Program-made: the position numbers and the translations under genes
Notes under the pieces: generated by a model
The model's input: only the letters and a program-made list of their open reading frames with translations
Told to the model about the DNA's origin: nothing
Database searches by the model: none
In this document: piece by piece, positions 1 to 64,000 of the stretch
Layout: every line of letters begins with the position of its first letter
How positions within the stretch are numbered: the stretch's first letter is position 1
Assembly: GCA_014338185.1 (NCBI GenBank)
Contig: QUBV01000008.1
Span: forward strand, 1 to 64,000
Direction: 5' to 3'
Source: Lysobacterales bacterium
GTDB taxonomy: Bacteria > Pseudomonadota > Gammaproteobacteria > Xanthomonadales > Rhodanobacteraceae
Length of the DNA stretch: 64,000 bases

Positions 1-600
1 GCTGCGCTCACGTCCCAGCCCGCGCCCGCGGCCGAACCGGCCACGTAGGTCTGGCCCGTGCCCAGGTTGTCGCTCAGCACCAGATTCGTCGCCAGCGCCA
101 CATCCGCCACGACTGCGGTGAGCGTGTAGGTGATGGTCTGGCCCGCAACGACACTGGTTCCGCTCGCAGGATTGGAGGCCTTGCTGACGGTGATCGTCGG
201 CGCAGTGGTCGGCGTGGAAACCGTGTCGGTATCGATGACAGGCGGTCCGCTCGGGGGCGTGCCCGTTGCAGTCGCCGTGTTGTCGACTTGGCCGTTGAGC
301 ACATCGGGTGCAGTCACGGTGTAGTTGACCGGGCCACAGGTCGCGGTCGCACCCGGTGCCAGCGTCGTCGGCGTGCAGGTGATCGCGCCGCCCAGCAGCG
401 GGTCATTGACACCGACGCCGGTCAGCGTGGTGTTGCCGCTGTTGAGTACGGTAAAGCTGTAGGTGATCGTGCTGCCCTGCCCATACGGACCGGTCGACGT
501 AACGCTCTTGGTCAGCGTCAGCGCCGCGCTCGTCGCTGGCAGCGTCACCACCGCACTGTCGCTGTCGCTCACCGCAGGTCCGCTCGGCGGCGTGCCGCTC
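1..600 (-). pseudogene. 3' continuation of the broken DUF11-repeat gene, out of frame
   Basis: Read leftward, this stretch has an open frame from about 600 to the window edge. It encodes further DUF11-type repeat sequence: pieces such as LTLTKSVTSTGPYG, TYSFTVLNSGNTTLTGV, NDPLLGG and ATGTPPSGPPV are clearly of the same kind as the repeats upstream. The frame is shifted relative to the ORF that ends at 569, so the two pieces belonged to one gene. The junction lies near 598-612, where the upstream frame reads VTQGDIDGNGG and then turns to arginine-rich nonsense. The repeat spacing suggests a few codons were also lost. The true C-terminus is outside the window. A sequencing or assembly error in repetitive DNA cannot be excluded. 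Confidence 0.65.
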
Positions 601-3600
601 GACCGCCGTTGCCGTCGATGTCGCCCTGCGTCACCGTGTAGCTGTTGCCCGTGCAGCTCAGGCTCGCCGTCGCACCCGGCGCCAGGCTCGCGATCGGCGT
701 GCACACCAGGCTCCCAAGCAGCGGATCGCTCACGTTCACGTTGGTCAACGTCACGTTGCCCGTGTTCTCCACCGAGAACGTGTACGTGATCACGTCACCC
801 GCTTGCGTCACGCTCGCCGGGCTCGCGCTCTTGGTCAGCGTCAGCGCCGTCAGCGTCAGCGCCGGGTTGGGGACCAGTACCGTCGCACTGCCCTGGATCG
901 GGTTTGGTGTCTGCGGGCTGGAGGCGGAGGCGGTATTGACGAGCTGGCCGGTGGCGCCGGCATCGACCGTAACTTGGTAGGTCACGGTCATGGACTGGCC
1001 GGGCCCGAGCGCGAACTTGTCGCCCGCGGTGACCAGCGTGGACGGCACGCCGCTGCTCAGGTCGGGATTCGCGCCGGCGGGGACGTTGTCCCTGGTGGCC
1101 GGCGTGGTGGCGGCGTTGTGGCAGGTGAAGCGCACATTGTCGAAGTACACGTATCGGGTGTTGCTGTCACCACCCGTGCCGGTGATGTTGAAGCGAATGC
1201 GGGTATCGGCGGCAATTTCCGCTCCGGACAGCGTGTAGTTGACCGTGCCGGAAGTGCCCTGGTTGCTGATGTTGAACACACCCAACGGTGCGCGCTGCGT
1301 GTTGCCTGTATAGAGGAACGCGCTGACCGCACGGTCGCCGGCAGCGGCGCCCAACTGGTTGTTGTAGTCGTAACTGAGCGTGACCGACTCGGCGGCGGAG
1401 CATGCTGCCGAGGTCAGATCAGCTTCGCGGTAGATGAAACGTGCGGTGTTCTGCGGGCGGATACGCAGGCAGTTGCCCGCCGTGCAGGCCGCATTGGCCA
1501 CCACACGGATGCTGCCGTTGCTGACGCTGGGGTCGCTGTCGGTCTTGGTCCATGGCGAACCACTCCAGTTGATCGATCCGTTGCTGCCGTTGAAGGCGAT
1601 CGCGGGGAACTGGTCGAAGTAGTCGGCATCGATCAACACATGGCCGGTCGCAACCGTGCTCTGCGGCACATAGGTGGTGCCGGCGGCCAGCGGATCGTTG
1701 ACGACGAGATGGCTCTGGCGCGTGCTGCCATTGTTGGTGAGCGTGACCGTGTAGGTGACCGTGTCTCCCGGGCTGGCCATCGTCGGATTGGCCACCTTGC
1801 TGATGAGCAGGTTGGAAATGCCTACCGTGGCGGAGGCGTTGGCATTGAGCGGGCCACCCCCCGAGGTGCCACTGGCCTGGGCGTTGTTGATGCTGTCGCC
1901 GCCCGGCGCGGCCGTGGTGATGGCACTGAACACGATCGTCATCTGCTGGTTGGCGGCCATGTTCTGGCCGAGGTTCCAGCTGAGATTCGGACCGGGCATG
2001 CCGGTCGGATCGGCCGCCACCCCGGTGATGACACCACCGCCCGGCAGCGTGATGGTGGTGCTGCCGGCGACATAGGCCCAGTTGGCGGGCAAGGTGTCCG
2101 TCACGTTGACGCCACTGACCGCATCGCTGTAGGTGTGGACCGTGAGCGTGAACTGCGAGGTCTGGCCGGCCGCATCGGGTATCGCGTTGGGGCTGGCCGT
2201 CTTGGCCAGCAGCAAGGCTGGCAGCGGCGTGACACTCACATCGGTGTCGGCCGTGCCGCTGACCGTCTGGTCAGGGTCGTCGGGGAAGGTCAGCGAACCA
2301 TGGCTGATGCTCACCACGTTGGTGATGGTGCCGCCGCCAAAGCCGGGGTCGATGGTCGCGCGATACTTGAGAATCACGCCCTGGCCCGGCAGCAGGGTGC
2401 CGCCCTGCACGGTCGGTGGCGGCACACCGCCCGTGGCGCCGTTGCCTACGCGGAAGTACAAGGTGCCGTTGGGGCCGTCCCCGGCCACGAACTCGGCGAT
2501 GTCGGCATCGGTCGCGTCCGTCTTGGATCCGACATGACTCGGGTCGCCATCGTCCTGCAGGATCTGGATGCTGCCGGGCACATAGGTCAGGCCAGCCGGG
2601 ATCGGGTCGCTGGCCACGGTGCGGATCGCGCCGTCCAGACCTTGGTTGTGGAAGTCGATCGTGTACTCGATGATGTCGCCCGGGTGCAGGTCCGGTCCTG
2701 GCGAGCCGCCAACCTTGACCGCGGTCTTTTCCAGCGTCGGCACCACCTCGGGGCGATACAGGTCCGACACGAACACCAGCGCGTGCGGGAAATACACGTC
2801 GCCCGTGGACGTGAACGAAAGGTCCACCGTCGTGGCATTGTTGGCCACGTGCGGCTTGCCGAGGTTGGCCGGTATGTTGGAGATGTCGACCAACTTGAGG
2901 TCGAGCGCGAACTGGTTGACGTAATTCGGGTCCTTGGCGGTGAACAGCGTACCCAGGCGCGCGATGCGGCTGTTCCAGAAGTTGCCGATCGGGCTCTGTG
3001 CGTCACTGAGCGCACCGGGGCTGACCGCGCCCGCACCACCCAGCAGGAACTGGTCTCCGCCGATGCCGTCATCGCCTTCCCACACCAGCGCGCCCATGTA
3101 GGCGTCGAAGTTGCCGATCGGCGGCGTGAGCAGCCCGCTGACCGAGATGGGCTGCGTGTTGTTGTTGACGGTGCCGCCATCGCCGTCGAACACCATCAGC
3201 CGGCGGAACGGCTTGCCCGCGTTCTCGTAGACGACGATCAGACCCCAACCGCCGTAGAAACCCAGGCCGTCGTTGCCGGTCAATGCGGTGAGGCCACCGA
3301 CGTAGTAGTCGCCGTTGCCGGCGGACTGGATCAGTGTGGTGACATTGGCGAACGCGGTGTAGGGCCGGCTCGCGGCTGCTCCCTGCCCGGTGAAGGTGTA
3401 GACATCTGCCGCATCGGCAGTGATGGCTTGGTAGCTGGTTCCACCCGGCTGGCGCAGATAAACCGTCTCACGCGCCGTTGCAGCTGCACCGGTCGTGGCA
3501 GCGCGCCCACCCCAATACAGCCCCGCCGACAGCACCGTACTGCCCGCCGGCAGCGACAGGGTGGCGCGCGAGGAATTGCGATACAAAGTCCAGCCACCCA

Positions 3601-3910
3601 CGCCGGTGGCCGGCAGGTTGGCGTTGTCGATGTTGACGTAGCCCATCGCGCGGTTGTTGTCCGCCGTGACGGTTCCCGCCTGTGCCTGGGCGCAGTTGTT
3701 CGGGGAGTTGTTGGTACAGGTCAGCAGCGTGTTGCCGATCATCTCGACATCGCCGGTGGTGTTGACGCTGTAGCGCTGGGCCAGCTGGGCCGAGGCCAGC
3801 AGCGGCGCCAGCAACAGCAGCAGCACCGCGCACCACGACAGGCCGCGCTGGATGCCGCGCGGCCGCACGCCCGGTTGGTGGGAGGACATGGTTGGCGTGT
3901 TCGATGACAT
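569..3910 (-). CDS. Secreted DUF11-repeat surface protein (frameshifted at its 3' end)
   Basis: About 1113 residues remain before the frameshift. The chosen start gives a basic N-terminus and a hydrophobic signal peptide (CAVLLLLLAPLLASA) before QLAQRYSV; a GGGA sequence lies about 8 bases upstream. The longer upstream frame adds an unlikely N-terminal extension. The N-terminal third is a beta-rich exported domain (GLYWGGRA, GFYGGWGLIVVYENAG). Several DUF11-like repeats follow, marked by K-(S/T)-A-x-P, GDxITYTxxxxN and DPLLxG motifs. A beta-sandwich-like insert of about 150 residues, rich in aromatic residues and containing cysteines, lies between repeats. DUF11 proteins are usually large cell-surface or secreted proteins, often adhesin-like. 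The final codons after GDIDGNGG are an artefact of the frameshift. No specific ligand can be named. Confidence 0.8.
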   Translation of the reverse strand: MSSNTPTMSSHQPGVRPRGIQRGLSWCAVLLLLLAPLLASAQLAQRYSVNTTGDVEMIGNTLLTCTNNSPNNCAQAQAGTVTADNNRAMGYVNIDNANLPATGVGGWTLYRNSSRATLSLPAGSTVLSAGLYWGGRAATTGAAATARETVYLRQPGGTSYQAITADAADVYTFTGQGAAASRPYTAFANVTTLIQSAGNGDYYVGGLTALTGNDGLGFYGGWGLIVVYENAGKPFRRLMVFDGDGGTVNNNTQPISVSGLLTPPIGNFDAYMGALVWEGDDGIGGDQFLLGGAGAVSPGALSDAQSPIGNFWNSRIARLGTLFTAKDPNYVNQFALDLKLVDISNIPANLGKPHVANNATTVDLSFTSTGDVYFPHALVFVSDLYRPEVVPTLEKTAVKVGGSPGPDLHPGDIIEYTIDFHNQGLDGAIRTVASDPIPAGLTYVPGSIQILQDDGDPSHVGSKTDATDADIAEFVAGDGPNGTLYFRVGNGATGGVPPPTVQGGTLLPGQGVILKYRATIDPGFGGGTITNVVSISHGSLTFPDDPDQTVSGTADTDVSVTPLPALLLAKTASPNAIPDAAGQTSQFTLTVHTYSDAVSGVNVTDTLPANWAYVAGSTTITLPGGGVITGVAADPTGMPGPNLSWNLGQNMAANQQMTIVFSAITTAAPGGDSINNAQASGTSGGGPLNANASATVGISNLLISKVANPTMASPGDTVTYTVTLTNNGSTRQSHLVVNDPLAAGTTYVPQSTVATGHVLIDADYFDQFPAIAFNGSNGSINWSGSPWTKTDSDPSVSNGSIRVVANAACTAGNCLRIRPQNTARFIYREADLTSAACSAAESVTLSYDYNNQLGAAAGDRAVSAFLYTGNTQRAPLGVFNISNQGTSGTVNYTLSGAEIAADTRIRFNITGTGGDSNTRYVYFDNVRFTCHNAATTPATRDNVPAGANPDLSSGVPSTLVTAGDKFALGPGQSMTVTYQVTVDAGATGQLVNTASASSPQTPNPIQGSATVLVPNPALTLTALTLTKSASPASVTQAGDVITYTFSVENTGNVTLTNVNVSDPLLGSLVCTPIASLAPGATASLSCTGNSYTVTQGDIDGNGGRAARRRADLR

Positions 3911-4345
3911 GTGCTGATCCCGGATTGAATACGATGTGCCGACCGATGGCGGCAACGGCAACGCTGGCGACACGCACGTGGACGGGTGCCGCATCACCGC
4001 GGTACCCATGGCCATCCACGCCGGGTCTTGCCCCTGGAACGGCAGCTTAGCCAAGCGTGCTGACACACACTGTCAGATCCGGACAAGCGGCCGCAAACAA
4101 TTGTGACGGACCTCACGGTCCAGCTTCGCAAACCCTGATCCACGTCATTGCAGCATCGATGCATGTCCGTTTCGGGCATGCGCATTCAACATGCGGCAAT
4201 GCGAGAACCCGGACACCCTGCCGGGCGCATCCGGTATGGGATGGCCAAGCGTGACGCAGTGTCTGCAGCGACTGAGGCAAGTCTTGTGCCATGGGTGCGC
4301 CGGGGCGGGCGCGAGGGCCGCTGTCCACGGCCATCGCGCAGCGGT
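3911..4345. other. Intergenic region upstream of the DUF11 gene
   Basis: No gene could be supported here. It lies between the start of the leftward DUF11 gene and the stop codon of the leftward oxidoreductase gene, so it should hold the DUF11 promoter and the oxidoreductase 3' end. The only structure I see is the inverted repeat at 4060-4076 and a shorter GGACC-TCAC-GGTCC hairpin at 4108-4121. No convincing -35/-10 pair was found. Confidence 0.5.
4060..4076. repeat. Inverted repeat CTGACA-N5-TGTCAG
   Basis: Perfect 6-base arms with a 5-base CACAC spacer, about 150 bases upstream of the DUF11 gene start. The size and spacing fit either a dimeric-regulator operator or a small hairpin. There is no T-tract, so it is not an intrinsic terminator. 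Only one copy was noticed. Confidence 0.35.
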
Positions 4346-5929
4346 TCAGCGCAGGTCGGCGAGGACCACGCGCGCGGCGTTGTGCCCGGGCGCACCGGTC
4401 ACGCCGCCGCCGGGGTGGGTGCCGGCGCCGCACAGGTACAGGCCCGGCAGCGCGCCGCGATAGTTGGCCTGGCCAAGCATCGGTCGCGCGCTGAACAACT
4501 GGTTGAGCGACAACGCGCCGTGGAAGATGTCGCCGCCGATGAGGCCGAAGTCGCGTTCCAGGTCGAGCGGGGACTTGATCTGGCGGCCGAGCACGCTGGC
4601 CTTGAAGCCGGGTGCATGGCGCTCGACGGTGTCGAGCATGAGGTCGGCCACCTCTTCGCGATGCGCATCCCAGCTCGCGCCGTTGGGCAGCACCGGCGCG
4701 ACATGCTGGCAGAACAGGCTCGCCACATGCCGACCCTTGGGCGCGAGCGAGTCATCGAGCGTGGATGGAATGAGCATCTCGACGATCGGCTCACGCGACC
4801 AGCCGTATGCGCGCGCATCGAGGTAGGCGCGGTCCATGTAGGCCAGGCTCGGCGCGAGGATGATGCCGGCGGTCAGGTGGTCGCCCTCGCCCGGCAGCAC
4901 GCTGAAGCTGGGCAGGCGCTCGAGCGCGACGTTCATGCGGAAGGTGCCCGAGCCGCAGCGCCAGTACGCCATGCGCTCGCGGGTCGGCGCGGGCACGCGG
5001 TCGGGCGCGATCAGGCGCTCGTACAGCAGCTTGGGGTTGACGTTGGCCACGATCGCGCGCGCATGCAGCAGGTCGCTGTCGTCGCTCACCACGCCGACGG
5101 CGCGCCCGTTCTCGACCACGACCTCGCGCACGCCGCAGCCGGTGCGGATTTCCACGCCGGCCGCCTGCGCCGCCCTGGCCATGGCCTGGGTGATCGCGCC
5201 CATGCCGCCGATCGCGTGGCCCCATGCACCCTTGACGCCGTTGACCTCGCCGAACACGTGGTGCAGCAGCACGTAGGCGCTGCCCGGCGTGTACGGGCTG
5301 GCGTAGTTGCCGACCACACCGTCGAAGCCGAGCACGGCCTTGATCGGCTCGCTCTCGAACCAGCGGTCGAGGTACTCGGCCGCGGAGATCGTGAACAGGT
5401 CGAGCAGGTCGGTGCGCAAGGTTGCATCGAGCGCGCCCAGGCGCCGGCCGAGCCGGCCCGCGCGCACGAGTTCGGGCAGCGCCTTGAGCCAGCCGCCCTC
5501 GGTCACGTTGGGCGGCGGTTGCAACGCGAGCGCGCGCAGCACGTCGGCGATCGCGTCGAGGCGGCGTTCGTACCCCGCCAGCGCCTCGGCATCCTTGCGC
5601 GAGAATTTGGCGACCTCGGCCTGGGTGCGGCCGGCGCCGGTGAGCAGGTAGCTGCCGTCGGGGCGCGGCAGGAAATTGTTGGCCTTGCGCAGCACCACCT
5701 GCAAACCATGCTCGCGCAGCTTCAGGTCCTCGATGACCTTGGGCTGCAGCAGCGACACCGTGTAGGCCGCCACCGAATTGCGAAACCCTGGATGGAACTC
5801 CTCGGTCACGGCCGCGCCACCGACCACGCCGCGCCGTTCGAGCACGAGCACGCGCTTGCCGGCCTTGGCGAGATAGGCCGCGCACACCAGTCCGTTGTGG
5901 CCACCCCCGACGAGGATCGCGTCGTACAT
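4346..5929 (-). CDS. FAD-dependent oxidoreductase, PYROXD2/CrtI-like
   Basis: 527 residues. The N-terminus MYDAILVGGGHNGLVCAAYL followed by KRVLVLERR and GG is a Rossmann FAD-binding fold of the phytoene-desaturase/amine-oxidase superfamily. The C-terminal GLYLCGAGTHPGGGVTGAPG is the second dinucleotide signature and is typical of the PYROXD2-like branch. Nothing nearby suggests carotenoid synthesis, so a general redox role is more likely than phytoene desaturation. The frame extends 55 codons further upstream, but the chosen ATG begins exactly at the FAD fold and has GGAG about 9 bases before it. The substrate is unknown. It is divergent from the small HMA-like gene at 6122. Confidence 0.82.
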   Translation of the reverse strand: MYDAILVGGGHNGLVCAAYLAKAGKRVLVLERRGVVGGAAVTEEFHPGFRNSVAAYTVSLLQPKVIEDLKLREHGLQVVLRKANNFLPRPDGSYLLTGAGRTQAEVAKFSRKDAEALAGYERRLDAIADVLRALALQPPPNVTEGGWLKALPELVRAGRLGRRLGALDATLRTDLLDLFTISAAEYLDRWFESEPIKAVLGFDGVVGNYASPYTPGSAYVLLHHVFGEVNGVKGAWGHAIGGMGAITQAMARAAQAAGVEIRTGCGVREVVVENGRAVGVVSDDSDLLHARAIVANVNPKLLYERLIAPDRVPAPTRERMAYWRCGSGTFRMNVALERLPSFSVLPGEGDHLTAGIILAPSLAYMDRAYLDARAYGWSREPIVEMLIPSTLDDSLAPKGRHVASLFCQHVAPVLPNGASWDAHREEVADLMLDTVERHAPGFKASVLGRQIKSPLDLERDFGLIGGDIFHGALSLNQLFSARPMLGQANYRGALPGLYLCGAGTHPGGGVTGAPGHNAARVVLADLR

Positions 5930-6121
5930 TGCGGTCGGCTCCGATTGCGAGCGCGCGATGGTACATCCTCGTCCACCCCGCCCGCGCTGCCGCGCATCAC
6001 CCACGGCCGCCCTGACCGGGATCAAGGCGGCGCGACGCGTGCACCGCGAGGATGCGACGCCACGTCGCTGCGCCCGCTCGCGCACGCGCGGCACGTTCCT
6101 TCATCTGCCGGAGTCCTGTCC

Positions 6122-6361
6122 ATGTTGTTCGAAGTCCCCGCGATCCACAGCGCGCAATGCGTCACCACCATCACCAATGCGCTGCTGGCGCAGGATCTGG
6201 GCGCCAGCGTGGAGGTCAAGCTCGACCAGCGCCGCGTGCGCGTGGAAGGCAACCTGAGCACCGAGCAGGCACTGGCCGCGATCCGTGGCGCCGGTTTCGC
6301 CGCAGCCGAAGCCGCGCCGCACAGCGGCCCCGGCAGCACCTGCTGCGGCGGCTGCGCCTGA
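6122..6361 (+). CDS. Small HMA-like metal-binding protein with degenerate CxxC
   Basis: 79 residues with the beta-alpha-beta pattern of a heavy-metal-associated domain: FEVPAIHSAQCVTTITNAL, then ASVEVKLDQRRVRVEG, then TEQALAAIRGAGF. In the family the metal site is GMxCxxC. Here only the second cysteine (residue 13) remains and the first is Ser10. The C-terminus instead ends GPGSTCCGGCA, giving three extra cysteines. A copper-chaperone-like role is possible if the tail contributes ligands, but this is inference. The gene stands alone, converging with the transporter gene, with a GC-rich hairpin between them. Confidence 0.68.
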   Translation: MLFEVPAIHSAQCVTTITNALLAQDLGASVEVKLDQRRVRVEGNLSTEQALAAIRGAGFAAAEAAPHSGPGSTCCGGCA

Positions 6362-6369
6362 ACCATCGC

Positions 6370-6398
6370 GTCCGCGCCCGCGCACTGGGCGCGCGGAC
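6370..6398. terminator. Possible bidirectional hairpin between convergent genes
   Basis: GTCCGCGC at 6370-6377 pairs with GCGCGGAC at 6391-6398, between the stop codons of the HMA-like gene and the transporter gene. There is no T-tract on either strand, so termination is inferred from position only. Confidence 0.35.
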
Positions 6399-6407
6399 CG
6401 CGCCGGC

Positions 6408-7703
6408 TCAAGCCAACGCGTTCGCGCCGGCTGCGCGCAGCGTCACGCGGCGGGCCATGGGTACGCTCAGCACACCGAGCAGGCTCAAGGCGACCACATA
6501 CCACGCCGGCGCGAGCGGCGAGTGCAGCACCACGAGGCCGACCAGTTGCGGCGTGAGGCCGCCAAACACCGCATAGGCCACGTTGTAGGCAAAGGACACG
6601 CCCGAGTAGCGCACCGGCGCCGGGAACGCCTGCACCAGCAAGGTCGGGATCACGCCCACCACGCCCACGCAGAACCCGGCCAGTCCATACAGCAGCGGCA
6701 GCCGGGCCGGATCGCGGGCCACGCCCAGGTACAGCGCGAGCACGCTGGCGCCGAGCGCGGCGCAGCCGAACATGAGCGTGCGCGTGGCACCGATGCGATC
6801 GGCCGCGGCGCCGAATGCCACGCAGCCGATGGTGAGCGCGAGCGTGGCGATGCTGTTGGCATCGAGCGCCGCGCGCGCGGGAATGCCGTACAGGTTCTGC
6901 ATGAGGCTGGGCGTGAGCAGGATCACCACCACGATCGCCGCGGTCAGCACCCAGGTCAGCAGCATCGAACAGACCACCGCGCTGCGATGGCCCGCCAGCA
7001 CGCTGCGCAGCGGCAGGCCCTGCACCAGTTCGCGGCGGCGGCGCAGTTCCTCGAACACCGGCGTCTCGGCCAGCATGCGGCGCAGGAACACCGCGCCGAG
7101 CCCGAACACGCCACCGAGCAGGAACGGGACGCGCCAGCCCCAGTCGAGCACCTGCGCAGGCGTGAGCTCGCGGTTGACCGCACCGGCGATGAGTGATCCG
7201 AGCAGGATGCCCGCGGTGAGGCCGGCGGTGAGCGTGCCGCAGGCGATGCCCACGCGCCCCGCGGGCACGTGTTCGGCGACGAAGGTCCAGGCGCCGGGCA
7301 CCTCACCGCCGACCGCCGCGCCCTGCGCGATGCGCATGAGCAGCAACAGCAAAGGCGCGGCATGGCCGAGCGTGGCCCAGGTCGGCAGCAGTCCGATCGC
7401 GAGCGTGGGCAAGGCCATCAGCAGCACGCTGAGCATGAACATGCGCTTGCGCCCGCTGCGGTCGCCGAAGTGCGCCATCAGCACGCCGCCGAGCGGCCGG
7501 GCGAAGTAGCCGGCCGCGAACAAGCCATAGGTCTGGAACTGGCGCAGCCACTCGGGCGTGTCGGCCGGGAAGAACAACTGGCCGATCACGTTGGCGAAGA
7601 ACACGAAGATGATGAAGTCGTAGAACTCGAGCGCCCCGCCGAGCGAGGCCAGTGCGAGCGTGCGCAGGTCGCGCCGGCCGAGCGCCGGGGCCGGCGGGCT
7701 CAC
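6408..7703 (-). CDS. MFS transporter, metabolite:H+ symporter (MHS) type
   Basis: 431 residues, mostly hydrophobic, with about 12 membrane segments. The start LGGALEFYDFIIFVFFANVIG and the loop HFGDRSGRKRMFMLSV match the MHS branch of the major facilitator superfamily, whose members carry organic acids, betaines or related solutes. The start is a GTG overlapping the glutathione peroxidase stop codon as GTGA, so the two genes are probably translationally coupled. The frame continues upstream but only as an out-of-frame reading of the peroxidase gene. The substrate cannot be inferred from sequence or from its partner. Confidence 0.83.
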   Translation of the reverse strand: MSPPAPALGRRDLRTLALASLGGALEFYDFIIFVFFANVIGQLFFPADTPEWLRQFQTYGLFAAGYFARPLGGVLMAHFGDRSGRKRMFMLSVLLMALPTLAIGLLPTWATLGHAAPLLLLLMRIAQGAAVGGEVPGAWTFVAEHVPAGRVGIACGTLTAGLTAGILLGSLIAGAVNRELTPAQVLDWGWRVPFLLGGVFGLGAVFLRRMLAETPVFEELRRRRELVQGLPLRSVLAGHRSAVVCSMLLTWVLTAAIVVVILLTPSLMQNLYGIPARAALDANSIATLALTIGCVAFGAAADRIGATRTLMFGCAALGASVLALYLGVARDPARLPLLYGLAGFCVGVVGVIPTLLVQAFPAPVRYSGVSFAYNVAYAVFGGLTPQLVGLVVLHSPLAPAWYVVALSLLGVLSVPMARRVTLRAAGANALA

Positions 7704-8179
7704 AACATCGTCTCCAGCTCCTTGGCGATGCCGGCTGGTGTGTCGGTGGGCGCGTAGCGGCGGAGCACCTGCCCCTGCGAGTCGACCAGGAACTTGGTGA
7801 AGTTCCACTTGATCGCCTCGCTGCCGAGCAGCCCCCTGGCCTGCGCCTTGAGGTGGCGGTACAGCGGGTGGGCGTGGGCGCCGTTGACCTCGATCTTGGC
7901 GAACAGCGGGAAGGTCACGTCGTAGTTGAGCGCGCAGAACTGCTTGATCTCGGCCGCGTCGCCCGGCTCCTGGTGGCCGAACTGGTCGCAGGGAAAGCCC
8001 AGCACCACCAGCCCGCGCTTGCGGTAGTCGCGATACAGCTGCTCCAGCCCGGCGTATTGCGGCGTGAACCCGCACTTGGAGGCGACGTTGACGATCAGAA
8101 GGGTCTTGCCGCGATAGGCCGCCAGCGACTGCTGCTTGCCGTCGATGGTTTCGGCAGTGAAATCATGGACCGATGGCAT
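7700..8179 (-). CDS. Glutathione peroxidase family protein (Cys type)
   Basis: 159 residues, the normal length. Family signatures are VNVASKCGFTPQY with the peroxidatic Cys36, LGFPCDQFGHQEPG with the active-site Gln, and KWNFTKFLVD with the active-site Trp and Asn. Bacterial cysteine-type enzymes usually reduce lipid and organic hydroperoxides and often use thioredoxin rather than glutathione. A GGAG precedes the ATG. There is no signal peptide, so the protein should be cytoplasmic. It is the first gene of a two-gene unit with the transporter. Confidence 0.92.
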   Translation of the reverse strand: MPSVHDFTAETIDGKQQSLAAYRGKTLLIVNVASKCGFTPQYAGLEQLYRDYRKRGLVVLGFPCDQFGHQEPGDAAEIKQFCALNYDVTFPLFAKIEVNGAHAHPLYRHLKAQARGLLGSEAIKWNFTKFLVDSQGQVLRRYAPTDTPAGIAKELETML

Positions 8180-8270
8180 GTTCGCTCCGGGGGCTGGTCA
8201 ACGCCGGCACCGGCTGCGCGGCGGCGTCGCGGCGCAGTGTACTGCAGCGCGCGGCGGCGGCCGCCGGCGC

Positions 8271-9185
8271 TCAGCCGATGCGCTGCAGCAGCAGCGCCGG
8301 CGCACTGGCGCTGGCCGGCAGCAGATAGTGGTCCAGCAGCAGGAACGCGAACAGTGCCATCAGGTAGATGATCGAATAATTGAACACGCGCATCGCGTAG
8401 AACTCGTCGGGCGGGTTCATCAGGCGCACCGCGTACCACAGGAACGCGCCGCCGAGCACGAGCGCACCGCCGAGGTAGAACACGCCGCTCATGCCGGCCA
8501 GATACGGCAGCACGGTGATGACCACGAGCAGGATCGTGTAGAACAGCACGTGCCAGCGCGTGTAGACCACGCCATGGGTGACCGGCAGCATCGGGATCTG
8601 CGCGCGCGCGTAGTCGTCGCGACGAAAGATCGCCAGCGCCCAGAAGTGCGGCGGCGTCCAGATGAACACGATGAGGAACAGCAGCAGCGCGTGCGCGTGC
8701 ACCTCGCCGGTCACGGCCGACCAGCCCAGCACCGGCGGGATCGCGCCCGCGGCGCCGCCGATCACGATGTTCTGCGAGGTCGCGCGCTTGAGGAAGGCGG
8801 TGTAGATGATCGCGTAGCCGATCAGGCCGCAGAACGTGAGCACCGCGGTCAACAGGTTGTCGAACAGCACGAGGATGAGCATCGACAGCGCGCCGAGCGT
8901 GAGCGCGAACACCAGCACCTGGCGAGGCGTGAGCGCGCCGGTGGCCAGCGGCCGGTGCGAGGTGCGCGCCATCACCTTGTCGATGCGCTGGTCGATGAGA
9001 TGGTTGATCGCGGCCGCCGAGGAGGAAGCCAGCCAGATCCCGAGCGTGCCCGCGATCGCCTCCTGCAGCGGCGGCACGCCCGGCACCGCCAGCAGCATGC
9101 CGATCACCGCGGTGAACACGATCAGCGCGACGATGCGCGGCTTGGTGACCTCGAGGTATTGGCGCAGGAGCGAGGGGGAATTCAC
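8271..9185 (-). CDS. ctaB: Heme o synthase (protoheme IX farnesyltransferase)
   Basis: 304 residues and strongly hydrophobic, a UbiA-superfamily prenyltransferase. The first aspartate-rich site appears as [20 protein letters not shown] and the N-terminus reads [17 protein letters not shown], both diagnostic for CtaB/CyoE. It transfers a farnesyl group to heme b to make heme o in the inner membrane. It lies 16 bases after ctaA in the same direction, at the end of the oxidase cluster, so it supplies heme for the aa3 oxidase encoded by the same cluster. Confidence 0.95.
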
Positions 9186-9201
9186 CGGACCGGGTCCACG
9201 A

Positions 9202-10329
9202 TCAGGCCACGCGCCGCGTGCGCACGAGCAGCACGATGAGCGCGAGCAACAGCAGCACCGCGCCGGCGTTGTGCGCGGTCGCCACCGGCAGCGGCAGCAG
9301 CAGCATCACGTTGGCGATACCCAGTCCGACCTGCACGCACAGCAGCAGGCCGATGGTGGCCGCGAGCAGCGGCAGGCCGCGGCGCCAGGCCGCCAGCGCC
9401 GTCGCCAGCACGTAGCCGAACACCACCAGCGCGCCGATGCGGTGCGCGATCTGGATTGCCGCGCGCGCCGCCGCATCGAGCACGCCGCCCTCGTAGTTGA
9501 CCCCGATGCCACGCCACAACACGAAGCCCTCGCCGAAGTCGGTCTGCGGCCACCACGCGCCCGCGCACTGCGGGAAGTCGGCGCCACAGGCCAGTGCTGC
9601 ATAGTTGGCGCTGGTCCAGCCACCAAGCGCGATCTGCAGCGACAGCAGCACCAGCGACACGATCGCCATCGCGTGCAGCGGGCGCTGCGCGGGCGTGGCC
9701 TGGCTGCGCATGAGCAGGCCCAGCGCGACATAGGCGAGCAGCGAGAACGTGAGCAGCCCACCCAGCAGGTGGCCCATCACCACGATCGGCTTGAGCAGCC
9801 AGGTCACGGTCCACATGCCGAGCATGGCCTGGAACACGATCACCGCGAAACTTGCCACCGCGACCCGGTACGGCGCTGGCCGGTCGAGCCGCGCGGCGAC
9901 GAGGAAGGGCAAGGCCAGCGCCACCAGCGAGAACGCCGTGGAGGCGACATAGGCGGCCTTCATGTACAGCACCACCCCGATCGCGGCGGCCACCGCCGCC
10001 GCGGCGAGCGCGGCGAGTGCGCCACGCCGGCGCCAGGCCGCGCTGAGCGCGATCGCGAGCACGAGGGTGCCGAGCGAGCCGGCCAGCATGCGGTGCACCT
10101 GCTCGCGCCAGGCCTTGTGCGTTTCGACCGGGCGCTGCGGGAATGCCGCGTTGGCGTGGGCGATTTCCTGCTCGTGGCCGGGCCAGGTGGCCTTGCCGTA
10201 GCAGGTCGGCCAGTCCGGGCACGACAGCCCGGCATCGGACAGGCGCACGAACGCGCCGAACACGATCACGACGAACGCAACGATGGCCGCGACGAGGGCG
10301 AGCCGGCCGGTGGCGGAGGATGCTTGCAT
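9202..10329 (-). CDS. ctaA: Heme A synthase (CtaA/COX15)
   Basis: 375 residues with eight predicted membrane segments in two similar halves. The stretch [20 protein letters not shown] followed by [14 protein letters not shown] is characteristic, with histidines in both halves that would bind heme. It oxidises the C8 methyl of heme o to the formyl group of heme a. It sits directly before ctaB and 6 bases after the preceding membrane-anchored gene, in an evident operon with the oxidase assembly genes. Confidence 0.95.
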
Positions 10330-10335
10330 GGAAGA

Positions 10336-10884
10336 TCAACTCTTGAGGACGCGCTCGAGGTCCTTGCGCAACTTGCGCGCATCGTAACCGACGCCATAGC
10401 GGAGCACGAGAAACCCCTGCGGATCGACGAAGGCGACGGCGAGCTCGTCGGGCGCCGTCGGCAACAGTTCGCGCAGCGCGCCATCGAGGTCGCGTACCGT
10501 CCGCAGCGGCGCCAGCGCGGCCAGCTCGGCCGACGCCAGCTCGCCCACCAGCACCAGGCGCACGCGCGTTGCATTCTGGTTGAGGCTCACACGCACGCGG
10601 CGCAGTTCGTCGAGTCGCGCGAGGCAGCGCGCGGCGCAGCGCGGACCCGGCAGCGCCAGCACGGTCCATGACCAGCCGGGATCACGCCAAGCCAGTGCGT
10701 TGCCGTCGGCAGCGACCAGCCGCGCCGCATCGAGCGCGCGCGGCGGCTGGATCAGCGTGCCGTAGTTGCGCTTGCCCGCGGGCAGCCAGCCGCGCTCGCC
10801 CAGCACCCACGCCGCGATCAGCGGCGCGGTGAACAACACGAGGATCAGGATCAGGCCGATGCGGTTGCGCGTACGCGGAGTCAT
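10336..10884 (-). CDS. Membrane-anchored protein of the oxidase cluster (SCO-like fold possible)
   Basis: 182 residues with one N-terminal membrane anchor (NRIGLILILVLFTAPLIAAW) and a periplasmic domain. The region RYGVGYDARKLRKDLERVL near the end resembles proteins found next to surf1 and ctaA in Xanthomonadales. It contains CAARC, which sits roughly where SCO or thioredoxin-like proteins have CxxxC, but no conserved metal-binding histidine is obvious. The ATG overlaps the SURF1 stop as ATGA, so translation is probably coupled. An oxidase assembly role is inferred from context. Confidence 0.7.
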   Translation of the reverse strand: MTPRTRNRIGLILILVLFTAPLIAAWVLGERGWLPAGKRNYGTLIQPPRALDAARLVAADGNALAWRDPGWSWTVLALPGPRCAARCLARLDELRRVRVSLNQNATRVRLVLVGELASAELAALAPLRTVRDLDGALRELLPTAPDELAVAFVDPQGFLVLRYGVGYDARKLRKDLERVLKS

Positions 10885-11618
10885 GTGGCCGAGGTCGGGC
10901 GGCGCCAATGCAGAATGGCAAAGAGTGCCACGACTACCGCGCCGAAAGCGAACCAGGTGAAGGCATAGGCGTAATGGCGCTCGGGTGGGAACACGCCCGG
11001 GCGCCACTCGCGCACGAAGCCGACCGCTGGGTCGTCGGCATCGACCTGCAGCAGCACGCGCGGGTCGAGTGCATGACCCAGGTCGTGGGCAACCTCGGCC
11101 AGGTCGAGATAGATCATGGTCTTGGGCCAGTGGCTCTGCCGCGGCAAGGCGTCGCCACCCATGCGCAGCGCGACCCCGGGTGGTGGCGCATACAGCGCGT
11201 GCACCTTGCGCACGCCCGCTGGCGGTGGCGGGATCGGCGGCACCGCGCCGCGCGCGTCGCGGGCGAGGAAGCCGCGGTTGAGCAGCAATGCCGGTCCACC
11301 CGCGCTGGGCATGAACACGCCGTACACCATGACGCCGACCTTGCCCGCGTGGACCTGGTCGTCGAGCACGTAGCCATGCGCGGCATCAAAGCTGCCGTTC
11401 ACCTCGATCAACGGATAGCGCGTGGCACTGGCGAGCTGGCGCGCCTGCGCCAGGGTCACCGGGGTGCCATGCTCGGTGGCGTCGAAGGCCGCGAACAGCG
11501 CCTCCTTTTCATGCGCGCGGCGCACCTGCCAGCTGCCCAGTGCCATGAACAGCGCCAAGCCGGCCAGCGCGAGTGCGACCGCGAACACGCTGGGTGTGTG
11601 CCAACGCCGGCGACTCAT
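10881..11618 (-). CDS. SURF1 family oxidase assembly protein
   Basis: 245 residues with a membrane segment at each end (VFAVALALAGLALFMALGSWQ and YAFTWFAFGAVVVALFAIL) and a periplasmic domain between. The family pattern includes LGSWQVRRAHEKE at the first helix, a central LLLNRGFLARD and KTMIYLDLAEVAHDLG. SURF1 proteins help insert heme a into subunit I of cytochrome c oxidase. The chosen ATG begins MSRRRWHTPS just before the first helix; the longer upstream frame is out-of-frame reading of intergenic DNA. It is divergent from the DUF2909-like gene. Confidence 0.9.
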   Translation of the reverse strand: MSRRRWHTPSVFAVALALAGLALFMALGSWQVRRAHEKEALFAAFDATEHGTPVTLAQARQLASATRYPLIEVNGSFDAAHGYVLDDQVHAGKVGVMVYGVFMPSAGGPALLLNRGFLARDARGAVPPIPPPPAGVRKVHALYAPPPGVALRMGGDALPRQSHWPKTMIYLDLAEVAHDLGHALDPRVLLQVDADDPAVGFVREWRPGVFPPERHYAYAFTWFAFGAVVVALFAILHWRRPTSAT

Positions 11619-11675
11619 GCGCGCAACTATACTCACGCCGTCGCCGGGCGTTGCGCCCGGCCCGCGGGCCGGCCC

Positions 11676-11885
11676 ATGTTCAAGACCCTGTTCATCATCG
11701 CGTTCCTGATCGCCATCCTCTACAGCCTGGGCGCCGGCCTGTACTACATGATGAGCGACAAGGGCAGCACCGATCGCACGCTCAAGGCGCTGACCTGGCG
11801 CATCGGGCTGTCGGTGCTGCTCATCGTGCTGATCGTGATCGGCATCAAGACCGGCCTGATCCGTCCGCACGGCGTGGGTGGTTGA
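11676..11885 (+). CDS. Small twin-helix membrane protein, DUF2909-like
   Basis: 69 residues with two hydrophobic helices (TLFIIAFLIAILYSLGAGLYY and SVLLIVLIVIGIKTG) and a conserved-looking centre GSTDRTLKALTWRIG. Proteins of this design are commonly found embedded in proteobacterial cytochrome oxidase clusters; the function is unknown. It is the only rightward gene within the cluster. Upstream, CCGGGCG-TTG-CGCCCGG at 11644-11660 can form a hairpin directly before the start. The -10-like sequences TATACT and TATAGT overlap on opposite strands at 11626-11633, in the divergent region shared with surf1. Confidence 0.85.
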   Translation: MFKTLFIIAFLIAILYSLGAGLYYMMSDKGSTDRTLKALTWRIGLSVLLIVLIVIGIKTGLIRPHGVGG

Positions 11886-11993
11886 GCGACGCACGGCACG
11901 GCGGGCACGCACTGGCGATGCCCGGCGCCGGGTCTGCGCTCCAGTGTCCCGCCCGGGCGCGCCGCCTCCGTCGGCGCCGCGCCCGCATGCCAA

Positions 11994-12860
11994 CTACAGG
12001 ATGTAGACGAACACGAACAGGCACACCCACACCACGTCGACGAAGTGCCAGTACCAGGCCGCGGCCTCGAAGCCGAAGTGGTTGTCGCGCGTGAAGTGGC
12101 CCTTGGCGCAGCGGAACCAGATCACCGCGAGGATGATCGCGCCGAGCGTGACGTGCAGGCCGTGGAATCCGGTGAGCATGAAGAAGGTGCTGCCGTAGAT
12201 GCCGCTGCCGAGCGTGAGATTCAGATGCTCGTAGGCTTCGGCGTACTCGTGGGCCTGGAAGCCGAGGAACACCACGCCCAGCAACACCGTGAGCGCGAGG
12301 AACACCAGCAGGCGACCGCGATGGCCCGCGCGCAGCGCATGGTGGGCGATCGTGATCGTCACACCCGAGGACAGCAGCAACAGGGTGTTGAGCAGCGGGA
12401 TGCCCCACGGCGACATCGTCGAGAACGCACCGCCGACGTCCTGCGGGCCATTGGTCGGCCACGCCGCCGAATACTGCGACCACAGGTAGAAATTGGTCAT
12501 CGCGCCATGGCCCTCACCGCCGAGCCACGGCACCGAGAAGGTGCGCGCGTAGAACAGCGCGCCGAAGAACGCGGCGAAGAACATGACCTCGGAAAAGATG
12601 AACCACATCATGCCCATGCGGAACGACACGTCGACCTGGCGGTTGTACAGGCCCGACACCGACTCGCGGATCACCGAGCCGAACCAGCCCGCGATCATCA
12701 CGATGAGCAGGCCGATGCCGACCAGCATGATGCCCTTGCCGCCGGCGGTCTCGTTGAGCCACATGCCGGCACCGACCACGGTGCCACTCAGGCCGAACGA
12801 GCCGACGATCGGCCAATGGCTGCCGTGGGGAACGTAGTAAGCACCTGATGTTTGCGCCAT
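11994..12860 (-). CDS. ctaE: Cytochrome c oxidase subunit III
   Basis: 288 residues with seven predicted helices. Signatures include YVPHGSHWPIVGSFGLSG at the N-terminus, FFSEVMFF-type sequence (FIFSEVMFFAAFFGALFYAR), LGFQAHEY and GFHGLHVTLGAI. The C-terminal FVDVVWVCLFVFVYIL is typical. Subunit III of the aa3 oxidase stabilises the complex and its proton uptake. It lies about 24 bases after ctaG in the leftward cluster. Confidence 0.96.
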   Translation of the reverse strand: MAQTSGAYYVPHGSHWPIVGSFGLSGTVVGAGMWLNETAGGKGIMLVGIGLLIVMIAGWFGSVIRESVSGLYNRQVDVSFRMGMMWFIFSEVMFFAAFFGALFYARTFSVPWLGGEGHGAMTNFYLWSQYSAAWPTNGPQDVGGAFSTMSPWGIPLLNTLLLLSSGVTITIAHHALRAGHRGRLLVFLALTVLLGVVFLGFQAHEYAEAYEHLNLTLGSGIYGSTFFMLTGFHGLHVTLGAIILAVIWFRCAKGHFTRDNHFGFEAAAWYWHFVDVVWVCLFVFVYIL

Positions 12861-12884
12861 GACGGGATCTCGGTCGGTTGGTGG

Positions 12885-13463
12885 TCAACCCGCCGCGGGT
12901 GGCGGCGAAGCAGAGTTGAGCAGCCGCCGGGTGGCGGCCTCGTTGGCATAGAAGGTGTAGGACAGCGTCAATTCCCGGACATCGGCCGGCAGGCGCGGAT
13001 CGACGAAGAAGCGCACCGGCATGCGCCGCGTCTCGCCGGCCTTGAGCACCTGCTCGGTGAAGCAGAAGCACTCGGTCTTGTTGAAGAACGCCGAGGCCGC
13101 GCTCGGCGCCACGCTCGGCACCGCGTTGCCGACGATGTCCTGATCGCTGGTGTTGGTGGCATCGAACCACGCGTCGACGAGCTTGCCCGGATGCACCTGC
13201 ATGATCGGTTGCTCGGTGGCGAACGTCCACGGCAGCTTGCTGTTGACGTTGGCGACGAACTGCACCGTGACGGTGCGGCTGGTGTCCTCACGCAGGTCGG
13301 TCAGCGCCGTTGCCGCGGTCGCGCCCTGCGGCAGGCGGATGCCAAGCACGTGCTCGCACACGATGCGGTAGGCGGGCACCATGGCGAAACCGAACACGAA
13401 CGCACAGATCACGACGATCGCCGTGGTCTTGAGTACGCCGCGATGGCCGCTGCGCTCGTTCAT
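12885..13463 (-). CDS. ctaG: Cytochrome c oxidase assembly protein CtaG/Cox11
   Basis: 192 residues: one N-terminal membrane helix (TAIVVICAFVFGFAMVPAY) then a periplasmic beta domain. The copper-binding motif appears as ECFCFTEQ, followed by MPVRFFVDPRLP and TLSYTFYAN, which are family hallmarks. Cox11 delivers copper to the CuB site of subunit I. Its ATG overlaps the stop codon of the 40-codon ORF as ATGA, so the two are probably translationally coupled. Confidence 0.95.
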   Translation of the reverse strand: MNERSGHRGVLKTTAIVVICAFVFGFAMVPAYRIVCEHVLGIRLPQGATAATALTDLREDTSRTVTVQFVANVNSKLPWTFATEQPIMQVHPGKLVDAWFDATNTSDQDIVGNAVPSVAPSAASAFFNKTECFCFTEQVLKAGETRRMPVRFFVDPRLPADVRELTLSYTFYANEAATRRLLNSASPPPAAG

Positions 13464-13582
13464 CGGCTCAGCGCCATCTCGATGATCGCGAACAGGTACA
13501 TGCCCACGGCCACCGCGCCGGCAATCAGCGCAGTGCGGCGCGCGCGCGCGCGCCCGGCCTCGAAGCCGTCAGTGCGCGACAT
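13460..13582 (-). CDS. 40-residue single-helix membrane protein between ctaD and ctaG
   Basis: A short frame starting with ATG inside the last codons of ctaD (14-base overlap) and ending with TGA inside the ATG of ctaG. It encodes a basic N-terminus (MSRTDGFEAGRARARRTAL) and one hydrophobic helix (IAGAVAVGMYLFAIIEMAL) with a positive-inside arrangement. Small anchored subunits or assembly factors often sit between ctaD and ctaG in proteobacteria. The precise nesting between two real genes argues that it is translated. The DNA for its arginine-rich part contains a GC alternating tract at about 13540-13556. Confidence 0.68.
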   Translation of the reverse strand: MSRTDGFEAGRARARRTALIAGAVAVGMYLFAIIEMALSR

Positions 13583-15197
13583 CGCCGTGCGCCAGCATGT
13601 CGTCGGTGATGACCGGCGGCGTGGAGAAGCTGTGGTACGGCGCCGGCGAGGGCAGCGTCCACTCCAGTCCGCGCGCGCCTTCCCACACCTGCGCGGTGGC
13701 CCGCTGCCTGGAGCGGTACACGCAGTGGAGGATCACGCCGAGGAAGATGAACTGGCTCGCACCGAACCAGAAGCCGCCGATCGAGGACATCATGTTGAAG
13801 TCGGCGAAGGCGACGTTGTAGTCGGGGATGCGTCGTGGCATGCCGGCGAGGCCGACGAAATGCTGCGGGAAGAACAGCACGTTGACCGAGATCACGCTCG
13901 ACCAGAAGTGGATCTTGCCCCACTTCTCCGAGTACATGTTGCCCGACCACTTGGGCAGCCAGTAGTACACCGCGGCCATGATGCCGAACAGCGCGCCGCT
14001 GACCAGCACGTAGTGGAAGTGCGACACTACGAAGTAGGTGTCCTGGTACTGGAAGTCGGCCGGCACGATCGCGCACATCACGCCCGAGAAGCCGCCGATC
14101 GTGAACAGGACCACGAACGCGATCGCGAACAGCATCGGCGTTTCGAAGGTGATCGAACCCTTCCACATCGTCGACACCCAGTTGAACACCTTCACGCCGG
14201 TCGGAATGCCGATCAACATGGTGCCGTACATGAAGAACAGCTCGCCGCCCAGCGGCATGCCCACCGCGAACATGTGGTGCGCCCACACGATGCACGACAG
14301 GAACGCGATCGACGCCAGCGAGTAGACCATCGCCTGGTAGCCGAACAGCGGCTTGCGCGAGAACGTCGGCACGATCTCCGAAATGATCCCGAACGCCGGC
14401 AGGATCATGATGTAGACCTCGGGATGGCCGAAGAACCAGAAGATGTGCTGGAACATCACCGGGTCGCCGCCGCCGGCCGCGTTGAAGAAGCTGGTGCCGA
14501 AGAACTTGTCGGTGAGCAGCATCGTGACCGCACCGGCCAGCACCGGCATCACCATGATGAGCAGGAACGCGGTGATGAGCCAGCTCCACACGAACACCGG
14601 CATCTTGAGCAGGTCCATGCCCGGCGCGCGCATGTTGAGGATGGTCGCGATGATGTTGATCGCGCCCATGATCGAGCTGATGCCCATGAGGTGCACCGCG
14701 AAGATCATGAAGGCGACGTTGGCGCCACCTTCGAGCGCGAGCGGCGGGTACATCGTCCAGCCGCCCTGCGGACCGCCGCCGGGCAGGAACACCTCCATCA
14801 CCAGCAGCAGGAACGCGAACGGCAGGATCCAGAACGACCAGTTGTTCATGCGCGGCAGCGCCATGTCCGGCGCACCGATCATCATCGGGATCATCCAGTT
14901 CGCGAGCCCGACGAAGGCCGGCATGATCGCGCCGAAGATCATGATGAGGCCGTGCATGGTGGTGAGCTGATTGAAGAACTCCGGCTGCATGAGCTGCAGG
15001 CCGGGCTGGAACAGCTCGGCGCGGATCAGCATCGCGAAGGTGCCGCCGATGAAGAACGCGGTGAGCGAGAACACCAGGTACAAGGTACCGATGTCCTTGT
15101 GGTTGGTGGTGAACAGCCAGCGCTGCAGGAAGCCGTGCGGCTTGTGCTCGTGCGCGTCGCTGTGGGTATCGGGGATGGCAGGATTGACTGCGGCCAT
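13569..15197 (-). CDS. ctaD: Cytochrome c oxidase subunit I
   Basis: 542 residues with 12 helices. It shows the heme-copper oxidase core: FTTNHKDIGTLYLVF at the first helix, WSFWILPFAFL, FFGHPEVYIMILPAFG around the CuB histidine, VWAHHMFAVGM with the two further CuB histidines, and FVVSHFHYVLVSG for the heme a3 and a ligands. This is the catalytic subunit of an A-type oxygen reductase. The frame extends upstream through the intergenic region, but the chosen ATG begins MAAVNPAIPDTHSD and has GAGG about 10 bases before it. It follows ctaC by 26 bases. Confidence 0.97.
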   Translation of the reverse strand: MAAVNPAIPDTHSDAHEHKPHGFLQRWLFTTNHKDIGTLYLVFSLTAFFIGGTFAMLIRAELFQPGLQLMQPEFFNQLTTMHGLIMIFGAIMPAFVGLANWMIPMMIGAPDMALPRMNNWSFWILPFAFLLLVMEVFLPGGGPQGGWTMYPPLALEGGANVAFMIFAVHLMGISSIMGAINIIATILNMRAPGMDLLKMPVFVWSWLITAFLLIMVMPVLAGAVTMLLTDKFFGTSFFNAAGGGDPVMFQHIFWFFGHPEVYIMILPAFGIISEIVPTFSRKPLFGYQAMVYSLASIAFLSCIVWAHHMFAVGMPLGGELFFMYGTMLIGIPTGVKVFNWVSTMWKGSITFETPMLFAIAFVVLFTIGGFSGVMCAIVPADFQYQDTYFVVSHFHYVLVSGALFGIMAAVYYWLPKWSGNMYSEKWGKIHFWSSVISVNVLFFPQHFVGLAGMPRRIPDYNVAFADFNMMSSIGGFWFGASQFIFLGVILHCVYRSRQRATAQVWEGARGLEWTLPSPAPYHSFSTPPVITDDMLAHGDVAH

Positions 15198-15223
15198 GGC
15201 TGTAACCTCGGATGTCGCGGGCC

Positions 15224-16120
15224 TCAGCCCTGCGTGGCGGACGTTGCGGCAGGAGCGGCCTGCGCGGTCTTGGCGGCGGCAGCAGCGCCTTCCTGCGTGG
15301 CCAGCCACTGTTCGAACTCGGCCTTGGGCACGGCCTTGACCACGATCGGCATGAAGCCGTGGTCCTTGCCGCACAGCTCCGCGCACTGGCCGCGATAGGT
15401 GCCGGCGGTATCGATGCGCGTCCAGTTGGAGTTGATGATTCCGGGGATCGCGTCCTGCTTCCAACCCAGGTCGGGCACCCACCACGAGTGGATCACGTCA
15501 TCGGCGGTGAGCACGAAGCGCACCTTGACGCCCACCGGCAGCAGCAGCGGCCTGTCGACGTTGAGCAGGTACACGTTCTCGCCACCGTCCTTGACCGCGT
15601 GCGGATCCAGCCCCGAGCCGGTCTGACGCACGCGGTTGGAGTGCTCGTCGAGGGTGGAGATGAAATTGACGGGCGTGGCCTTGCCGAAATAGTCGACGTA
15701 CTCGTAGCGCCACTTCCACTGGTAGCCGGTGACCTTGATCGTCATCTCGGAGTTTTCGACGTTGGCCATGTCGACCACGAGCTTGGTCGCGGGCCACGCC
15801 ATCACGATGAGGATGATGATCGGGATCGTGGTCCAGACCAGCTCCATCGCGGTGTTGTGGCTCCACCTGGCCGGAACCGCGCCGCGCGACTTGCGGAACT
15901 TGAACAGCGCATAGACCATCGCGCCATAGACCACCACGCCGATCGCGACGCAGACCCAGAACGCGAGCATGTGCACGTCGTAGATGCGCTGCGCGATCGT
16001 GGTGGCCCCGGTCGGCATGTTCAGTTGCCATGGTTGCGGGTTGGCCAGCGCCAGCCCGCTCACCATCATCGCCAGCCCAGCCACGGCGCGGCGAGCGCGC
16101 ATCACCCCGGAAGAAATCAT
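15224..16120 (-). CDS. ctaC: Cytochrome c oxidase subunit II
   Basis: About 298 residues: a signal peptide (RRAVAGLAMMVSGLALA), two membrane helices, and a periplasmic cupredoxin domain. The CuA site is seen as HSWWVPDLGWKQDA and GQCAELCGKDHGFM with both cysteines, glutamate, histidine and methionine. GYQWKWRYEY lies where cytochrome c electrons enter. An ATG two codons earlier (16126) is possible, but AAGG is spaced better for 16120. The C-terminus ends in an Ala-rich tail. It is the first gene of the oxidase operon and divergent from putA. Confidence 0.95.
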   Translation of the reverse strand: MISSGVMRARRAVAGLAMMVSGLALANPQPWQLNMPTGATTIAQRIYDVHMLAFWVCVAIGVVVYGAMVYALFKFRKSRGAVPARWSHNTAMELVWTTIPIIILIVMAWPATKLVVDMANVENSEMTIKVTGYQWKWRYEYVDYFGKATPVNFISTLDEHSNRVRQTGSGLDPHAVKDGGENVYLLNVDRPLLLPVGVKVRFVLTADDVIHSWWVPDLGWKQDAIPGIINSNWTRIDTAGTYRGQCAELCGKDHGFMPIVVKAVPKAEFEQWLATQEGAAAAAKTAQAAPAATSATQG

Positions 16121-16386
16121 CGGCATCACCTTGATTGTCTGCTTGCTGGCGCGAGCCACCGCGCTCGCCTGCTCCCCGAAACCTTTCCAGCGCGCCACGC
16201 GACCCCGCGTGCACGGCATTGGATGCGGCAATTTGACGCATCATAGACGAGCGTGCGCCGCAGCGGCAACCGGCAGCCACGCCTGTGCGAAGCCCGCGAC
16301 ATGGGCGCGGGCGCATGTCCTTGGCCGCCTCCGGGCAGCTCACTACACTATGCAATCCGCCGCGATGTGCGCTGCCGAGAACGTGC

Positions 16387-19300
16387 GTGAGCGAGATCCT
16401 GCTACCCGAATTGCCGGCCGCGGCCGACCCCATCTGGACGAGCATCACCGCGGCCTGGTCGCGTGACGAGGCCAGCGCGATCGCCGACCTGCTCGAGCAG
16501 GCCAGCCTGCCACCGACCGAGCGCTCGCTCGTGCTCGCGCGCGCGGCCGAACTGGTCGCCCGCGTGCGCCTGCGCGCGGGCGAGCAGAGCGTGGTCGAGT
16601 CCTTCATGCGCCAGTACGACCTGTCCAGCGAGGAAGGCGTGCTGCTCATGTGCGTGGCCGAAGCCTTGCTGCGCATCCCCGACAAGACCACCGCCGACAA
16701 GCTCATCCGCGACAAGCTCGGCGAGGCCGACTGGAAGAAGCACCTGGGCGGCAGCGAGTCGGTGCTGGTCAACGCCTCGACCTGGGGCCTCATGCTCACG
16801 GGCCACCTCGTCAACCTCGCCGAGGAAACGCGCCGCGACTTCACCGGCAGCTTCAAGCGCCTGATCGGACGCGCCGGCGAGCCGATGATCCGCCTCGCGG
16901 TGCGCCAGGCCATGCGCATCATGGGCCACCAGTTCGTGATGGGGCGCAACATCGATGAGGCGCTCGACCGCTGCGCGCAGAAGGGCTACAGCGACTACCG
17001 CTATTCCTACGACATGCTTGGCGAGGCCGCGCTGACCCAGCCCGACGCCGAGCGCTACCACAAGGCCTACAAGGATGCGATCGTCACGCTCGGCGCGCGC
17101 GGCCCGTTCGCCAGCGTGATCGAGGCGCCCTCGATTTCGGTCAAGCTGTCGGCGCTGCATCCGCGCTACGAGGTGGCCAAGCGCGCGCGCGTGCATGCCG
17201 AACTCACGCCCAAGGTGCTGGAACTGGCCCAGCTGGCGATGAAGAGCGGCATCGGCATGACCGTCGACGCCGAGGAAGCCGACCGGCTGGAACTGTCGCT
17301 GGAGATCATCGGCGCGGTGTTCGCGCATGAATCGCTAGCGGGCTGGAATGGCTTCGGCCTGGCCGTGCAGGCCTACCAGAAGCGCTGCCCGTTCGTGATC
17401 GACTGGTTGGCGCAGACCGCGCGCAAGGCCGGTCGCCGCTGGTGCGTGCGCCTGGTCAAGGGCGCCTACTGGGATGCCGAGATCAAGCGCGCGCAGGAAC
17501 TGGGCCTGGTCGGCTACCCGGTGTTCACGCGCAAGCCCAATACCGATGTGTCGTACCTGGCCTGTGCCAAGCGTCTGTTCGCGGCCGGAAGCGACCTCAT
17601 CTACCCGCAGTTCGCCACCCACAACGCGCATACGATCGCGGCGATCCACCACCACGCGCAGGGCCGGCCATTCGAGTTCCAGCGCCTGCACGGCATGGGC
17701 ACCGACCTCTACGGCGAGGTCATCGGCAAGGACAAGCTCAACGTGCCGTGCCGCGTGTACGCGCCGGTGGGCAGCCATGAGGACCTGTTGCCGTACCTCG
17801 TGCGCCGCCTGCTCGAGAACGGCGCCAACACCTCGTTCGTCAACCGCATCGTCGACGAGTCGGTGGCGGTCGAGGACCTGGTGGCCGATCCCTGCGAGAC
17901 GGTACGTGCCTATCCCTCCAAGCCGCACCCGCGCATCCCGCTGCCGGTCGGCCTCTATGGTCAGCTACGGAAGAATTCCATGGGCGTCAATCTTGCCAAC
18001 GACAACGAACTCAAGGCCCTGGCCGAAGCGGTCAATGCGCAGCGCGGGCCATGGCAGGCCGCGCCGCTGGTGCCCGGGGCACAGACCAGCGAGGCGCCAC
18101 GCGATGTGACCAATCCGGCCGACCGCCGCCAAGTGGTGGGCCAGTCGCGCAATGCCGATGCGGCCACGGTGGAGAAGGCGCTGGCCAATGCGGTGGCGGC
18201 GCAGGAAGGCTGGGACACGCTGCCGGCGGCGAGCCGTGCGGCGATCCTCGAACATGCCGCCGACCTGCTCGAAGCCCGCCGCGGCGAGTTCATCGCGCTG
18301 TGCGTGCGCGAGGCCGGCAAGACGATCCCCGCGGCGATCTCGGAAGTGCGCGAGGCGGTGGACATGTGCCGCTACTACGCGGCCATGGCGCGCAAGCTGT
18401 TTGGCCAGCCCGAGAACCTGCCCGGCCCGACCGGCGAATCCAACCAGTTGTTCCTGCGTGGCCGTGGCGTGTTCGTGTGCATCAGCCCGTGGAACTTCCC
18501 GCTCGCGATCTTCATGGGCCAGGTGGCAGCAGGCCTGGCCGCGGGCAACGCGGTGATCGCCAAGCCCGCCGACCAGACCACGCTGGTGGGCCATGCCGCG
18601 GTCAAGCTGCTGCACGAAGCCGGCGTGCCCGAAGCGGTGCTGCAATTCGTGCCGGCCAAGGGTTCGATGATCGGCAAGACCCTGCTCACGCGCGCCGAAG
18701 TCGCGGGCGTGTGCTTCACCGGTTCCACCGAGACGGCCTGGACGATCAACCGCACGCTGGCCGCACGCAACGCGCCGATCGCGGCGCTGATCGCCGAAAC
18801 CGGCGGCCAGAACGCGCTCATCGCCGACTCCTCGGCGCTGCCCGAGCAACTGGTCAAGGACGTGGTCACCTCGGCGTTCGACTCGGCCGGCCAGCGCTGC
18901 TCGGCTGCGCGCGTGCTGTTCGTGCAGGAGGACATCGCCGACAAGGTCATCACCATGCTCAAGGGCGCAATGGATGAGCTCGTGGTAGGCGATCCGGCCA
19001 AACTGTCGACCGACGTCGGCCCCGTGATCGACCCGCCCTCGTGCGCGAACCTGGACGAGCATGCCGCGCGCATGGCCGGCGTGGCCAAGCTCATCAACCA
19101 GGCCAAGTTGCCGCCCGAGGCCGAGCACGGCACGTTCTTCGCGCCGCGCGCCTACGAGATCGCGTCGATCGCGGTGCTCACCCACGAGGTGTTCGGCCCC
19201 GCGCTGCATGTGGTGCGCTGGAAGGCAAGCGAACTGGACCAGGTGATCGACGCGATCAATGCCACCGGATTCGGCCTCACGCTGGGCATCCACAGCCGTG

Positions 19301-19536
19301 TCGACGACACCATCGCGCACATCGCCAAGCGGGCGCGGGTCGGCAACTGCTACGTCAACCGCAACCAGATCGGCGCGGTGGTCGGCGTGCAGCCGTTCGG
19401 TGGCGAGAACCTGTCGGGCACCGGCCCCAAGGCCGGCGGTCCGCACTATCTGCTGCGCTTCGCGACCGAGCGCACGCTCACGATCAACACCACCGCGGCC
19501 GGCGGCAACGCCTCGCTGCTGACGCTGGACGAATAG
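16387..19536 (+). CDS. putA: Bifunctional proline dehydrogenase / P5C dehydrogenase
   Basis: 1049 residues from a GTG start. The N-terminal half is the FAD-dependent proline dehydrogenase barrel (SVKLSALHPRYE, RLVKGAYWDAEIK, YPQFATHNAHT, LHGMGTDLY). The C-terminal half is an aldehyde dehydrogenase (SPWNFPLAIFMGQVAAGLAA, AETGGQNALIADSSALPEQL, and the catalytic cysteine in SAGQRCSAARV). It converts proline to glutamate via pyrroline-5-carboxylate. There is no N-terminal ribbon-helix-helix DNA-binding domain, so this is a non-regulatory, shorter PutA. The upstream in-frame extension reads unlike protein. It is divergent from ctaC across 266 bases. Confidence 0.96.
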   Translation: MSEILLPELPAAADPIWTSITAAWSRDEASAIADLLEQASLPPTERSLVLARAAELVARVRLRAGEQSVVESFMRQYDLSSEEGVLLMCVAEALLRIPDKTTADKLIRDKLGEADWKKHLGGSESVLVNASTWGLMLTGHLVNLAEETRRDFTGSFKRLIGRAGEPMIRLAVRQAMRIMGHQFVMGRNIDEALDRCAQKGYSDYRYSYDMLGEAALTQPDAERYHKAYKDAIVTLGARGPFASVIEAPSISVKLSALHPRYEVAKRARVHAELTPKVLELAQLAMKSGIGMTVDAEEADRLELSLEIIGAVFAHESLAGWNGFGLAVQAYQKRCPFVIDWLAQTARKAGRRWCVRLVKGAYWDAEIKRAQELGLVGYPVFTRKPNTDVSYLACAKRLFAAGSDLIYPQFATHNAHTIAAIHHHAQGRPFEFQRLHGMGTDLYGEVIGKDKLNVPCRVYAPVGSHEDLLPYLVRRLLENGANTSFVNRIVDESVAVEDLVADPCETVRAYPSKPHPRIPLPVGLYGQLRKNSMGVNLANDNELKALAEAVNAQRGPWQAAPLVPGAQTSEAPRDVTNPADRRQVVGQSRNADAATVEKALANAVAAQEGWDTLPAASRAAILEHAADLLEARRGEFIALCVREAGKTIPAAISEVREAVDMCRYYAAMARKLFGQPENLPGPTGESNQLFLRGRGVFVCISPWNFPLAIFMGQVAAGLAAGNAVIAKPADQTTLVGHAAVKLLHEAGVPEAVLQFVPAKGSMIGKTLLTRAEVAGVCFTGSTETAWTINRTLAARNAPIAALIAETGGQNALIADSSALPEQLVKDVVTSAFDSAGQRCSAARVLFVQEDIADKVITMLKGAMDELVVGDPAKLSTDVGPVIDPPSCANLDEHAARMAGVAKLINQAKLPPEAEHGTFFAPRAYEIASIAVLTHEVFGPALHVVRWKASELDQVIDAINATGFGLTLGIHSRVDDTIAHIAKRARVGNCYVNRNQIGAVVGVQPFGGENLSGTGPKAGGPHYLLRFATERTLTINTTAAGGNASLLTLDE

Positions 19537-19559
19537 ACCCCACCGCCACACCCCCGCGG

Positions 19560-19577
19560 CCGGCCATGGATGGCCGG
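19560..19577. repeat. Inverted repeat after putA
   Basis: CCGGCCAT-GG-ATGGCCGG, a perfect 8-base-arm inverted repeat 24 bases after the putA stop codon. It could form a short hairpin at the 3' end of the transcript, but no T-tract follows. Confidence 0.4.
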
Positions 19578-19652
19578 TGATCAGCGCACCGTTGCGGGTT
19601 TCGCCATCACAGCACGTATAGGCTCCCATGACCCCGTCATGGAGTTGCTGCG

Positions 19653-20786
19653 ATGCGCACGCTGCTGTTGTCCCTGCTGTTGGTGTTTACGGCCACGCTG
19701 GTGCCGGGTCCGGCACGGGCCGGGGTCTTTTGCGTGCGCAACCATACCGAGTTGCAGCAGGCGTTGACCGCGGCCGCGGCCTCGCCCGGCGATGATGAGA
19801 TCAGGATCCGCGAAGGCATCTACACCACCTTCAACGGCACCTTCACCTACAACGCCCAGACCACAGGCTGGCTGTGGCTCATCGGCGGCTGGTATACGGT
19901 CGACGGCAACGACTGCGCGCAGATGCGCATGGACGCCTCGCGCACGATCCTCGATGGAGCCGGCCAGAGTCGGGTGCTGCAGATACTCCTGATGCCGCCG
20001 GCGGGCACCACGCAATCGGCGCGTCTGGGCGTGATGAACCTGACGCTCGCCAACGGCTATGGCGATCCGGCCACGTTCCAGCGCGGCGGCGGCGTGCAGA
20101 TGGGCTCATACTCGGACGGCTTCACCGAACTGTGGCTCGACCATGTCATCGCCACCCACAACGATGGCTATTTCGGTGGCGGCGCCGACCTGTACGCCAA
20201 GAACGGTTTCGTGCGCATCGCCAACAGCCTGTTCGACCACAACGATGCCAGCACGACGGCATACGGCCATGCGGCGATCACCGTGGTGGCGACACCGGCC
20301 AACGTGTCGCCGGCCATCATCATCGCCAACAGCACCTTCGGCCGCGGGCGCTGCGCCGGCAACGGCACACGCGGCTGCGGTGTCGGGGTGGGACTGCCCG
20401 CGGGCGTGCACCTGGCGGTGCTCAACAGCCTGTTCCACGACAACGCGATCTCCGACCTCAACCTCGAGGGCATGGCGGTGATCGGCTTGGGCAATGGCAG
20501 TGCGGCGGCCGACTACAGCCTCATTCCGATCCTCAGCGGCAACCTGCCGCTGGCCGCCACCCATGCATTTGCCGGCGATCCGATGTTCGTCGATCCCGCC
20601 AATGGCAACTTCCGCCTGCGCGATGCGTCACCGCTCATCAACCAGGGTCTGGCGCCGCTGCCCTACTACCCGCTGGGCAGCGCCGATCTCGATGCACAAC
20701 TGCGCGTGCGATTCGATGCCGTCGATCCCGGACCCTACGAGAACCAGACCTGGGACCGGATCTTCGTCAACGGCTTCGATCCGTGA
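19653..20786 (+). CDS. Exported right-handed beta-helix protein (choice-of-anchor Q-like) with GFD tail
   Basis: 377 residues. The signal peptide is LLLSLLLVFTATLVPGPARA. The body has the rungs of a right-handed parallel beta-helix (IIIANSTFG, LAVLNSLFHDNAI). Near the end it carries GDPMFVDPANGNFRLRDASP and LINQG, the pattern of choice-of-anchor Q domains found in surface or secreted proteins. The protein finishes WDRIFVNGFDP; this ending recurs in other exported proteins of the window. GGAG lies 8 bases before the ATG. No catalytic residues were recognised, so function (polysaccharide binding or cleavage, or surface display) is open. It converges with the GH5-like gene. Confidence 0.82.
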   Translation: MRTLLLSLLLVFTATLVPGPARAGVFCVRNHTELQQALTAAAASPGDDEIRIREGIYTTFNGTFTYNAQTTGWLWLIGGWYTVDGNDCAQMRMDASRTILDGAGQSRVLQILLMPPAGTTQSARLGVMNLTLANGYGDPATFQRGGGVQMGSYSDGFTELWLDHVIATHNDGYFGGGADLYAKNGFVRIANSLFDHNDASTTAYGHAAITVVATPANVSPAIIIANSTFGRGRCAGNGTRGCGVGVGLPAGVHLAVLNSLFHDNAISDLNLEGMAVIGLGNGSAAADYSLIPILSGNLPLAATHAFAGDPMFVDPANGNFRLRDASPLINQGLAPLPYYPLGSADLDAQLRVRFDAVDPGPYENQTWDRIFVNGFDP

Positions 20787-20867
20787 AGCGCCCGACGCCG
20801 GCGCCCGCTCACGGCATCGGCGCCACGCCACCGGCGACGGCCGGCGGCATGCGCACCGCCGCTCCCG

Positions 20868-21908
20868 CTAGCCGCCGTCGAACCCGTCGGCGAAGATCGG
20901 CGGCAGATACGGCGTGAGCCAGGCCATCTGCGGCGCATCGATGCTGAAGCCGGCGCTGGGTTCGAGCGTGAACATGTAGTCGCCCCACCACGGACCGGCC
21001 GCCCACCAGGTCCAGCCGAGCCAGACGTCGGCGTTGTCCCTGAGGTGGCCGAGCGCGTTGTCGACGGCGCTGTGGCAGCCGGGATTGTCGGCGCCGGCCA
21101 ACTCGGCGAGAAAGCCCTTGTAGCCATGCGTGCGCAGCCACGCGGTCACGCCCTGCAACTGGCTGGCGCCGGTGCCGGGCGCGGCCAGGCAGGTGGTGCT
21201 GGTGCCCGAATAGTCGGCGTCGAAGTACTGATGCAGCTCGAAGGCGTAGTGGTTGCCGCTGTCGACGATGCCGAGCATCGCCACCGCATTGGGCGTGCCG
21301 TACCAGTTCTGTTCCCAGCTGTGGGCGCCGGTCCAGGCGTTGCCGGGCACGAGGACCAGCTGCTGCGCACCACTGGCGCGGATCGCCGCGATCGCGGCAT
21401 TGGCCGCGGCCAGCCACTGCTCGGTCGGCATCTGCATCGGCTCGTTCATGAGGCCGAACACCACGTGCGGGCTGGCGAGATGGTGCGTGGCCAGGCGCGA
21501 CCAGAAATCGGCGAACGCGGCATGGGGCACCGCGGGCGATCCGATCGGCACACCGCCGTAGCGGGCGAAGTTGTGCGGGTTGAGGATCACGCGGATCCCG
21601 AGCGAGGCCGCATGCGCGACCAGCGCATCGAGCGAGGCGAGGTAGTCCGCGTCGAGCGGCCCGTTCAACGTCGGCTGCATGCGTTCCCAGCGGAAGCCGA
21701 TGCGCACGATGTTCATGCCGCGCGCGTGGAAATAATCGAGTTCCTCGACGGTTGGCCAGATGTAGTCGATGCCGAGCTGCCCGGGAATCGCAGTGCCGAA
21801 CTCCGCTCCGGCGAGGTTGACGCCGCCGAACGTGTTGTTGGCCCGCGCGGCCGGAATCGCGCCAGGCAGCAGCGCGGCAGTCAACAGGATTGCAATGGTG
21901 CGATACAT
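20868..21908 (-). CDS. Secreted glycoside hydrolase, GH5/cellulase-like, with GFD tail
   Basis: 346 residues with a signal peptide (ILLTAALLPGAIPAARA). The TIM-barrel pattern of GH5 is visible: GMNIVRIGFRWERMQP at strand beta-2, VILNPHNFARYG, VFGLMNEP with the acid/base glutamate, YAFELHQYFD with the conserved histidine and tyrosine, and FLAELAGADN with the probable nucleophile glutamate. It should cleave a beta-glucan or related beta-linked polysaccharide outside the cell. It ends LPPIFADGFDGG, similar to the tails of two other exported proteins here. The start has a G-rich ribosome-binding site. Confidence 0.85.
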   Translation of the reverse strand: MYRTIAILLTAALLPGAIPAARANNTFGGVNLAGAEFGTAIPGQLGIDYIWPTVEELDYFHARGMNIVRIGFRWERMQPTLNGPLDADYLASLDALVAHAASLGIRVILNPHNFARYGGVPIGSPAVPHAAFADFWSRLATHHLASPHVVFGLMNEPMQMPTEQWLAAANAAIAAIRASGAQQLVLVPGNAWTGAHSWEQNWYGTPNAVAMLGIVDSGNHYAFELHQYFDADYSGTSTTCLAAPGTGASQLQGVTAWLRTHGYKGFLAELAGADNPGCHSAVDNALGHLRDNADVWLGWTWWAAGPWWGDYMFTLEPSAGFSIDAPQMAWLTPYLPPIFADGFDGG

Positions 21909-21977
21909 GATGCCCCCGACGGCCCGGTGCCCGGCTTCAGGTACGCAGTTTCACGGCCCGCCCCGCCACCGGCGCCC

Positions 21978-22008
21978 AAAAACGCAGCGGACACCCGCAG
22001 GTGTCCGC
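21978..22008 (-). terminator. Intrinsic terminator after the FadL-like gene
   Basis: On the minus strand GCGGACACC-TGCG-GGTGTCCGC forms a perfect 9-base stem with a 4-base loop, followed by TGCGTTTTTGG. It lies just past the stop codon of the leftward porin gene and before the GH5-like gene. Confidence 0.85.
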
Positions 22009-22059
22009 CGCCTCCCTCCCCAACCGTGGTGACCGGCGCGCGCGGCGCCGGCCCATCGC

Positions 22060-23397
22060 TCAGAACGTCATCTGGCCCGACACACCGAGCAGGTTGCCGT
22101 AGCTTTCGAAATGGCCGACCAGCGTGTCGAATGTGCTCGTGGGATGGTTGATCTTGCCATCGTCGACGAACAGGTGCACGAAGCCGGCATTGATGCGCAT
22201 GTTGTCGCTGTACTGGTAGTCCACGCCGAACGCGATCCACTTGCGCGAACCGTCGGGCACGCGTGGATCGCGGTATTCATCGACGGTCGGCGTCTGGTCG
22301 TAGGCGACGCCCGCGCGCAGGGTCCAGCGGTCGTTGAGGCGATAGTCCGCGCCCACCGAGAAGAACCAGGTGTCCTCGAAGCCGAAGATCGTCGGCCGGT
22401 TGTACATGGCCTGTGCCGGGTTGGCATAGACGATGTCGAGGCGCTCGAAGCTCGACCAGTGCGTGAAGCCGACGTCGACGCCGAAGCTCAAGCGGTCGTT
22501 GGCGGTGTGCCACCAGCTCGCACGGGCGTAGGCGGGTGTGTTGAAGTCGGCCTTGCCGCCGGTGTTCACGAACGCGCCGTTGAAGTACGGCAGCACGTTC
22601 GAGGGCACCTCGAACTTGGCCTTGCCGTCGATCACATGGTCGATCTGCGAGCGGAAGTTGAGGCCGATGCGGTCCGAATCGGTCGGCTTCCACAACAGGC
22701 CCAGGCCCCAGCCAAAGCCCCAGTCCTTGCCGGTGAGCGTGCCGCGGCCATCGGCCTCCTGCGGCAACCATGCGCCATTGGTGGGCTGGGCGAGGATGGT
22801 GCCCAGGTTGATGGCCTGGCCGAGCGTGGCGGTGGTGCGCTGGATCACGAAGCTCAGACCCACCGAAAACTCATCCGACGCACGCCATGAGCCGGACAGC
22901 GTGATCGCCGGCGACTGCAGCTTGGTGGTCTGGGCCAGGTAGCGGCCCATCCAGCGATCGTGGTACTCGGTCTGGAAGCCATAGGGCACGGTCAGCGCCG
23001 CGCCGAACACGAACTGGTCGTTGATCGGGCGGATGTAGTGGGTCGCCGGCACCGGGACCGTGGCGCCGCCATTGCCGCCGTCGTCACCCGTCAGCGGGCG
23101 TCCGAGCAGGTCGGTACCGCTGCCATGGAACTGGGTGCTGAAGTTGATGAGGGTGAGGTCGGCCTGCAGGCACGAGGTATGGAACTGGCTCATCGCAGCC
23201 GGATTGTTCACCACCACGGAACAGTCGCTGGGCGCCGCGGCCGAGCCCGCGAACGCGCGCCCGAGCCCGATGGCATTGTTTTCGGACAGCTGGAAGGCAG
23301 CGGCTTGCGCCTCGCCCGCGCCCAAGGCCATCGCCAGCGCGAACGGCAAGGCGGCAAGGGCCAGGATACCCTGGTTGCGACGATGGCTGTGCTGCAT
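22060..23397 (-). CDS. Outer membrane transport protein, FadL/OmpP1/TodX family
   Basis: 445 residues. After the signal peptide (LALAALPFALAMALGAGEAQA) the mature protein starts AAFQLSENNAIGLGRAFAGS, the FadL N-terminal hatch pattern with the family's NPA (VVNNPAAMSQF). The rest has alternating aromatic strands of a 14-stranded barrel and ends in Phe (LGVSGQMTF), as outer-membrane barrels do. The family takes up long-chain fatty acids or other hydrophobic compounds. AGGAG lies 7 bases before the chosen ATG; an upstream in-frame ATG at 23439 lacks this. A strong terminator follows. It is divergent from the esterase gene. Confidence 0.9.
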   Translation of the reverse strand: MQHSHRRNQGILALAALPFALAMALGAGEAQAAAFQLSENNAIGLGRAFAGSAAAPSDCSVVVNNPAAMSQFHTSCLQADLTLINFSTQFHGSGTDLLGRPLTGDDGGNGGATVPVPATHYIRPINDQFVFGAALTVPYGFQTEYHDRWMGRYLAQTTKLQSPAITLSGSWRASDEFSVGLSFVIQRTTATLGQAINLGTILAQPTNGAWLPQEADGRGTLTGKDWGFGWGLGLLWKPTDSDRIGLNFRSQIDHVIDGKAKFEVPSNVLPYFNGAFVNTGGKADFNTPAYARASWWHTANDRLSFGVDVGFTHWSSFERLDIVYANPAQAMYNRPTIFGFEDTWFFSVGADYRLNDRWTLRAGVAYDQTPTVDEYRDPRVPDGSRKWIAFGVDYQYSDNMRINAGFVHLFVDDGKINHPTSTFDTLVGHFESYGNLLGVSGQMTF

Positions 23398-23573
23398 ACC
23401 GCTGCTCCTCTGGCAAAAAGTGTTGGCGTGGAATGCCACGAATAGGCCGGGATATTAACGTCAACTTCACCAAGCTGGCCATCGTGCGCTGCCGCAAACG
23501 GTGGCGTATGGTTGGAGCCGCCGGCGGGTCGTGCCAGCATGCCCACCGCACCGACGTCCACGACCAGCCACCG

Positions 23574-24464
23574 ATGCCCCGCATACCGCAGTCGATCCTG
23601 TTGCCAGCCGCCCTCGCGCTCGCGGGCATGCCCTGCGCCCAGGCCGCGCAGACGGTGACCCTGCCCGCGAGCCTGTGTCCGCAATCGGACCCTTTGTTCG
23701 CAAGCGGCTTCGAAACCGCGGTGGCGATCCCGTCGCAGCCCTCGCTCGGCAGCGGCGGCGCCTACCCGGGTGCGCTGGTGCGCACCATCAACGTGGGCGG
23801 GCTGGGCACGCGCAGCTACTACCTGTACGTGCCCACGGGCTACACCCCGTCGCAGGCCTGGCCGTTGTTGCTCGCCCTGCGCGGCACCACCCTGCCCACC
23901 GCGAACGGCGCACAACAGGTGCGCAACAACTGGAGTGGCATCGCCGAGGCCGAAGGGTTCATCGTGCTTGCCCCGGTGGGCAACTCCACCCAGGGCGGCT
24001 GGGGCGCGAGCGGCGACGCCACCGAGATATCGGCCGTGCTCGACGATGCACTGGCGCACTACAACGTCGAGCGCAGTCGCATCCACCTTTGGGGCTTTTC
24101 CGCCGGTGCCCACTATGGCCATGCGCTGGCGCTGAACAATCCGCACTACTTCGCGGCTTACGCCGCCAGTGCAGGCTCGCTGGAAATGTATGCCTGCACG
24201 GACGACGGCTCGTATCCACCGACCTGCGCCGCCTTGCTCGGCTCCGTGCAGCCGAAGATCCCGGTCGACATCCACCTGGGCACGAACGACCCCCTGTACA
24301 GCCCGCCGCACACCGCGTCCGGCGATGTGCTGCGCTTCCAGGCCAACGGCTGGACGCTCAATCGCAACCTGTACTACACCGTTTTCAATGGCGGCCACAC
24401 CTACAGCGTGCCCCAGCTCGACGACACCTGGCGGCACCTGTGCCCGTTTGCCCTCGCGCAGTGA
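23574..24464 (+). CDS. Exported alpha/beta hydrolase, PHB-depolymerase/esterase-like
   Basis: 296 residues with a signal peptide (LLPAALALAGMPCAQAAQ). A catalytic triad is suggested by HLWGFSAGAHYGHAL (nucleophile Ser in GFSAG), HLGTNDPLY (Asp) and FNGGHTYS (His). RSYYLYVPTGYTPSQAWPLL is the entry pattern of the LpqC/PHB depolymerase esterase family. Between signal peptide and domain there is SDPLFASGFE, the same motif that closes other exported proteins here, found near the N-terminus instead. Likely secreted; substrate could be a polyester, feruloyl ester or similar. Confidence 0.8.
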   Translation: MPRIPQSILLPAALALAGMPCAQAAQTVTLPASLCPQSDPLFASGFETAVAIPSQPSLGSGGAYPGALVRTINVGGLGTRSYYLYVPTGYTPSQAWPLLLALRGTTLPTANGAQQVRNNWSGIAEAEGFIVLAPVGNSTQGGWGASGDATEISAVLDDALAHYNVERSRIHLWGFSAGAHYGHALALNNPHYFAAYAASAGSLEMYACTDDGSYPPTCAALLGSVQPKIPVDIHLGTNDPLYSPPHTASGDVLRFQANGWTLNRNLYYTVFNGGHTYSVPQLDDTWRHLCPFALAQ

Positions 24465-24522
24465 GGCGGGCGCCGCCCGTGCGCACCCTCCCGACATGAG
24501 CGTGCATCACGCCCGGAGCTCC

Positions 24523-25119
24523 ATGCCCAAACGCTACGATCGCGCCTACTTCGACAAGTGGTACCGCAGCCCCGCACATCGCGTGGGCTCGCGCGCGCAG
24601 CTCATGCGCAAGGTGGCGATGGTGGTGCACCTGGCCGAGCACTACCTCGCGCGGCCGCTGCGCAACGTGCTCGACGTGGGTTGTGGCGAGGCACCATGGC
24701 GCGCGCCGCTGCTGCGGCTGCGGCCGCAACTGGCCTATCGCGGCCTCGACGCGAGCCCGTATGTGGTGCAGCGTTACGGGCGCAGCCGCAACATCGGCCT
24801 CGCCAGCTTCGGCCAGCTCGGCGAGCTGCGCTTCGACACGCGTTTCGACCTCATCGTGTGCAGCGACATGCTGCACTACGTGCCCGCCGCCGAACTGCGC
24901 CGCGGCCTGGCCGGCTTCGGCGAGCTGCTCGAAGGGCTGGCCTTCATCGAGGTGTTCACGAGCGTGGACCGCGTGGCTGGCGACCTGGCCGGCTTCATCG
25001 CGCGGCCGCCGGCCTGGTATCGCGCGCGATTCCTCGATGCGGGGCTGCTCGCCTGCGGCTCCCACGCCTATCTGGGACCGCGCCTGCTCAAGTCGGTGGC
25101 GGCGCTGGAATGCTGCTGA
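24523..25119 (+). CDS. Class I SAM-dependent methyltransferase
   Basis: 198 residues. Motif I is VLDVGCGEAPWRAPLLRL, motif II-like YRGLDASPYVVQRYG, and the IV/V region reads RFDLIVCSDMLHYVPAAELRRGL. These place it among small class I methyltransferases; the substrate is not indicated. An ATG at 24496 is also in frame, but only 24523 has a GGAG close upstream, although the 4-base spacing is tight. It follows the esterase by 58 bases and might be co-transcribed with it. Confidence 0.83.
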   Translation: MPKRYDRAYFDKWYRSPAHRVGSRAQLMRKVAMVVHLAEHYLARPLRNVLDVGCGEAPWRAPLLRLRPQLAYRGLDASPYVVQRYGRSRNIGLASFGQLGELRFDTRFDLIVCSDMLHYVPAAELRRGLAGFGELLEGLAFIEVFTSVDRVAGDLAGFIARPPAWYRARFLDAGLLACGSHAYLGPRLLKSVAALECC

Positions 25120-25253
25120 GGCGTGCGCGCGACGCGCGGCGGCCCGCACGCAGCGCCGGGCCGCCGATGCGGCATGGCTCGACCTTGTCCTGACGCGGCG
25201 TGCGCGGGCTGGCGCGCCAGGCCGCCGCCGGCGTGCCCGGGCCGCATCGTCGG

Positions 25254-25287
25254 AAAAAAAAAGAGGGCCGCCAGTCCTGGCAGCCCT
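25254..25287 (-). terminator. Intrinsic terminator of the TonB receptor gene
   Basis: On the minus strand AGGGCTGCCAG and CTGGCGGCCCT pair over 11 bases (one G-T), with GA between, followed by C and nine T residues. It lies about 65 bases past the receptor stop codon. This is the strongest terminator in the window. Confidence 0.9.
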
Positions 25288-25353
25288 TGAACGACGTTGG
25301 GGGAGTGCACGCACGGTCGCCGCGCGGACGCGGCGCCGTGCTGTTCTTGGGGG

Positions 25354-28176
25354 TCAGTAGTTCAGGTGCACGTTGAGGTAGTACTGGCGACCGCTTTCAT
25401 ACATCGAGCGCGGCTGGGTGCGGCTGAGCGCGAAGTACTTGAGCTTGGGGTTGTTGAGGTTGAGCGCGTCCAGCGACACCGTCCAGTGGTCGTTGAACTT
25501 GTACCCGAGCGACGCGGCCAGGTTGCCGACGCTGTCCTGCGAGAACGCGGTGGCGCGATCCAGGCCGCTGTAGAACGCCGAGCGGTAGGTGTAGGACACG
25601 CGTGCGTTGAAATGCGCATCCTCGTAGTAGGCGCTCACGTTGTAGGTATTGCGCGAGGTGCCGATCAACGCGCCGCCGCCGTCTTCCTTGCCATCGGCGT
25701 AGGTGTAGTTGAGCGCGATACCGAAGTTGTCGAGGATCGGCTGTTCGTAGGCCAGCTCCACGCCCTTGACCGAGCCGCTGCTGTTGACCGGCACGCTCAG
25801 CACGTACGGCGCGTCGAACCCGTCCGGATAGACGTTGCTGAAGGTGCGGAAGGTCTGCGTGACGTGGCCCAGGCCGATGTAGCTGGTCAGGTCCAGATAG
25901 AACACGCTGGCCGACACCACCGAGCGCGGCGCGAAGTAATACTCGAGCGAAGCGTCGAAATTGTTGGAGCGGATCGGCTTGAGGTTGGGGTTGCTGCCGC
26001 TGCCCGAACCGGTGCCACCCGGCGCCGACGGCGGGGTGAGCGAGATCGCACCCGCGAGCGCCGAGTAGTCGGGCCGGGTCATCGTGCGCGCCGCCGCCAG
26101 TCGCAGCACGAGGTCGTCGCTGAGGTCGAACTTGAGATTCGCGCTGGGCAGGATGTCGTTGTAGCTGTTGTTGAACGCAGTCGGCAGGTAGGCGCCGAAT
26201 GCCGACACCGTGATCGCACCGGGCGTGTTCGCATCGACCGCGACGTTGGCGACCACGTGCTCATCCGTGCGCACCAGGCGCAGGCCCGCGTTGCCGTTCC
26301 AGCCATCGCCACCGAAATCGAACTGCACGTAGGCCGCCGCGTTCTTCTCACGCAGTGCGTACATCGAGTTCCAGTTGTCGCGCACGCCGGGCACGCGGTT
26401 GGTGTAGCGCTGGTTGAACGCGTGCAACTGCTCGGGCGTGTAGTACCAGATGTTGCTGGGGAAGCCGCTGCCCAGCCCGTTGCCGAAGTCGCCCGGATAG
26501 TTGTGGTAGCCGACCGGGAAGTTCGCCGGATTGAACGGCGAGATCGAGCCGTCGGTGCAGTAGTACGGCGCACCCCAGTCGAACGGCGCGCCCGCGGCGC
26601 TGCCATCGGCGCACTTGGGACCCTGGCCGACCACACCCGAGGAACTGCGGTCGTGCTTGGACCAGCGCACGCCGAAGCGGATGTCGGCCAATGCGCCCCA
26701 GGCGGCCTCGAACAGGCCGTCGAGCTGTGCCCACTGCTCCTTGTCGCGGATGTTGATGTTCTGGTCGCCGAAGATCCAGCCCAGCGGGTCGCCCGGCGCG
26801 CCGGTGTTGGTCGAACCCAGGTTCCAGGTCGCCGCCTGGTTGACGCCGTTGAGGATGTAGGCCGCGCCGTTGCCGGCGCCGATGTTCCATTCGGCCACGT
26901 CCTGGGTCGGCGTGCGGCCGTTGCCGCGCGTGACACCGAACTTGCCGTTGAAGCTGAGCGCATCGTTGAGACGCCAGTTCACGTCGAGGTTGACGAAGTT
27001 CGAGCTCGAGCTCGCATCCGGGCGCGAGATCATGTCGTACACGCCGTACACCGTGCCGGGCACACCCTGGAAGCTGGCCGACACCAGCGTGCCGTCACGC
27101 ACCACGTAACCCGCATCGGGGCCCTGGCCGGCACCGCGGTTGATGAAGTGGGTCAGCCACATGAGATAGTTGCGGTTGTAGTTGGCCGCATCCATCTTCG
27201 AGCTGAAGCCGGTGAGGTTGAACGCGAGGTCGTCCGACGGTTTCCACTGCACGTCGATGATGCCGCCGGTGCGCTTGCGCACCTGCTCGAACAGGGCCGA
27301 GCCGAGCATGGTGGGATACCACACATTGGCCAGGTCGGGATGGGCCAGGGCCACCGCGCTGTCAGGCGCGATCTGCTCGTAGCCGAGCAGTTCCTGGCCG
27401 TCGCGGCGCAGGTGGCGCTTCTCGACGAACGCCTGCACCATCACGCCGAAGGTCTGGTCGGCGTTGGCCCAGTTGACGAGGCCGCTGAACTGCGGGTCGG
27501 TCTTGTCGGGACGTTCGGCAAACACCGCGCCGAGGTTGGCCGACACCGTGAACGGCTGGCTGAACTCGAGCGGCTTGCGTGTCTGGATGTCGATCGCACC
27601 GGCCACGCCACCTTCCAGGTCGGAGGCCTGCGCGGTCTTGTGCACCACGATCTTGCTCACGATCTCCGATGGCAGCAGGGTGTAGGTGACGCTGCGACCG
27701 ACGGTCTGGGTCTGGTTGAGCACGAACCAGTCGCCCGAGGACACCACATGGCCGTTGATGAGCGTCTGGGTCAGGCTCGGGTTGGTGCCGCGCATGCTCA
27801 CGCGGTCGTTCTCGTCGAAGCCGCCTTCGTTGGCGCTGGCCGAGCTCGTGGTGACGCCGGGCACGCGCATGAGCGAGTCGGCGACGTTCTTGTCGGGCAT
27901 CTTGCCGATGTCCTCGGCGGTCACCACGTCGACGTGCGAATCGGCCAGGCGCTTGTCGTCGAGCGACTTCTTGAGGCTCTCGCGGATGCCGCGCACCACG
28001 ATCGTTTCCATCTGCTGGCTGCTGTCCTGCTGCGGATCGGCAGCGGCGGCGGCACTGTCGGCCGGCGCGTCTGCGGATGCCGCGTCGCTGCGCTCGGCTG
28101 CTGCCGCGGTGCTGGCCATGGCGAGCCCGAGGCCCGCGATGATGCTGGCCGACAGCAAGGTCTTATGACATTTCAT
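25354..28176 (-). CDS. TonB-dependent receptor, probable carbohydrate transporter
   Basis: 940 residues. The signal peptide is MKCHKTLLSASIIAGLGLAM followed by ASTAAAA. The plug shows METIVVRGIRESLKKSLDDK, MPDKNVADSLMRVPGV and RVSMRGTNPSLTQTLINGH, which are typical of the large TonB receptors abundant in Xanthomonadales and Caulobacter. The barrel ends in an aromatic residue (YLNVHLNY). Lying beside glucokinase, a sugar permease and a LacI regulator, it probably imports an oligosaccharide. No SusD-like partner or glycosidase is adjacent. The frame extends upstream, but the chosen ATG starts the signal peptide and has GAGGGGAG before it. A strong terminator follows. Confidence 0.93.
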   Translation of the reverse strand: MKCHKTLLSASIIAGLGLAMASTAAAAERSDAASADAPADSAAAAADPQQDSSQQMETIVVRGIRESLKKSLDDKRLADSHVDVVTAEDIGKMPDKNVADSLMRVPGVTTSSASANEGGFDENDRVSMRGTNPSLTQTLINGHVVSSGDWFVLNQTQTVGRSVTYTLLPSEIVSKIVVHKTAQASDLEGGVAGAIDIQTRKPLEFSQPFTVSANLGAVFAERPDKTDPQFSGLVNWANADQTFGVMVQAFVEKRHLRRDGQELLGYEQIAPDSAVALAHPDLANVWYPTMLGSALFEQVRKRTGGIIDVQWKPSDDLAFNLTGFSSKMDAANYNRNYLMWLTHFINRGAGQGPDAGYVVRDGTLVSASFQGVPGTVYGVYDMISRPDASSSSNFVNLDVNWRLNDALSFNGKFGVTRGNGRTPTQDVAEWNIGAGNGAAYILNGVNQAATWNLGSTNTGAPGDPLGWIFGDQNINIRDKEQWAQLDGLFEAAWGALADIRFGVRWSKHDRSSSGVVGQGPKCADGSAAGAPFDWGAPYYCTDGSISPFNPANFPVGYHNYPGDFGNGLGSGFPSNIWYYTPEQLHAFNQRYTNRVPGVRDNWNSMYALREKNAAAYVQFDFGGDGWNGNAGLRLVRTDEHVVANVAVDANTPGAITVSAFGAYLPTAFNNSYNDILPSANLKFDLSDDLVLRLAAARTMTRPDYSALAGAISLTPPSAPGGTGSGSGSNPNLKPIRSNNFDASLEYYFAPRSVVSASVFYLDLTSYIGLGHVTQTFRTFSNVYPDGFDAPYVLSVPVNSSGSVKGVELAYEQPILDNFGIALNYTYADGKEDGGGALIGTSRNTYNVSAYYEDAHFNARVSYTYRSAFYSGLDRATAFSQDSVGNLAASLGYKFNDHWTVSLDALNLNNPKLKYFALSRTQPRSMYESGRQYYLNVHLNY

Positions 28177-28343
28177 GACACTCCCCTCTCGGTTCGTCGA
28201 TTCATCGGTCCGGCGGCAAGCGACGAGGCTGCGTCTTCCGCCGTTTGGTCTGTGGTCACCACTTCGTCCCTGACCTTTCTGCGGCGCCTCGTTTGCCGCA
28301 TGTTGTTGCTGGCGCGCATCCACCCTGGCTGCGCGTGCATGTG

Positions 28344-29342
28344 TCACTCACCCGTGTGCTGCAGGTACCAGATCGCGGCACCGGTGATGCCGAGCTGACC
28401 GTGCTCGACCAGGCGCACCGGTACGCGCTCGAGCGCCGCGCGCATCGGCCCCTTGTCGAGGAAGCGCGCGAGGAAGTCGCTGTCGGCGAGCAGGTCACCC
28501 AGCTGCGGCAGCACGCCGCCGGCCAGGTGCACGCCACCGAACGCGCCGTAACCGAGCACGAGGTCACCGACCACGCTGCCGAGCCAGCCGCAGAACACAC
28601 GCACCGTGTCGAGTGCGGTCGCGTCACCGCGGTGTGCCGCGGTGCTGATCGCCGCGGGCGTGTCGAACACCGGCGCCACGCCGTGCAGGCGCGCCAGGGC
28701 GCGGTGCAGGTTGACCAGGCCGGGGCCGGACAGCGCATGCTCGGTCTTGACGTAGGCCTCGCTGCGGCGGAACTCGCGCAGCAGATCCAGTTCCAGCTCG
28801 CTGCCCGGCGTGAGCTGGGCGTGGCCGGCCTCGGTGGCGAGCACCACCATGGCGCCGCGCTGCGGGATGCACACCGCCGAGCCCAGTCCGGTGCCGGGGC
28901 CGATCGCTACGCTGGGCAGGGTGCCGTCGGTGGCGACGCCGCGCTGCAGGGTCACGAGCGCGTCACGCGCGTCGGCCACTGCGTAGGCCAGCGCCTTGAA
29001 GTCGTTGACCACGGCCAGGTGCGTGCTGCGCAGGCGCTCGCGCAACTGCGGCACCGACACCAGCCACGGCAGGTTCTCGTTGACCACCTCGCCTTCGACC
29101 ACGAAGCCGGCGCAGGCCATCGCGATCTCGTCGACCGATTCGGCCCCCGCAGCACGCCGGAACGCCTCGACGATGTCGGCGAGGCCCGCGAACGCGGCGC
29201 ATGCGTACTTCTCGTGCTGCAGGATCTCGACATGGCCATCGGCGGCAATCCCGACCAGCGCGAGGCGCGCATGCGTGCCGCCCACGTCCGCGGCGATGAG
29301 CAGGCGCTGCGCTGAAGCCTTGGCTCGCGGATTGGACGCCAT
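28344..29342 (-). CDS. glk: Glucokinase
   Basis: 332 residues of the bacterial Glk family. The phosphate-1 motif is LLIAADVGGTHARLALV; substrate and catalytic residues lie in VVNDFKALAYAV, and IGPGTGLGSAV and ATEAGHAQLTPGSELEL follow the family order. The adenosine site is FGGVHLAGGVLPQ. It phosphorylates glucose to glucose 6-phosphate, which feeds Zwf encoded 6 kb away. It is divergent from the permease gene, and the palindrome at 29401-29414 lies 59 bases before its start, so LacI-type control is likely. Confidence 0.93.
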   Translation of the reverse strand: MASNPRAKASAQRLLIAADVGGTHARLALVGIAADGHVEILQHEKYACAAFAGLADIVEAFRRAAGAESVDEIAMACAGFVVEGEVVNENLPWLVSVPQLRERLRSTHLAVVNDFKALAYAVADARDALVTLQRGVATDGTLPSVAIGPGTGLGSAVCIPQRGAMVVLATEAGHAQLTPGSELELDLLREFRRSEAYVKTEHALSGPGLVNLHRALARLHGVAPVFDTPAAISTAAHRGDATALDTVRVFCGWLGSVVGDLVLGYGAFGGVHLAGGVLPQLGDLLADSDFLARFLDKGPMRAALERVPVRLVEHGQLGITGAAIWYLQHTGE

Positions 29343-29400
29343 GAATCGCGGTGCTCCCGGGACCGGTCCCCTGACCGTGGCGCGCAGTCTGACCACGGAC

Positions 29401-29414
29401 TGACAACGTTGTCA
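29401..29414. promoter_or_regulatory. Operator candidate 1 (LacI family), TGACAACGTTGTCA
   Basis: A perfect 14-base palindrome with a central CG, the usual form of LacI-family operators. It sits 59 bases upstream of glk. The LacI-type gene two genes away is the natural candidate to bind it. Confidence 0.72.
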
Positions 29415-29568
29415 ACGAACACTGCAACACGACCGGCGGCCCGACGCGGATGGACGTCCAGCCATCTCCGGCGTTGTTGCGTTTGCACATGAGAAAGTGG
29501 CGCACGATATGCGTAAATCTCATATATTGCCCGGGTTGGCACGCACGCCGATGGAGCCGGACATTCCA

Positions 29569-29582
29569 TGACAACGTTGCCC
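29569..29582. promoter_or_regulatory. Operator candidate 2 (LacI family), TGACAACGTTGCCC
   Basis: Matches the first operator at 12 of 14 positions, including the whole left half and the central CG. It lies about 86 bases upstream of the permease start codon. Confidence 0.6.
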
Positions 29583-29667
29583 AACCGCGTTTCAGCATCG
29601 ACAATCCAATGCGTGGGACGAGCCCGTGCGATCCGTCCACACCCACCCGTCGCTACCAGGGGAAGAC

Positions 29668-30951
29668 ATGACCAATGCTGCTGACATGCCAGCGAGCCAC
29701 GGCACGGTGGTGCCGATGCTCATCGTGGGCGCGCTGTTCTTCATCTTCGGCTTCGTGACCTGGCTCAACGGACCGCTGATCCAGTTCGTGGAGCTCGCCT
29801 TCACGCTCGACACGGTCAATGCGTTCCTCGTGCTCACGGTGTTCTACCTGTCGTACTTCTTCCTCGCGTTGCCGTCGGCGTGGATCCTGCGCCGCACCGG
29901 CATGAAGAAGGGCATGGCGCTGGGCCTGTTCACGATGGCGCTGGGTGCGCTCGCCTTTGGCGAATTCGCGTTGCGCCGCTGGTATCCGGGCGCGCTGTCG
30001 GGACTGTTCGTGATCGGCGCGGGACTGGCGCTGCTGCAGACCGCCTCCAACCCCTACATCAGCATCCTCGGGCCGATCGAGACGGCGGCGCGCCGCATCG
30101 CGTTCATGGGCATCTGCAACAAGGCCGCGGGCATCCTCGCCCCGTTGGTGATCGGGGCACTGGTGATGCACGGCCTGGGCGACCTCAAGCTGCGCGTGGC
30201 CGCCGCCGATCCGGCCGCACGCGAGGCCCTGCTCAACGAATTCGCCGCGCGCGTGCACACGCCCTACCTGGTGATGGCCGGCCTGCTCGTGGTGCTCGCG
30301 GTCGGCATCCTGTGGTCGCGCCTGCCCGAGCTGCGGCCGGCCGATGCCAATCGCGAACAGGCCACCGCGGGCGCGGGCGCCACGCGCAGCATCTTCAGCT
30401 ATCGGCACCTGTGGCTGGGCGTGCTGTGCCTGTTCCTGTACGTGGGCGTCGAGGTGATGGCGGGCGATGCGATCGGCACCTACGGCAAGGGCTTTGGCCT
30501 GCCCGACGACGAGACCAAGCTGTTCACCTCGCGCACCCTTGCGGCGATGTTGCTTGGCTACCTCGGCGGCCTCGTGCTGATCCCGCGCGTGATCTCGCAG
30601 GAGCGCTACCTGGCGGTGTCGGCGCTGCTCGGAGTGGTGTTTGCGCTTGCGGCCTACTTCAGCCATGGCTATGTGTCGGTCGGCTTCGTCGCCGCGCTCG
30701 GCTTTGCCAACGCGATGATGTGGCCGGCGATCTTCCCGCTCGCGATCGCGCACCTGGGACGCCATACCGAAACCGGCGCCGCGCTGCTGATCATGGGCAT
30801 TGCCGGCGGCGCGCTCATCCCGCAACTGTTCGCGGTGCTGCGCGAGCACTATGACTTCCAACTCGTGTTCGCGGCGATCATGGTGCCGTGCTACCTGTAC
30901 ATCCTGTGGTACGCGTTGCGCGGCTGCCACGTCGACGAATCGCACCGCTAG
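29668..30951 (+). CDS. Sugar MFS transporter of the FHS family
   Basis: 427 residues with 12 predicted helices. FFIFGFVTWLNGPLIQFVELAF, LQTASNPYISILGP and GICNKAAGILAPLVIG are signatures of the fucose/glucose/galactose:H+ symporter family (FucP, GluP, NagP). It should bring a monosaccharide across the inner membrane. Pairing with glucokinase favours glucose or galactose; N-acetylglucosamine (NagP-like) is an alternative because nag genes lie downstream. AGGGGA is well spaced before the chosen ATG. The LacI gene follows 33 bases later, probably in the same transcript. Confidence 0.88.
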   Translation: MTNAADMPASHGTVVPMLIVGALFFIFGFVTWLNGPLIQFVELAFTLDTVNAFLVLTVFYLSYFFLALPSAWILRRTGMKKGMALGLFTMALGALAFGEFALRRWYPGALSGLFVIGAGLALLQTASNPYISILGPIETAARRIAFMGICNKAAGILAPLVIGALVMHGLGDLKLRVAAADPAAREALLNEFAARVHTPYLVMAGLLVVLAVGILWSRLPELRPADANREQATAGAGATRSIFSYRHLWLGVLCLFLYVGVEVMAGDAIGTYGKGFGLPDDETKLFTSRTLAAMLLGYLGGLVLIPRVISQERYLAVSALLGVVFALAAYFSHGYVSVGFVAALGFANAMMWPAIFPLAIAHLGRHTETGAALLIMGIAGGALIPQLFAVLREHYDFQLVFAAIMVPCYLYILWYALRGCHVDESHR

Positions 30952-30984
30952 AGTGCGACCACCCGACCCGGGTACGATGCACGC

Positions 30985-32052
30985 ATGCCGGCAGCCGTTG
31001 ACGTGAAAACCCCGACCATCCGCGATGTCGCGCAACGGGCCAAGGTCTCGCTCAAGACCGTCTCGCGCGTGATCAACAACGAGCCTTCGGTGCGCGCCAA
31101 CACGCGCGAGCACGTGCTGCGCGTGATCGACGCGCTCGGCTACCTGCCCGACCTGTCGGCGCGCAGCCTGCGCAGCGCCAGCTCCTACGCGCTGGGCGTG
31201 GTGTATGACAACCCCAACGCCTACTACGTGATCGCGGTGCAGAACGGCGTGTTGTCGGCGTGCCGCGAGCAGGGCTTCGGCCTGCAGATCCACCCGTGCA
31301 ACGCCGCCTCGCCGCAATTGGCCGACGAACTGCGCGACCTCGTGCGGCGCTCGCGCCTGGCCGGCCTCGTGCTCGCGCCGCCGATGTCCGAACGCATGGA
31401 GCTGGTGCGCTTCCTCGCGGGCAACAAGATCCCGTTCGTGCGCATCCTGTCGGCCGCGGAGGATCCCGCCGACGGCTATCCATGCGTGTTCGTCGACGAT
31501 CGCGACGCTGCCTACGAGATCACCGAGCACCTGATCCAGCTCGGCCACCAGCGCATCGGCTTCCTGTGGGGCGGCGCCGAGCATCGCTCCAGTCCCGAGC
31601 GCTTCAAGGGCTACGAGGCGGCGCTGCGGGACTATGGCATCGCGCTCGACAAGAAGCTGGTGATCGCGGGTGACTATTCCTTCGACGACGGCTTCCGCGG
31701 CGCGCGCCGCCTGTTCGCGCTGCGCGAGCGGCCCACCGCAATCTTCGGCTCCAACGACGAGATCGCCGCGGGCGTGCTCGCCGCGGCCAAGGCCAGCGGC
31801 ATCGACGTGCCCTACGAGCTGTCGATCGCGGGGTTCGAGGACAGCCCGTTCTCCAAGCAGTCATGGCCCGCGCTCACCACCGCCAAGCAGAACACCGAGG
31901 AGATCGCGCGCCGCGCCGCGCTGCGCCTGATCGCCGAGCTGCGCCCGGCCGGTGACGTGATCGCGGCCAACTACGCGCGCAACCAGGGTTTCAGCCCGCA
32001 GCTCGTGATCCGCGATTCGACCGCGCGCGTGCGGCTCGCGGTCGAGGGCTGA
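30985..32052 (+). CDS. LacI family transcriptional regulator
   Basis: 355 residues. The helix-turn-helix reads TIRDVAQRAKVSLKTVSRVI followed by NNEPSVRANTREHV, and a hinge helix (SARSLRS) leads to a periplasmic-binding-protein-like ligand domain (GFLWGGAEHRSSPERFKGYE, AIFGSNDEIAAGVLAAAK, LSIAGFEDSPF). It probably represses the sugar uptake genes through the two palindromes at 29.4-29.6 kb and responds to a sugar or sugar phosphate. It follows the permease closely and converges with eda. Confidence 0.92.
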   Translation: MPAAVDVKTPTIRDVAQRAKVSLKTVSRVINNEPSVRANTREHVLRVIDALGYLPDLSARSLRSASSYALGVVYDNPNAYYVIAVQNGVLSACREQGFGLQIHPCNAASPQLADELRDLVRRSRLAGLVLAPPMSERMELVRFLAGNKIPFVRILSAAEDPADGYPCVFVDDRDAAYEITEHLIQLGHQRIGFLWGGAEHRSSPERFKGYEAALRDYGIALDKKLVIAGDYSFDDGFRGARRLFALRERPTAIFGSNDEIAAGVLAAAKASGIDVPYELSIAGFEDSPFSKQSWPALTTAKQNTEEIARRAALRLIAELRPAGDVIAANYARNQGFSPQLVIRDSTARVRLAVEG

Positions 32053-32123
32053 CGCAGGCGGCCGTCGCCGCTCGGCTTGAGAAACCTCCAACAGCGGACT
32101 GCGCGCCGACCTGCTCCACGCGC

Positions 32124-32768
32124 TCAACCGCGTAGCCGCGCCGCCGCACGCGCCAGTTGCCCGATGTGCGACCAGTCGGCGGCGGCGACCGCCGCCGCCG
32201 GCGTGAGCCACGAGCCGCCCACGCAGATCACGTTCGGCAAGGCCAGGTAGTCCGCCGCGCTCGCGGCGTCGATGCCGCCGGTGGGGCACCAGCCGAGCTG
32301 CGGCAGCGGACCCGCCAGCGCGCGCAGTTGGGCGATGCCACCGGCGGCGGCCGCAGGAAAGAACTTCTGCAGGCGATGGCCGTGCTCGAATAGCACCATC
32401 GCCTCGCTTGCGCTGGCGGCGCCGGGCAACCACGGCAGGTCGCAATCGTGCGCGGCAGCGAGCAGGGCCGGCGTGCTGCCGGGCGACACCGCAAAGCGCG
32501 CACCGGCCGCATGCGCAGCCTGCAGGTCGGCCGCGCGCAGCACCGTGCCCGCGCCGACGCAGGCGTCCTCGACCTCGCCCGCGATCGCCCGGATCGCGGC
32601 CAGCGCCACCGGCGTGCGCAGCGTAACCTCGATCGCGCGGATGCCGCCTGCACACAGCGCGCGCGCAAGCGGCACCGCGTCGGCGAGCCGCTCGATCACG
32701 ACCACGGCGACGACCGGTGCGAGGCGCAGCATCGCTTCCAGCGCCTGCTGGTGGTGGCGCCCGCTCAT
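32124..32768 (-). CDS. eda: KDPG aldolase (2-keto-3-deoxy-6-phosphogluconate aldolase)
   Basis: 214 residues, the normal size. The Schiff-base lysine is in [12 protein letters not shown], the catalytic glutamate in [12 protein letters not shown], and VGAGTVL and WCPTGGID follow the family order. It splits KDPG into pyruvate and glyceraldehyde 3-phosphate, the last Entner-Doudoroff step. Its ATG overlaps the edd stop as ATGA, giving probable translational coupling. It is the last gene of the zwf-pgl-edd-eda operon. Confidence 0.96.
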
Positions 32769-34591
32769 GCCGATTCTCCCAGCACGCCCGCGCCGAGGTC
32801 GGCCGCCGCCACCTGGGCGCGCAGCAGCGCGAACAGTTCGCGGCCGCAGCCGGCCTGGTCGGCCGCGGTGTCGGGCGGCACGGGTACGCGCGCCTGCCAT
32901 TCCTGCGCGTCGACGAGCACATCGAGCCGCCCGCCAAGCGCGTCCAGGCGCACACGGTCGCCGTCGCGCAGGCGCGCGATCGCACCACCGGCGAGTGCTT
33001 CGGGCGTGAGGTGGATCGCCGCGGGCACCTTGCCCGAGGCGCCCGACATGCGGCCGTCGGTCACGAGTGCGACGCGATGGCCACGCGCCTGCAGCACACT
33101 CAGCGCGGGTGTGAGCTGGTGCAGTTCGGGCATGCCGTTGGCGCGCGGGCCTTGCCCGCGCACCACCACCACCACATCGCGGTCGAGTTCGCCGCGTGCG
33201 AACGCCACTCGCACCTGCTGCTGGTCATCGAACACGCGCGCGGGCGCCTCCACCACGAGGCGATCCTCGGGTACCGACGACACCTTGACCACGGCGCGGC
33301 CGAGGTTGCCGTCGAGCACGCGCAGGCCGCCATCGCGCCGGAACGGTGCGGCCAGCGGCCGCAGCACGTTGGCATCACCGCTGTGCACGGGCGCGGGCAC
33401 CTGCTGCAGCATCGCCCCGGCATCGAGCTTGACGTGCACGCGGTAGCGCTGCAGCCCGGGGCCGGCCACGGTGGCGATGTCGGCGTGCAACAGCCCGCCA
33501 TCGAGCAGCTCGCCGATCAGGAAGCCCATGCCGCCGGCGGCGTGGAAGTGGTTCACGTCGGCGCTGCCGTTGGGATACATGCGCGCGAGCAGCGGCACCA
33601 CGTTGGACAAGGCATCGAAGTCGTCCCAGCGCAGGTCGATGCCGGCCGCCCGCGCGATCGCCACCAGGTGCAGCAGGTGGTTGGTCGAACCGCCCGTGGC
33701 ATGCAGGCCGACCACGCCGTTGACGATCGCGCGCTCGTCGAGCAGGTGCCCGAGCGGCAGGTACTCCTGCCCCAGCGCGGTGATCTGCAGCGCGCGCCGC
33801 GTGGCCTGTGCGGTCAGCGCGTCGCGCAACGGCGTGTCCGGGTGCACGAAGGTCGATCCGGGCAGGTGCAGGCCCATGACCTCCATGAGCATCTGGTTGG
33901 AATTGGCGGTGCCGTAGAAGGTGCAGGTGCCTGGCGCGTGGTAGGACTGCGCCTCGGCATCGAGCAGTTCCTCGCGCGTGGCCTGGCCCTCGGCATGGCG
34001 CTGGCGCACCCTGGCCTTGGCCTCGTTGGGCAGGCCGCTGGGCATCGGCCCGGCCGGCACGAAGATCGCGGGCAGATGGCCGAAGGCGAGCGCGCCGATC
34101 AGCAACCCCGGTACGATCTTGTCGCACACGCCCAGGAACAGCGCGGCATCGAACATGTCGTGCGACAGCGCGATCGCGGTGGCCAGTGCGATCACCTCGC
34201 GCGAGAACAGCGACAACTGCATGCCGGCGCGGCCCTGGGTGATGCCGTCGCACATCGCCGGCACGCCACCGGCGACCTGCGCGGTGGCGCCGGCCTCGCG
34301 CGCGGCGGCGCGGATCAGCGCGGGAAAGCGCTCGAACGGCTGGTGCGCCGACAACATGTCGTTGTAGGCGGTGACGATCGCGAGATTGGGCGTGCGCCCG
34401 GCGCGCAGCGCGGCCTTGTCGGCGGCGCCGCAGGCGGCAAAACCGTGGGCCAGGTTGCCGCACGACAGCGCCGCGCGGCGCACGCCGCCCGCACGCGCGG
34501 CATCGATGCGCGCGAGGTAGCGCGCGCGGCTCGCGGCACTGCGCTCGCGCAACGCGGCGGTGACCTGGGCAACGACGGGATCGAGTTTCAC
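32765..34591 (-). CDS. edd: Phosphogluconate dehydratase
   Basis: 608 residues from a GTG with an ideal AAGGAG about 6 bases upstream. The iron-sulfur cysteines are in [11 protein letters not shown] and [11 protein letters not shown], and [30 protein letters not shown] and [16 protein letters not shown]-type sequences mark the IlvD/Edd family. It dehydrates 6-phosphogluconate to KDPG. It lies between pgl (16-base gap) and eda (overlap). Confidence 0.97.
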
Positions 34592-34607
34592 GGCGCTCTC
34601 CTTCGAC

Positions 34608-35293
34608 TCACGGCGCCCAATACACCGCCACCGGCGCGCGCGTGGCCGCCAGTACGGTGGCGAGCGGACTGCCGGCCAGGCGCGGCGACTCGTACAGCTC
34701 GCGCTTGGCCGCGCCTTCGATGTGCAGGTACAGCCGGCGCGAGCTGACCAGTGCACGCAGGGTCAAGGTCATGCGCGGCTCGCCCGCCGAGGGCGCCTGC
34801 AGCAGCATCGCGCGCGCCACGCCCTGTGGATCGAGCGCGGCGGCGAGGCCGTCGGCATCGGCAAACAGCGACGCGGTGTGGCCGTCCAGCCCCATGCCGA
34901 GCACCACCACGTCGAAGGGCAGGCCCGCATGCGCGAGTTCCCGCTCCAGTTGCGCCACCGCACTCGCCACGGGCAGCTCGCGATACAGCGGCACAAAGCA
35001 TGCCGCGGCCGCCGCGCCCTGCAGCAGCGTCGAGCGCAGCAGGCGTTCGTTGGAACGCGGATGGTCGGGCGGCAGCCAGCGCTCATCGGCCAGCGTCACG
35101 GTCACGCGGGCCCAGTCCAGCACCTGCCGCGCCAGCACGGTGAGGAAGGCCTGCGGCGTGCGCCCACCCGACACCACCAGCCGTGCGCAGCCGCGCGCCG
35201 CGATCGCAGCGCGCAGGTCGGCCGCCACGGCCTGCGCCAGTGCCGACGCCAGCGCGGCGCCATCGCCGAATTCGTGCCAGCCCGGTGCGGCGC

Positions 35294-35297
<4 letters not shown>
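34608..35297 (-). CDS. pgl: 6-phosphogluconolactonase
   Basis: 229 residues, DevB/Pgl type. Motifs include [33 protein letters not shown] and [17 protein letters not shown]. It hydrolyses 6-phosphogluconolactone made by Zwf. The start is a GTG overlapping the zwf stop as GTGA, so the enzyme pair is probably translationally coupled. Confidence 0.95.
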
Positions 35298-36769
<1,472 letters not shown>

Positions 36770-36790
36770 GACACTCGGATCGAAAGTTTC

Positions 36791-36859
36791 AATACCAGTA
36801 AGCTACCTGATAAGCGCAGAATAGTCACCATGCCCATAATTGGTATTTTAGTGGTACCA
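36791..36859. promoter_or_regulatory. Operator-like half-sites between zwf and the GntR/NagR-like gene
   Basis: AATACCA at 36791-36797 and TGGTATT at 36841-36847 are inverted half-sites. The second begins the 19-base TGGTA-N9-TACCA at 36841-36859, whose right end contains the palindrome TGGTACCA (36852-36859), ending 7 bases before the regulator ATG. GntR/HutC-type NagR regulators are known to bind sites built from TGGTAT-like halves, so autoregulation is likely. Whether zwf is also affected is unknown. Confidence 0.58.
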
Positions 36860-36866
36860 TCCTGCG

Positions 36867-37625
36867 ATGCCGAAGTCCCTCCCGACCACGTCACCCACAA
36901 CCGAGCCGCGACCACTGGCCTACCTGCGCCTGCGCGCCGATCTGGTGCAGGCGATCGACTCGGGCGAACTCGGCCCCGGCCATGCGCTGCCGGGCGAGCG
37001 CGAGCTCGCGCGCCGGCACGGCGTGTCGCGCGTGACCGTGCGCAAGGCCCTGGCCGGTCTGGTCGCCGACGGCCGGCTCGTGCAACGCCACGGCGCCGGC
37101 ACCTTCGTCAGCGAACGCATCGTCAAGTCGTTCTCGCACCTGACCAGTTTCAGCGACGACCTGCGCGCACGCGGACTGGCGCCGCACACGCGCACGCTCG
37201 CGCAGGAGCGCGGCGAGGTGACGCCCGAGGAGGCGATGGCGCTCAATCTCTCGCCCGGCGCGCGCGTGCTGCGGCTGCGGCGCCTGCGCCATGGCGGCGA
37301 CGAGCCGCTGGCGATCGAGCGCAGCGTGATCCCCGAGTTCGCGTTGCCCGAGGGCACCGAACTGGCCGCCTCGCTGTACGAAACGCTCGACCGCTTCGGC
37401 CTGCGCCCGCGGCGTGCGCTGCAACGCCTGCGCGCGGTGGCCTGCGATGCCGAGGCCGCGCGCCTGCTCGGCGTGGCCAACGGCAGCGCGTGCCTGCTGA
37501 TCGAGCGGCGCGGCTTCCTCGACGACGCGCGCGTGGTCGAGTTCACCCAATCCCTGTACCGCGGCGATGCCTACGACTTCGTCGCCGAACTCACGAGCAT
37601 CGACCATGACCACGACCGTGCCTGA
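36867..37625 (+). CDS. GntR family (HutC subfamily) regulator, NagR-like
   Basis: 252 residues. The N-terminal winged helix is ALPGERELARRHGVSRVTVR followed by KALAGLVADGRLVQRHGAGTFV. The C-terminal domain is the UTRA/HutC ligand fold (FSDDLRARGLAP, LRRLRHGGDEPLAIERS, FTQSLYRGDAYDFV). It begins an operon with nagB-II and nagA, so it probably senses an amino-sugar phosphate such as glucosamine 6-phosphate. The last 20 bases overlap the start of nagB-II. Operator-like repeats lie immediately upstream. Confidence 0.88.
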   Translation: MPKSLPTTSPTTEPRPLAYLRLRADLVQAIDSGELGPGHALPGERELARRHGVSRVTVRKALAGLVADGRLVQRHGAGTFVSERIVKSFSHLTSFSDDLRARGLAPHTRTLAQERGEVTPEEAMALNLSPGARVLRLRRLRHGGDEPLAIERSVIPEFALPEGTELAASLYETLDRFGLRPRRALQRLRAVACDAEAARLLGVANGSACLLIERRGFLDDARVVEFTQSLYRGDAYDFVAELTSIDHDHDRA

Positions 37626-38649
37626 ACCCGCCACCACCCACATGCATCGCGAGATCGGCGAGAGCGCCGCGGCGATCGCGCACCAGCGCAAGGCCAATGC
37701 GGCGACGCTGCGTTCGCTCGCGCTGGAACTGCGCGTGGCACCGCCACGCTTCGTCGTGACCGCCGCGCGCGGCAGCTCCGACAACGCGGCCACCTATGCC
37801 AAGTACCTGATCGAAACCCAGCTGGGCCTGGCCACGGCCTCGGCGGCGCCTTCGATCCAGTCGGTGTACGCGGTGCAGCCGCACTGGCGCGACGCCCTGT
37901 TCCTGGCGATCTCACAGTCGGGCCGCAGCCCCGACCTGCTGCGCCAGGCCGAGGCCGCCAAGCGCAGCGGCGCGCGCGTGGTGGCGCTGGTCAACGCGCC
38001 CGATTCACCGCTGGCGGCGCTGGCCCACACCGTGCTGCCGTTGCACGCGGGTCCCGAACTGAGCGTGGCGGCCACCAAGAGCTACCTGTGCTCGCTCAGC
38101 ATGATCGCCGACCTGGTCGCGCACTGGAGCGCCGACGCCGCGCTCGATTCGGCGCTGGCGCAGTTGCCGGCGGCGCTGGGCAGCGCGCGTGCGTTCGACT
38201 GGTCGGCACTGGTCGAGGACTTGGTCGATGCCCGCAACCTGTTCGTGGTCGGCCGCGGGCTGGGCCTGTCGGCGGCACAGGAAGCCGCGCTCAAGCTCAA
38301 GGAAACCTGCGGCCTGCACGCCGAGGCGTTCAGCGCCGCCGAAGTGCAGCACGGCCCGATGGCGCTGGTCGATGATGGCTTTCCGGTGCTGTTCTTCACC
38401 CAACCCGACGACACGCTCGCGAGCACGCTCGCGATCGCCGCCACCTTCCGCACTCGCGCGGCGCGTGTGCGCATCGCGCGCGCCGATGCCGGCACCGGCG
38501 ATTTGCCCTATGCGGCCACGCTCCATCCGGCCTGCGCGCCGATCGCGGCGGTGCACGCGTTCTATCATGCGGCCAACGCGCTGGCACTACGGCGTGGCCG
38601 CAACCCCGACGTGCCGCCGCACCTGCGCAAGGTCACGGAGACGGTGTGA
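37606..38649 (+). CDS. nagB2: SIS-domain glucosamine-6-phosphate deaminase (NagB-II/AgaS type)
   Basis: 347 residues with two SIS (sugar isomerase) domains and no glutaminase domain, unlike GlmS. Motifs are MHREIGESAAAIAHQ, TAARGSSDNAATYAKYLIE, ISQSGRSPDLLRQAEAAKRSG and LKLKETCGLHAEAFSAAEVQ HGP. With nagA next to it and a NagR-like regulator before it, deamination and isomerisation of glucosamine 6-phosphate to fructose 6-phosphate is the most likely role. The chosen ATG lies inside the end of the regulator gene. The stop overlaps the start of nagA. Confidence 0.9.
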   Translation: MTTTVPEPATTHMHREIGESAAAIAHQRKANAATLRSLALELRVAPPRFVVTAARGSSDNAATYAKYLIETQLGLATASAAPSIQSVYAVQPHWRDALFLAISQSGRSPDLLRQAEAAKRSGARVVALVNAPDSPLAALAHTVLPLHAGPELSVAATKSYLCSLSMIADLVAHWSADAALDSALAQLPAALGSARAFDWSALVEDLVDARNLFVVGRGLGLSAAQEAALKLKETCGLHAEAFSAAEVQHGPMALVDDGFPVLFFTQPDDTLASTLAIAATFRTRAARVRIARADAGTGDLPYAATLHPACAPIAAVHAFYHAANALALRRGRNPDVPPHLRKVTETV

Positions 38650-39794
38650 TGACAAGCGCATTCAGCAACGGCCGCGTGTTGCTCGACGGCGGCTGGCGCG
38701 ACGATGTCGCGGTGCTGGTCGATGACGCGCGCATCAGCGCGATCGTCGCCGCGACCGATCCGCGCGTGGCCGCGGCCGACCGCGTGCACGACCTCGACGG
38801 CCACCACCTGCTGCCCGGCTTCATCGACGTGCAGGTCAATGGCGGCGGCGGCGTACTGTTCAACGACGACCCCGGCGTCGAGACGATCGCGCGCATCGGC
38901 GCCGCGCACGCGCGCTTCGGCACCTGCGGCTTCCTGCCCACGCTGGTGAGCGACGACCTCGCCACCATGCGTGCCGCGATCGCCGCTGTCGATGCGGCGA
39001 TCGTGCAGGGCGTGCCCGGCGTGCTCGGCATCCACCTCGAAGGTCCCTACATCGCCCCGGCCCGGCGTGGCGCACATGACCCGCGCCAGTTCCGCGTGCC
39101 GGGCGCCGACGAGATCGAGCTGGTGTGCTCGCTGCGCCATGGCGTGACCGTGCTCACGCTCGCACCGGAGTGCGTCACGCCCGCACTGGTGCATGAGTTC
39201 AGCCGCCGCGGCGTGCTCGTGTGCCTGGGCCACAGCGATGCCAGCCACGCCCAGGCACGCGCCGCGCTCGATGCCGGTGCGCGCGGTTTCACCCACCTGT
39301 ACAACGCGATGTCGCCGCTGCAGGGGCGGGCGCCGGGCATGGTCGGCGCGGCGCTGGAGGACCGCGACAGCTGGTGCGGCATCATCGTCGATGGCCACCA
39401 CGTCGATGCCGCGAGCCTGCGCGTGGCGCTGGCGGCCAAGCCGCGCGGCAAGCTCATGCTGGTCACCGACGCGATGCCGCCGGTGGGCGCCGACGCCGCC
39501 GACTTCATGCTCGCGGGCCAGCGGGTGAGCGTGCGCGACGGGCGCTGCGTGAACGCGGCCGGCTCGCTCGCGGGCTCCGCGCTGGACATGGCCACCGCGC
39601 TGCGCAACACCATGACCTGGCTGGATGTGTCGCTGGCCGAGGCCGCGCGCATGGCGGCGACCTACCCCGCGCAATTCCTCGGGCTCGCACAGCACAGCGG
39701 GCGCATCGCCGCCGGCTGCCGCGCCGATCTGCTCGAAGTTGCCGCCGATGGCACGCTGCTGCGCGTGCACCAGGCACCGCCGCACGCGCGTTGA
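38649..39794 (+). CDS. nagA: N-acetylglucosamine-6-phosphate deacetylase
   Basis: 381 residues, an amidohydrolase barrel. Signatures are LPGFIDVQVNGGGGVLFNDD, GIHLEGPYIAP with the metal-binding glutamate, CLGHSDASHAQA, GFTHLYNAMSPLQGR with metal histidines, and LVTDAMPPVGA with the catalytic aspartate. It removes the acetyl group from GlcNAc 6-phosphate before NagB-II acts. It begins at the ATG in GTGATGA, overlapping the nagB-II stop by one base; the GTG one codon earlier is an alternative start. No GlcNAc kinase is in the window. Confidence 0.95.
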   Translation: MTSAFSNGRVLLDGGWRDDVAVLVDDARISAIVAATDPRVAAADRVHDLDGHHLLPGFIDVQVNGGGGVLFNDDPGVETIARIGAAHARFGTCGFLPTLVSDDLATMRAAIAAVDAAIVQGVPGVLGIHLEGPYIAPARRGAHDPRQFRVPGADEIELVCSLRHGVTVLTLAPECVTPALVHEFSRRGVLVCLGHSDASHAQARAALDAGARGFTHLYNAMSPLQGRAPGMVGAALEDRDSWCGIIVDGHHVDAASLRVALAAKPRGKLMLVTDAMPPVGADAADFMLAGQRVSVRDGRCVNAAGSLAGSALDMATALRNTMTWLDVSLAEAARMAATYPAQFLGLAQHSGRIAAGCRADLLEVAADGTLLRVHQAPPHAR

Positions 39795-39836
39795 CCCGCA
39801 CCCGAGCCGCGCGCAGGGAGCGGCGCGGCGGGAAAA

Positions 39837-39909
39837 TGGGCCCGGAAGGATTCGAACCTTCGACCAAGGGATTATGAGTCCCCTGCACTAACCGCTGTGC
39901 TACAGGCCC
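39837..39909 (-). tRNA. tRNA with CAU anticodon, probably tRNA-Ile2 (alternatively elongator Met)
   Basis: The minus strand folds into a full cloverleaf: acceptor GGGCCTG/CGGGCCC, D stem GCAC/GTGC, anticodon stem GGGGA/TCCCT with loop CTCATAA, and T arm GAAGG-TTCGAAT-CCTTC. The anticodon is CAT. The run ACTCATAATC, CTTGGTCG resembles the lysidine-modified tRNA-Ile2 of enterics (ileX). The location downstream of rpoD, as ileX is in E. coli, supports that reading. No CCA is encoded: the discriminator A is followed by TTTTCCC. Confidence 0.9.
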
Positions 39910-39925
39910 GCAAGACCGGCGCGCG

Positions 39926-39954
39926 AGTCTAATGGATCGATCGCGCCCGCCCAA
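39926..39954 (-). promoter_or_regulatory. Promoter candidate of the tRNA gene
   Basis: On the minus strand TTGGGC (39949-39954) and TAGACT (39926-39931) are separated by 17 bases, and the -10 hexamer is followed by a GC-rich CGCGCGCC discriminator of the kind seen at stable-RNA promoters. Transcription would begin about 10 bases before the mature tRNA. Confidence 0.55.
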
Positions 39955-39975
39955 CCGTGGACATCATCGCGCGCT

Positions 39976-41523
39976 TCAGGGGCTGTCGAAGCCATCCTGC
40001 AGGATCGTGTCGTCCGCCAGTGCCGCCTGCAGCGCGGCCCACACGTCGATGCGGCCCCAGCCGGCCTGGTGGTTGGGGCGGTCCGCAAGCGTGAGCCCGC
40101 CACAACCGCTGTTGTACGGATCGGTGATCCCTTGCCACACCGCAGTGTCGCGCAGCAGTTGCGCGACCTGCTGCGGATGGCCCCTGAGCGCGGGCAGTGC
40201 CGACATCAGCAATGCGGCCGCACCGGCCACGTGCGGCGCGGCCATGCTGGTGCCGCTCTTGTTGCCGTAACTGTTGGTGGCATCGCGCAAGGCCGAGCGT
40301 ACGCCCGCGCCGGGCGCGACCACGTCGGGATGGACATGGGTGGCGCCCGCGACCGGACCGCGGCTGGAGAACGCCGCGATCGCATCGGCGGCATTGCTCG
40401 CGCCGACCACGAAGGCGCTGTCGTAGGTCGCCGGCGGATCGCCGATCGTGTTGCACGCCGGGCCATCGTTGCCTGCGGCCGCGACGAACAGGATGCCGCC
40501 GGCCACCACGTTGTCGACCGCGGCACGGATTTCCTCGCCGCTGCTGCAGCCTTCCGTGGCGAGGCAGCCCCACGAGTTGCTGCTCACGTCGGGCGCGCGA
40601 TCGGGATCGGGATTCTGGCCGTTGGCATCGGTCGGCGCCAGCGTCCATTGCATGCACTCGATGTAGCGCGCAGGCGTGCCGTAGCCAGCGGCCATGTTGC
40701 GGCAACCGATCCACTGCGCGCCCGGTGCGACACCGATCTGGTTGGCGCCGCCATCGTCGCCGATCACGGTGCCGGTCACGTGGGTGCCGTGGCCGTAGTC
40801 GTCACACGGCGCGCCGGCATCGTTGCCGCACGAGTTGCCCGCGGCATCGTGGATCGCATCGTGCCAGTTGTAGGCATGGCTCGCGCTGCTGCCGTTCCAG
40901 CCGCGATAGTGCGGCCGCAACGCGGCGTGATCCCAGCGTATGCCGGTATCGGCCACGGCGACCACGACGCCCTGACCGGTATGGCCGAGCGCCCACACGG
41001 CCGGCGCGTTGATCTGCGCCACGCCGTATTCGATGGCGGCGGGCGCATGGCCGGCGCGGGCGGGGCGCGCGGCCTGCGGCAGCGCCTGCGCCAGCCGCGG
41101 GTTGGCGCGAATGTGGGCGATGTCGTCGCGCGCGGCCAGCAGCGCCAACGTCGCGGGTGTGGTGCGCACCCACACCACATTCGCGATCCACCACGCGCGA
41201 TGCTCGACGCCCTGCCCGCGCAGCCATGCGCGCAGGTCCGCCTGCTGCGCATCCGCGCGTGCCCGCAGCGCATCGACCAGCACGTGCCGGCGGATGCGCG
41301 GATCGACCGCGGCCGCCAGCGGCGCGAGCATGGGTCGACTCTGATCGGGCAGCACGAGCAGTGCCTCGACGGTGCCATCGCGCGCGACCCGCTCCAGCAC
41401 CGCGGGCTCGATCGTGGCGGCGCAGGCCGGTGCGGCCAGCAGCGCCCAGGCGACTGCGGCAAGGCAGCGCAGGCGTGGCGCGGGACGGATCGTGGCGGAA
41501 ACGCGGGTGCGGGATCGGATCAT
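39976..41523 (-). CDS. Secreted subtilisin-like serine protease (S8) with GFD tail
   Basis: 515 residues. A signal peptide (AAVAWALLAAPACA) is followed by a roughly 120-residue propeptide-like region, then the peptidase domain. The catalytic triad is Asp in VAVADTGIRWDH, His in DDYGHGTHVTGT and Ser in SGTSMAAPHVAG; the oxyanion Asn lies in VAAAGNDGPACN. Several paired cysteines (NSCGNDAGAPC, GCLATEGC) suggest disulfides. The protein ends DDTILQDGFDSP, closely like the tails of the beta-helix and GH5-like proteins 16-20 kb away. It lies downstream of rpoD in the same direction but is unlikely to be functionally linked. Confidence 0.9.
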   Translation of the reverse strand: MIRSRTRVSATIRPAPRLRCLAAVAWALLAAPACAATIEPAVLERVARDGTVEALLVLPDQSRPMLAPLAAAVDPRIRRHVLVDALRARADAQQADLRAWLRGQGVEHRAWWIANVVWVRTTPATLALLAARDDIAHIRANPRLAQALPQAARPARAGHAPAAIEYGVAQINAPAVWALGHTGQGVVVAVADTGIRWDHAALRPHYRGWNGSSASHAYNWHDAIHDAAGNSCGNDAGAPCDDYGHGTHVTGTVIGDDGGANQIGVAPGAQWIGCRNMAAGYGTPARYIECMQWTLAPTDANGQNPDPDRAPDVSSNSWGCLATEGCSSGEEIRAAVDNVVAGGILFVAAAGNDGPACNTIGDPPATYDSAFVVGASNAADAIAAFSSRGPVAGATHVHPDVVAPGAGVRSALRDATNSYGNKSGTSMAAPHVAGAAALLMSALPALRGHPQQVAQLLRDTAVWQGITDPYNSGCGGLTLADRPNHQAGWGRIDVWAALQAALADDTILQDGFDSP

Positions 41524-41659
41524 CGGGCGCGCCGGCGGCAGCCGGAATCAGTGGGTCCGGCGCAGTCTACGCACGCGCCCGCACCCTGTCATGCCGGTCC
41601 GGCGCAGGCACGGCGCCCGCGCAGGATGCGGACGCCGGCCTGATGCGCGTGGGCCGCGC

Positions 41660-43507
41660 TCACTCGATGTCGAGGAACGAGCGCAACTGCTCCGAACGGC
41701 TCGGATGCCGCAGCTTGCGCAGCGCCTTGGCTTCGATCTGGCGGATGCGCTCGCGGGTGACGTCGAACTGCTTGCCGACTTCCTCCAGCGTGTGATCGGT
41801 GTTCATGTCGATGCCAAAGCGCATGCGCAGCACCTTGGCCTCGCGCGGGGTGAGCCCGGCGAGCACGTCGCGCACGGTTTCCATGAGACCGATGTTGGTG
41901 GACGAATCCACCGGCGACACGATCGCCGCATCCTCGATGAAGTCGCCCAGGTGCGAATCCTCGTCGTCGCCGATCGGGGTTTCCATCGAGATCGGTTCCT
42001 TGGCGATCTTGAGCACCTTGCGGATCTTGTCCTCGGGCATTTCCATCTTGACCGCGAGTTCGTCCGGGGTCGGCTCGCGACCCATTTCCTGCAGCATCTG
42101 GCGCGAGATGCGGTTGAGCTTGTTGATCGTCTCGATCATGTGCACGGGGATGCGGATCGTGCGCGCCTGGTCGGCGATCGAGCGCGTGATCGCCTGGCGG
42201 ATCCACCAGGTGGCATAGGTCGAGAACTTGTAGCCGCGGCGGTATTCGAACTTGTCGACCGCCTTCATGAGGCCGATGTTGCCTTCCTGGATGAGGTCGA
42301 GGAACTGCAGGCCGCGGTTGGTGTACTTCTTCGCGATCGAGATCACCAGGCGCAGGTTGGCCTCGACCATCTCCTTCTTGGCGCGGCGCGCCTTGGCCTC
42401 GCCGATCGACATCGCGCGATTGATCTCCTTGATCTCGGCGATGCCCAGGTACAGCATCTTCTCGATCGCCACGAGCTTTTCCTGCTCGCCCACGATCGCG
42501 TCGCGCTGGCCCCGCAGCGCCGGCGACCACTTCTGGCGCTTGCGCGCGAGTTCATCGGCCCACTCGAGGTTGGTCTCGTTGGCCGGGAACAGCTTGACGA
42601 AGTCCTTGCGCGGCATGTGCGCATGCTTGACGCACAGGTCGCCGATCACACGCTCGTGGTGGCGGATGGTGTTGACCACCTCGCGCAGCTTCTTGACGAA
42701 GCCGTCGATCATGATCGCGGGCAGCTTGAGCTTGAGGAACGCGGCCGCCATCTCGTCGCGCACCTTGAGCGCCTTGCGATCGGCGGCGCCGTGCTTGTCG
42801 GCCAACTTCTGGAACTTGGCGTAGATCTGCCGCAGTTCGTCCATGCGCCGCGCGACTTCGGCCAGATCGAGGCCGGTGTCGACCGGATCGCCATCGTCGC
42901 TGCTGCCGTCCTCGTCCTCGTCGTCCTCGTCACCCTCGGCATCGGACGCGACCACGGTCTCGGCGATGACGATGTCGGGCTGCTCCACGTCGGCAAAACC
43001 CGCGAGCACTTCCGACAGGCGCTTCTTGCCCTCGGTGTGCTGGTCATACTCCTCGACCAGCAGCTGGATCGACCACGGGAAGTTGGCGAGCGCGCTCTGC
43101 ACCTGGCCCAGGCCTTCCTCGATGCGCTTGGCGATCGCGATCTCGCCCTCGCGCGTGAGCAGTTCCACCGTGCCCATCTCGCGCATGTACATGCGCACCG
43201 GATCGGTGGTGCGGCCCACTTCGGCATCGACCGCGCTGAGCACCGCGACCGCTTCTTCGGTGGCGGTGTCGTCATCGGCGGTGACTGGCGCTTCCGCGAG
43301 CAGGGTCTCGGTGTCGGGTGCGACTTCGTGCACCTCGATGCCCATGTCGTTGATCATGCCGATGATGTCTTCGATCTGCTCCGGGTCGACGATGTCGTCG
43401 GGCAGGTGGTCGTTGACTTCGGCATAGGTCAGGTAGCCCTGCTCCTTGCCCTTGATGATCAGGGTCTTGATCTCGGACTGCTGCTCCTGGTTGTGTTCTG
43501 CGGCCAT
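41660..43507 (-). CDS. rpoD: RNA polymerase primary sigma factor (sigma-70)
   Basis: 615 residues. Region 1.1 is present ([20 protein letters not shown]), as are the non-conserved acidic insert ([17 protein letters not shown]), region 2 ([20 protein letters not shown] preceded by YKFST), region 3, and region 4 ending [20 protein letters not shown] and [13 protein letters not shown]. The chosen ATG starts [13 protein letters not shown]; an upstream in-frame ATG adds an atypical extension. It directs housekeeping transcription. Neither rpsU nor dnaG is adjacent, unlike the enteric macromolecular synthesis operon; dtd precedes it. Confidence 0.97.
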
Positions 43508-43815
43508 GGGAATTCCGGAAAAGTGCAAGATGCGGGACAAAGGAAAAAGAGTGTAGGAGCCGCGTCAAGGGCGACCCGGATGCTCTCGCCGATTGTGTAA
43601 AACGATGTGCGACGGCCCTGTCGAACGGCTGCGGATCGCCAAAATCCGCCTGCCCTGGGCCCCTTGCCACGAACTCAAACCTCGGCGAAGCCGGCACTGC
43701 CTGTGCCATGGTCTGCGCGCGCGCCCCGCATGCGTCTGAATAAACATCTGCAAATCAACCGCTTGCGTGCCAACCATGCGATCAACCCGCGCCAATCGGC
43801 GTGCCGCGGGAACGC
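43508..43815. other. Intergenic region upstream of rpoD
   Basis: 308 bases between dtd and rpoD, both leftward. It must contain at least one rpoD promoter, but no pair of -35/-10 hexamers with correct spacing was convincing; TTGACG and TACACT occur on the minus strand only 7 bases apart. A small GGCAC-N5-GTGCC hairpin lies near 43692-43707. No gene is supported here. Confidence 0.45.
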
Positions 43816-44256
43816 TCAGCGCGCCTCCAGCCAGAACGTCACCGGTCCGTCGTTGACGAGCCGGACCTGCATATGGGCGCCAAAGCGTCCGATTTCCACC
43901 CCGGCGTGACGCTGGCGGGCCAGCTCGACCAGGCGCTCGAACCAGTGCTGCGCGGCCGCGGGCTCCGCGGCGGTGGAAAACCCCGCGCGCATGCCCGAGC
44001 GCGTATCGGCCGCCAGCGTGAACTGCGACACCAGCAACAGGCCGCCGCCGGTGTCGGCCAGCGAACGATTCATGCGCCCCTGCGCGTCGGCGAACATGCG
44101 ATAGCCGAGCATGCGCTCGAGCAGCCGCTGCGCCTGCGCCTCGCCGTCGTGCGGCTGCACCCCGACCAGCGCCAGCAGGCCCGCGCCGATCGCGCCGACG
44201 GTGGCGCCATCCACCTCGACACTGGCCTGGGTCACGCGCTGGAGCAAGGCAATCAT
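43816..44256 (-). CDS. dtd: D-aminoacyl-tRNA deacylase
   Basis: 146 residues, the normal length. MIALLQRVTQASVEVDG, the active-site LLLVSQFTLAADTRSGMRAG (SQFTL) and the C-terminal VRLVNDGPVTFWLE (cis-Gly-Pro-like NxGPVT motif) are diagnostic. It cleaves D-amino acids from mischarged tRNAs. An upstream in-frame ATG adds nine residues, but the chosen start matches the family. It is divergent from the acyltransferase gene. Confidence 0.95.
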   Translation of the reverse strand: MIALLQRVTQASVEVDGATVGAIGAGLLALVGVQPHDGEAQAQRLLERMLGYRMFADAQGRMNRSLADTGGGLLLVSQFTLAADTRSGMRAGFSTAAEPAAAQHWFERLVELARQRHAGVEIGRFGAHMQVRLVNDGPVTFWLEAR

Positions 44257-44351
44257 CACCACATCCGCGATCGGGGCACGCATCGTCGCCGCGCGCCAGC
44301 GCGCGCGTCAATGCACCCGTGCAGGCGACGCCGCCACGCGCCGCACCTACA

Positions 44352-45275
44352 ATGGACATGCCCATGCCCGATACCCCGATGACCTGGCCAATCGCGCTGC
44401 TGTACGCCTGCCTGCGCGTGTTCGGCTTCCTGCCGCTGCGCCTCGTCCATGCCCTGGGCGGCGGTCTCGGCCACATCGCCTGGGCCCTGCATGGGCGCTC
44501 GCGACGCCTTGCCGAACGCAACCTCGCCCTCGTACTAACGCACAACGGCGCCGATTCCAGACAGGCGATCGCGAAAAAAACCGTAATCGAGACCGGACGT
44601 TCGCTGGCCGAAGTGCTGTCGATGTGGGGCGGCGGCCCGCAGCGCGCGCTGCGGCACGTGGTCGAGGTGCACGGCCGCGACCTGTTCGAGGCGGCGCTGG
44701 CCAGCGGACGCGGACTCATCATCGCCGCGCCACACCTGGGCTGCTGGGAACTGCTCAACTACTGGCTGGCCGCGCAGCGACCGCTGGCCATCCTGTACCG
44801 CGCGCCGCGCCAGCGCGCGCTGGAGCCGCTGCTGCGCCGCGTGCGCGGCGTGCCCGGAGTCGAGCAGATCCGCGCCGACGGCAGCGGCGTGCGCGCGCTG
44901 TACCGGCGCCTGTCGGCGGGCGGCATGGTCGGCATCCTGCCCGACCAGCAACCGCGCGGCGGCGAAGGCGTGCAGGCGCCGCTGTTCGGCGTGCCCGCGC
45001 CGACCATGGTGTTGCTGCCGCGCCTGGCCGAGCGTACCGGTGCGACGGTGTTGTTCGCATTCATGCAACGACTGCCGCGCGGCGCTGGCTTCCGCCTGCA
45101 CATCCTGCCCGCACCCGTCGGCATCGCCGATCCCGACCTCGAACGCGCCTGCACCGCCCTCAACCGCGGTGTCGAGCAGTGCGTCGCACTCGCGTTCGAG
45201 CAGTACCAGTGGACCTACAAACGCTGGCCCGGGGAAGCACGCGCCGCGCCCGCCGAGGCAAGCCCCGCGCCCTGA
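44352..45275 (+). CDS. Lipid A biosynthesis acyltransferase, LpxL/LpxM (HtrB) family
   Basis: About 307 residues. The acyltransferase motif is AAPHLGCWELLNYW (HxxxxE), followed by LYRAPRQRALEPLL, a conserved arginine region, and GILPDQQPRGGEGVQAPLFG; it ends YQWTYKRWPG as in this family. It adds a secondary acyl chain to lipid A at the inner membrane. The start is uncertain because four closely spaced ATG codons occur (44352, 44358, 44364, 44379) and none has a good ribosome-binding site. LpxL versus LpxM cannot be decided here. Confidence 0.88.
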   Translation: MDMPMPDTPMTWPIALLYACLRVFGFLPLRLVHALGGGLGHIAWALHGRSRRLAERNLALVLTHNGADSRQAIAKKTVIETGRSLAEVLSMWGGGPQRALRHVVEVHGRDLFEAALASGRGLIIAAPHLGCWELLNYWLAAQRPLAILYRAPRQRALEPLLRRVRGVPGVEQIRADGSGVRALYRRLSAGGMVGILPDQQPRGGEGVQAPLFGVPAPTMVLLPRLAERTGATVLFAFMQRLPRGAGFRLHILPAPVGIADPDLERACTALNRGVEQCVALAFEQYQWTYKRWPGEARAAPAEASPAP

Positions 45276-45370
45276 CCCCCCATTCGCGGGGTACAGCCTG
45301 CGGCTGCGCCTGACTAGCATGCCCGGCACGACACGCCCGCAGCGGGCGTGCGGCAATCCAGGGGAACACC

Positions 45371-45826
45371 ATGTCCAGCCAACCCGGCACGCCGTCGACA
45401 CGGCCGCGCCTGCTCGTCCCTGCGGGCGTCGCCAGCGCACTGGCGCTGGCCATGCTCGCGTCGTGGACTCCGGTCCGCGACGCGGACGCGACGGCGGCGA
45501 CGGCGCGCCAGGCGATCGGACCGGGCACGCGCTTCGACCACGTCGCGGTGTTTTCCCGCGGTACGCCCGCCGCCGCGATCGAAGGCTGGCGCCAAACGGT
45601 GCTCGCACACGCGCACGTCCAGGCCTGCGCCACCGGGCGAGCCTGCCTCGTGCGCGCACTGCGGCTGTCCGCGCTCGGTGCGGCCGGCGCCGAGGTGCTC
45701 GCCTTCGACCTCGCCGCCGACACGCCGCCGACCGAGCGCCACGCGCTGCTGGCGGCCGCGCTCACGGCGCAGCCGCGCGCCCGCCTCTGCCATGCCTGCA
45801 CGCCGTTGCAGGCCACTGCCCAATGA
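45371..45826 (+). CDS. Hypothetical exported protein, 151 residues
   Basis: A good AGGGGA ribosome-binding site precedes the ATG. The protein has a basic N-terminus and one hydrophobic segment (LLVPAGVASALALAMLASW), so it is exported or membrane-anchored. The rest is Ala-rich with four cysteines (ACATGRACLV, LCHAC) that could form disulfides. I do not recognise a family. It lies about 20 bases before the next gene and may be co-transcribed with it. Confidence 0.6.
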   Translation: MSSQPGTPSTRPRLLVPAGVASALALAMLASWTPVRDADATAATARQAIGPGTRFDHVAVFSRGTPAAAIEGWRQTVLAHAHVQACATGRACLVRALRLSALGAAGAEVLAFDLAADTPPTERHALLAAALTAQPRARLCHACTPLQATAQ

Positions 45827-45845
45827 ACCTTCCACCGTGGATGCC

Positions 45846-46691
45846 ATGCCCATGAACCCATGCCGACTGCTTGCCCCCTGCCCGCGCCTCGCGCTCGCCC
45901 TGACGCTGGCCGCACTGTCCTCGCCGGCATCGGCGATCTTCCACAACGGCGGCTTCGAAACCGGCGACTTCACCGGCTGGACGCTGGAAGGCGGCGTCAA
46001 TCCGGGACTGGTCGGCGCACCGCCGTTCACCGGTGCCAGCGTGCAGATCACGCCCGGTGCGGCCGGACCCGCGAACGTGGTGGGCGCCGGCGCCGATCCG
46101 CGCGCCCCGACCATCGTGCTGCCGCGCGTGGGCCAGAACACGGCCCGGCTCAACGACGAGAACGGCGGTGCGCTGGTGACGCGGCTGCGCCAGGTCGACA
46201 CCGTGACCGCGGCCGACATCGATCCGCTCGATGGCCTGCCGCATATCCGCTTCGCGTTCGCACCCGTGCTCGACGACCCCAGCCACGCGCCGCACGAGCA
46301 ACCCTACTTCTACGTCGTGGTGCGCAACCTCGCCGACAACAGCGTGCTGTTCGAGCAGTTCGCCTACTCCGGGCAAGCCGGCGTGCAGTTCCTGTCCGGC
46401 GCCGGTTCGTGGAAGTACCTGGAGTTCCAGGACGTCGATGCCGTGCTGCCCGCGACTGCGCTGGGCCAGCAGGTCGAGCTCACCGTGATCGCGGCCGACT
46501 GCTCGCTGGGCGGCCATGGCGGCTACGTCTACGTCGATGGCTTCGGTTCGGCACCGGTCGGTCCCGGTGGCGGCAACGGCACCACGCCCACCGCGGTACC
46601 GGCCACCGATCCGCTGGCGCTGGGCCTGCTCGGCCTCATCACCGGCTGGATCGGCTGGCGCGCGCAGCGGCGCAGCGCCGGCAACGCTTGA
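45846..46691 (+). CDS. Exported protein with PEP/IPTL-CTERM-like sorting tail
   Basis: About 281 residues. A signal peptide (LALALTLAALSSPASA) is followed by IFHNGGFETGDFTGWTLEGG, the common N-terminal pattern of carbohydrate-binding or choice-of-anchor beta-sandwich proteins, and the domain ends GGYVYVDGFGSAPVG. After a Gly-rich linker the C-terminus has VPATDPLALGLLGLITGWIG and then WRAQRRSAG: a proline-containing motif, a membrane helix and a basic tail. This is the plan of PEP-CTERM and IPTL-CTERM sorting signals. No exosortase or archaeosortase-like gene is in the window. The start codon is uncertain; a GTG lies three codons upstream. Confidence 0.72.
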   Translation: MPMNPCRLLAPCPRLALALTLAALSSPASAIFHNGGFETGDFTGWTLEGGVNPGLVGAPPFTGASVQITPGAAGPANVVGAGADPRAPTIVLPRVGQNTARLNDENGGALVTRLRQVDTVTAADIDPLDGLPHIRFAFAPVLDDPSHAPHEQPYFYVVVRNLADNSVLFEQFAYSGQAGVQFLSGAGSWKYLEFQDVDAVLPATALGQQVELTVIAADCSLGGHGGYVYVDGFGSAPVGPGGGNGTTPTAVPATDPLALGLLGLITGWIGWRAQRRSAGNA

Positions 46692-46751
46692 ACCCTGCGC
46701 CCGCAACAGGAAGCCGCGCGGCCACGGAAGGCCATCGCCGGTGGCGCCCGC

Positions 46752-47396
46752 TCACGGCGCGATGAGGCCGCGGCGCAGCGCTTCCAGCGTCGCCTCGGCC
46801 CGCGTGCCCACGCTGAGCTTGCGGTACACGTCCTTGAGATAGCCAGCCACCGTGTGCCGTGACAGTCCCAGCAGCCCGGCCGCATCGGCCACGCTCAGGC
46901 CCTTGGCGATCAGGCGCAGCACCTCGCTTTCGCGCGTGGTGAGCGTGGCGCCGGCGGCTGCGGGGTCCGCCGCTACCGGCGGCGCGAAGTGGCGCAGCAG
47001 GCGCCGCGCGATCGATGGCGACAGCGGCGGCTGTCCCGCGGCGATGCCCGCGAGCATCGCGGCCAGGGCCTCGGGCGACTGGTCCTTGAGCACATAGCCC
47101 TGAGCGCCCGCGTGCAGCGCGGGAAACAGGTGCGCGTCGTCGTCGAACACGGTGGCGACGACGCACAGGCAACCCAGCGGATGCAGGTGCTCGATGAGCT
47201 GCACGCCCGAGCCGTCGGGCAGGCCCAGGTCGACCAGCGCCAGCGGCGGTGGCGCCTGGCACTGCGCGAGCGCCTGCGCGAGGCTCGCGGCAAACCCGAT
47301 CCGGATGCCGGGGAAGGCGATCCGCGTCGCGCGCGCAAGCCAGTCGCGGCTGGAAGCCAGGTCGTCGACCACGAGCGCGCTGGCGAACGCGCTCAT
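46752..47396 (-). CDS. LuxR/NarL family response regulator
   Basis: 214 residues. The receiver domain has the acidic pair in ALVVDDLASS, the phosphorylation Asp in LALVDLGLPDGSG and Lys in GYVLKDQSPEA. The C-terminal domain is LTTRESEVLRLIAKGLSVAD followed by LSRHTVAGYLKDVYRKL, a NarL-type helix-turn-helix. Its ATG overlaps the stop codon of the histidine kinase gene as ATGA. It is the last gene of a leftward run with a Ser/Thr kinase. Confidence 0.92.
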   Translation of the reverse strand: MSAFASALVVDDLASSRDWLARATRIAFPGIRIGFAASLAQALAQCQAPPPLALVDLGLPDGSGVQLIEHLHPLGCLCVVATVFDDDAHLFPALHAGAQGYVLKDQSPEALAAMLAGIAAGQPPLSPSIARRLLRHFAPPVAADPAAAGATLTTRESEVLRLIAKGLSVADAAGLLGLSRHTVAGYLKDVYRKLSVGTRAEATLEALRRGLIAP

Positions 47397-48124
47397 GCGC
47401 CCGGCACCGGCGCCAGTGGCATCGTCAGCAGCACCTTGGTGCCGCCGGCGGTGCCGGCCGTCCAGTCGATGCCGCCGGCCAGCTCGGCCGCACGTTCGCG
47501 CATGCCGCGCAGGCCGCTGCCCGCGGCGGGCGCATTCACGCCCGCGCCGCTGCCATCGTCGGTGAGCTCCAGGCGCAGCAGGGCCGCGCGCTCGTCCACG
47601 CGCACGCGCACGTGGCGTGCCTGGGCATGGCGGATCACGTTGCTGATCGCCTCGCGCACGATGCGGTGCAGGTGCAGTGCGCGGGCGTGGTCGAGCGGCG
47701 GGTCGGGCAGCGCCTCGCTGCTGTGCCAGTCCAGCACGATGTCGACGGCCGCGAGCCGCTGCGTGGCCTCGTTGCGGATGTCGGCGAGCACGTCGGCCAG
47801 GGTTCCCGGCGTACCGCGCGAGCGCGTGACCACGTCGCGCAGGTCCTGCAGCAACGCCCGCGCGCGGTCGGCCTGCTGCGGCGTCTGCGCGTCGTGGATC
47901 AGGCCGAGCAGGCGCGCACCGAGGTCGTCATGCAGGTCGGCATGGATGCGCTCGCGTTCGCTGGCGGCGGCCTGCTCGCGCGCCAGGGCCTCGCGTTCGG
48001 CGCCGCGCACCGCCGCGCTGCGGCGCTCGGCAGCCAGCTGCGCACGCAGGCGCAGGGCATGGACCAGACTCGCGGCGGCCAACCCCAACGCCAGCACCAC
48101 GATCGTGAGCGCAGCCGGCGTCAT
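47393..48124 (-). CDS. Sensor histidine kinase, HisKA_3 (NarX-like) type
   Basis: 243 residues: one N-terminal membrane helix (TIVVLALGLAAASLVHAL), a coiled segment, then the phosphoacceptor helix ERERIHADLHDDLGARLLGL with the histidine in HDDLG, and an ATPase domain (REAISNVIRHAQA, LTDDGSGAG, GLRGMRERAAEL, GGTKVLLTMPL). It has no periplasmic sensor domain, so the signal is probably internal or comes from a partner protein. Both its ends overlap neighbours by ATGA: the kinase gene upstream and the response regulator downstream. Confidence 0.92.
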   Translation of the reverse strand: MTPAALTIVVLALGLAAASLVHALRLRAQLAAERRSAAVRGAEREALAREQAAASERERIHADLHDDLGARLLGLIHDAQTPQQADRARALLQDLRDVVTRSRGTPGTLADVLADIRNEATQRLAAVDIVLDWHSSEALPDPPLDHARALHLHRIVREAISNVIRHAQARHVRVRVDERAALLRLELTDDGSGAGVNAPAAGSGLRGMRERAAELAGGIDWTAGTAGGTKVLLTMPLAPVPGA

Positions 48125-50553
48125 GGAGCCGGATGCTGCCGCAGCGCGGCCGCCTTGGCGGGCTCACCCAGCCGCGCATGGACGTCGGCGAGGCGCTCCG
48201 CCGCGGTCCGCGTGCGCGCATGGTCGGCCCCGACCAGTGCGAGCAATTGCGCGTGCGCGGCCTCGAGCTGTTCGCGGGCCTCGCCGAGCCGGCCCATGCG
48301 CGCCAGGCACAGGCCGAGGTTGCTGGTGAAGATCGCCGTCATCAGGTGTCCGGCACCGAGCGCGCTGCGGGCGTCGGCCACGAGACTGGCGAACTCGCGC
48401 TCGGCCGCCGGCAGGCGCCCGGCATCCATGAGCAGCATCGCAAGGTTGTTGCGCGGCGCGAAGGCCGACGGGTGTTCGCTGCCCGCGCGCTGCTGGATCG
48501 CGATGATGCGCCGGTACAGGGCCTCGGCCTCGTCCACGCGCTTGCGTGCCTCGAGGATGTAGGCGAGCGAGTTCATCGCCGCCAGCGTCTGCACATGGCC
48601 GTCGCCGGCGCTGCGCTCGAAGCCCTGCATCGAGGTGCGTGCGGCCGCCTCGGCCTCGTCGAGCCGGCCGTCCTCGGCCAGGATGTTGGCCAGCGTCTGC
48701 CAGGTGGTGAGCGTGCCCGAATGCTGCTCGCCCAGCACCTCGCGCTGCAGGGCCAGCACCTGCCGCGCCTGTTGCGCGGCGGCCGCGTGGTCGCCGCGCG
48801 CGGCGAGGATCAGCGCGAGGTTGTGGCGGCTGGTCAGTGTGGTCGGCGCACGCTCGCCGAAGTGGGCCAGGCGCCAGTCGAGCACCTCGCGGATCAGGGT
48901 CTCGGCCTCGTCGAGCCGACCCGCATCGCGCAGCAGGGTCGACAGGCTGCTGCGTGCGGTCGCCTGCGTCACCTGGATCTCGCGCGTGGCGGCCAGTTCA
49001 GGCGGCAGCTGCGCGAGCCGACCCAGCAGCGCGCGCAGGCCCTGCTCGGCGGCATCGACCTTGCCGCGGTCGCTGTCCACGCGCGTGTCGGCGAGGTCGA
49101 GGTCGAACCTGGTGGCCAACGGCGCCCCGGGCCACGCCGCGCGTGCCTGCGCCAGCACCTGGCGCGCCTCGTCGAAGCGCGCCAGTTCGATCAGGATCGT
49201 CGCATGCTCACGCAGCAGCGCCACGTGCTGTGGCGGCGGCGTGTGCGCATCGACCAGCGCGAGTGCGCGCTCACTCAGCGCCAGCGCGGCCGGGTAATCG
49301 CCCAGCGCCCGGCGTGCCGATGCCAGCGTCGCGGCCACCGCACGCTGCACGTTGGGCTGGGTGGCGAGGCCGTCCAGCTCCTGCGCGGCGGCATCGATCA
49401 CCTGCGCCATGCTCGGGTTGCGTCCACCGGTCGACTCGGGATTGGCCGATGCCAACATGCGCTGCAGGAAGCCGCTGACCGCCGCGCTTTCGCCCGCGCG
49501 GCGATCGGCTTCGGCGTGCGCGGCACGTTCGGCCCAGGCGAAGCGCAGCGACACCGCGGTGGCCGCGGCCAACACGCAGAACACGATCGCCGCGGCCGCG
49601 CTGAGCGCGCGATGCCGGCGCACGAAGCGTCGCGCGCGGTAGGCGAGCGTGGCGCGCCGCGCCACCACCGGCCGATGTTCGAGCACGCGCTCCAGGTCAT
49701 CGGCGAACGCGGCCGCGCTGGCATAACGCTGCGCCGGCTCGCTCGCCAACGCCTTCATCACCACGGTGTCGAGGTCGCCCCGCGCCCCGCTGGTGACCTG
49801 TGCCAGCGGCGGGGGCGCCTCGTGGCGCAGGATGTCGAGCGCCTCGAACAGGGTCGAGGTCGCCAGCCGCGGATGCGGCAGGCGCCCGCCGATGAGTTCG
49901 TAGGCGATCACGCCCAGCGAATACACGTCACTGCGCGCATCGGCGCTGCCGTCACCGCCGCTGAGCTGCTCGGGACTCATGTACGGCAAGGTGCCCAGCA
50001 CCTGTCCTGCGAGCGTCAGCGTCGCGTCCGCGCCGCCCTCGCGCTGGGCGATGCCGAAGTCGAGCACCTTGGGCTGGCCTTCGCCGTCGACGAGGATGTT
50101 GCCGGGCTTGAGGTCGCGATGGACCACGCCATGCTCGTGGGCGAACTGCACCGCGCGCACGATGCGCACCAACAGGCGCAGGCGCGTGGCGAGGTCGGCC
50201 TGCGTGTTGCGCGCATGGTCGAGCACATGCTCGCCGCGCACGCACTCCATCGCCAGCCACGGCACGCTTGCATCCCCCACGCGCGCTTCGCCCGCGGCGT
50301 ACAGGCGCGCGATACCCGGGTGCTCGAGCGCGGCCAGGGTCTCGATCTCGCGGCGCAGGCGCGCCGCCAGGTTCGGCGCCGGCCCGCGCGCGACCTTGAG
50401 CGCCACCTGGCGCGGTGGATGCGATTCCCGGGCCAGGTAGACGCGACCCATGCCGCCTTCGCCGAGTATGCCGACGATGTGGTACGGCCCGATCCGCGAC
50501 AGCTCGCCGGCGGCCGGCGCGCTGCGCGGCTGGCCCGGTTCAGTGGTGTGCAC
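48121..50553 (-). CDS. Membrane Ser/Thr protein kinase with C-terminal TPR repeats
   Basis: About 810 residues from a GTG with GGGGGA 7 bases upstream. The kinase domain (roughly 22-300) has the glycine loop GEGGMGRVYLARE (31-43), Lys53 in VALKVARG, HRDLKPGNILVD (145-156) and DFGIAQ (166-171), so it should be active. A single membrane helix follows (about 317-336). The rest is a long TPR array (DAGRLDEAETLIREVL, EDGRLDEAEAAARTSM, RVDEAEALYRRII). The kinase is cytoplasmic and the TPR domain is predicted outside the membrane. Its stop overlaps the histidine kinase start as ATGA. Confidence 0.92.
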   Translation of the reverse strand: MHTTEPGQPRSAPAAGELSRIGPYHIVGILGEGGMGRVYLARESHPPRQVALKVARGPAPNLAARLRREIETLAALEHPGIARLYAAGEARVGDASVPWLAMECVRGEHVLDHARNTQADLATRLRLLVRIVRAVQFAHEHGVVHRDLKPGNILVDGEGQPKVLDFGIAQREGGADATLTLAGQVLGTLPYMSPEQLSGGDGSADARSDVYSLGVIAYELIGGRLPHPRLATSTLFEALDILRHEAPPPLAQVTSGARGDLDTVVMKALASEPAQRYASAAAFADDLERVLEHRPVVARRATLAYRARRFVRRHRALSAAAAIVFCVLAAATAVSLRFAWAERAAHAEADRRAGESAAVSGFLQRMLASANPESTGGRNPSMAQVIDAAAQELDGLATQPNVQRAVAATLASARRALGDYPAALALSERALALVDAHTPPPQHVALLREHATILIELARFDEARQVLAQARAAWPGAPLATRFDLDLADTRVDSDRGKVDAAEQGLRALLGRLAQLPPELAATREIQVTQATARSSLSTLLRDAGRLDEAETLIREVLDWRLAHFGERAPTTLTSRHNLALILAARGDHAAAAQQARQVLALQREVLGEQHSGTLTTWQTLANILAEDGRLDEAEAAARTSMQGFERSAGDGHVQTLAAMNSLAYILEARKRVDEAEALYRRIIAIQQRAGSEHPSAFAPRNNLAMLLMDAGRLPAAEREFASLVADARSALGAGHLMTAIFTSNLGLCLARMGRLGEAREQLEAAHAQLLALVGADHARTRTAAERLADVHARLGEPAKAAALRQHPAP

Positions 50554-50619
50554 GACAGGTTCCCCCGAATCCCCCGGGCGCGATCCTGCCACATCGGGCC
50601 GCCCCAAGGCGATGCCCGC

Positions 50620-51222
50620 TCAGTGGCCCGCATCCACCTCGCGCACCAGCAGCAGCTCGCACGCACCCGCGCCCGAGTCCTCGCGCGTGAGCGAGCTGCG
50701 CCATTGCCAGCCGTCGGCGCGCTGCGCCGCCACCAGTTGGCCGCGCAGGTCGACGAGCGCGCCCACGCGTACCCGCGCGAGCGCACGCGCCACCGCGGCG
50801 TCGGCCGGGATCAGATGCACGTTCGCGCTAGAGCGCACGATGTCCTGCGGCGGCAACGGCGGCTCGCCGCGCCAGCGATAGCTGTAGTAGCGCGCAGCCT
50901 GGGTGATCTCCAGCCGCGCCAGCACCGCGCTGTCGGACATGCCACGCCAGCCCAGCGCGAGGTCGAGCGGCGACAACGCACTCTCGGCATCCCAGCGGTA
51001 GTCGGCGCGCGACAGCACGCGCGCCCGGATGCGGTAGTCGGCCAGCGGCGTGAGCGTGAATCCATCCAGCTCGACCGGCGCGCTGGAGCGCGGCGGGGTC
51101 TGCGTGGGTTCCTCGGCCACCCGCATGCCCGGTGCATGCGTGAGCGGGCGCTGGCGCGCCCACTGCAGCGCGCCCAGCAGCGCGATGACGAAGGCGAGCG
51201 CAAGCCAGCCGCGCCGCGTCAC
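50620..51222 (-). CDS. Hypothetical membrane-anchored protein, 200 residues
   Basis: Starts at a GTG overlapping the stop codon of the TPR gene as GTGA. It has one N-terminal hydrophobic helix (GWLALAFVIALLGALQWA) and then a soluble domain, probably periplasmic, with the pattern LTPLADYRIRARVLSRADYR, LALGWRGMSD and SSANVHLIPADAAV. I do not recognise the family by name. It precedes the Ser/Thr kinase by 66 bases and might provide signal input to it; that is inference. Confidence 0.75.
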   Translation of the reverse strand: MTRRGWLALAFVIALLGALQWARQRPLTHAPGMRVAEEPTQTPPRSSAPVELDGFTLTPLADYRIRARVLSRADYRWDAESALSPLDLALGWRGMSDSAVLARLEITQAARYYSYRWRGEPPLPPQDIVRSSANVHLIPADAAVARALARVRVGALVDLRGQLVAAQRADGWQWRSSLTREDSGAGACELLLVREVDAGH

Positions 51223-51545
51223 GTGCCGGCCCGGCGCAGGCGATTGGCGAACACGGTCATCTCCTTGGCCGCCTGCACGTCGCCACGCGCCTGGGCCACG
51301 CCAATGCCCTGCTCCCATGCCGCCAGTGCGGCGGCGTCATCGCCGGCCCGCGCCAGCGCATGGCCGAGCGCCTTCCACGCCGCCGAATAGCGCGCGTCGA
51401 ACTGCAATGCCTCGCGCAACGCCGCCACCGCGGCCGCCGCATCGCCATGGGCCAGCAGCGCGTTGCCCAGCGAGTAGCGCAGCATCGCGCCATCACGCGG
51501 GCCGCCGACCTGCGCGCGCAGGCGGGCGATTAGATCCTCGTTCAT
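51219..51545 (-). CDS. Small TPR-repeat protein
   Basis: 108 residues with about two tetratricopeptide-like helix pairs (RYSLGNALLAHGDAAAAVAA, KALGHALARAGDDAAALAAW). No signal peptide, so probably cytoplasmic. Such proteins mediate protein contacts. The upstream frame adds about 27 residues without a better start; the chosen ATG begins MNEDLIARLRAQVGG. It lies 37 bases after the patatin gene and overlaps the next gene. Confidence 0.78.
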   Translation of the reverse strand: MNEDLIARLRAQVGGPRDGAMLRYSLGNALLAHGDAAAAVAALREALQFDARYSAAWKALGHALARAGDDAAALAAWEQGIGVAQARGDVQAAKEMTVFANRLRRAGT

Positions 51546-51582
51546 CGCGCCATGATCGCGCGTTGCCGCGCCGCGTGCAGCA

Positions 51583-52830
51583 TCACGATGCCGGCGTGCG
51601 GGTGACGCCGAGCCGGTGCACGTCATGGGTGGCGATGCCGACCGAGCGCGCGGGCATCGCCAGAAACTCGGGGTGGGCCAGCGTGTTCTGCATGTCGAGC
51701 AGGCCCGCGGCCCAGTGCCCGCGCATCGTGCCCAGGCCGAAGGCGTAGTCCTTGAACTGGGTCTCGAACGGCTTGCTCTGATAGATGAGGTGCACGATGT
51801 TGAACACCCGGTCGCTCACCAGCGGCTGCAGGGCGCGGCGCAGCTTGGCGTCGATGCGTCCGGGCGGCAGCGCCGCGACCAGGTCGCGCAGGGCATGGTG
51901 CAGCTTGTGCAGGTGGGCGATGTGGTCGGTGCCGAAGCGCGTGCGGCTGGAGTACTGGATGTCCTTCTGCCGCTCGAACACGTCCATCATCGTGCGCGGC
52001 AGTTCGCCACGCGCGCTCCACAGGTCGACCTGGAACACGAGGCTGTCCCGACGCGGCTGGTCGGTGAGCACATGGTCGAGCGGCGTGTTCGACACCAGCC
52101 CGCCGTCCCAGTAGTGCTCGCCGTCGATCTCCACTGCCGCGAACGCCGGCGGCAGCGCGCCCGATGCCATCACGTGCTCGGGTCGGATCGCCTCGCGCGC
52201 GGAATCGAACCAGCGCAGGTTGCCGCTGGTGACATGGGTGGCACCGACCGCAAGGCGCACGCTCTTGTCGCGGTTGATGCGCTCGAAGTCGACGAAGCGC
52301 TCGAGCGTGTGGCGCAGCGGCGTGGCGTCGTAGAAGCTGGTGGCCTGTGCGCTGGCGTCCTCGTACAGGAACGGCGAGACCGCGCGCGGACGGAAGAAGC
52401 CCTGCTGTCCGAACGCGAGCGCGCCCAGCGCGCCCAGCGAGTTGGCCCAGGCGTCGAGCGCGTGCGCTGGCGGCAACCAGCCCAGCAGCGCGCGCACCGC
52501 GTGCGCGACCGGCGCGGCCAGGCCCAGCGGCTGGCAGATCAGCTCCCAGAACCCGCGCAGGCGCTCGACCCGATGTTCGGGCGCGTTGCCGGCCAGGATC
52601 GCCGCATTGATCGCGCCGATCGAGGTGCCCGCGAACCAGCGCGGCTGGATGCCCGCCGCATGCAGCGCCTCGTACACGCCGCACTGGTACGAACCCAGCG
52701 CGCCGCCGCCCTGCAGCACCAGCGCCACCGACTCGTACGCTTCGGCCAGGCGCGCGGGCGAGGCGGCGGTCTCCTGCGCGGCGGTGCGCGCACGCAGGCG
52801 CGCACTGCGCGGAGCGGCTGCGCGCTTCAC
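51583..52830 (-). CDS. Patatin-like phospholipase (DUF3734 type)
   Basis: About 415 residues. The patatin motifs are the oxyanion loop [20 protein letters not shown], the nucleophile elbow [14 protein letters not shown] and the second catalytic residue in [15 protein letters not shown]. The C-terminal part ([26 protein letters not shown]) is the DUF3734 extension. The likely GTG start overlaps the bdhA stop as GTGA. Patatins of this type often neighbour 3-hydroxybutyrate dehydrogenase, suggesting a role with storage lipid or PHB. Confidence 0.88.
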
Positions 52831-53609
52831 TGCATGAACCAGCCGTGGCTCACCACGATGCTCTGTCCGGTGAGCGCATTGCTGCCGAAGCCGGCGAAGA
52901 ACAGCGCGCACGCGGCCACGTCATCGACGGTGGTGAACTCGCCATCGACCGTGTCCTTGAGCATGACCTTCTTGACCACGTCGGCCTCCGAGAGGTTGAG
53001 CTCGCGCGCCTGCTCGGGGATCTGCTTCTCGACCAGCGGCGTGCGCACGAAGCCGGGGCAGATCACGTTGGCGCGCACGCCATGCGCGGCGCCTTCCTTG
53101 GCCACCACCTTGGCCAGGCCGATCAGGCCATGCTTGGCGGTCACGTAGGGCGCCTTGAGCATCGAGGCTTCCTTGGAATGCACCGAGCCCATGTAGATGA
53201 TCGAGCCGCCCTTGCCGCGCGCGTACATCTGGCGCAGGCACGCCCGCGTGGTGAGGAAGGCGCCATCGACGTGGATCGCCATGAGCTTCTTCCAGTCGGC
53301 GTAGGAAAAGTTCTCGAGCGGGTTGACGATCTGGATGCCCGCATTGGAGACGAGGATGTCGACGGCGCCGAGTTGCTTGACCACGGCCTCGACGCCGGCG
53401 TCGACCTGCTGCTCGTTGGTCACGTCCATCGCCACGCCGATCGACTGGACGCCCTTGCCCTGCAGCTCGCGCGCGGTCGCCTGCGCGCCGTCGAGGTTGA
53501 GGTCGGCGATCGCGACCGCGGCGCCATGGTCGGCGAACACTTCGGCGATGCGCTTGCCGATGCCGCTGGCCGCGCCGGTGACGATGGCTGTCTTTCCGTC
53601 AAGTCTCAT
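52827..53609 (-). CDS. bdhA: 3-hydroxybutyrate dehydrogenase
   Basis: 260 residues, a short-chain dehydrogenase. The NAD site is [36 protein letters not shown] is the NAG motif, and [20 protein letters not shown] contains the catalytic Tyr and Lys. The C-terminus ([14 protein letters not shown]) matches 3-hydroxybutyrate dehydrogenases, which interconvert 3-hydroxybutyrate and acetoacetate in PHB or ketone body use. AGGGAG is well placed before the ATG. It is followed by the patatin gene with a GTGA overlap. Confidence 0.92.
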
Positions 53610-53705
53610 GGGGATGCTCCCTGTCAACGCGGCCCGGCCGCGGGAATGGTGTGCGTGGCGGACACGGCGGCGCGGCCGCCGTGGCGCGGCCGGGGGTTCG
53701 CCAAC

Positions 53706-53736
53706 AAAAAGGCGCCGCACGTTTCCGGGCGGCGCC
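53706..53736 (-). terminator. Intrinsic terminator after ntrX
   Basis: On the minus strand GGCGCCGC and GCGGCGCC form a perfect 8-base stem with a 10-base loop, followed immediately by TTTTTG. It lies between the ntrX stop codon and the bdhA start, so it separates those leftward units. Confidence 0.82.
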
Positions 53737-53871
53737 AAATGGAGTGTGAAATGAAGCTGTGCGTTGAGACCATATTGTCGCCCACGAGTTCCGCAGTGCA
53801 ACAAACCGCAGCTGAACGGGGTGGCCGCGGCGGGACCGCGTGGCCGTTGACCGCTGCCGCTGCCGCGCCGC

Positions 53872-55269
53872 TCACGCCTCGTCGCCGCTCTTGCCGCCGC
53901 GCGGGTCGATGTCCAGGTCCTTGAGCTTGCGGTACAGGTGGGTGCGCTCCATGCCGGCGACCTTGGCCAGCTTGCCCACGCTGCCGCCCGCCTGCGCGAG
54001 CTGGTGCAGCAGGTAGGCGCGCTCGAACTGCTCGCGCGCCTCGCGCAGCGGCAGCGCGAAATCGATGTCGGCGGCGGGACCGCGCGGCGCGGCCGCGGGC
54101 GTGGCCGCGGCCTCGGTGTCGAGCGCGGCCTCGACTTCGGCCAGGCTGATGTCACTGCCACCACCGAGCACGAGCAGGCGCTGCACGAGGTTGCGCAGCT
54201 CGCGCAGGTTGCCGGGCCAGGGGTGGTTGCGCAGGCGGTTCTGAGCCGCCAGCGAGAACGTGCGGTACGGCAGCTGGTCGCGGTTGGCGAACCAGTCGGC
54301 GTGGTAATGCAGCAGTTCGGGCACGTCGTCGGCGCGCTCACGCAGCGGCGGCACCTGCAGCGGCACGATCTTGAGCTGGTAGTACAGCTCCTCGCGGAAG
54401 CGGCCGGCGGCGACCAGCGCGGCGAGGTCGTGCGCGCTGGCCGCGATCACGCGCAGGTCGACCGGCACCGCCTCATGCCCGCCGCAGCGGATCAGCGCGC
54501 GCCGCTCCAGCACGCTCGACAGGCGCAGCTGCGACTCGGCGTCGAGGTCGGCCACCTCGTCGAGGAACAGCGTGCCGCCGCTGGCCTGCTCGATCAGGCC
54601 ATGCTGCACGTTGCCACCTTCCTCGACGCCGAACAGCGCGCGCGCCGCGCTGCCCTGCGCGATCGCGCCCGCGGCCAGGGTCACGAACGCCGCGGCGCGA
54701 CGCGGGCTGCGCTCGTGCAGCGCGCGTGCCAGCGTCTCCTTGCCGGTGCCGGCCTCGCCGAGTACGAGCACGCCGGTGTCGTGCGCGGCGATCTTGTCGA
54801 GCTGCGCGCGCAGCGCCTGCATCGCCTTGCCGCCGCCGACCAGGTCGCCCGGTGCCGGCACCTGCCGGCGCAGGCCCTCGTTCTCGCGTCGCAACTGGCC
54901 CGCTTCGACCGCATGGCCGACCACGAGCAGCAGCTTGGCCAGCGACAGCGGCTTCTCGATGAAGTCCCACGCCCCCAGGCGCGTGGCCTCGACCGCGGTC
55001 TCGATGTTGCCGTGGCCCGAGATCATGATGACCGGACAGGGCAGGCCGCCACGCTCGCTCCACTCGCGCAGCAGGCTGATGCCGTCGAGGTCGGGCATCC
55101 AGATGTCGAGCAGGATCACGTCGGGGCGCTGGCGCCGGCGCGCCTCGCGGGCGCTGGCGGCCGACTCCGCGGTCTCGACCAGATACCCCTCGTCTTCGAG
55201 GATGTCCTTGATGGTGGCGCGGATGTCGGGTTCGTCATCGACCACGAGGATGCGTGCGGCAGCCGCCAT
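53872..55269 (-). CDS. ntrX: NtrX-like response regulator with AAA+ domain, GAFTGA loop not recognisable
   Basis: 465 residues. The receiver domain ([20 protein letters not shown]) has its phospho-Asp55 in [13 protein letters not shown]. The AAA+ domain has Walker [15 protein letters not shown] (171-184), [20 protein letters not shown] (Walker B) and a C-terminal Fis-type helix-turn-helix ([20 protein letters not shown]). Where sigma-54 activators carry the GAFTGA loop, this protein reads [18 protein letters not shown], so productive contact with sigma-54 is doubtful. NtrX pairs with the NtrY kinase; here ntrY is 2.9 kb away beyond three glycosyltransferase genes. A terminator follows. Confidence 0.88.
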
Positions 55270-55389
55270 CGGCCTCGACCTGCGTTGCAAAAAAGAGACA
55301 ACAGCATAGCGCAGCAGCGCGCACCGCGCTCTGGGCCGGCGCAGGCGACTGCGGCTACGCTTGCGCTCCCCGCCGCTGCCCAGCCCGCC

Positions 55390-56169
55390 GTGCCCGCCGC
55401 CGCCGCCCGTCCGTCGCTCGCCGCCTGCATCATCACGCTCAACGAGGCCGACCGCATCGACGCTTGCCTGGATTCGCTCGCGTTTTGCGACGAGATCGTG
55501 GTGGTCGATTCGGGCTCGACCGACGGCACCCGCGAGCGCGCCGCCGCACGCGGCGCGCGCGTGCTCGAGCGCGCGTTCGACGGCTACCGCTCGCAAAAGG
55601 ACTTCGCGGTGCAGGCGGCCCGCTGCGACTGGGTGCTGTGCATCGATGCCGACGAGCGCGTCACGCCGCCGCTGCGCGCGGCGATCGAGGCCGCGCGCGA
55701 TGGCGGTTTCGCCAGCGCCGCGGCCTACCGCTTCGCGCGCTGCACGCACTACTTCGGCGCGCCGTTGCGCCATGGCAACGCCTACCCCGACCGCGTGCTG
55801 CGCCTGTTCGACCGGCGCCGCGCCGGCTGGCGCGGCGAGCGCGAGATCCACGAGCAGGTCGGCGTGGACGGGCCGGTGGCGCGCCTCGCGGGCGACCTCG
55901 ACCACCAGGCCTACCGCTCGCTGGGCGACCAGCTGCGCCGCCTGGACCGCTACTCGACCCTGATGGCGCAGCACCTGCATGCGCGCGGCCGGCGCGCGAG
56001 CCTGGCCGCGATCGTGCTGAGCCCGGCCTGGCGGTTTCTGCGCGGCTACGTGCTGCGCGCGGGCTTTCTCGACGGCTGGCGCGGGCTGGTGTTTGCGCTG
56101 GTCGAGGCCGACTACGTGCGGCGCAAGGCGATCAAGCACTACCTGCTCGCGCGCGGCGCGGCGATCTGA
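55390..56169 (+). CDS. Glycosyltransferase family 2, WaaE/KdtX-like (LPS core)
   Basis: About 259 residues. AACIITLNEADRIDACLDSL, EIVVVDSGSTDGT, WVLCIDADERV and GEREIHEQVGVDGPV are characteristic of the WaaE/KdtX-type beta-glucosyltransferases that act on the lipopolysaccharide inner core. The C-terminal amphipathic helix region would touch the membrane. The only nearby in-frame start is a GTG without a clear ribosome-binding site, so the exact start is uncertain. It is divergent from ntrX and converges with the next glycosyltransferase. Confidence 0.85.
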   Translation: MPAAAARPSLAACIITLNEADRIDACLDSLAFCDEIVVVDSGSTDGTRERAAARGARVLERAFDGYRSQKDFAVQAARCDWVLCIDADERVTPPLRAAIEAARDGGFASAAAYRFARCTHYFGAPLRHGNAYPDRVLRLFDRRRAGWRGEREIHEQVGVDGPVARLAGDLDHQAYRSLGDQLRRLDRYSTLMAQHLHARGRRASLAAIVLSPAWRFLRGYVLRAGFLDGWRGLVFALVEADYVRRKAIKHYLLARGAAI

Positions 56170-56190
56170 GCCGGTCGGCGCGGTGCCGCT

Positions 56191-57027
56191 TCAGTCGGCG
56201 CGCAGCGGCTCGTGCAGGTGCAGGTCGATGCCATGCGCCGTCCATGTCGCGCGGTTGCGGCGCGTTTCGGCGCGGATCGCATCGTTCTTCTGGCGCATCT
56301 CCGGCTTCATGTAGCCGCGCTTGTGCTCCAGGTGCACGCAGATGGCCGAGTAGCGGATGGTCTTGCCGCGCACGCCCGCGTTGACCAGCCGCTCGCCCAG
56401 TTCGAGGTCCTGGCCCCCGTACTGCATGCGCTCGTCCCAGCCGTTGACGCGCACCACGTCGTCCTTCCACGCCGAGGCGTTGTGGCCGTGCAGGCGCGGC
56501 TTGACCGGTGTGAGCGTGTTGAGCGCGCTGCGCAGCCATTCGCGCCGCACGCGCAGCTTGAGCGTGTGGCGCTGCAGGCCGTTGGCCGCGAGCCACGCAT
56601 AGTCGGTGGCGCGCCCGGCGAGGATGTCCTCGCGCGTGATCTGCTGGCTCAGCGCCAGCGGCAGCTTGCAGTAGCCGCCGGTGAGGTAGCGCCCGCGTTC
56701 GCGCAAGGCGAGGTGGCGCGCGACGAACTCGCGGTGCGGGATGCAGTCGCCGTCGGTGAAGATGAGGTAGTCGCTGCGCGCGAGCAGGATGCCGCGGTTC
56801 ATGCCCTTGCATTTCTGATAGCCTTCGTCGGGCTGCCAGAAATGGCGCAGCGGATAGTTCAACTGCGGCCGCAGGCGGTCGATCACCGCGCGGGTATCCT
56901 CGCGCGAGCCGTCGTCGACCACGATCACCTCGAAATCGACGGTGGTCTGGGTGGTGTAACCCCACAGCACCCACTCCAGCCAGCGTGGCTCGTTGTAGGT
57001 CGCAAACAGGACGGTGGCGGCAGGCAT
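56191..57027 (-). CDS. Glycosyltransferase family 2
   Basis: 278 residues. The GT-A fold shows TVLFATYNEPRWLEWVLWGY, FEVIVVDDGSREDTRAVI, YLIFTDGDCIPHREFVARH with the metal-binding DGD, and GWDERMQYGGQDLELGERL, the ED-type catalytic region. The donor sugar and acceptor are unknown, but its location suggests LPS core or O-chain assembly. The chosen ATG begins right at the first beta strand; longer frames overlap the divergent neighbour. It is 52 bases from the divergent GT1-like gene. Confidence 0.87.
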   Translation of the reverse strand: MPAATVLFATYNEPRWLEWVLWGYTTQTTVDFEVIVVDDGSREDTRAVIDRLRPQLNYPLRHFWQPDEGYQKCKGMNRGILLARSDYLIFTDGDCIPHREFVARHLALRERGRYLTGGYCKLPLALSQQITREDILAGRATDYAWLAANGLQRHTLKLRVRREWLRSALNTLTPVKPRLHGHNASAWKDDVVRVNGWDERMQYGGQDLELGERLVNAGVRGKTIRYSAICVHLEHKRGYMKPEMRQKNDAIRAETRRNRATWTAHGIDLHLHEPLRAD

Positions 57028-57079
57028 TGCGTGGCGGGGCAGCAACCAGACAGGGCCGCACAGTGTACGGGATGAGCCG

Positions 57080-58084
57080 ATGACGAGCGTGCACATCATT
57101 GCGCGCGACAACGGCGCCGGGCTGTCGCGCGACCTCGTGATCCTCGCGCGCGCACTGGCACAGGGCGGGTTCGAGGTGAGCGTGAGCGCGATCGGCGCCG
57201 GCGGCCTGCGCCGCCGCACGACGCTGCTGCGCCGGCGTGCGCAGCTGGTGTGGCGGCGATGGCGCGGCGGGCCCGCGCGCGGCCGCTTCGATCTCAACCT
57301 CATGGACGAGCGCATCCGTCCCGACCACCTGGCGCTGGCGCGGCACAACGTGCTGCTGCCGCATCCGGAATGGTTCGCCGAGCAGGACCGGCCGTGGCTG
57401 GGCGCGCTCGATGCGGTGTTTGCCAAGACGCACCACGCCTTGCCGATCTTCACCGCGCTCGGCTGTGCCACCCGGTTCGTCGGCTTCACCAGCTTCGACC
57501 GCTGGCTGCCCGCGCTGGAGCGCACGCCGACCTTCTTCCACCTGGGCGGGCGCAGCCCCAACAAGGGCAGCCAGGCCATCGTCGATGCCTGGCTGCAGGC
57601 ACCGCACTGGCCCACGCTCACGCTGGTGCAGCGCGCGCCGCTGCGGCTGCCCGAGCGCCTGCCGGCCAACCTGCACCTCGTGCGCGACTACCTCGACGAT
57701 GGCGCGCTGCAGACGCTGCAGAACCGGCACCTGTTCCACCTGTGCCCGTCCGAGACCGAAGGCTTTGGCCACCACCTGGTCGAAGGCCTCAGCGTCGGCG
57801 CGATCACGCTCGCCACCGACGCGCCGCCGATGCACGAGATGGTCACGCCCGAACGCGGCGTGCTGGTGCCATGGGCGCGCTGCGGCAGCCAGCGCCTGGC
57901 CACCACCTACTTGGTCGAACCGGCCGCGATCGGCGAGGGTGTCGAGCGCCTGCTCGCGCTGGACGAGGCACAGCGCGCGCGGCTCAGCGCCAACGCGCGC
58001 GCCTGGTGGCTCGACAACGACCGCGCGTTCGCCACGCGCCTGCGCGAGGCGATCGATGCGCTGGTGGGCGCGCCCGCGCGCTGA
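57080..58084 (+). CDS. Glycosyltransferase, GT1/GT4-like
   Basis: 334 residues. VHIIARDNGAGLSRDLVILA starts a GT-B N-terminal domain. The C-terminal domain has FHLGGRSPNKGSQAIVDAWL, HLVRDYLDDGALQTLQN, and the donor-binding HLCPSETEGFGHHLVEGLSV followed by GAITLATDAPPMHEMV. The E-x7-E pattern is that of GT4-like enzymes. It probably adds a sugar in LPS or related glycan synthesis together with the two adjacent glycosyltransferases. It converges with ntrY. Confidence 0.83.
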   Translation: MTSVHIIARDNGAGLSRDLVILARALAQGGFEVSVSAIGAGGLRRRTTLLRRRAQLVWRRWRGGPARGRFDLNLMDERIRPDHLALARHNVLLPHPEWFAEQDRPWLGALDAVFAKTHHALPIFTALGCATRFVGFTSFDRWLPALERTPTFFHLGGRSPNKGSQAIVDAWLQAPHWPTLTLVQRAPLRLPERLPANLHLVRDYLDDGALQTLQNRHLFHLCPSETEGFGHHLVEGLSVGAITLATDAPPMHEMVTPERGVLVPWARCGSQRLATTYLVEPAAIGEGVERLLALDEAQRARLSANARAWWLDNDRAFATRLREAIDALVGAPAR

Positions 58085-58132
58085 ACGCCGCCGGCCACGC
58101 GCGCGGCGTGTCGGCCGCGGGCGCCACGCGCT

Positions 58133-60295
58133 TCAGTCACGCGCTGCGGGCAGGCACAGCGTGAACTCGGCGCCACCCTGGGCGCGGTTGGCCGCGCGCA
58201 CGCTGCCACCATGTTCCTCGGCGATCTTCTTGACCACCGCAAGCCCGAGCCCGGTGCCGCGCGCCTTGCTCGAGGTGTAGGGCTCGTACCAGCGTTCGTC
58301 GAAGTCGGCCGGCAGACCGGGGCCGTTGTCGGCCACGCTGAGCTCGACCCAGGGCTCGCCGCCGCGCTCGAGCGCGCGCGTGGCGATCACCAGCTGGGGC
58401 TTGCGCTCGTCGCCGATCGCCTCGAGCGCGTTCTTGATGAGGTTGTGCAGCGCCTGCCGCAGCCGCACCGCGTCCACCCGCACGCGCGGCTCACCCGCAT
58501 CGAGCTGGCGTGCGAGGCTCAGGCGCTGGTCGTTCTCGTACAGGTCGAGCACCTCGGCCACCAGCGCATTGAGCGCCAGCGCGTGGGTTGCCATCGGCGG
58601 CGGCCGTGCGTAGTCGCCGAACGCGTTGACCATGGTCTTGAGCGCCTCGACCTGGCTCACGATGGTGTGGGTGGCGCGGTCGATCAGCTCGCCCTCGTCG
58701 CGCGGCAGGCGGCCGAGGAATCTGCGGCGCAGGCGCTCGGCCGCGAGCTGGATCGGCGTGAGCGGATTCTTGACCTCGTGCGCGAGGCGCCGCGCGACCT
58801 CGCCCCAGGCCGCGTCGCGCTGGGCGCGGTTGAGCACGGTGAGGTCGTCGAACACCGCGACGTAACCGGCGTGCTCAGGCAGCGCCGCGCCGCGCACCAT
58901 GAGCGTGCGCGGTCCCTGCACCGACTCCAGCACCACTTCCTCGCGCCATTCGCGCGCGCCCTCGCGCAGGTGCCGGCCGAGCGGCTCGAAGAACGGGCGC
59001 AGCGAGGCATGCGCCTTGCCGATCTCGGCCGGGCTCGCGCCGAGCTGGCGGGTGATGACCACGCCGAGGATCGCCTCGGCCGCGGCATTGGCGCTGCGCA
59101 GGTGGCCGTCATGGTCGAAGCCGAGCACGCCGGCCGACAGCCGCTCCAGCACCGCCTCGAGCCAGGCGCGCTGCTGCTCGATCTCGCGCGTGCTCAGCGC
59201 CGCGCGCGCGCCGGCCTGCTCCAGTTCGCGCGTCATCTGCGCGAACGAGGTGACGAGGAAGCCGAGTTCGTCGTTGCTCGCGGCCGGCAACGGCGTGTCG
59301 AAGCGGCCGGCCGCGACCGCGCGCGTGGCCGCGGCGAGGCGACTGATCGGCGCCACCAGCCGCCGCGCCACCACGAACGCGACCAGCACCACCGCGAGCG
59401 CGGTGAGCAGCAGCACGAAGGTGAGGATGAGCGCGAAGGTGAGCTTGAGCGAACCGCGCAGGAACTTGAGGCGCTGGAAGTCGAAGCTCGCGCGCTCGAT
59501 GCCGCGCGTGAGCGGCTGCACGCGCGCCGGCAGCGGAAACAGCGCCTGCAACAGGCGCTGGCGCTCGGGCGCGACGTGGCTGGAGTCGATCGGCAGCACG
59601 ATGCGCAGCAGCAGCGCGTCGCCGAACGGCTCGGCCGCGGCGTAGCGCTGGTCGCCGCGCACGCGCAGTTGCAGCGCCGCGTCGGGCAGCGGCGGATCGA
59701 GCCAGTCGGGATCGGAACTGGCCAGCGCGAGCACGCGCGAGTCGGTCCCGAGCACGGCCAGCTGGGTCGCGCCCAGCGCATCGATGGCCGCGTCCAGCGC
59801 GGCCTGGGTGTCGGCCAGCGGCGTGCGCGCGAGTTCCTGCGCGAGCGTGTTGCTGGCGGCCTCGGCGCGGTGCAGGTGCTCGTCCACCACCACGCGCCCG
59901 AGTTCGAGCGCATCGTCCAGCGCCTGCTCCAGGCGCACGTTGAACCAGTTGTCGATGGTCGCGTCGAGGAAGCGCAGCGCGAAGCCGTACACCACCACGC
60001 TCGCGGGCAGCGCAAGCACGATCAACAGGCCGAGCAGGCGCCGGTTGAGCCGCGCGCCCGGCACGCCGCGCCGCACCTCGCCGCGCAAGCGCCACAGGCG
60101 CAGGCCGATCACCACCACCAGCACCACCAGCGCGAGCAGCGCTCCGCCGAGCACGAGCTGGTAGTGGGCCGCGAAGCGCGCGTTGTCGGCCGCCGCGTCC
60201 TCGGCCAGCTTGAGCGAGGCGGCCAGCAGCAGCGCCACCACCAGCGCGGGCAGCACGCGGCGCAGCAGCAGGTTCAGCGTGTCGCGCGCGGCCAT
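58133..60295 (-). CDS. ntrY: NtrY-like membrane sensor histidine kinase
   Basis: 720 residues. There are several N-terminal membrane helices (VLPALVVALLLAASL, LVLGGALLALVVLVVVIGL, LLGLLIVLALPASVVVYGF), a long extracytoplasmic region, a further helix, then HAMP (RRLVAPISRLAAATRAVAAG), PAS, the H box WGEVARRLAHEVKNPLTPIQ, and the ATPase domain (NLIKNALEAIGDE, DNGPGLP, GTGLGLAVVKKIAEEHGG). It is the partner of NtrX. Its start overlaps the DUF4390 stop by 22 bases. The fmt-rsmB-DUF4390-ntrY gene order resembles Xanthomonadales. Confidence 0.92.
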   Translation of the reverse strand: MAARDTLNLLLRRVLPALVVALLLAASLKLAEDAAADNARFAAHYQLVLGGALLALVVLVVVIGLRLWRLRGEVRRGVPGARLNRRLLGLLIVLALPASVVVYGFALRFLDATIDNWFNVRLEQALDDALELGRVVVDEHLHRAEAASNTLAQELARTPLADTQAALDAAIDALGATQLAVLGTDSRVLALASSDPDWLDPPLPDAALQLRVRGDQRYAAAEPFGDALLLRIVLPIDSSHVAPERQRLLQALFPLPARVQPLTRGIERASFDFQRLKFLRGSLKLTFALILTFVLLLTALAVVLVAFVVARRLVAPISRLAAATRAVAAGRFDTPLPAASNDELGFLVTSFAQMTRELEQAGARAALSTREIEQQRAWLEAVLERLSAGVLGFDHDGHLRSANAAAEAILGVVITRQLGASPAEIGKAHASLRPFFEPLGRHLREGAREWREEVVLESVQGPRTLMVRGAALPEHAGYVAVFDDLTVLNRAQRDAAWGEVARRLAHEVKNPLTPIQLAAERLRRRFLGRLPRDEGELIDRATHTIVSQVEALKTMVNAFGDYARPPPMATHALALNALVAEVLDLYENDQRLSLARQLDAGEPRVRVDAVRLRQALHNLIKNALEAIGDERKPQLVIATRALERGGEPWVELSVADNGPGLPADFDERWYEPYTSSKARGTGLGLAVVKKIAEEHGGSVRAANRAQGGAEFTLCLPAARD

Positions 60296-60837
60296 GTGCT
60301 TTCCGTGGCGGCGAGGTGCCAGGCCGGCTCGAACAGCGCGGGCAGGCGCAGCGCGCCCGGCAGCGCGCCCGGATCGAGCGCGACCGCGACGCGCAGCGGC
60401 GCGTCGGCGTCGAGCCGCGCGAACGCGGGCGGCAGTTGCAGCCGCAGCGAGCCCAGCGCCGCCAGCAGGTAGCCGCGCGTGGCAAAGCCGCGTTCGTCGT
60501 CGCGCCCGCTGCCGATGAGCTGGTAGCGGCGCGACAAGGGGAAGTAGCGCAGTTCCAACCGCGGCCGCGCATGCAGGCCGTCCGCGCCACGCACGTCGAC
60601 CACGAGCGTGAGCGGGATGCCGTGTTCGAGCGCATCCTGCATCGGTCCGCTCAGGCGCGCCTCCAGCGCGAGTTCGAGCTCGGCCCCGCCCTCGCCGGGC
60701 AGCAGCCGGGCATGGCGCACTTCGAGCGTGCCCGGGGTCTGGTGCGCGAGCAGGCCGCAGCCGGCCAGCAGCGCGAGCACCAGCGCCGCGCCGGCCACGC
60801 GCAGTCGAATGCTATGCGTGCTTTTCCAGCAAGCCAT
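60274..60837 (-). CDS. DUF4390-like exported protein, possible lipoprotein
   Basis: 187 residues. The N-terminus has a hydrophobic core ending in a lipobox (LALLAGC), so it may be a lipoprotein with Cys near residue 27. The body is beta-rich (LPGEGGAELELALEARLSGP, GIPLTLVVDVRG, LRYFPLSRRYQLI) and fits the DUF4390 proteins found between rsmB and ntrY. It overlaps rsmB by 26 bases at its start and ntrY at its end, so the three are tightly co-transcribed. Function unknown. The start codon is the least certain part. Confidence 0.8.
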   Translation of the reverse strand: MACWKSTHSIRLRVAGAALVLALLAGCGLLAHQTPGTLEVRHARLLPGEGGAELELALEARLSGPMQDALEHGIPLTLVVDVRGADGLHARPRLELRYFPLSRRYQLIGSGRDDERGFATRGYLLAALGSLRLQLPPAFARLDADAPLRVAVALDPGALPGALRLPALFEPAWHLAATESTWPRATR

Positions 60838-62161
60838 AAAAGAACCCATCCATGCCGCCCTCGCCCGGCAGGCGCTGCCGGCCGGCGCCGGCCACGTGGC
60901 CGTAAGCATCGGGCAGCGCCAGCGCGCGAGCATCATCGTGGGCCGCGAGGAATGCGGCAAGCACGGCCTCGTTCTCGGCGCGCAGGATCGAGCAGGTCGC
61001 ATACAGCAGGCGCCCGCCCGGCACCAGCAACGGCCACAGCGCGGTGAGGATGCGCTGCTGGCCGGCCGCGAGCCCGGCGATGTCGCTGCCGCGCCGGTGC
61101 AGCTTGATGTCGGGCTGGCGCCGGATGATGCCGCTGGCCGAGCACGGCGCGTCGACGAGGATGCGCTCGAAGCCGCGGCCATCCCACCACGCCGCCGGCT
61201 GCGCCGCATCACCCGCGATGACCTGCGCGCACAGGCCCAGCCGCGCGAGGTTGTCGCGCACGCGGCCGAGGCGGTCGGCATCGCGGTCGAGCGCGACCAG
61301 CTCGGGCGCGGCGCTCTCGAGCAGGTGCGCGGCCTTGCCGCCCGGCGCCGCGCAGGCATCGAGCACGCGCATGCCATCGCGCACCTGCAGCGCGGCCGCC
61401 ACCGCCTGCGCGGCGGCGTCCTGCACCGAGAACCAGCCCTGTTCGTAGCCGGGCAGGCGCGTGACCTCGGTGCTGCGATCGAGCACCAGCGCCGCGGGCG
61501 CGTGTGCGGGCGCGCTGGCCTGGATGCCGGCCGCCGCCAGCTGTTCGAGCAGCTGCGCGCGCGTGCAGCGACGCAGGTTCACGCGCAGCGTGAGCGGCGC
61601 TTCCTCGTTGCCCGCGGCGAGGATCGCCGCGGCCTGCGCGGGCCAGTCGTGTTCGATGGCGGCGATGAGCCAGCGCGGGCAGGCGTGGCGCGTCACCGCA
61701 TCGGCATCGAGCGCGGCGTCGAGGCTCGCGCGCTCGCGCAGGTAGCGCCGCAGCACCGCATTGACGAGCCCGGCCATCTGGCCGAAACCGAGCGCGCGGC
61801 TCGCATCGACGCAGGCGGCCACCACCGCGTAGGCGGGCATCGCCAGCACGCCGAGCTGGGCGCAGCCGAGCACGAGCAGCGCGCGCACCTCGCGCGCACG
61901 CGCGGGCAAGGGCTGGTCGATGAGTCGCGCGAGCGCGGCATCCAGCCGCAACCACCAGCGCGTGGCCGCGAACAGGCTTGCCGCGAGCAGTGCGCGATCG
62001 CGCGGGTCGGCCAACTGCGCCTGCGCCGGCGCGAGCGCGACGCGCAGCGACACGCCATCGAGCGCGACGCGGGCAAGCACACGCGCGCCCGCCACGCGCA
62101 GCGCCACGCCCGGGGCATCCGCCGCCACCGGTTCACACGCGGGCCGGCGTGGCCGCTTCAC
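60812..62161 (-). CDS. rsmB: 16S rRNA m5C967 methyltransferase RsmB
   Basis: 449 residues from a GTG overlapping the fmt stop as GTGA. The N-terminal NusB-like domain ([37 protein letters not shown]) is followed by the SAM domain: [33 protein letters not shown], the catalytic cysteine in [18 protein letters not shown] and the second cysteine in [17 protein letters not shown]. It methylates C967 of 16S rRNA. The fmt-rsmB pairing is widely conserved. Confidence 0.96.
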
Positions 62162-63093
62162 GGCGCGGCGGGCGCGCGGCGCGCATTGAGCCAGTCGCGC
62201 GCACTGATGCGGCGCCCACCCTCGCGCTGCAGTTCGCGAATGCGCAGACGGCCGTCGCCGGTCGCCACCTCGATGCCCTCGGCACTGGCCGCGACCACGC
62301 TGCCGGGCGCGGCGCCGGCCGCACCGGGCACGGCCTGCGCCGACCAGATGCGCACGCGCTCGCCTTCGAGCAGCGCCTCGGCCACCGGCCATGGATCGAA
62401 CGCGCGCACCTTGCGCGCGAGCAGCACGGCCGGCTCGTGCCAGTCCAGTCGCGCCTCGGCCTTGTCGAGCTTGTGCGCGTATTCGATGCCGCTGTCAGGC
62501 TGCGCCCGCGCCGGCAGCGCCTGGCCGCACTGCACGCGCGCGAGCGCCTCGCCCAGCAGCTGCGCGCCGAGCGCGGCGAGCCGGTCGTGCAGGCTGCCGC
62601 CGGTGTCCTCGGCGCCGATCGGCGTGCGCGCCTCCAGCAGCACGGGTCCGGTGTCCAGCCCCGCCTCCATCTGCATGAGGTCGACACCGGTTTCGGCATC
62701 GCCGGCGAGGATCGCGCGCTGGATCGGCGCCGCGCCGCGCCAGCGCGGCAGCAGCGAGGCATGCACGTTCCAGCAGCCCAGCCGCGGCAACGCGAGCACG
62801 GCCCTGGGCAGGATCAGGCCATAGGCGACCACCACGATGAGATCGGGCGCATGCGCGGCCAGCCGCGCACGCGCGTCGGCATCGCGCAGTGTTGGCGGCT
62901 GCTCGACGACCAGCCCCGCGGCCAGCGCCGCCTGCTTGACCGGACTGGCCGCGAGCTGGCGTCCGCGCCCGGCCGGCCGATCGGGCTGGGTGTACACCGC
63001 CACCACCTGCGCGCCACTGGCGAGGCAGGCGTGCAGCGAAGGCAGCGCAAACTCGGGCGTGCCGGCGAAGACGAGACGAAGCGGCGATGGCAT
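62158..63093 (-). CDS. fmt: Methionyl-tRNA formyltransferase
   Basis: About 311 residues. [39 protein letters not shown], the active-site region [20 protein letters not shown] (Asn and His) and [15 protein letters not shown] (Asp) are diagnostic. It formylates initiator Met-tRNA. A GTG two codons upstream (63099) is an alternative start. No def gene is adjacent within the window; upstream lies a divergent transporter gene. Confidence 0.96.
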
Positions 63094-63240
63094 GGACACG
63101 GGCGGGACGGGGTGCGGAGCGCGATTGTAGGCCGTGTGGCGATCGCTTGAGCGGCGGCTGCGTTCGCGCGCGACGCATGACGCGCGGCAGCGGCGGGCGC
63201 ATCACTGCGCCGGGGCGCGGCAGGTCGGCATAATCGCGCG

Positions 63241-64000
63241 ATGAGGCGTGCGCTCGCGGCGAGAGGGATGGTCGGCTGGTGGCGGCATCGTGCGCGGCGC
63301 GTCGCGCCGGGCGCGTTCGCGCTGGTGATGGCCACCGGCATCGTCGCGATCGACGCGCACCAGCATGGCCTGTCGCGCATCGCGCGGCTGCTGTTTGCGA
63401 CCAGCCTGGCCGCCCACGCGCTGCTGGTCGCGCTGCAGCTGTTGCGCCTGCACTGGTTCCGCGCCCAGGTGTGCGCCGACCTGGGTGATGCGCGGCGCGG
63501 CGCGGGCTTCCTCACCTTCAGCGCAGGCAGCTGCGTGCTGGCCAGCCAGTGCCTGCTGCTGGTGCGCTGGCCCGCGCTGGCATGGACATGCACGCTGGCC
63601 GCGCTGCTGGCCTGGCTGGTGCTGCTGCCGCGCTTTGCCGCGACGCTCGCGCAGGCGGCGCGGCGGCCACGGTTCGCACACAGCATCGGCGGCGGCTGGC
63701 TCATCGTGGTGGTGGCCACCCAGGGGCTGGCGATCGCGGCCACCCTGCTCGCGGCGCAGACGCCCGACCTGCGCGTGCTGCTGCTGCCCGCGGCACTGGG
63801 CCTGTTCGTGCTCGGCAGCGTGTCCTATCCGCCGTTGATCGCGCTGGTGGGCTGGCGGCTGGCCTGCCGGCCGCTTGAGCCACGCCAGTTCACCGCGCCG
63901 TACTGGATCACGATGGGTGCGCTCGCGATCAGCACGCTGGCGGGCAGCCTGCTGGTGCGGCAGGGCCCACCAGCCGCCATGCTGCCGCCGTGGCACGGCC
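63241..64000 (+). CDS. SLAC1/TDT family transporter, partial (runs off right edge)
   Basis: 253 residues are visible before the edge, with at least seven hydrophobic segments. APGAFALVMATGIVAIDAHQ at the N-terminus and TAPYWITMGALAISTLAGS further on match the tellurite-resistance/dicarboxylate transporter (TehA, SLAC1-like) family of anion channels and exporters. The ATG is preceded by CATAAT 7 bases upstream, a -10-like sequence so close that a leaderless transcript is possible. It is divergent from fmt across 147 bases. The substrate could be C4-dicarboxylate, sulfite or another anion. Confidence 0.82.
   Translation, partial: MRRALAARGMVGWWRHRARRVAPGAFALVMATGIVAIDAHQHGLSRIARLLFATSLAAHALLVALQLLRLHWFRAQVCADLGDARRGAGFLTFSAGSCVLASQCLLLVRWPALAWTCTLAALLAWLVLLPRFAATLAQAARRPRFAHSIGGGWLIVVVATQGLAIAATLLAAQTPDLRVLLLPAALGLFVLGSVSYPPLIALVGWRLACRPLEPRQFTAPYWITMGALAISTLAGSLLVRQGPPAAMLPPWHG

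Follow-up and report, generated by a model that had tools for sequence, protein, structure and literature searches.

In the genome of a Lysobacterales bacterium (GCA_014338185.1), about 60 unrelated exported proteins carry a short peptide tag, D-x-I-F-x-[DN]-G-F-[DE], mostly at the C-terminal end. Four of them are encoded in the stretch of 64,000 nucleotides analysed here in full (positions 1 to 64,000 of contig QUBV01000008.1; the window). That the tag is real and restricted to certain lineages is practically certain, and a sorting, secretion or docking role is very probable. According to the tentatively preferred explanation, it could be recognized after Sec or Tat export, most likely by a second type II secretion system (T2SS-A) at its periplasmic face.

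Tagged proteins of the window and the consensus in its genome

The four motif copies reported from the window by the sequence-only reading were all recovered there in frame (Table 1). Of the labels given to their carriers, GH5-like hydrolase and S8 protease were borne out by Pfam. The esterase label agrees with a weak PF10503 match (22.7 bits vs the cut-off of 23). The beta-helix label fits the look of the sequence, but no Pfam match above the cut-off was obtained for this protein, which is called beta-helix-like here. The PF00082 domain covers residues 183–490 of the S8 protease, and the tag lies outside this catalytic domain. A structure prediction for the same protein, built from two sequences only, gave a mean pLDDT of 30, at which tag exposure is unreadable. 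A six-frame scan revealed no further true tag copy in the window. The loose match VYPDGFDAP at 25833, within a 997-codon open reading frame with a signal peptide, looks like a chance match.

Table 1. Tagged proteins of the window and their tags
Feature	Coordinates	Strand	Evidence
Exported beta-helix-like protein, C-terminal tag	19653..20786	+	signal peptide MRTLLLSLLLVFTATLVPGPARA; C-terminal end TWDRIFVNGFDP, with RIFVNGFDP before the stop codon
Tag D-R-I-F-V-N-G-F-D of the beta-helix-like protein	20754..20780	+	in-frame reading
Exported GH5 glycoside hydrolase, C-terminal tag	20868..21908	-	PF00150, E 4e-46; signal peptide; end PPIFADGFDGG before the stop codon
Tag I-F-A-D-G-F-D of the GH5 protein	20877..20897	-	in-frame reading
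Exported esterase-like protein, tag directly after the signal peptide	23574..24464	+	PF10503 near cut-off; contains LCPQSDPLFASGFE
N-terminal tag D-P-L-F-A-S-G-F-E of the esterase-like protein	23688..23714	+	in-frame reading
Exported S8 (subtilisin-like) protease, C-terminal tag	39976..41523	-	PF00082, E 1e-49; end TILQDGFDSP before the stop codon
Tag D-T-I-L-Q-D-G-F-D of the S8 protease	39985..40011	-	in-frame reading

The whole genome, which comprises 3.17 Mb in 118 contigs and is 99.99% complete, was scanned at the DNA level for [ILMVF]-F-x-x-G-F-[DE], the reversed pattern serving as the control, and open frames were read in the stretches around the matches. The pattern matched 70 times and the control once. 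The motif proposed earlier, (I/L)(F/L)x(D/N/S)GF(D/E), captured the core of the consensus but missed its strongest additional position, an Asp two residues ahead of the Ile, which is present in about 64 of the 71 copies. Gly and the second Phe are invariant (71/71 each), Phe is found in 70 copies and Ile in 66. The residue preceding Gly is Asp in 32 copies and Asn in 28; position x is frequently occupied by Ala or Arg.

The suggested check for C-terminal enrichment gave a clear answer: 55 of the 70 in-frame copies lie no more than 10 residues from the stop codon, vs 1.9 expected if the copies were placed randomly in these open reading frames. In these 55 copies the motif is followed by 0–10 residues, mostly polar, and 17 of the 71 motifs end exactly at the stop codon. 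The DNA encoding the tag occurs in 51 distinct spellings with synonymous variation; selection thus acts on the peptide and not on the DNA, and a DNA repeat or terminator was ruled out on the same grounds.

The copy behind the signal peptide of the esterase-like protein, which the earlier reading set apart as a junction copy, is indeed located there but is not an oddity, since N-terminal and linker copies recur. The tag directly follows the signal peptide in DUF1800 proteins of two families, namely L068 in the window's genome and L104 and L106 in a genome of a different family (G005), where it precedes a conserved RFLTQA block. Other copies are situated in linkers, and tandem tags 11–13 residues apart were found in L107, L124 and L127. 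A free C-terminus is therefore not essential, and this flexibility of position argues against a classical cleavage-and-transpeptidation signal.

Export of the carriers and distribution of the tag

Association of the motif with exported proteins, claimed from four cases, holds across the genome. By a heuristic, signal-peptide-like starts are present in 41/48 C-terminally tagged and 9/9 internally or N-terminally tagged proteins vs 79/215 untagged neighbours; in most tagged genes that fail the stricter form of the heuristic, visual inspection reveals a signal peptide. Tat-like starts were noted in two carriers (MPSFNRRDFLKG in the DUF1501 protein L048 and RRR in L080). Judging from these starts, nearly all carriers appear to possess signal peptides, of the Sec type with a few Tat-like ones. 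Their folds are unrelated and include S8, M9 and M14 peptidases, GH5, GH44, LRR, RCC1, endonuclease I, DUF1501 and DUF1800.

Among 57 tagged proteins, 11 matched the NCBIfam choice-of-anchor Q family and four matched choice-of-anchor J. These families owe their name to the differing sorting signals in which their members end. In choice-of-anchor Q proteins of the window's genome the tag comes directly after the domain (DIGAVEYVDVIFANGFDDAP, then the stop codon). In other Gammaproteobacteria, several, not all, of the choice-of-anchor Q proteins inspected bear helix-type ends, with Gly-rich or IPTL-like helix and Arg tails (L430, L442, L447, L448, L455 and L458). Within the same order, a homologue of two tagged proteins (in G015) has an IPTL-like tail in place of the tag. 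The tag thus occupies the place of the sorting signals of other lineages.

Homologues in other species and families retain the tag, as the sequence-only reading expected if the motif matters. A homologue of the window's S8 protease with 55% identity (L420) ends in ADTIFKNGFE at the stop codon, where the window's protein has DDTILQDGFDSP. Within the neighbourhoods compared, the best cross-genome matches of the genome's tagged proteins are also tagged in 25 of 27 cases, a fraction biased by the choice of these neighbourhoods for their tags. Across families, the flanks of the tag drift between homologues while the tag itself stays.

The tag does not occur throughout the order: it is found in Lysobacterales and is nearly absent outside, but within the order it is patchy. 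Tag counts in 398 genomes of the order are bimodal, with 42–146 in the genus of the window's genome, approximately 14–100 in several other genera and 0–3 in the majority of the remaining genera of families f1 and f2. With a stricter 9-residue pattern, matches numbered 0–1 per genome in other Gammaproteobacteria (about 270 genomes) and in a phylum sample (about 290), vs 52 in the window's genome. The tag is thus common in a part of Lysobacterales, the remainder of the order and some 550 genomes of other Pseudomonadota being essentially devoid of it. Among the tag matches listed, named genomes belong to Marinicella (at least 35 loci), Dokdonella, Tahibacter, Rudaea, Pseudofulvimonas and Lysobacterales MAGs, and some MAGs are labelled with another order or none. 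Among the few carriers compared, the window's genome is nearest to MAGs and Dokdonella.

A second type II secretion system as the candidate receptor

The features described above would be explained by a transplantable tag that marks proteins which have passed the inner membrane by Sec or Tat. The marked proteins would then take a common further step, either passage through the outer membrane or fixation there. Since a free C-terminus is not needed, the tag is most likely bound by a receptor as a short strand or hairpin (with x-[DN]-G as the turn) rather than cut as a transpeptidase signal. The receptor could be the periplasmic face of T2SS-A, encoded by gspC (with HR and PDZ), gspD, gspE and gspF. 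The tag itself, its consensus and position, its bias to exported proteins, its place in lieu of anchoring signals, its taxonomic limits and its statistical co-occurrence with T2SS-A are observed, whereas its action in secretion or sorting is our inference; the identification of T2SS-A as its reader is possible but doubtful, and the reading of the tag by T2SS-A and its PDZ domain is the weakest point of this analysis.

T2SS is present in all 59 genomes searched, including tag-free relatives. T2SS substrates have Sec or Tat signal peptides, and so do the tag carriers, not all by the heuristic but most of the others by eye; the presence of both Sec and Tat-like carriers fits T2SS. In tag-rich genomes, a GspD search detected two full-length secretins. 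The tree of 60 GspD proteins contains a clade with support 99 in which all 17 tagged genomes examined, from ten families, are represented by one GspD each, together with two g33 genomes poor in tags. A second GspD is also present in three f2 genomes free of tags, but falls outside this GspD-A clade on long branches. With GspD-A of the window's genome as the query, 80 chosen genomes were separated bimodally: scores reached 340 bits or more in 32 of them and stayed under 165 bits in the others, the exception being a divergent second system of f2 (259 bits, G086). G212 contains no more than a fragment.

The T2SS-A operon has the order gspC-D-E-F, and ftsE/ftsX-like genes often come after it. The copy of the window's genome is located on the same contig, downstream of the window at a distance of about 25 kb. 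GspC-A comprises an HR region and a PDZ domain; PDZ was not detected in the Xps-type GspC of tagged or tag-free genomes. The latter agrees with the published description of XpsC, which has a 2P region, OutC and EpsC having a PDZ fold (PMC11981180).

Presence of the tag and of GspD-A coincides in most of the 112 genomes compared: 98 are concordant (both in 40, neither in 58), the tag occurs alone in six and GspD-A alone in eight. The Fisher value of about 1e-16 is overstated, because related genomes are not independent, and independent concordant gains or losses of the two may number two or three only. Three f8 genomes (G063, G097 and G171) have genuine tags and no GspD-A, which makes the link between the tag and T2SS-A suggestive only. 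In one of them (G063) the only complete system is Xps-type, with the cluster H-I-J-K-L-M-C-D. This leaves three possibilities: f8 reads the tag with its Xps-type system, its tags are mere relics, or the tag has a reader other than T2SS-A. Conversely, tags are nearly lacking in g33, f7 and G230, which contain GspD-A. A missing PDZ domain of GspC was ruled out in such genomes, as all aligned GspC-A proteins keep it. To our knowledge, Xanthomonas-type relatives secrete proteins through T2SS without any such tag.

A common linear signal in T2SS substrates is not known (PMC7949064, PMC12369372). In PelI, a loop of 9 residues serves as a secretion signal for T2SS and is bound by GspC and GspD (PMC7949064), and VesB secretion requires the PDZ domain of EpsC (PMC12369372). 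If GspC/GspD read a short exposed element in the tag, the principle would be that of PelI loop 3 and the VesB Ig-fold, although these determinants are protein-specific and structural. It is rather unlikely, in our estimate, that the position-independent nonapeptide is a common linear T2SS signal read by the PDZ-bearing GspC and the GspD N-domains of the second T2SS of Lysobacterales. A transplantable nonapeptide would be new for T2SS, where short flexible elements bound by GspC/GspD and a PDZ-dependent signal are established (PMC7949064, PMC12369372). Were the tag read by a T2SS, the long-standing problem of substrate recognition by this machine could be tested directly with a nine-residue peptide.

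Alternative explanations and known sorting systems

Surface docking is a serious alternative, if itself somewhat improbable. The carriers would leave the cell by an ordinary exit route, and the tag would then attach to a protein or lipoprotein of the outer membrane, or to a polysaccharide, as its partner at the outer surface and hold the enzymes at the cell, so that co-occurrence with T2SS-A would be incidental or indirect. The replacement of cell-surface sorting signals by the tag in choice-of-anchor proteins points this way, as does its presence in f8 without T2SS-A; multivalent binding would agree with the tandem copies and with the occurrence of tags at either terminus and in linkers. However, co-occurrence with T2SS-A is left unexplained by docking, and no candidate receptor emerged, the neighbourhoods of tags across families sharing only ordinary genes. 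A docking tag would allow helix-free display of proteins on the Gram-negative surface.

Processing or anchoring, in which a protease or transpeptidase would cut at the motif in a sortase-like manner and couple or release the protein, is improbable. It would account for the strongly C-terminal position and for the place shared with GlyGly-CTERM and IPTL-type signals, but in 17/71 copies nothing is left to remove behind the motif, and cuts at N-terminal or linker copies would detach the tag or split the protein. The tag also has neither a membrane helix nor a basic tail, and rhombosortase (TIGR03902) scored above the curated cut-off in 0/59 genomes, only generic rhomboids being detected; rhombosortase was thereby ruled out as the partner. 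A dedicated conserved neighbour enzyme was ruled out too, since all-against-all comparison of neighbourhoods in seven genomes showed only ordinary genes and tagged proteins in common.

As the earlier reading stated, the tag is not of the PEP-CTERM or LPXTG type. Helix-type CTERM signals consist of a motif followed by a transmembrane helix and basic residues at the C-terminus, and LPXTG signals of an LPXTG-like motif, a helix and a basic tail; the tag lacks these parts, but like the helix-type signals it is found on numerous carriers that differ in fold and have signal peptides. PEP-CTERM, IPTL-CTERM and MYXO-CTERM tails stand at the same place after choice-of-anchor domains, but comprise a hydrophobic helix and an Arg-rich end. 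A close parallel is offered by GlyGly-CTERM with rhombosortase, known from Vibrio, Shewanella and Acinetobacter (PMC3237569, PMC6219818): both are lineage-restricted and C-terminal, with many carriers per genome that are Sec-exported, of unrelated folds, and include choice-of-anchor proteins. In contrast to it, the tag has about nine residues, no helix, basic tail or rhombosortase, and occurs in N-terminal and linker positions as well; GlyGly-CTERM is linked to T2SS, the corresponding link of the tag being suggestive. The C-terminal signals of type IX secretion in Bacteroidota are likewise helix-free and present on dozens of cargoes, but they are folded domains of about 70–100 residues and belong to another phylum.

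Nine tag tails compared with Pfam and NCBIfam 20.0 matched no sorting-signal model with E values up to 10, a search that very short models could escape, and no sorting-signal model is among the 25 families most frequently matched by full-length carriers. No description of the tag was found in the open-access literature, where exact peptide strings gave false matches only. We thus found neither a curated Pfam or NCBIfam model nor a published description of it.

A handle for periplasmic chaperones or quality control, by which a PDZ protease or chaperone would hold or degrade proteins before export, is very improbable. C-terminal peptides are typical PDZ ligands, and the I-F core is hydrophobic; however, the acidic, hydrophilic ending of the tag is unlike known degrons, and PDZ proteases of the periplasm occur widely, in contrast to the tag. 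Least credible is a motif without common function, either a DNA repeat or a fold element that opens or closes a widespread beta-sandwich as its first or last strand. The motif of L107 continues into IFADGFETGDTSAWTTT, like the first strand of a jelly-roll domain, but elsewhere the tag follows many unrelated complete domains, frequently at the stop codon; the variety of DNA spellings and the lack of the tag in nearly all other Proteobacteria sampled also speak against it.

The tag defines from sequence a secretome of roughly 15–150 proteins per genome. Its hosts, Marinicella, Dokdonella, Tahibacter and related bacteria, come from soil, sludge and the sea, and their exported enzymes are poorly annotated.

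Secretion operon and neighbouring, possibly regulatory genes

The second type II secretion system, T2SS-A, is the candidate reader of the tag. In four DNA stretches (L194, L192, L184 and L168) its gspCDEF genes are followed by one gene for an ATPase resembling FtsE and one for a permease resembling FtsX, and no pseudopilin genes were seen in these operons. In the genome of the window, genes for an ECF sigma factor (PF07638) and a Ser/Thr kinase-TPR protein lie near tagged genes and the T2SS-A locus (L034, L053, L056 and L168); their products perhaps regulate these neighbours.

Variants and possible origin of the tag

Strict patterns yield tag counts that are too low, since a variant exists in which the otherwise invariant Gly is replaced by Asn (L194, genome G057). 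In L107 (genome G010), two tags stand in tandem behind a signal peptide, the second continuing into IFADGFETGDTSAWTTT, which resembles a jelly-roll domain's first strand. Such a strand could be the evolutionary source of the tag.

Tat-like signal peptides are found on two tagged proteins, and the tag set includes a DUF1501 protein alongside DUF1800 proteins.

Individual proteins with their coordinates or tails
Locus	Coordinates	Protein	Feature
L194	80-673	exported-looking	C-terminus DDLIFSDNFE
L048	5495-7237	tagged	Tat-like signal peptide
L080	2796-4112	tagged	Tat-like signal peptide
L434, L437		choice-of-anchor Q	C-terminal tails SFFVIPIKTGNATAFCL and SFFVVPMPDGKSVIFEL

Tags and tails with labels outside Lysobacterales

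Among the matches listed, a few tagged loci carry non-Lysobacterales labels (Alcanivoracaceae, Planctomycetales, Bacillota MAG BP5.bin58), which likely reflect misclassified or contaminated MAGs. The tails of L434 and L437, from other Gammaproteobacteria, are short, helix-free and different from the tag; they possibly represent a second, undescribed C-terminal tag.
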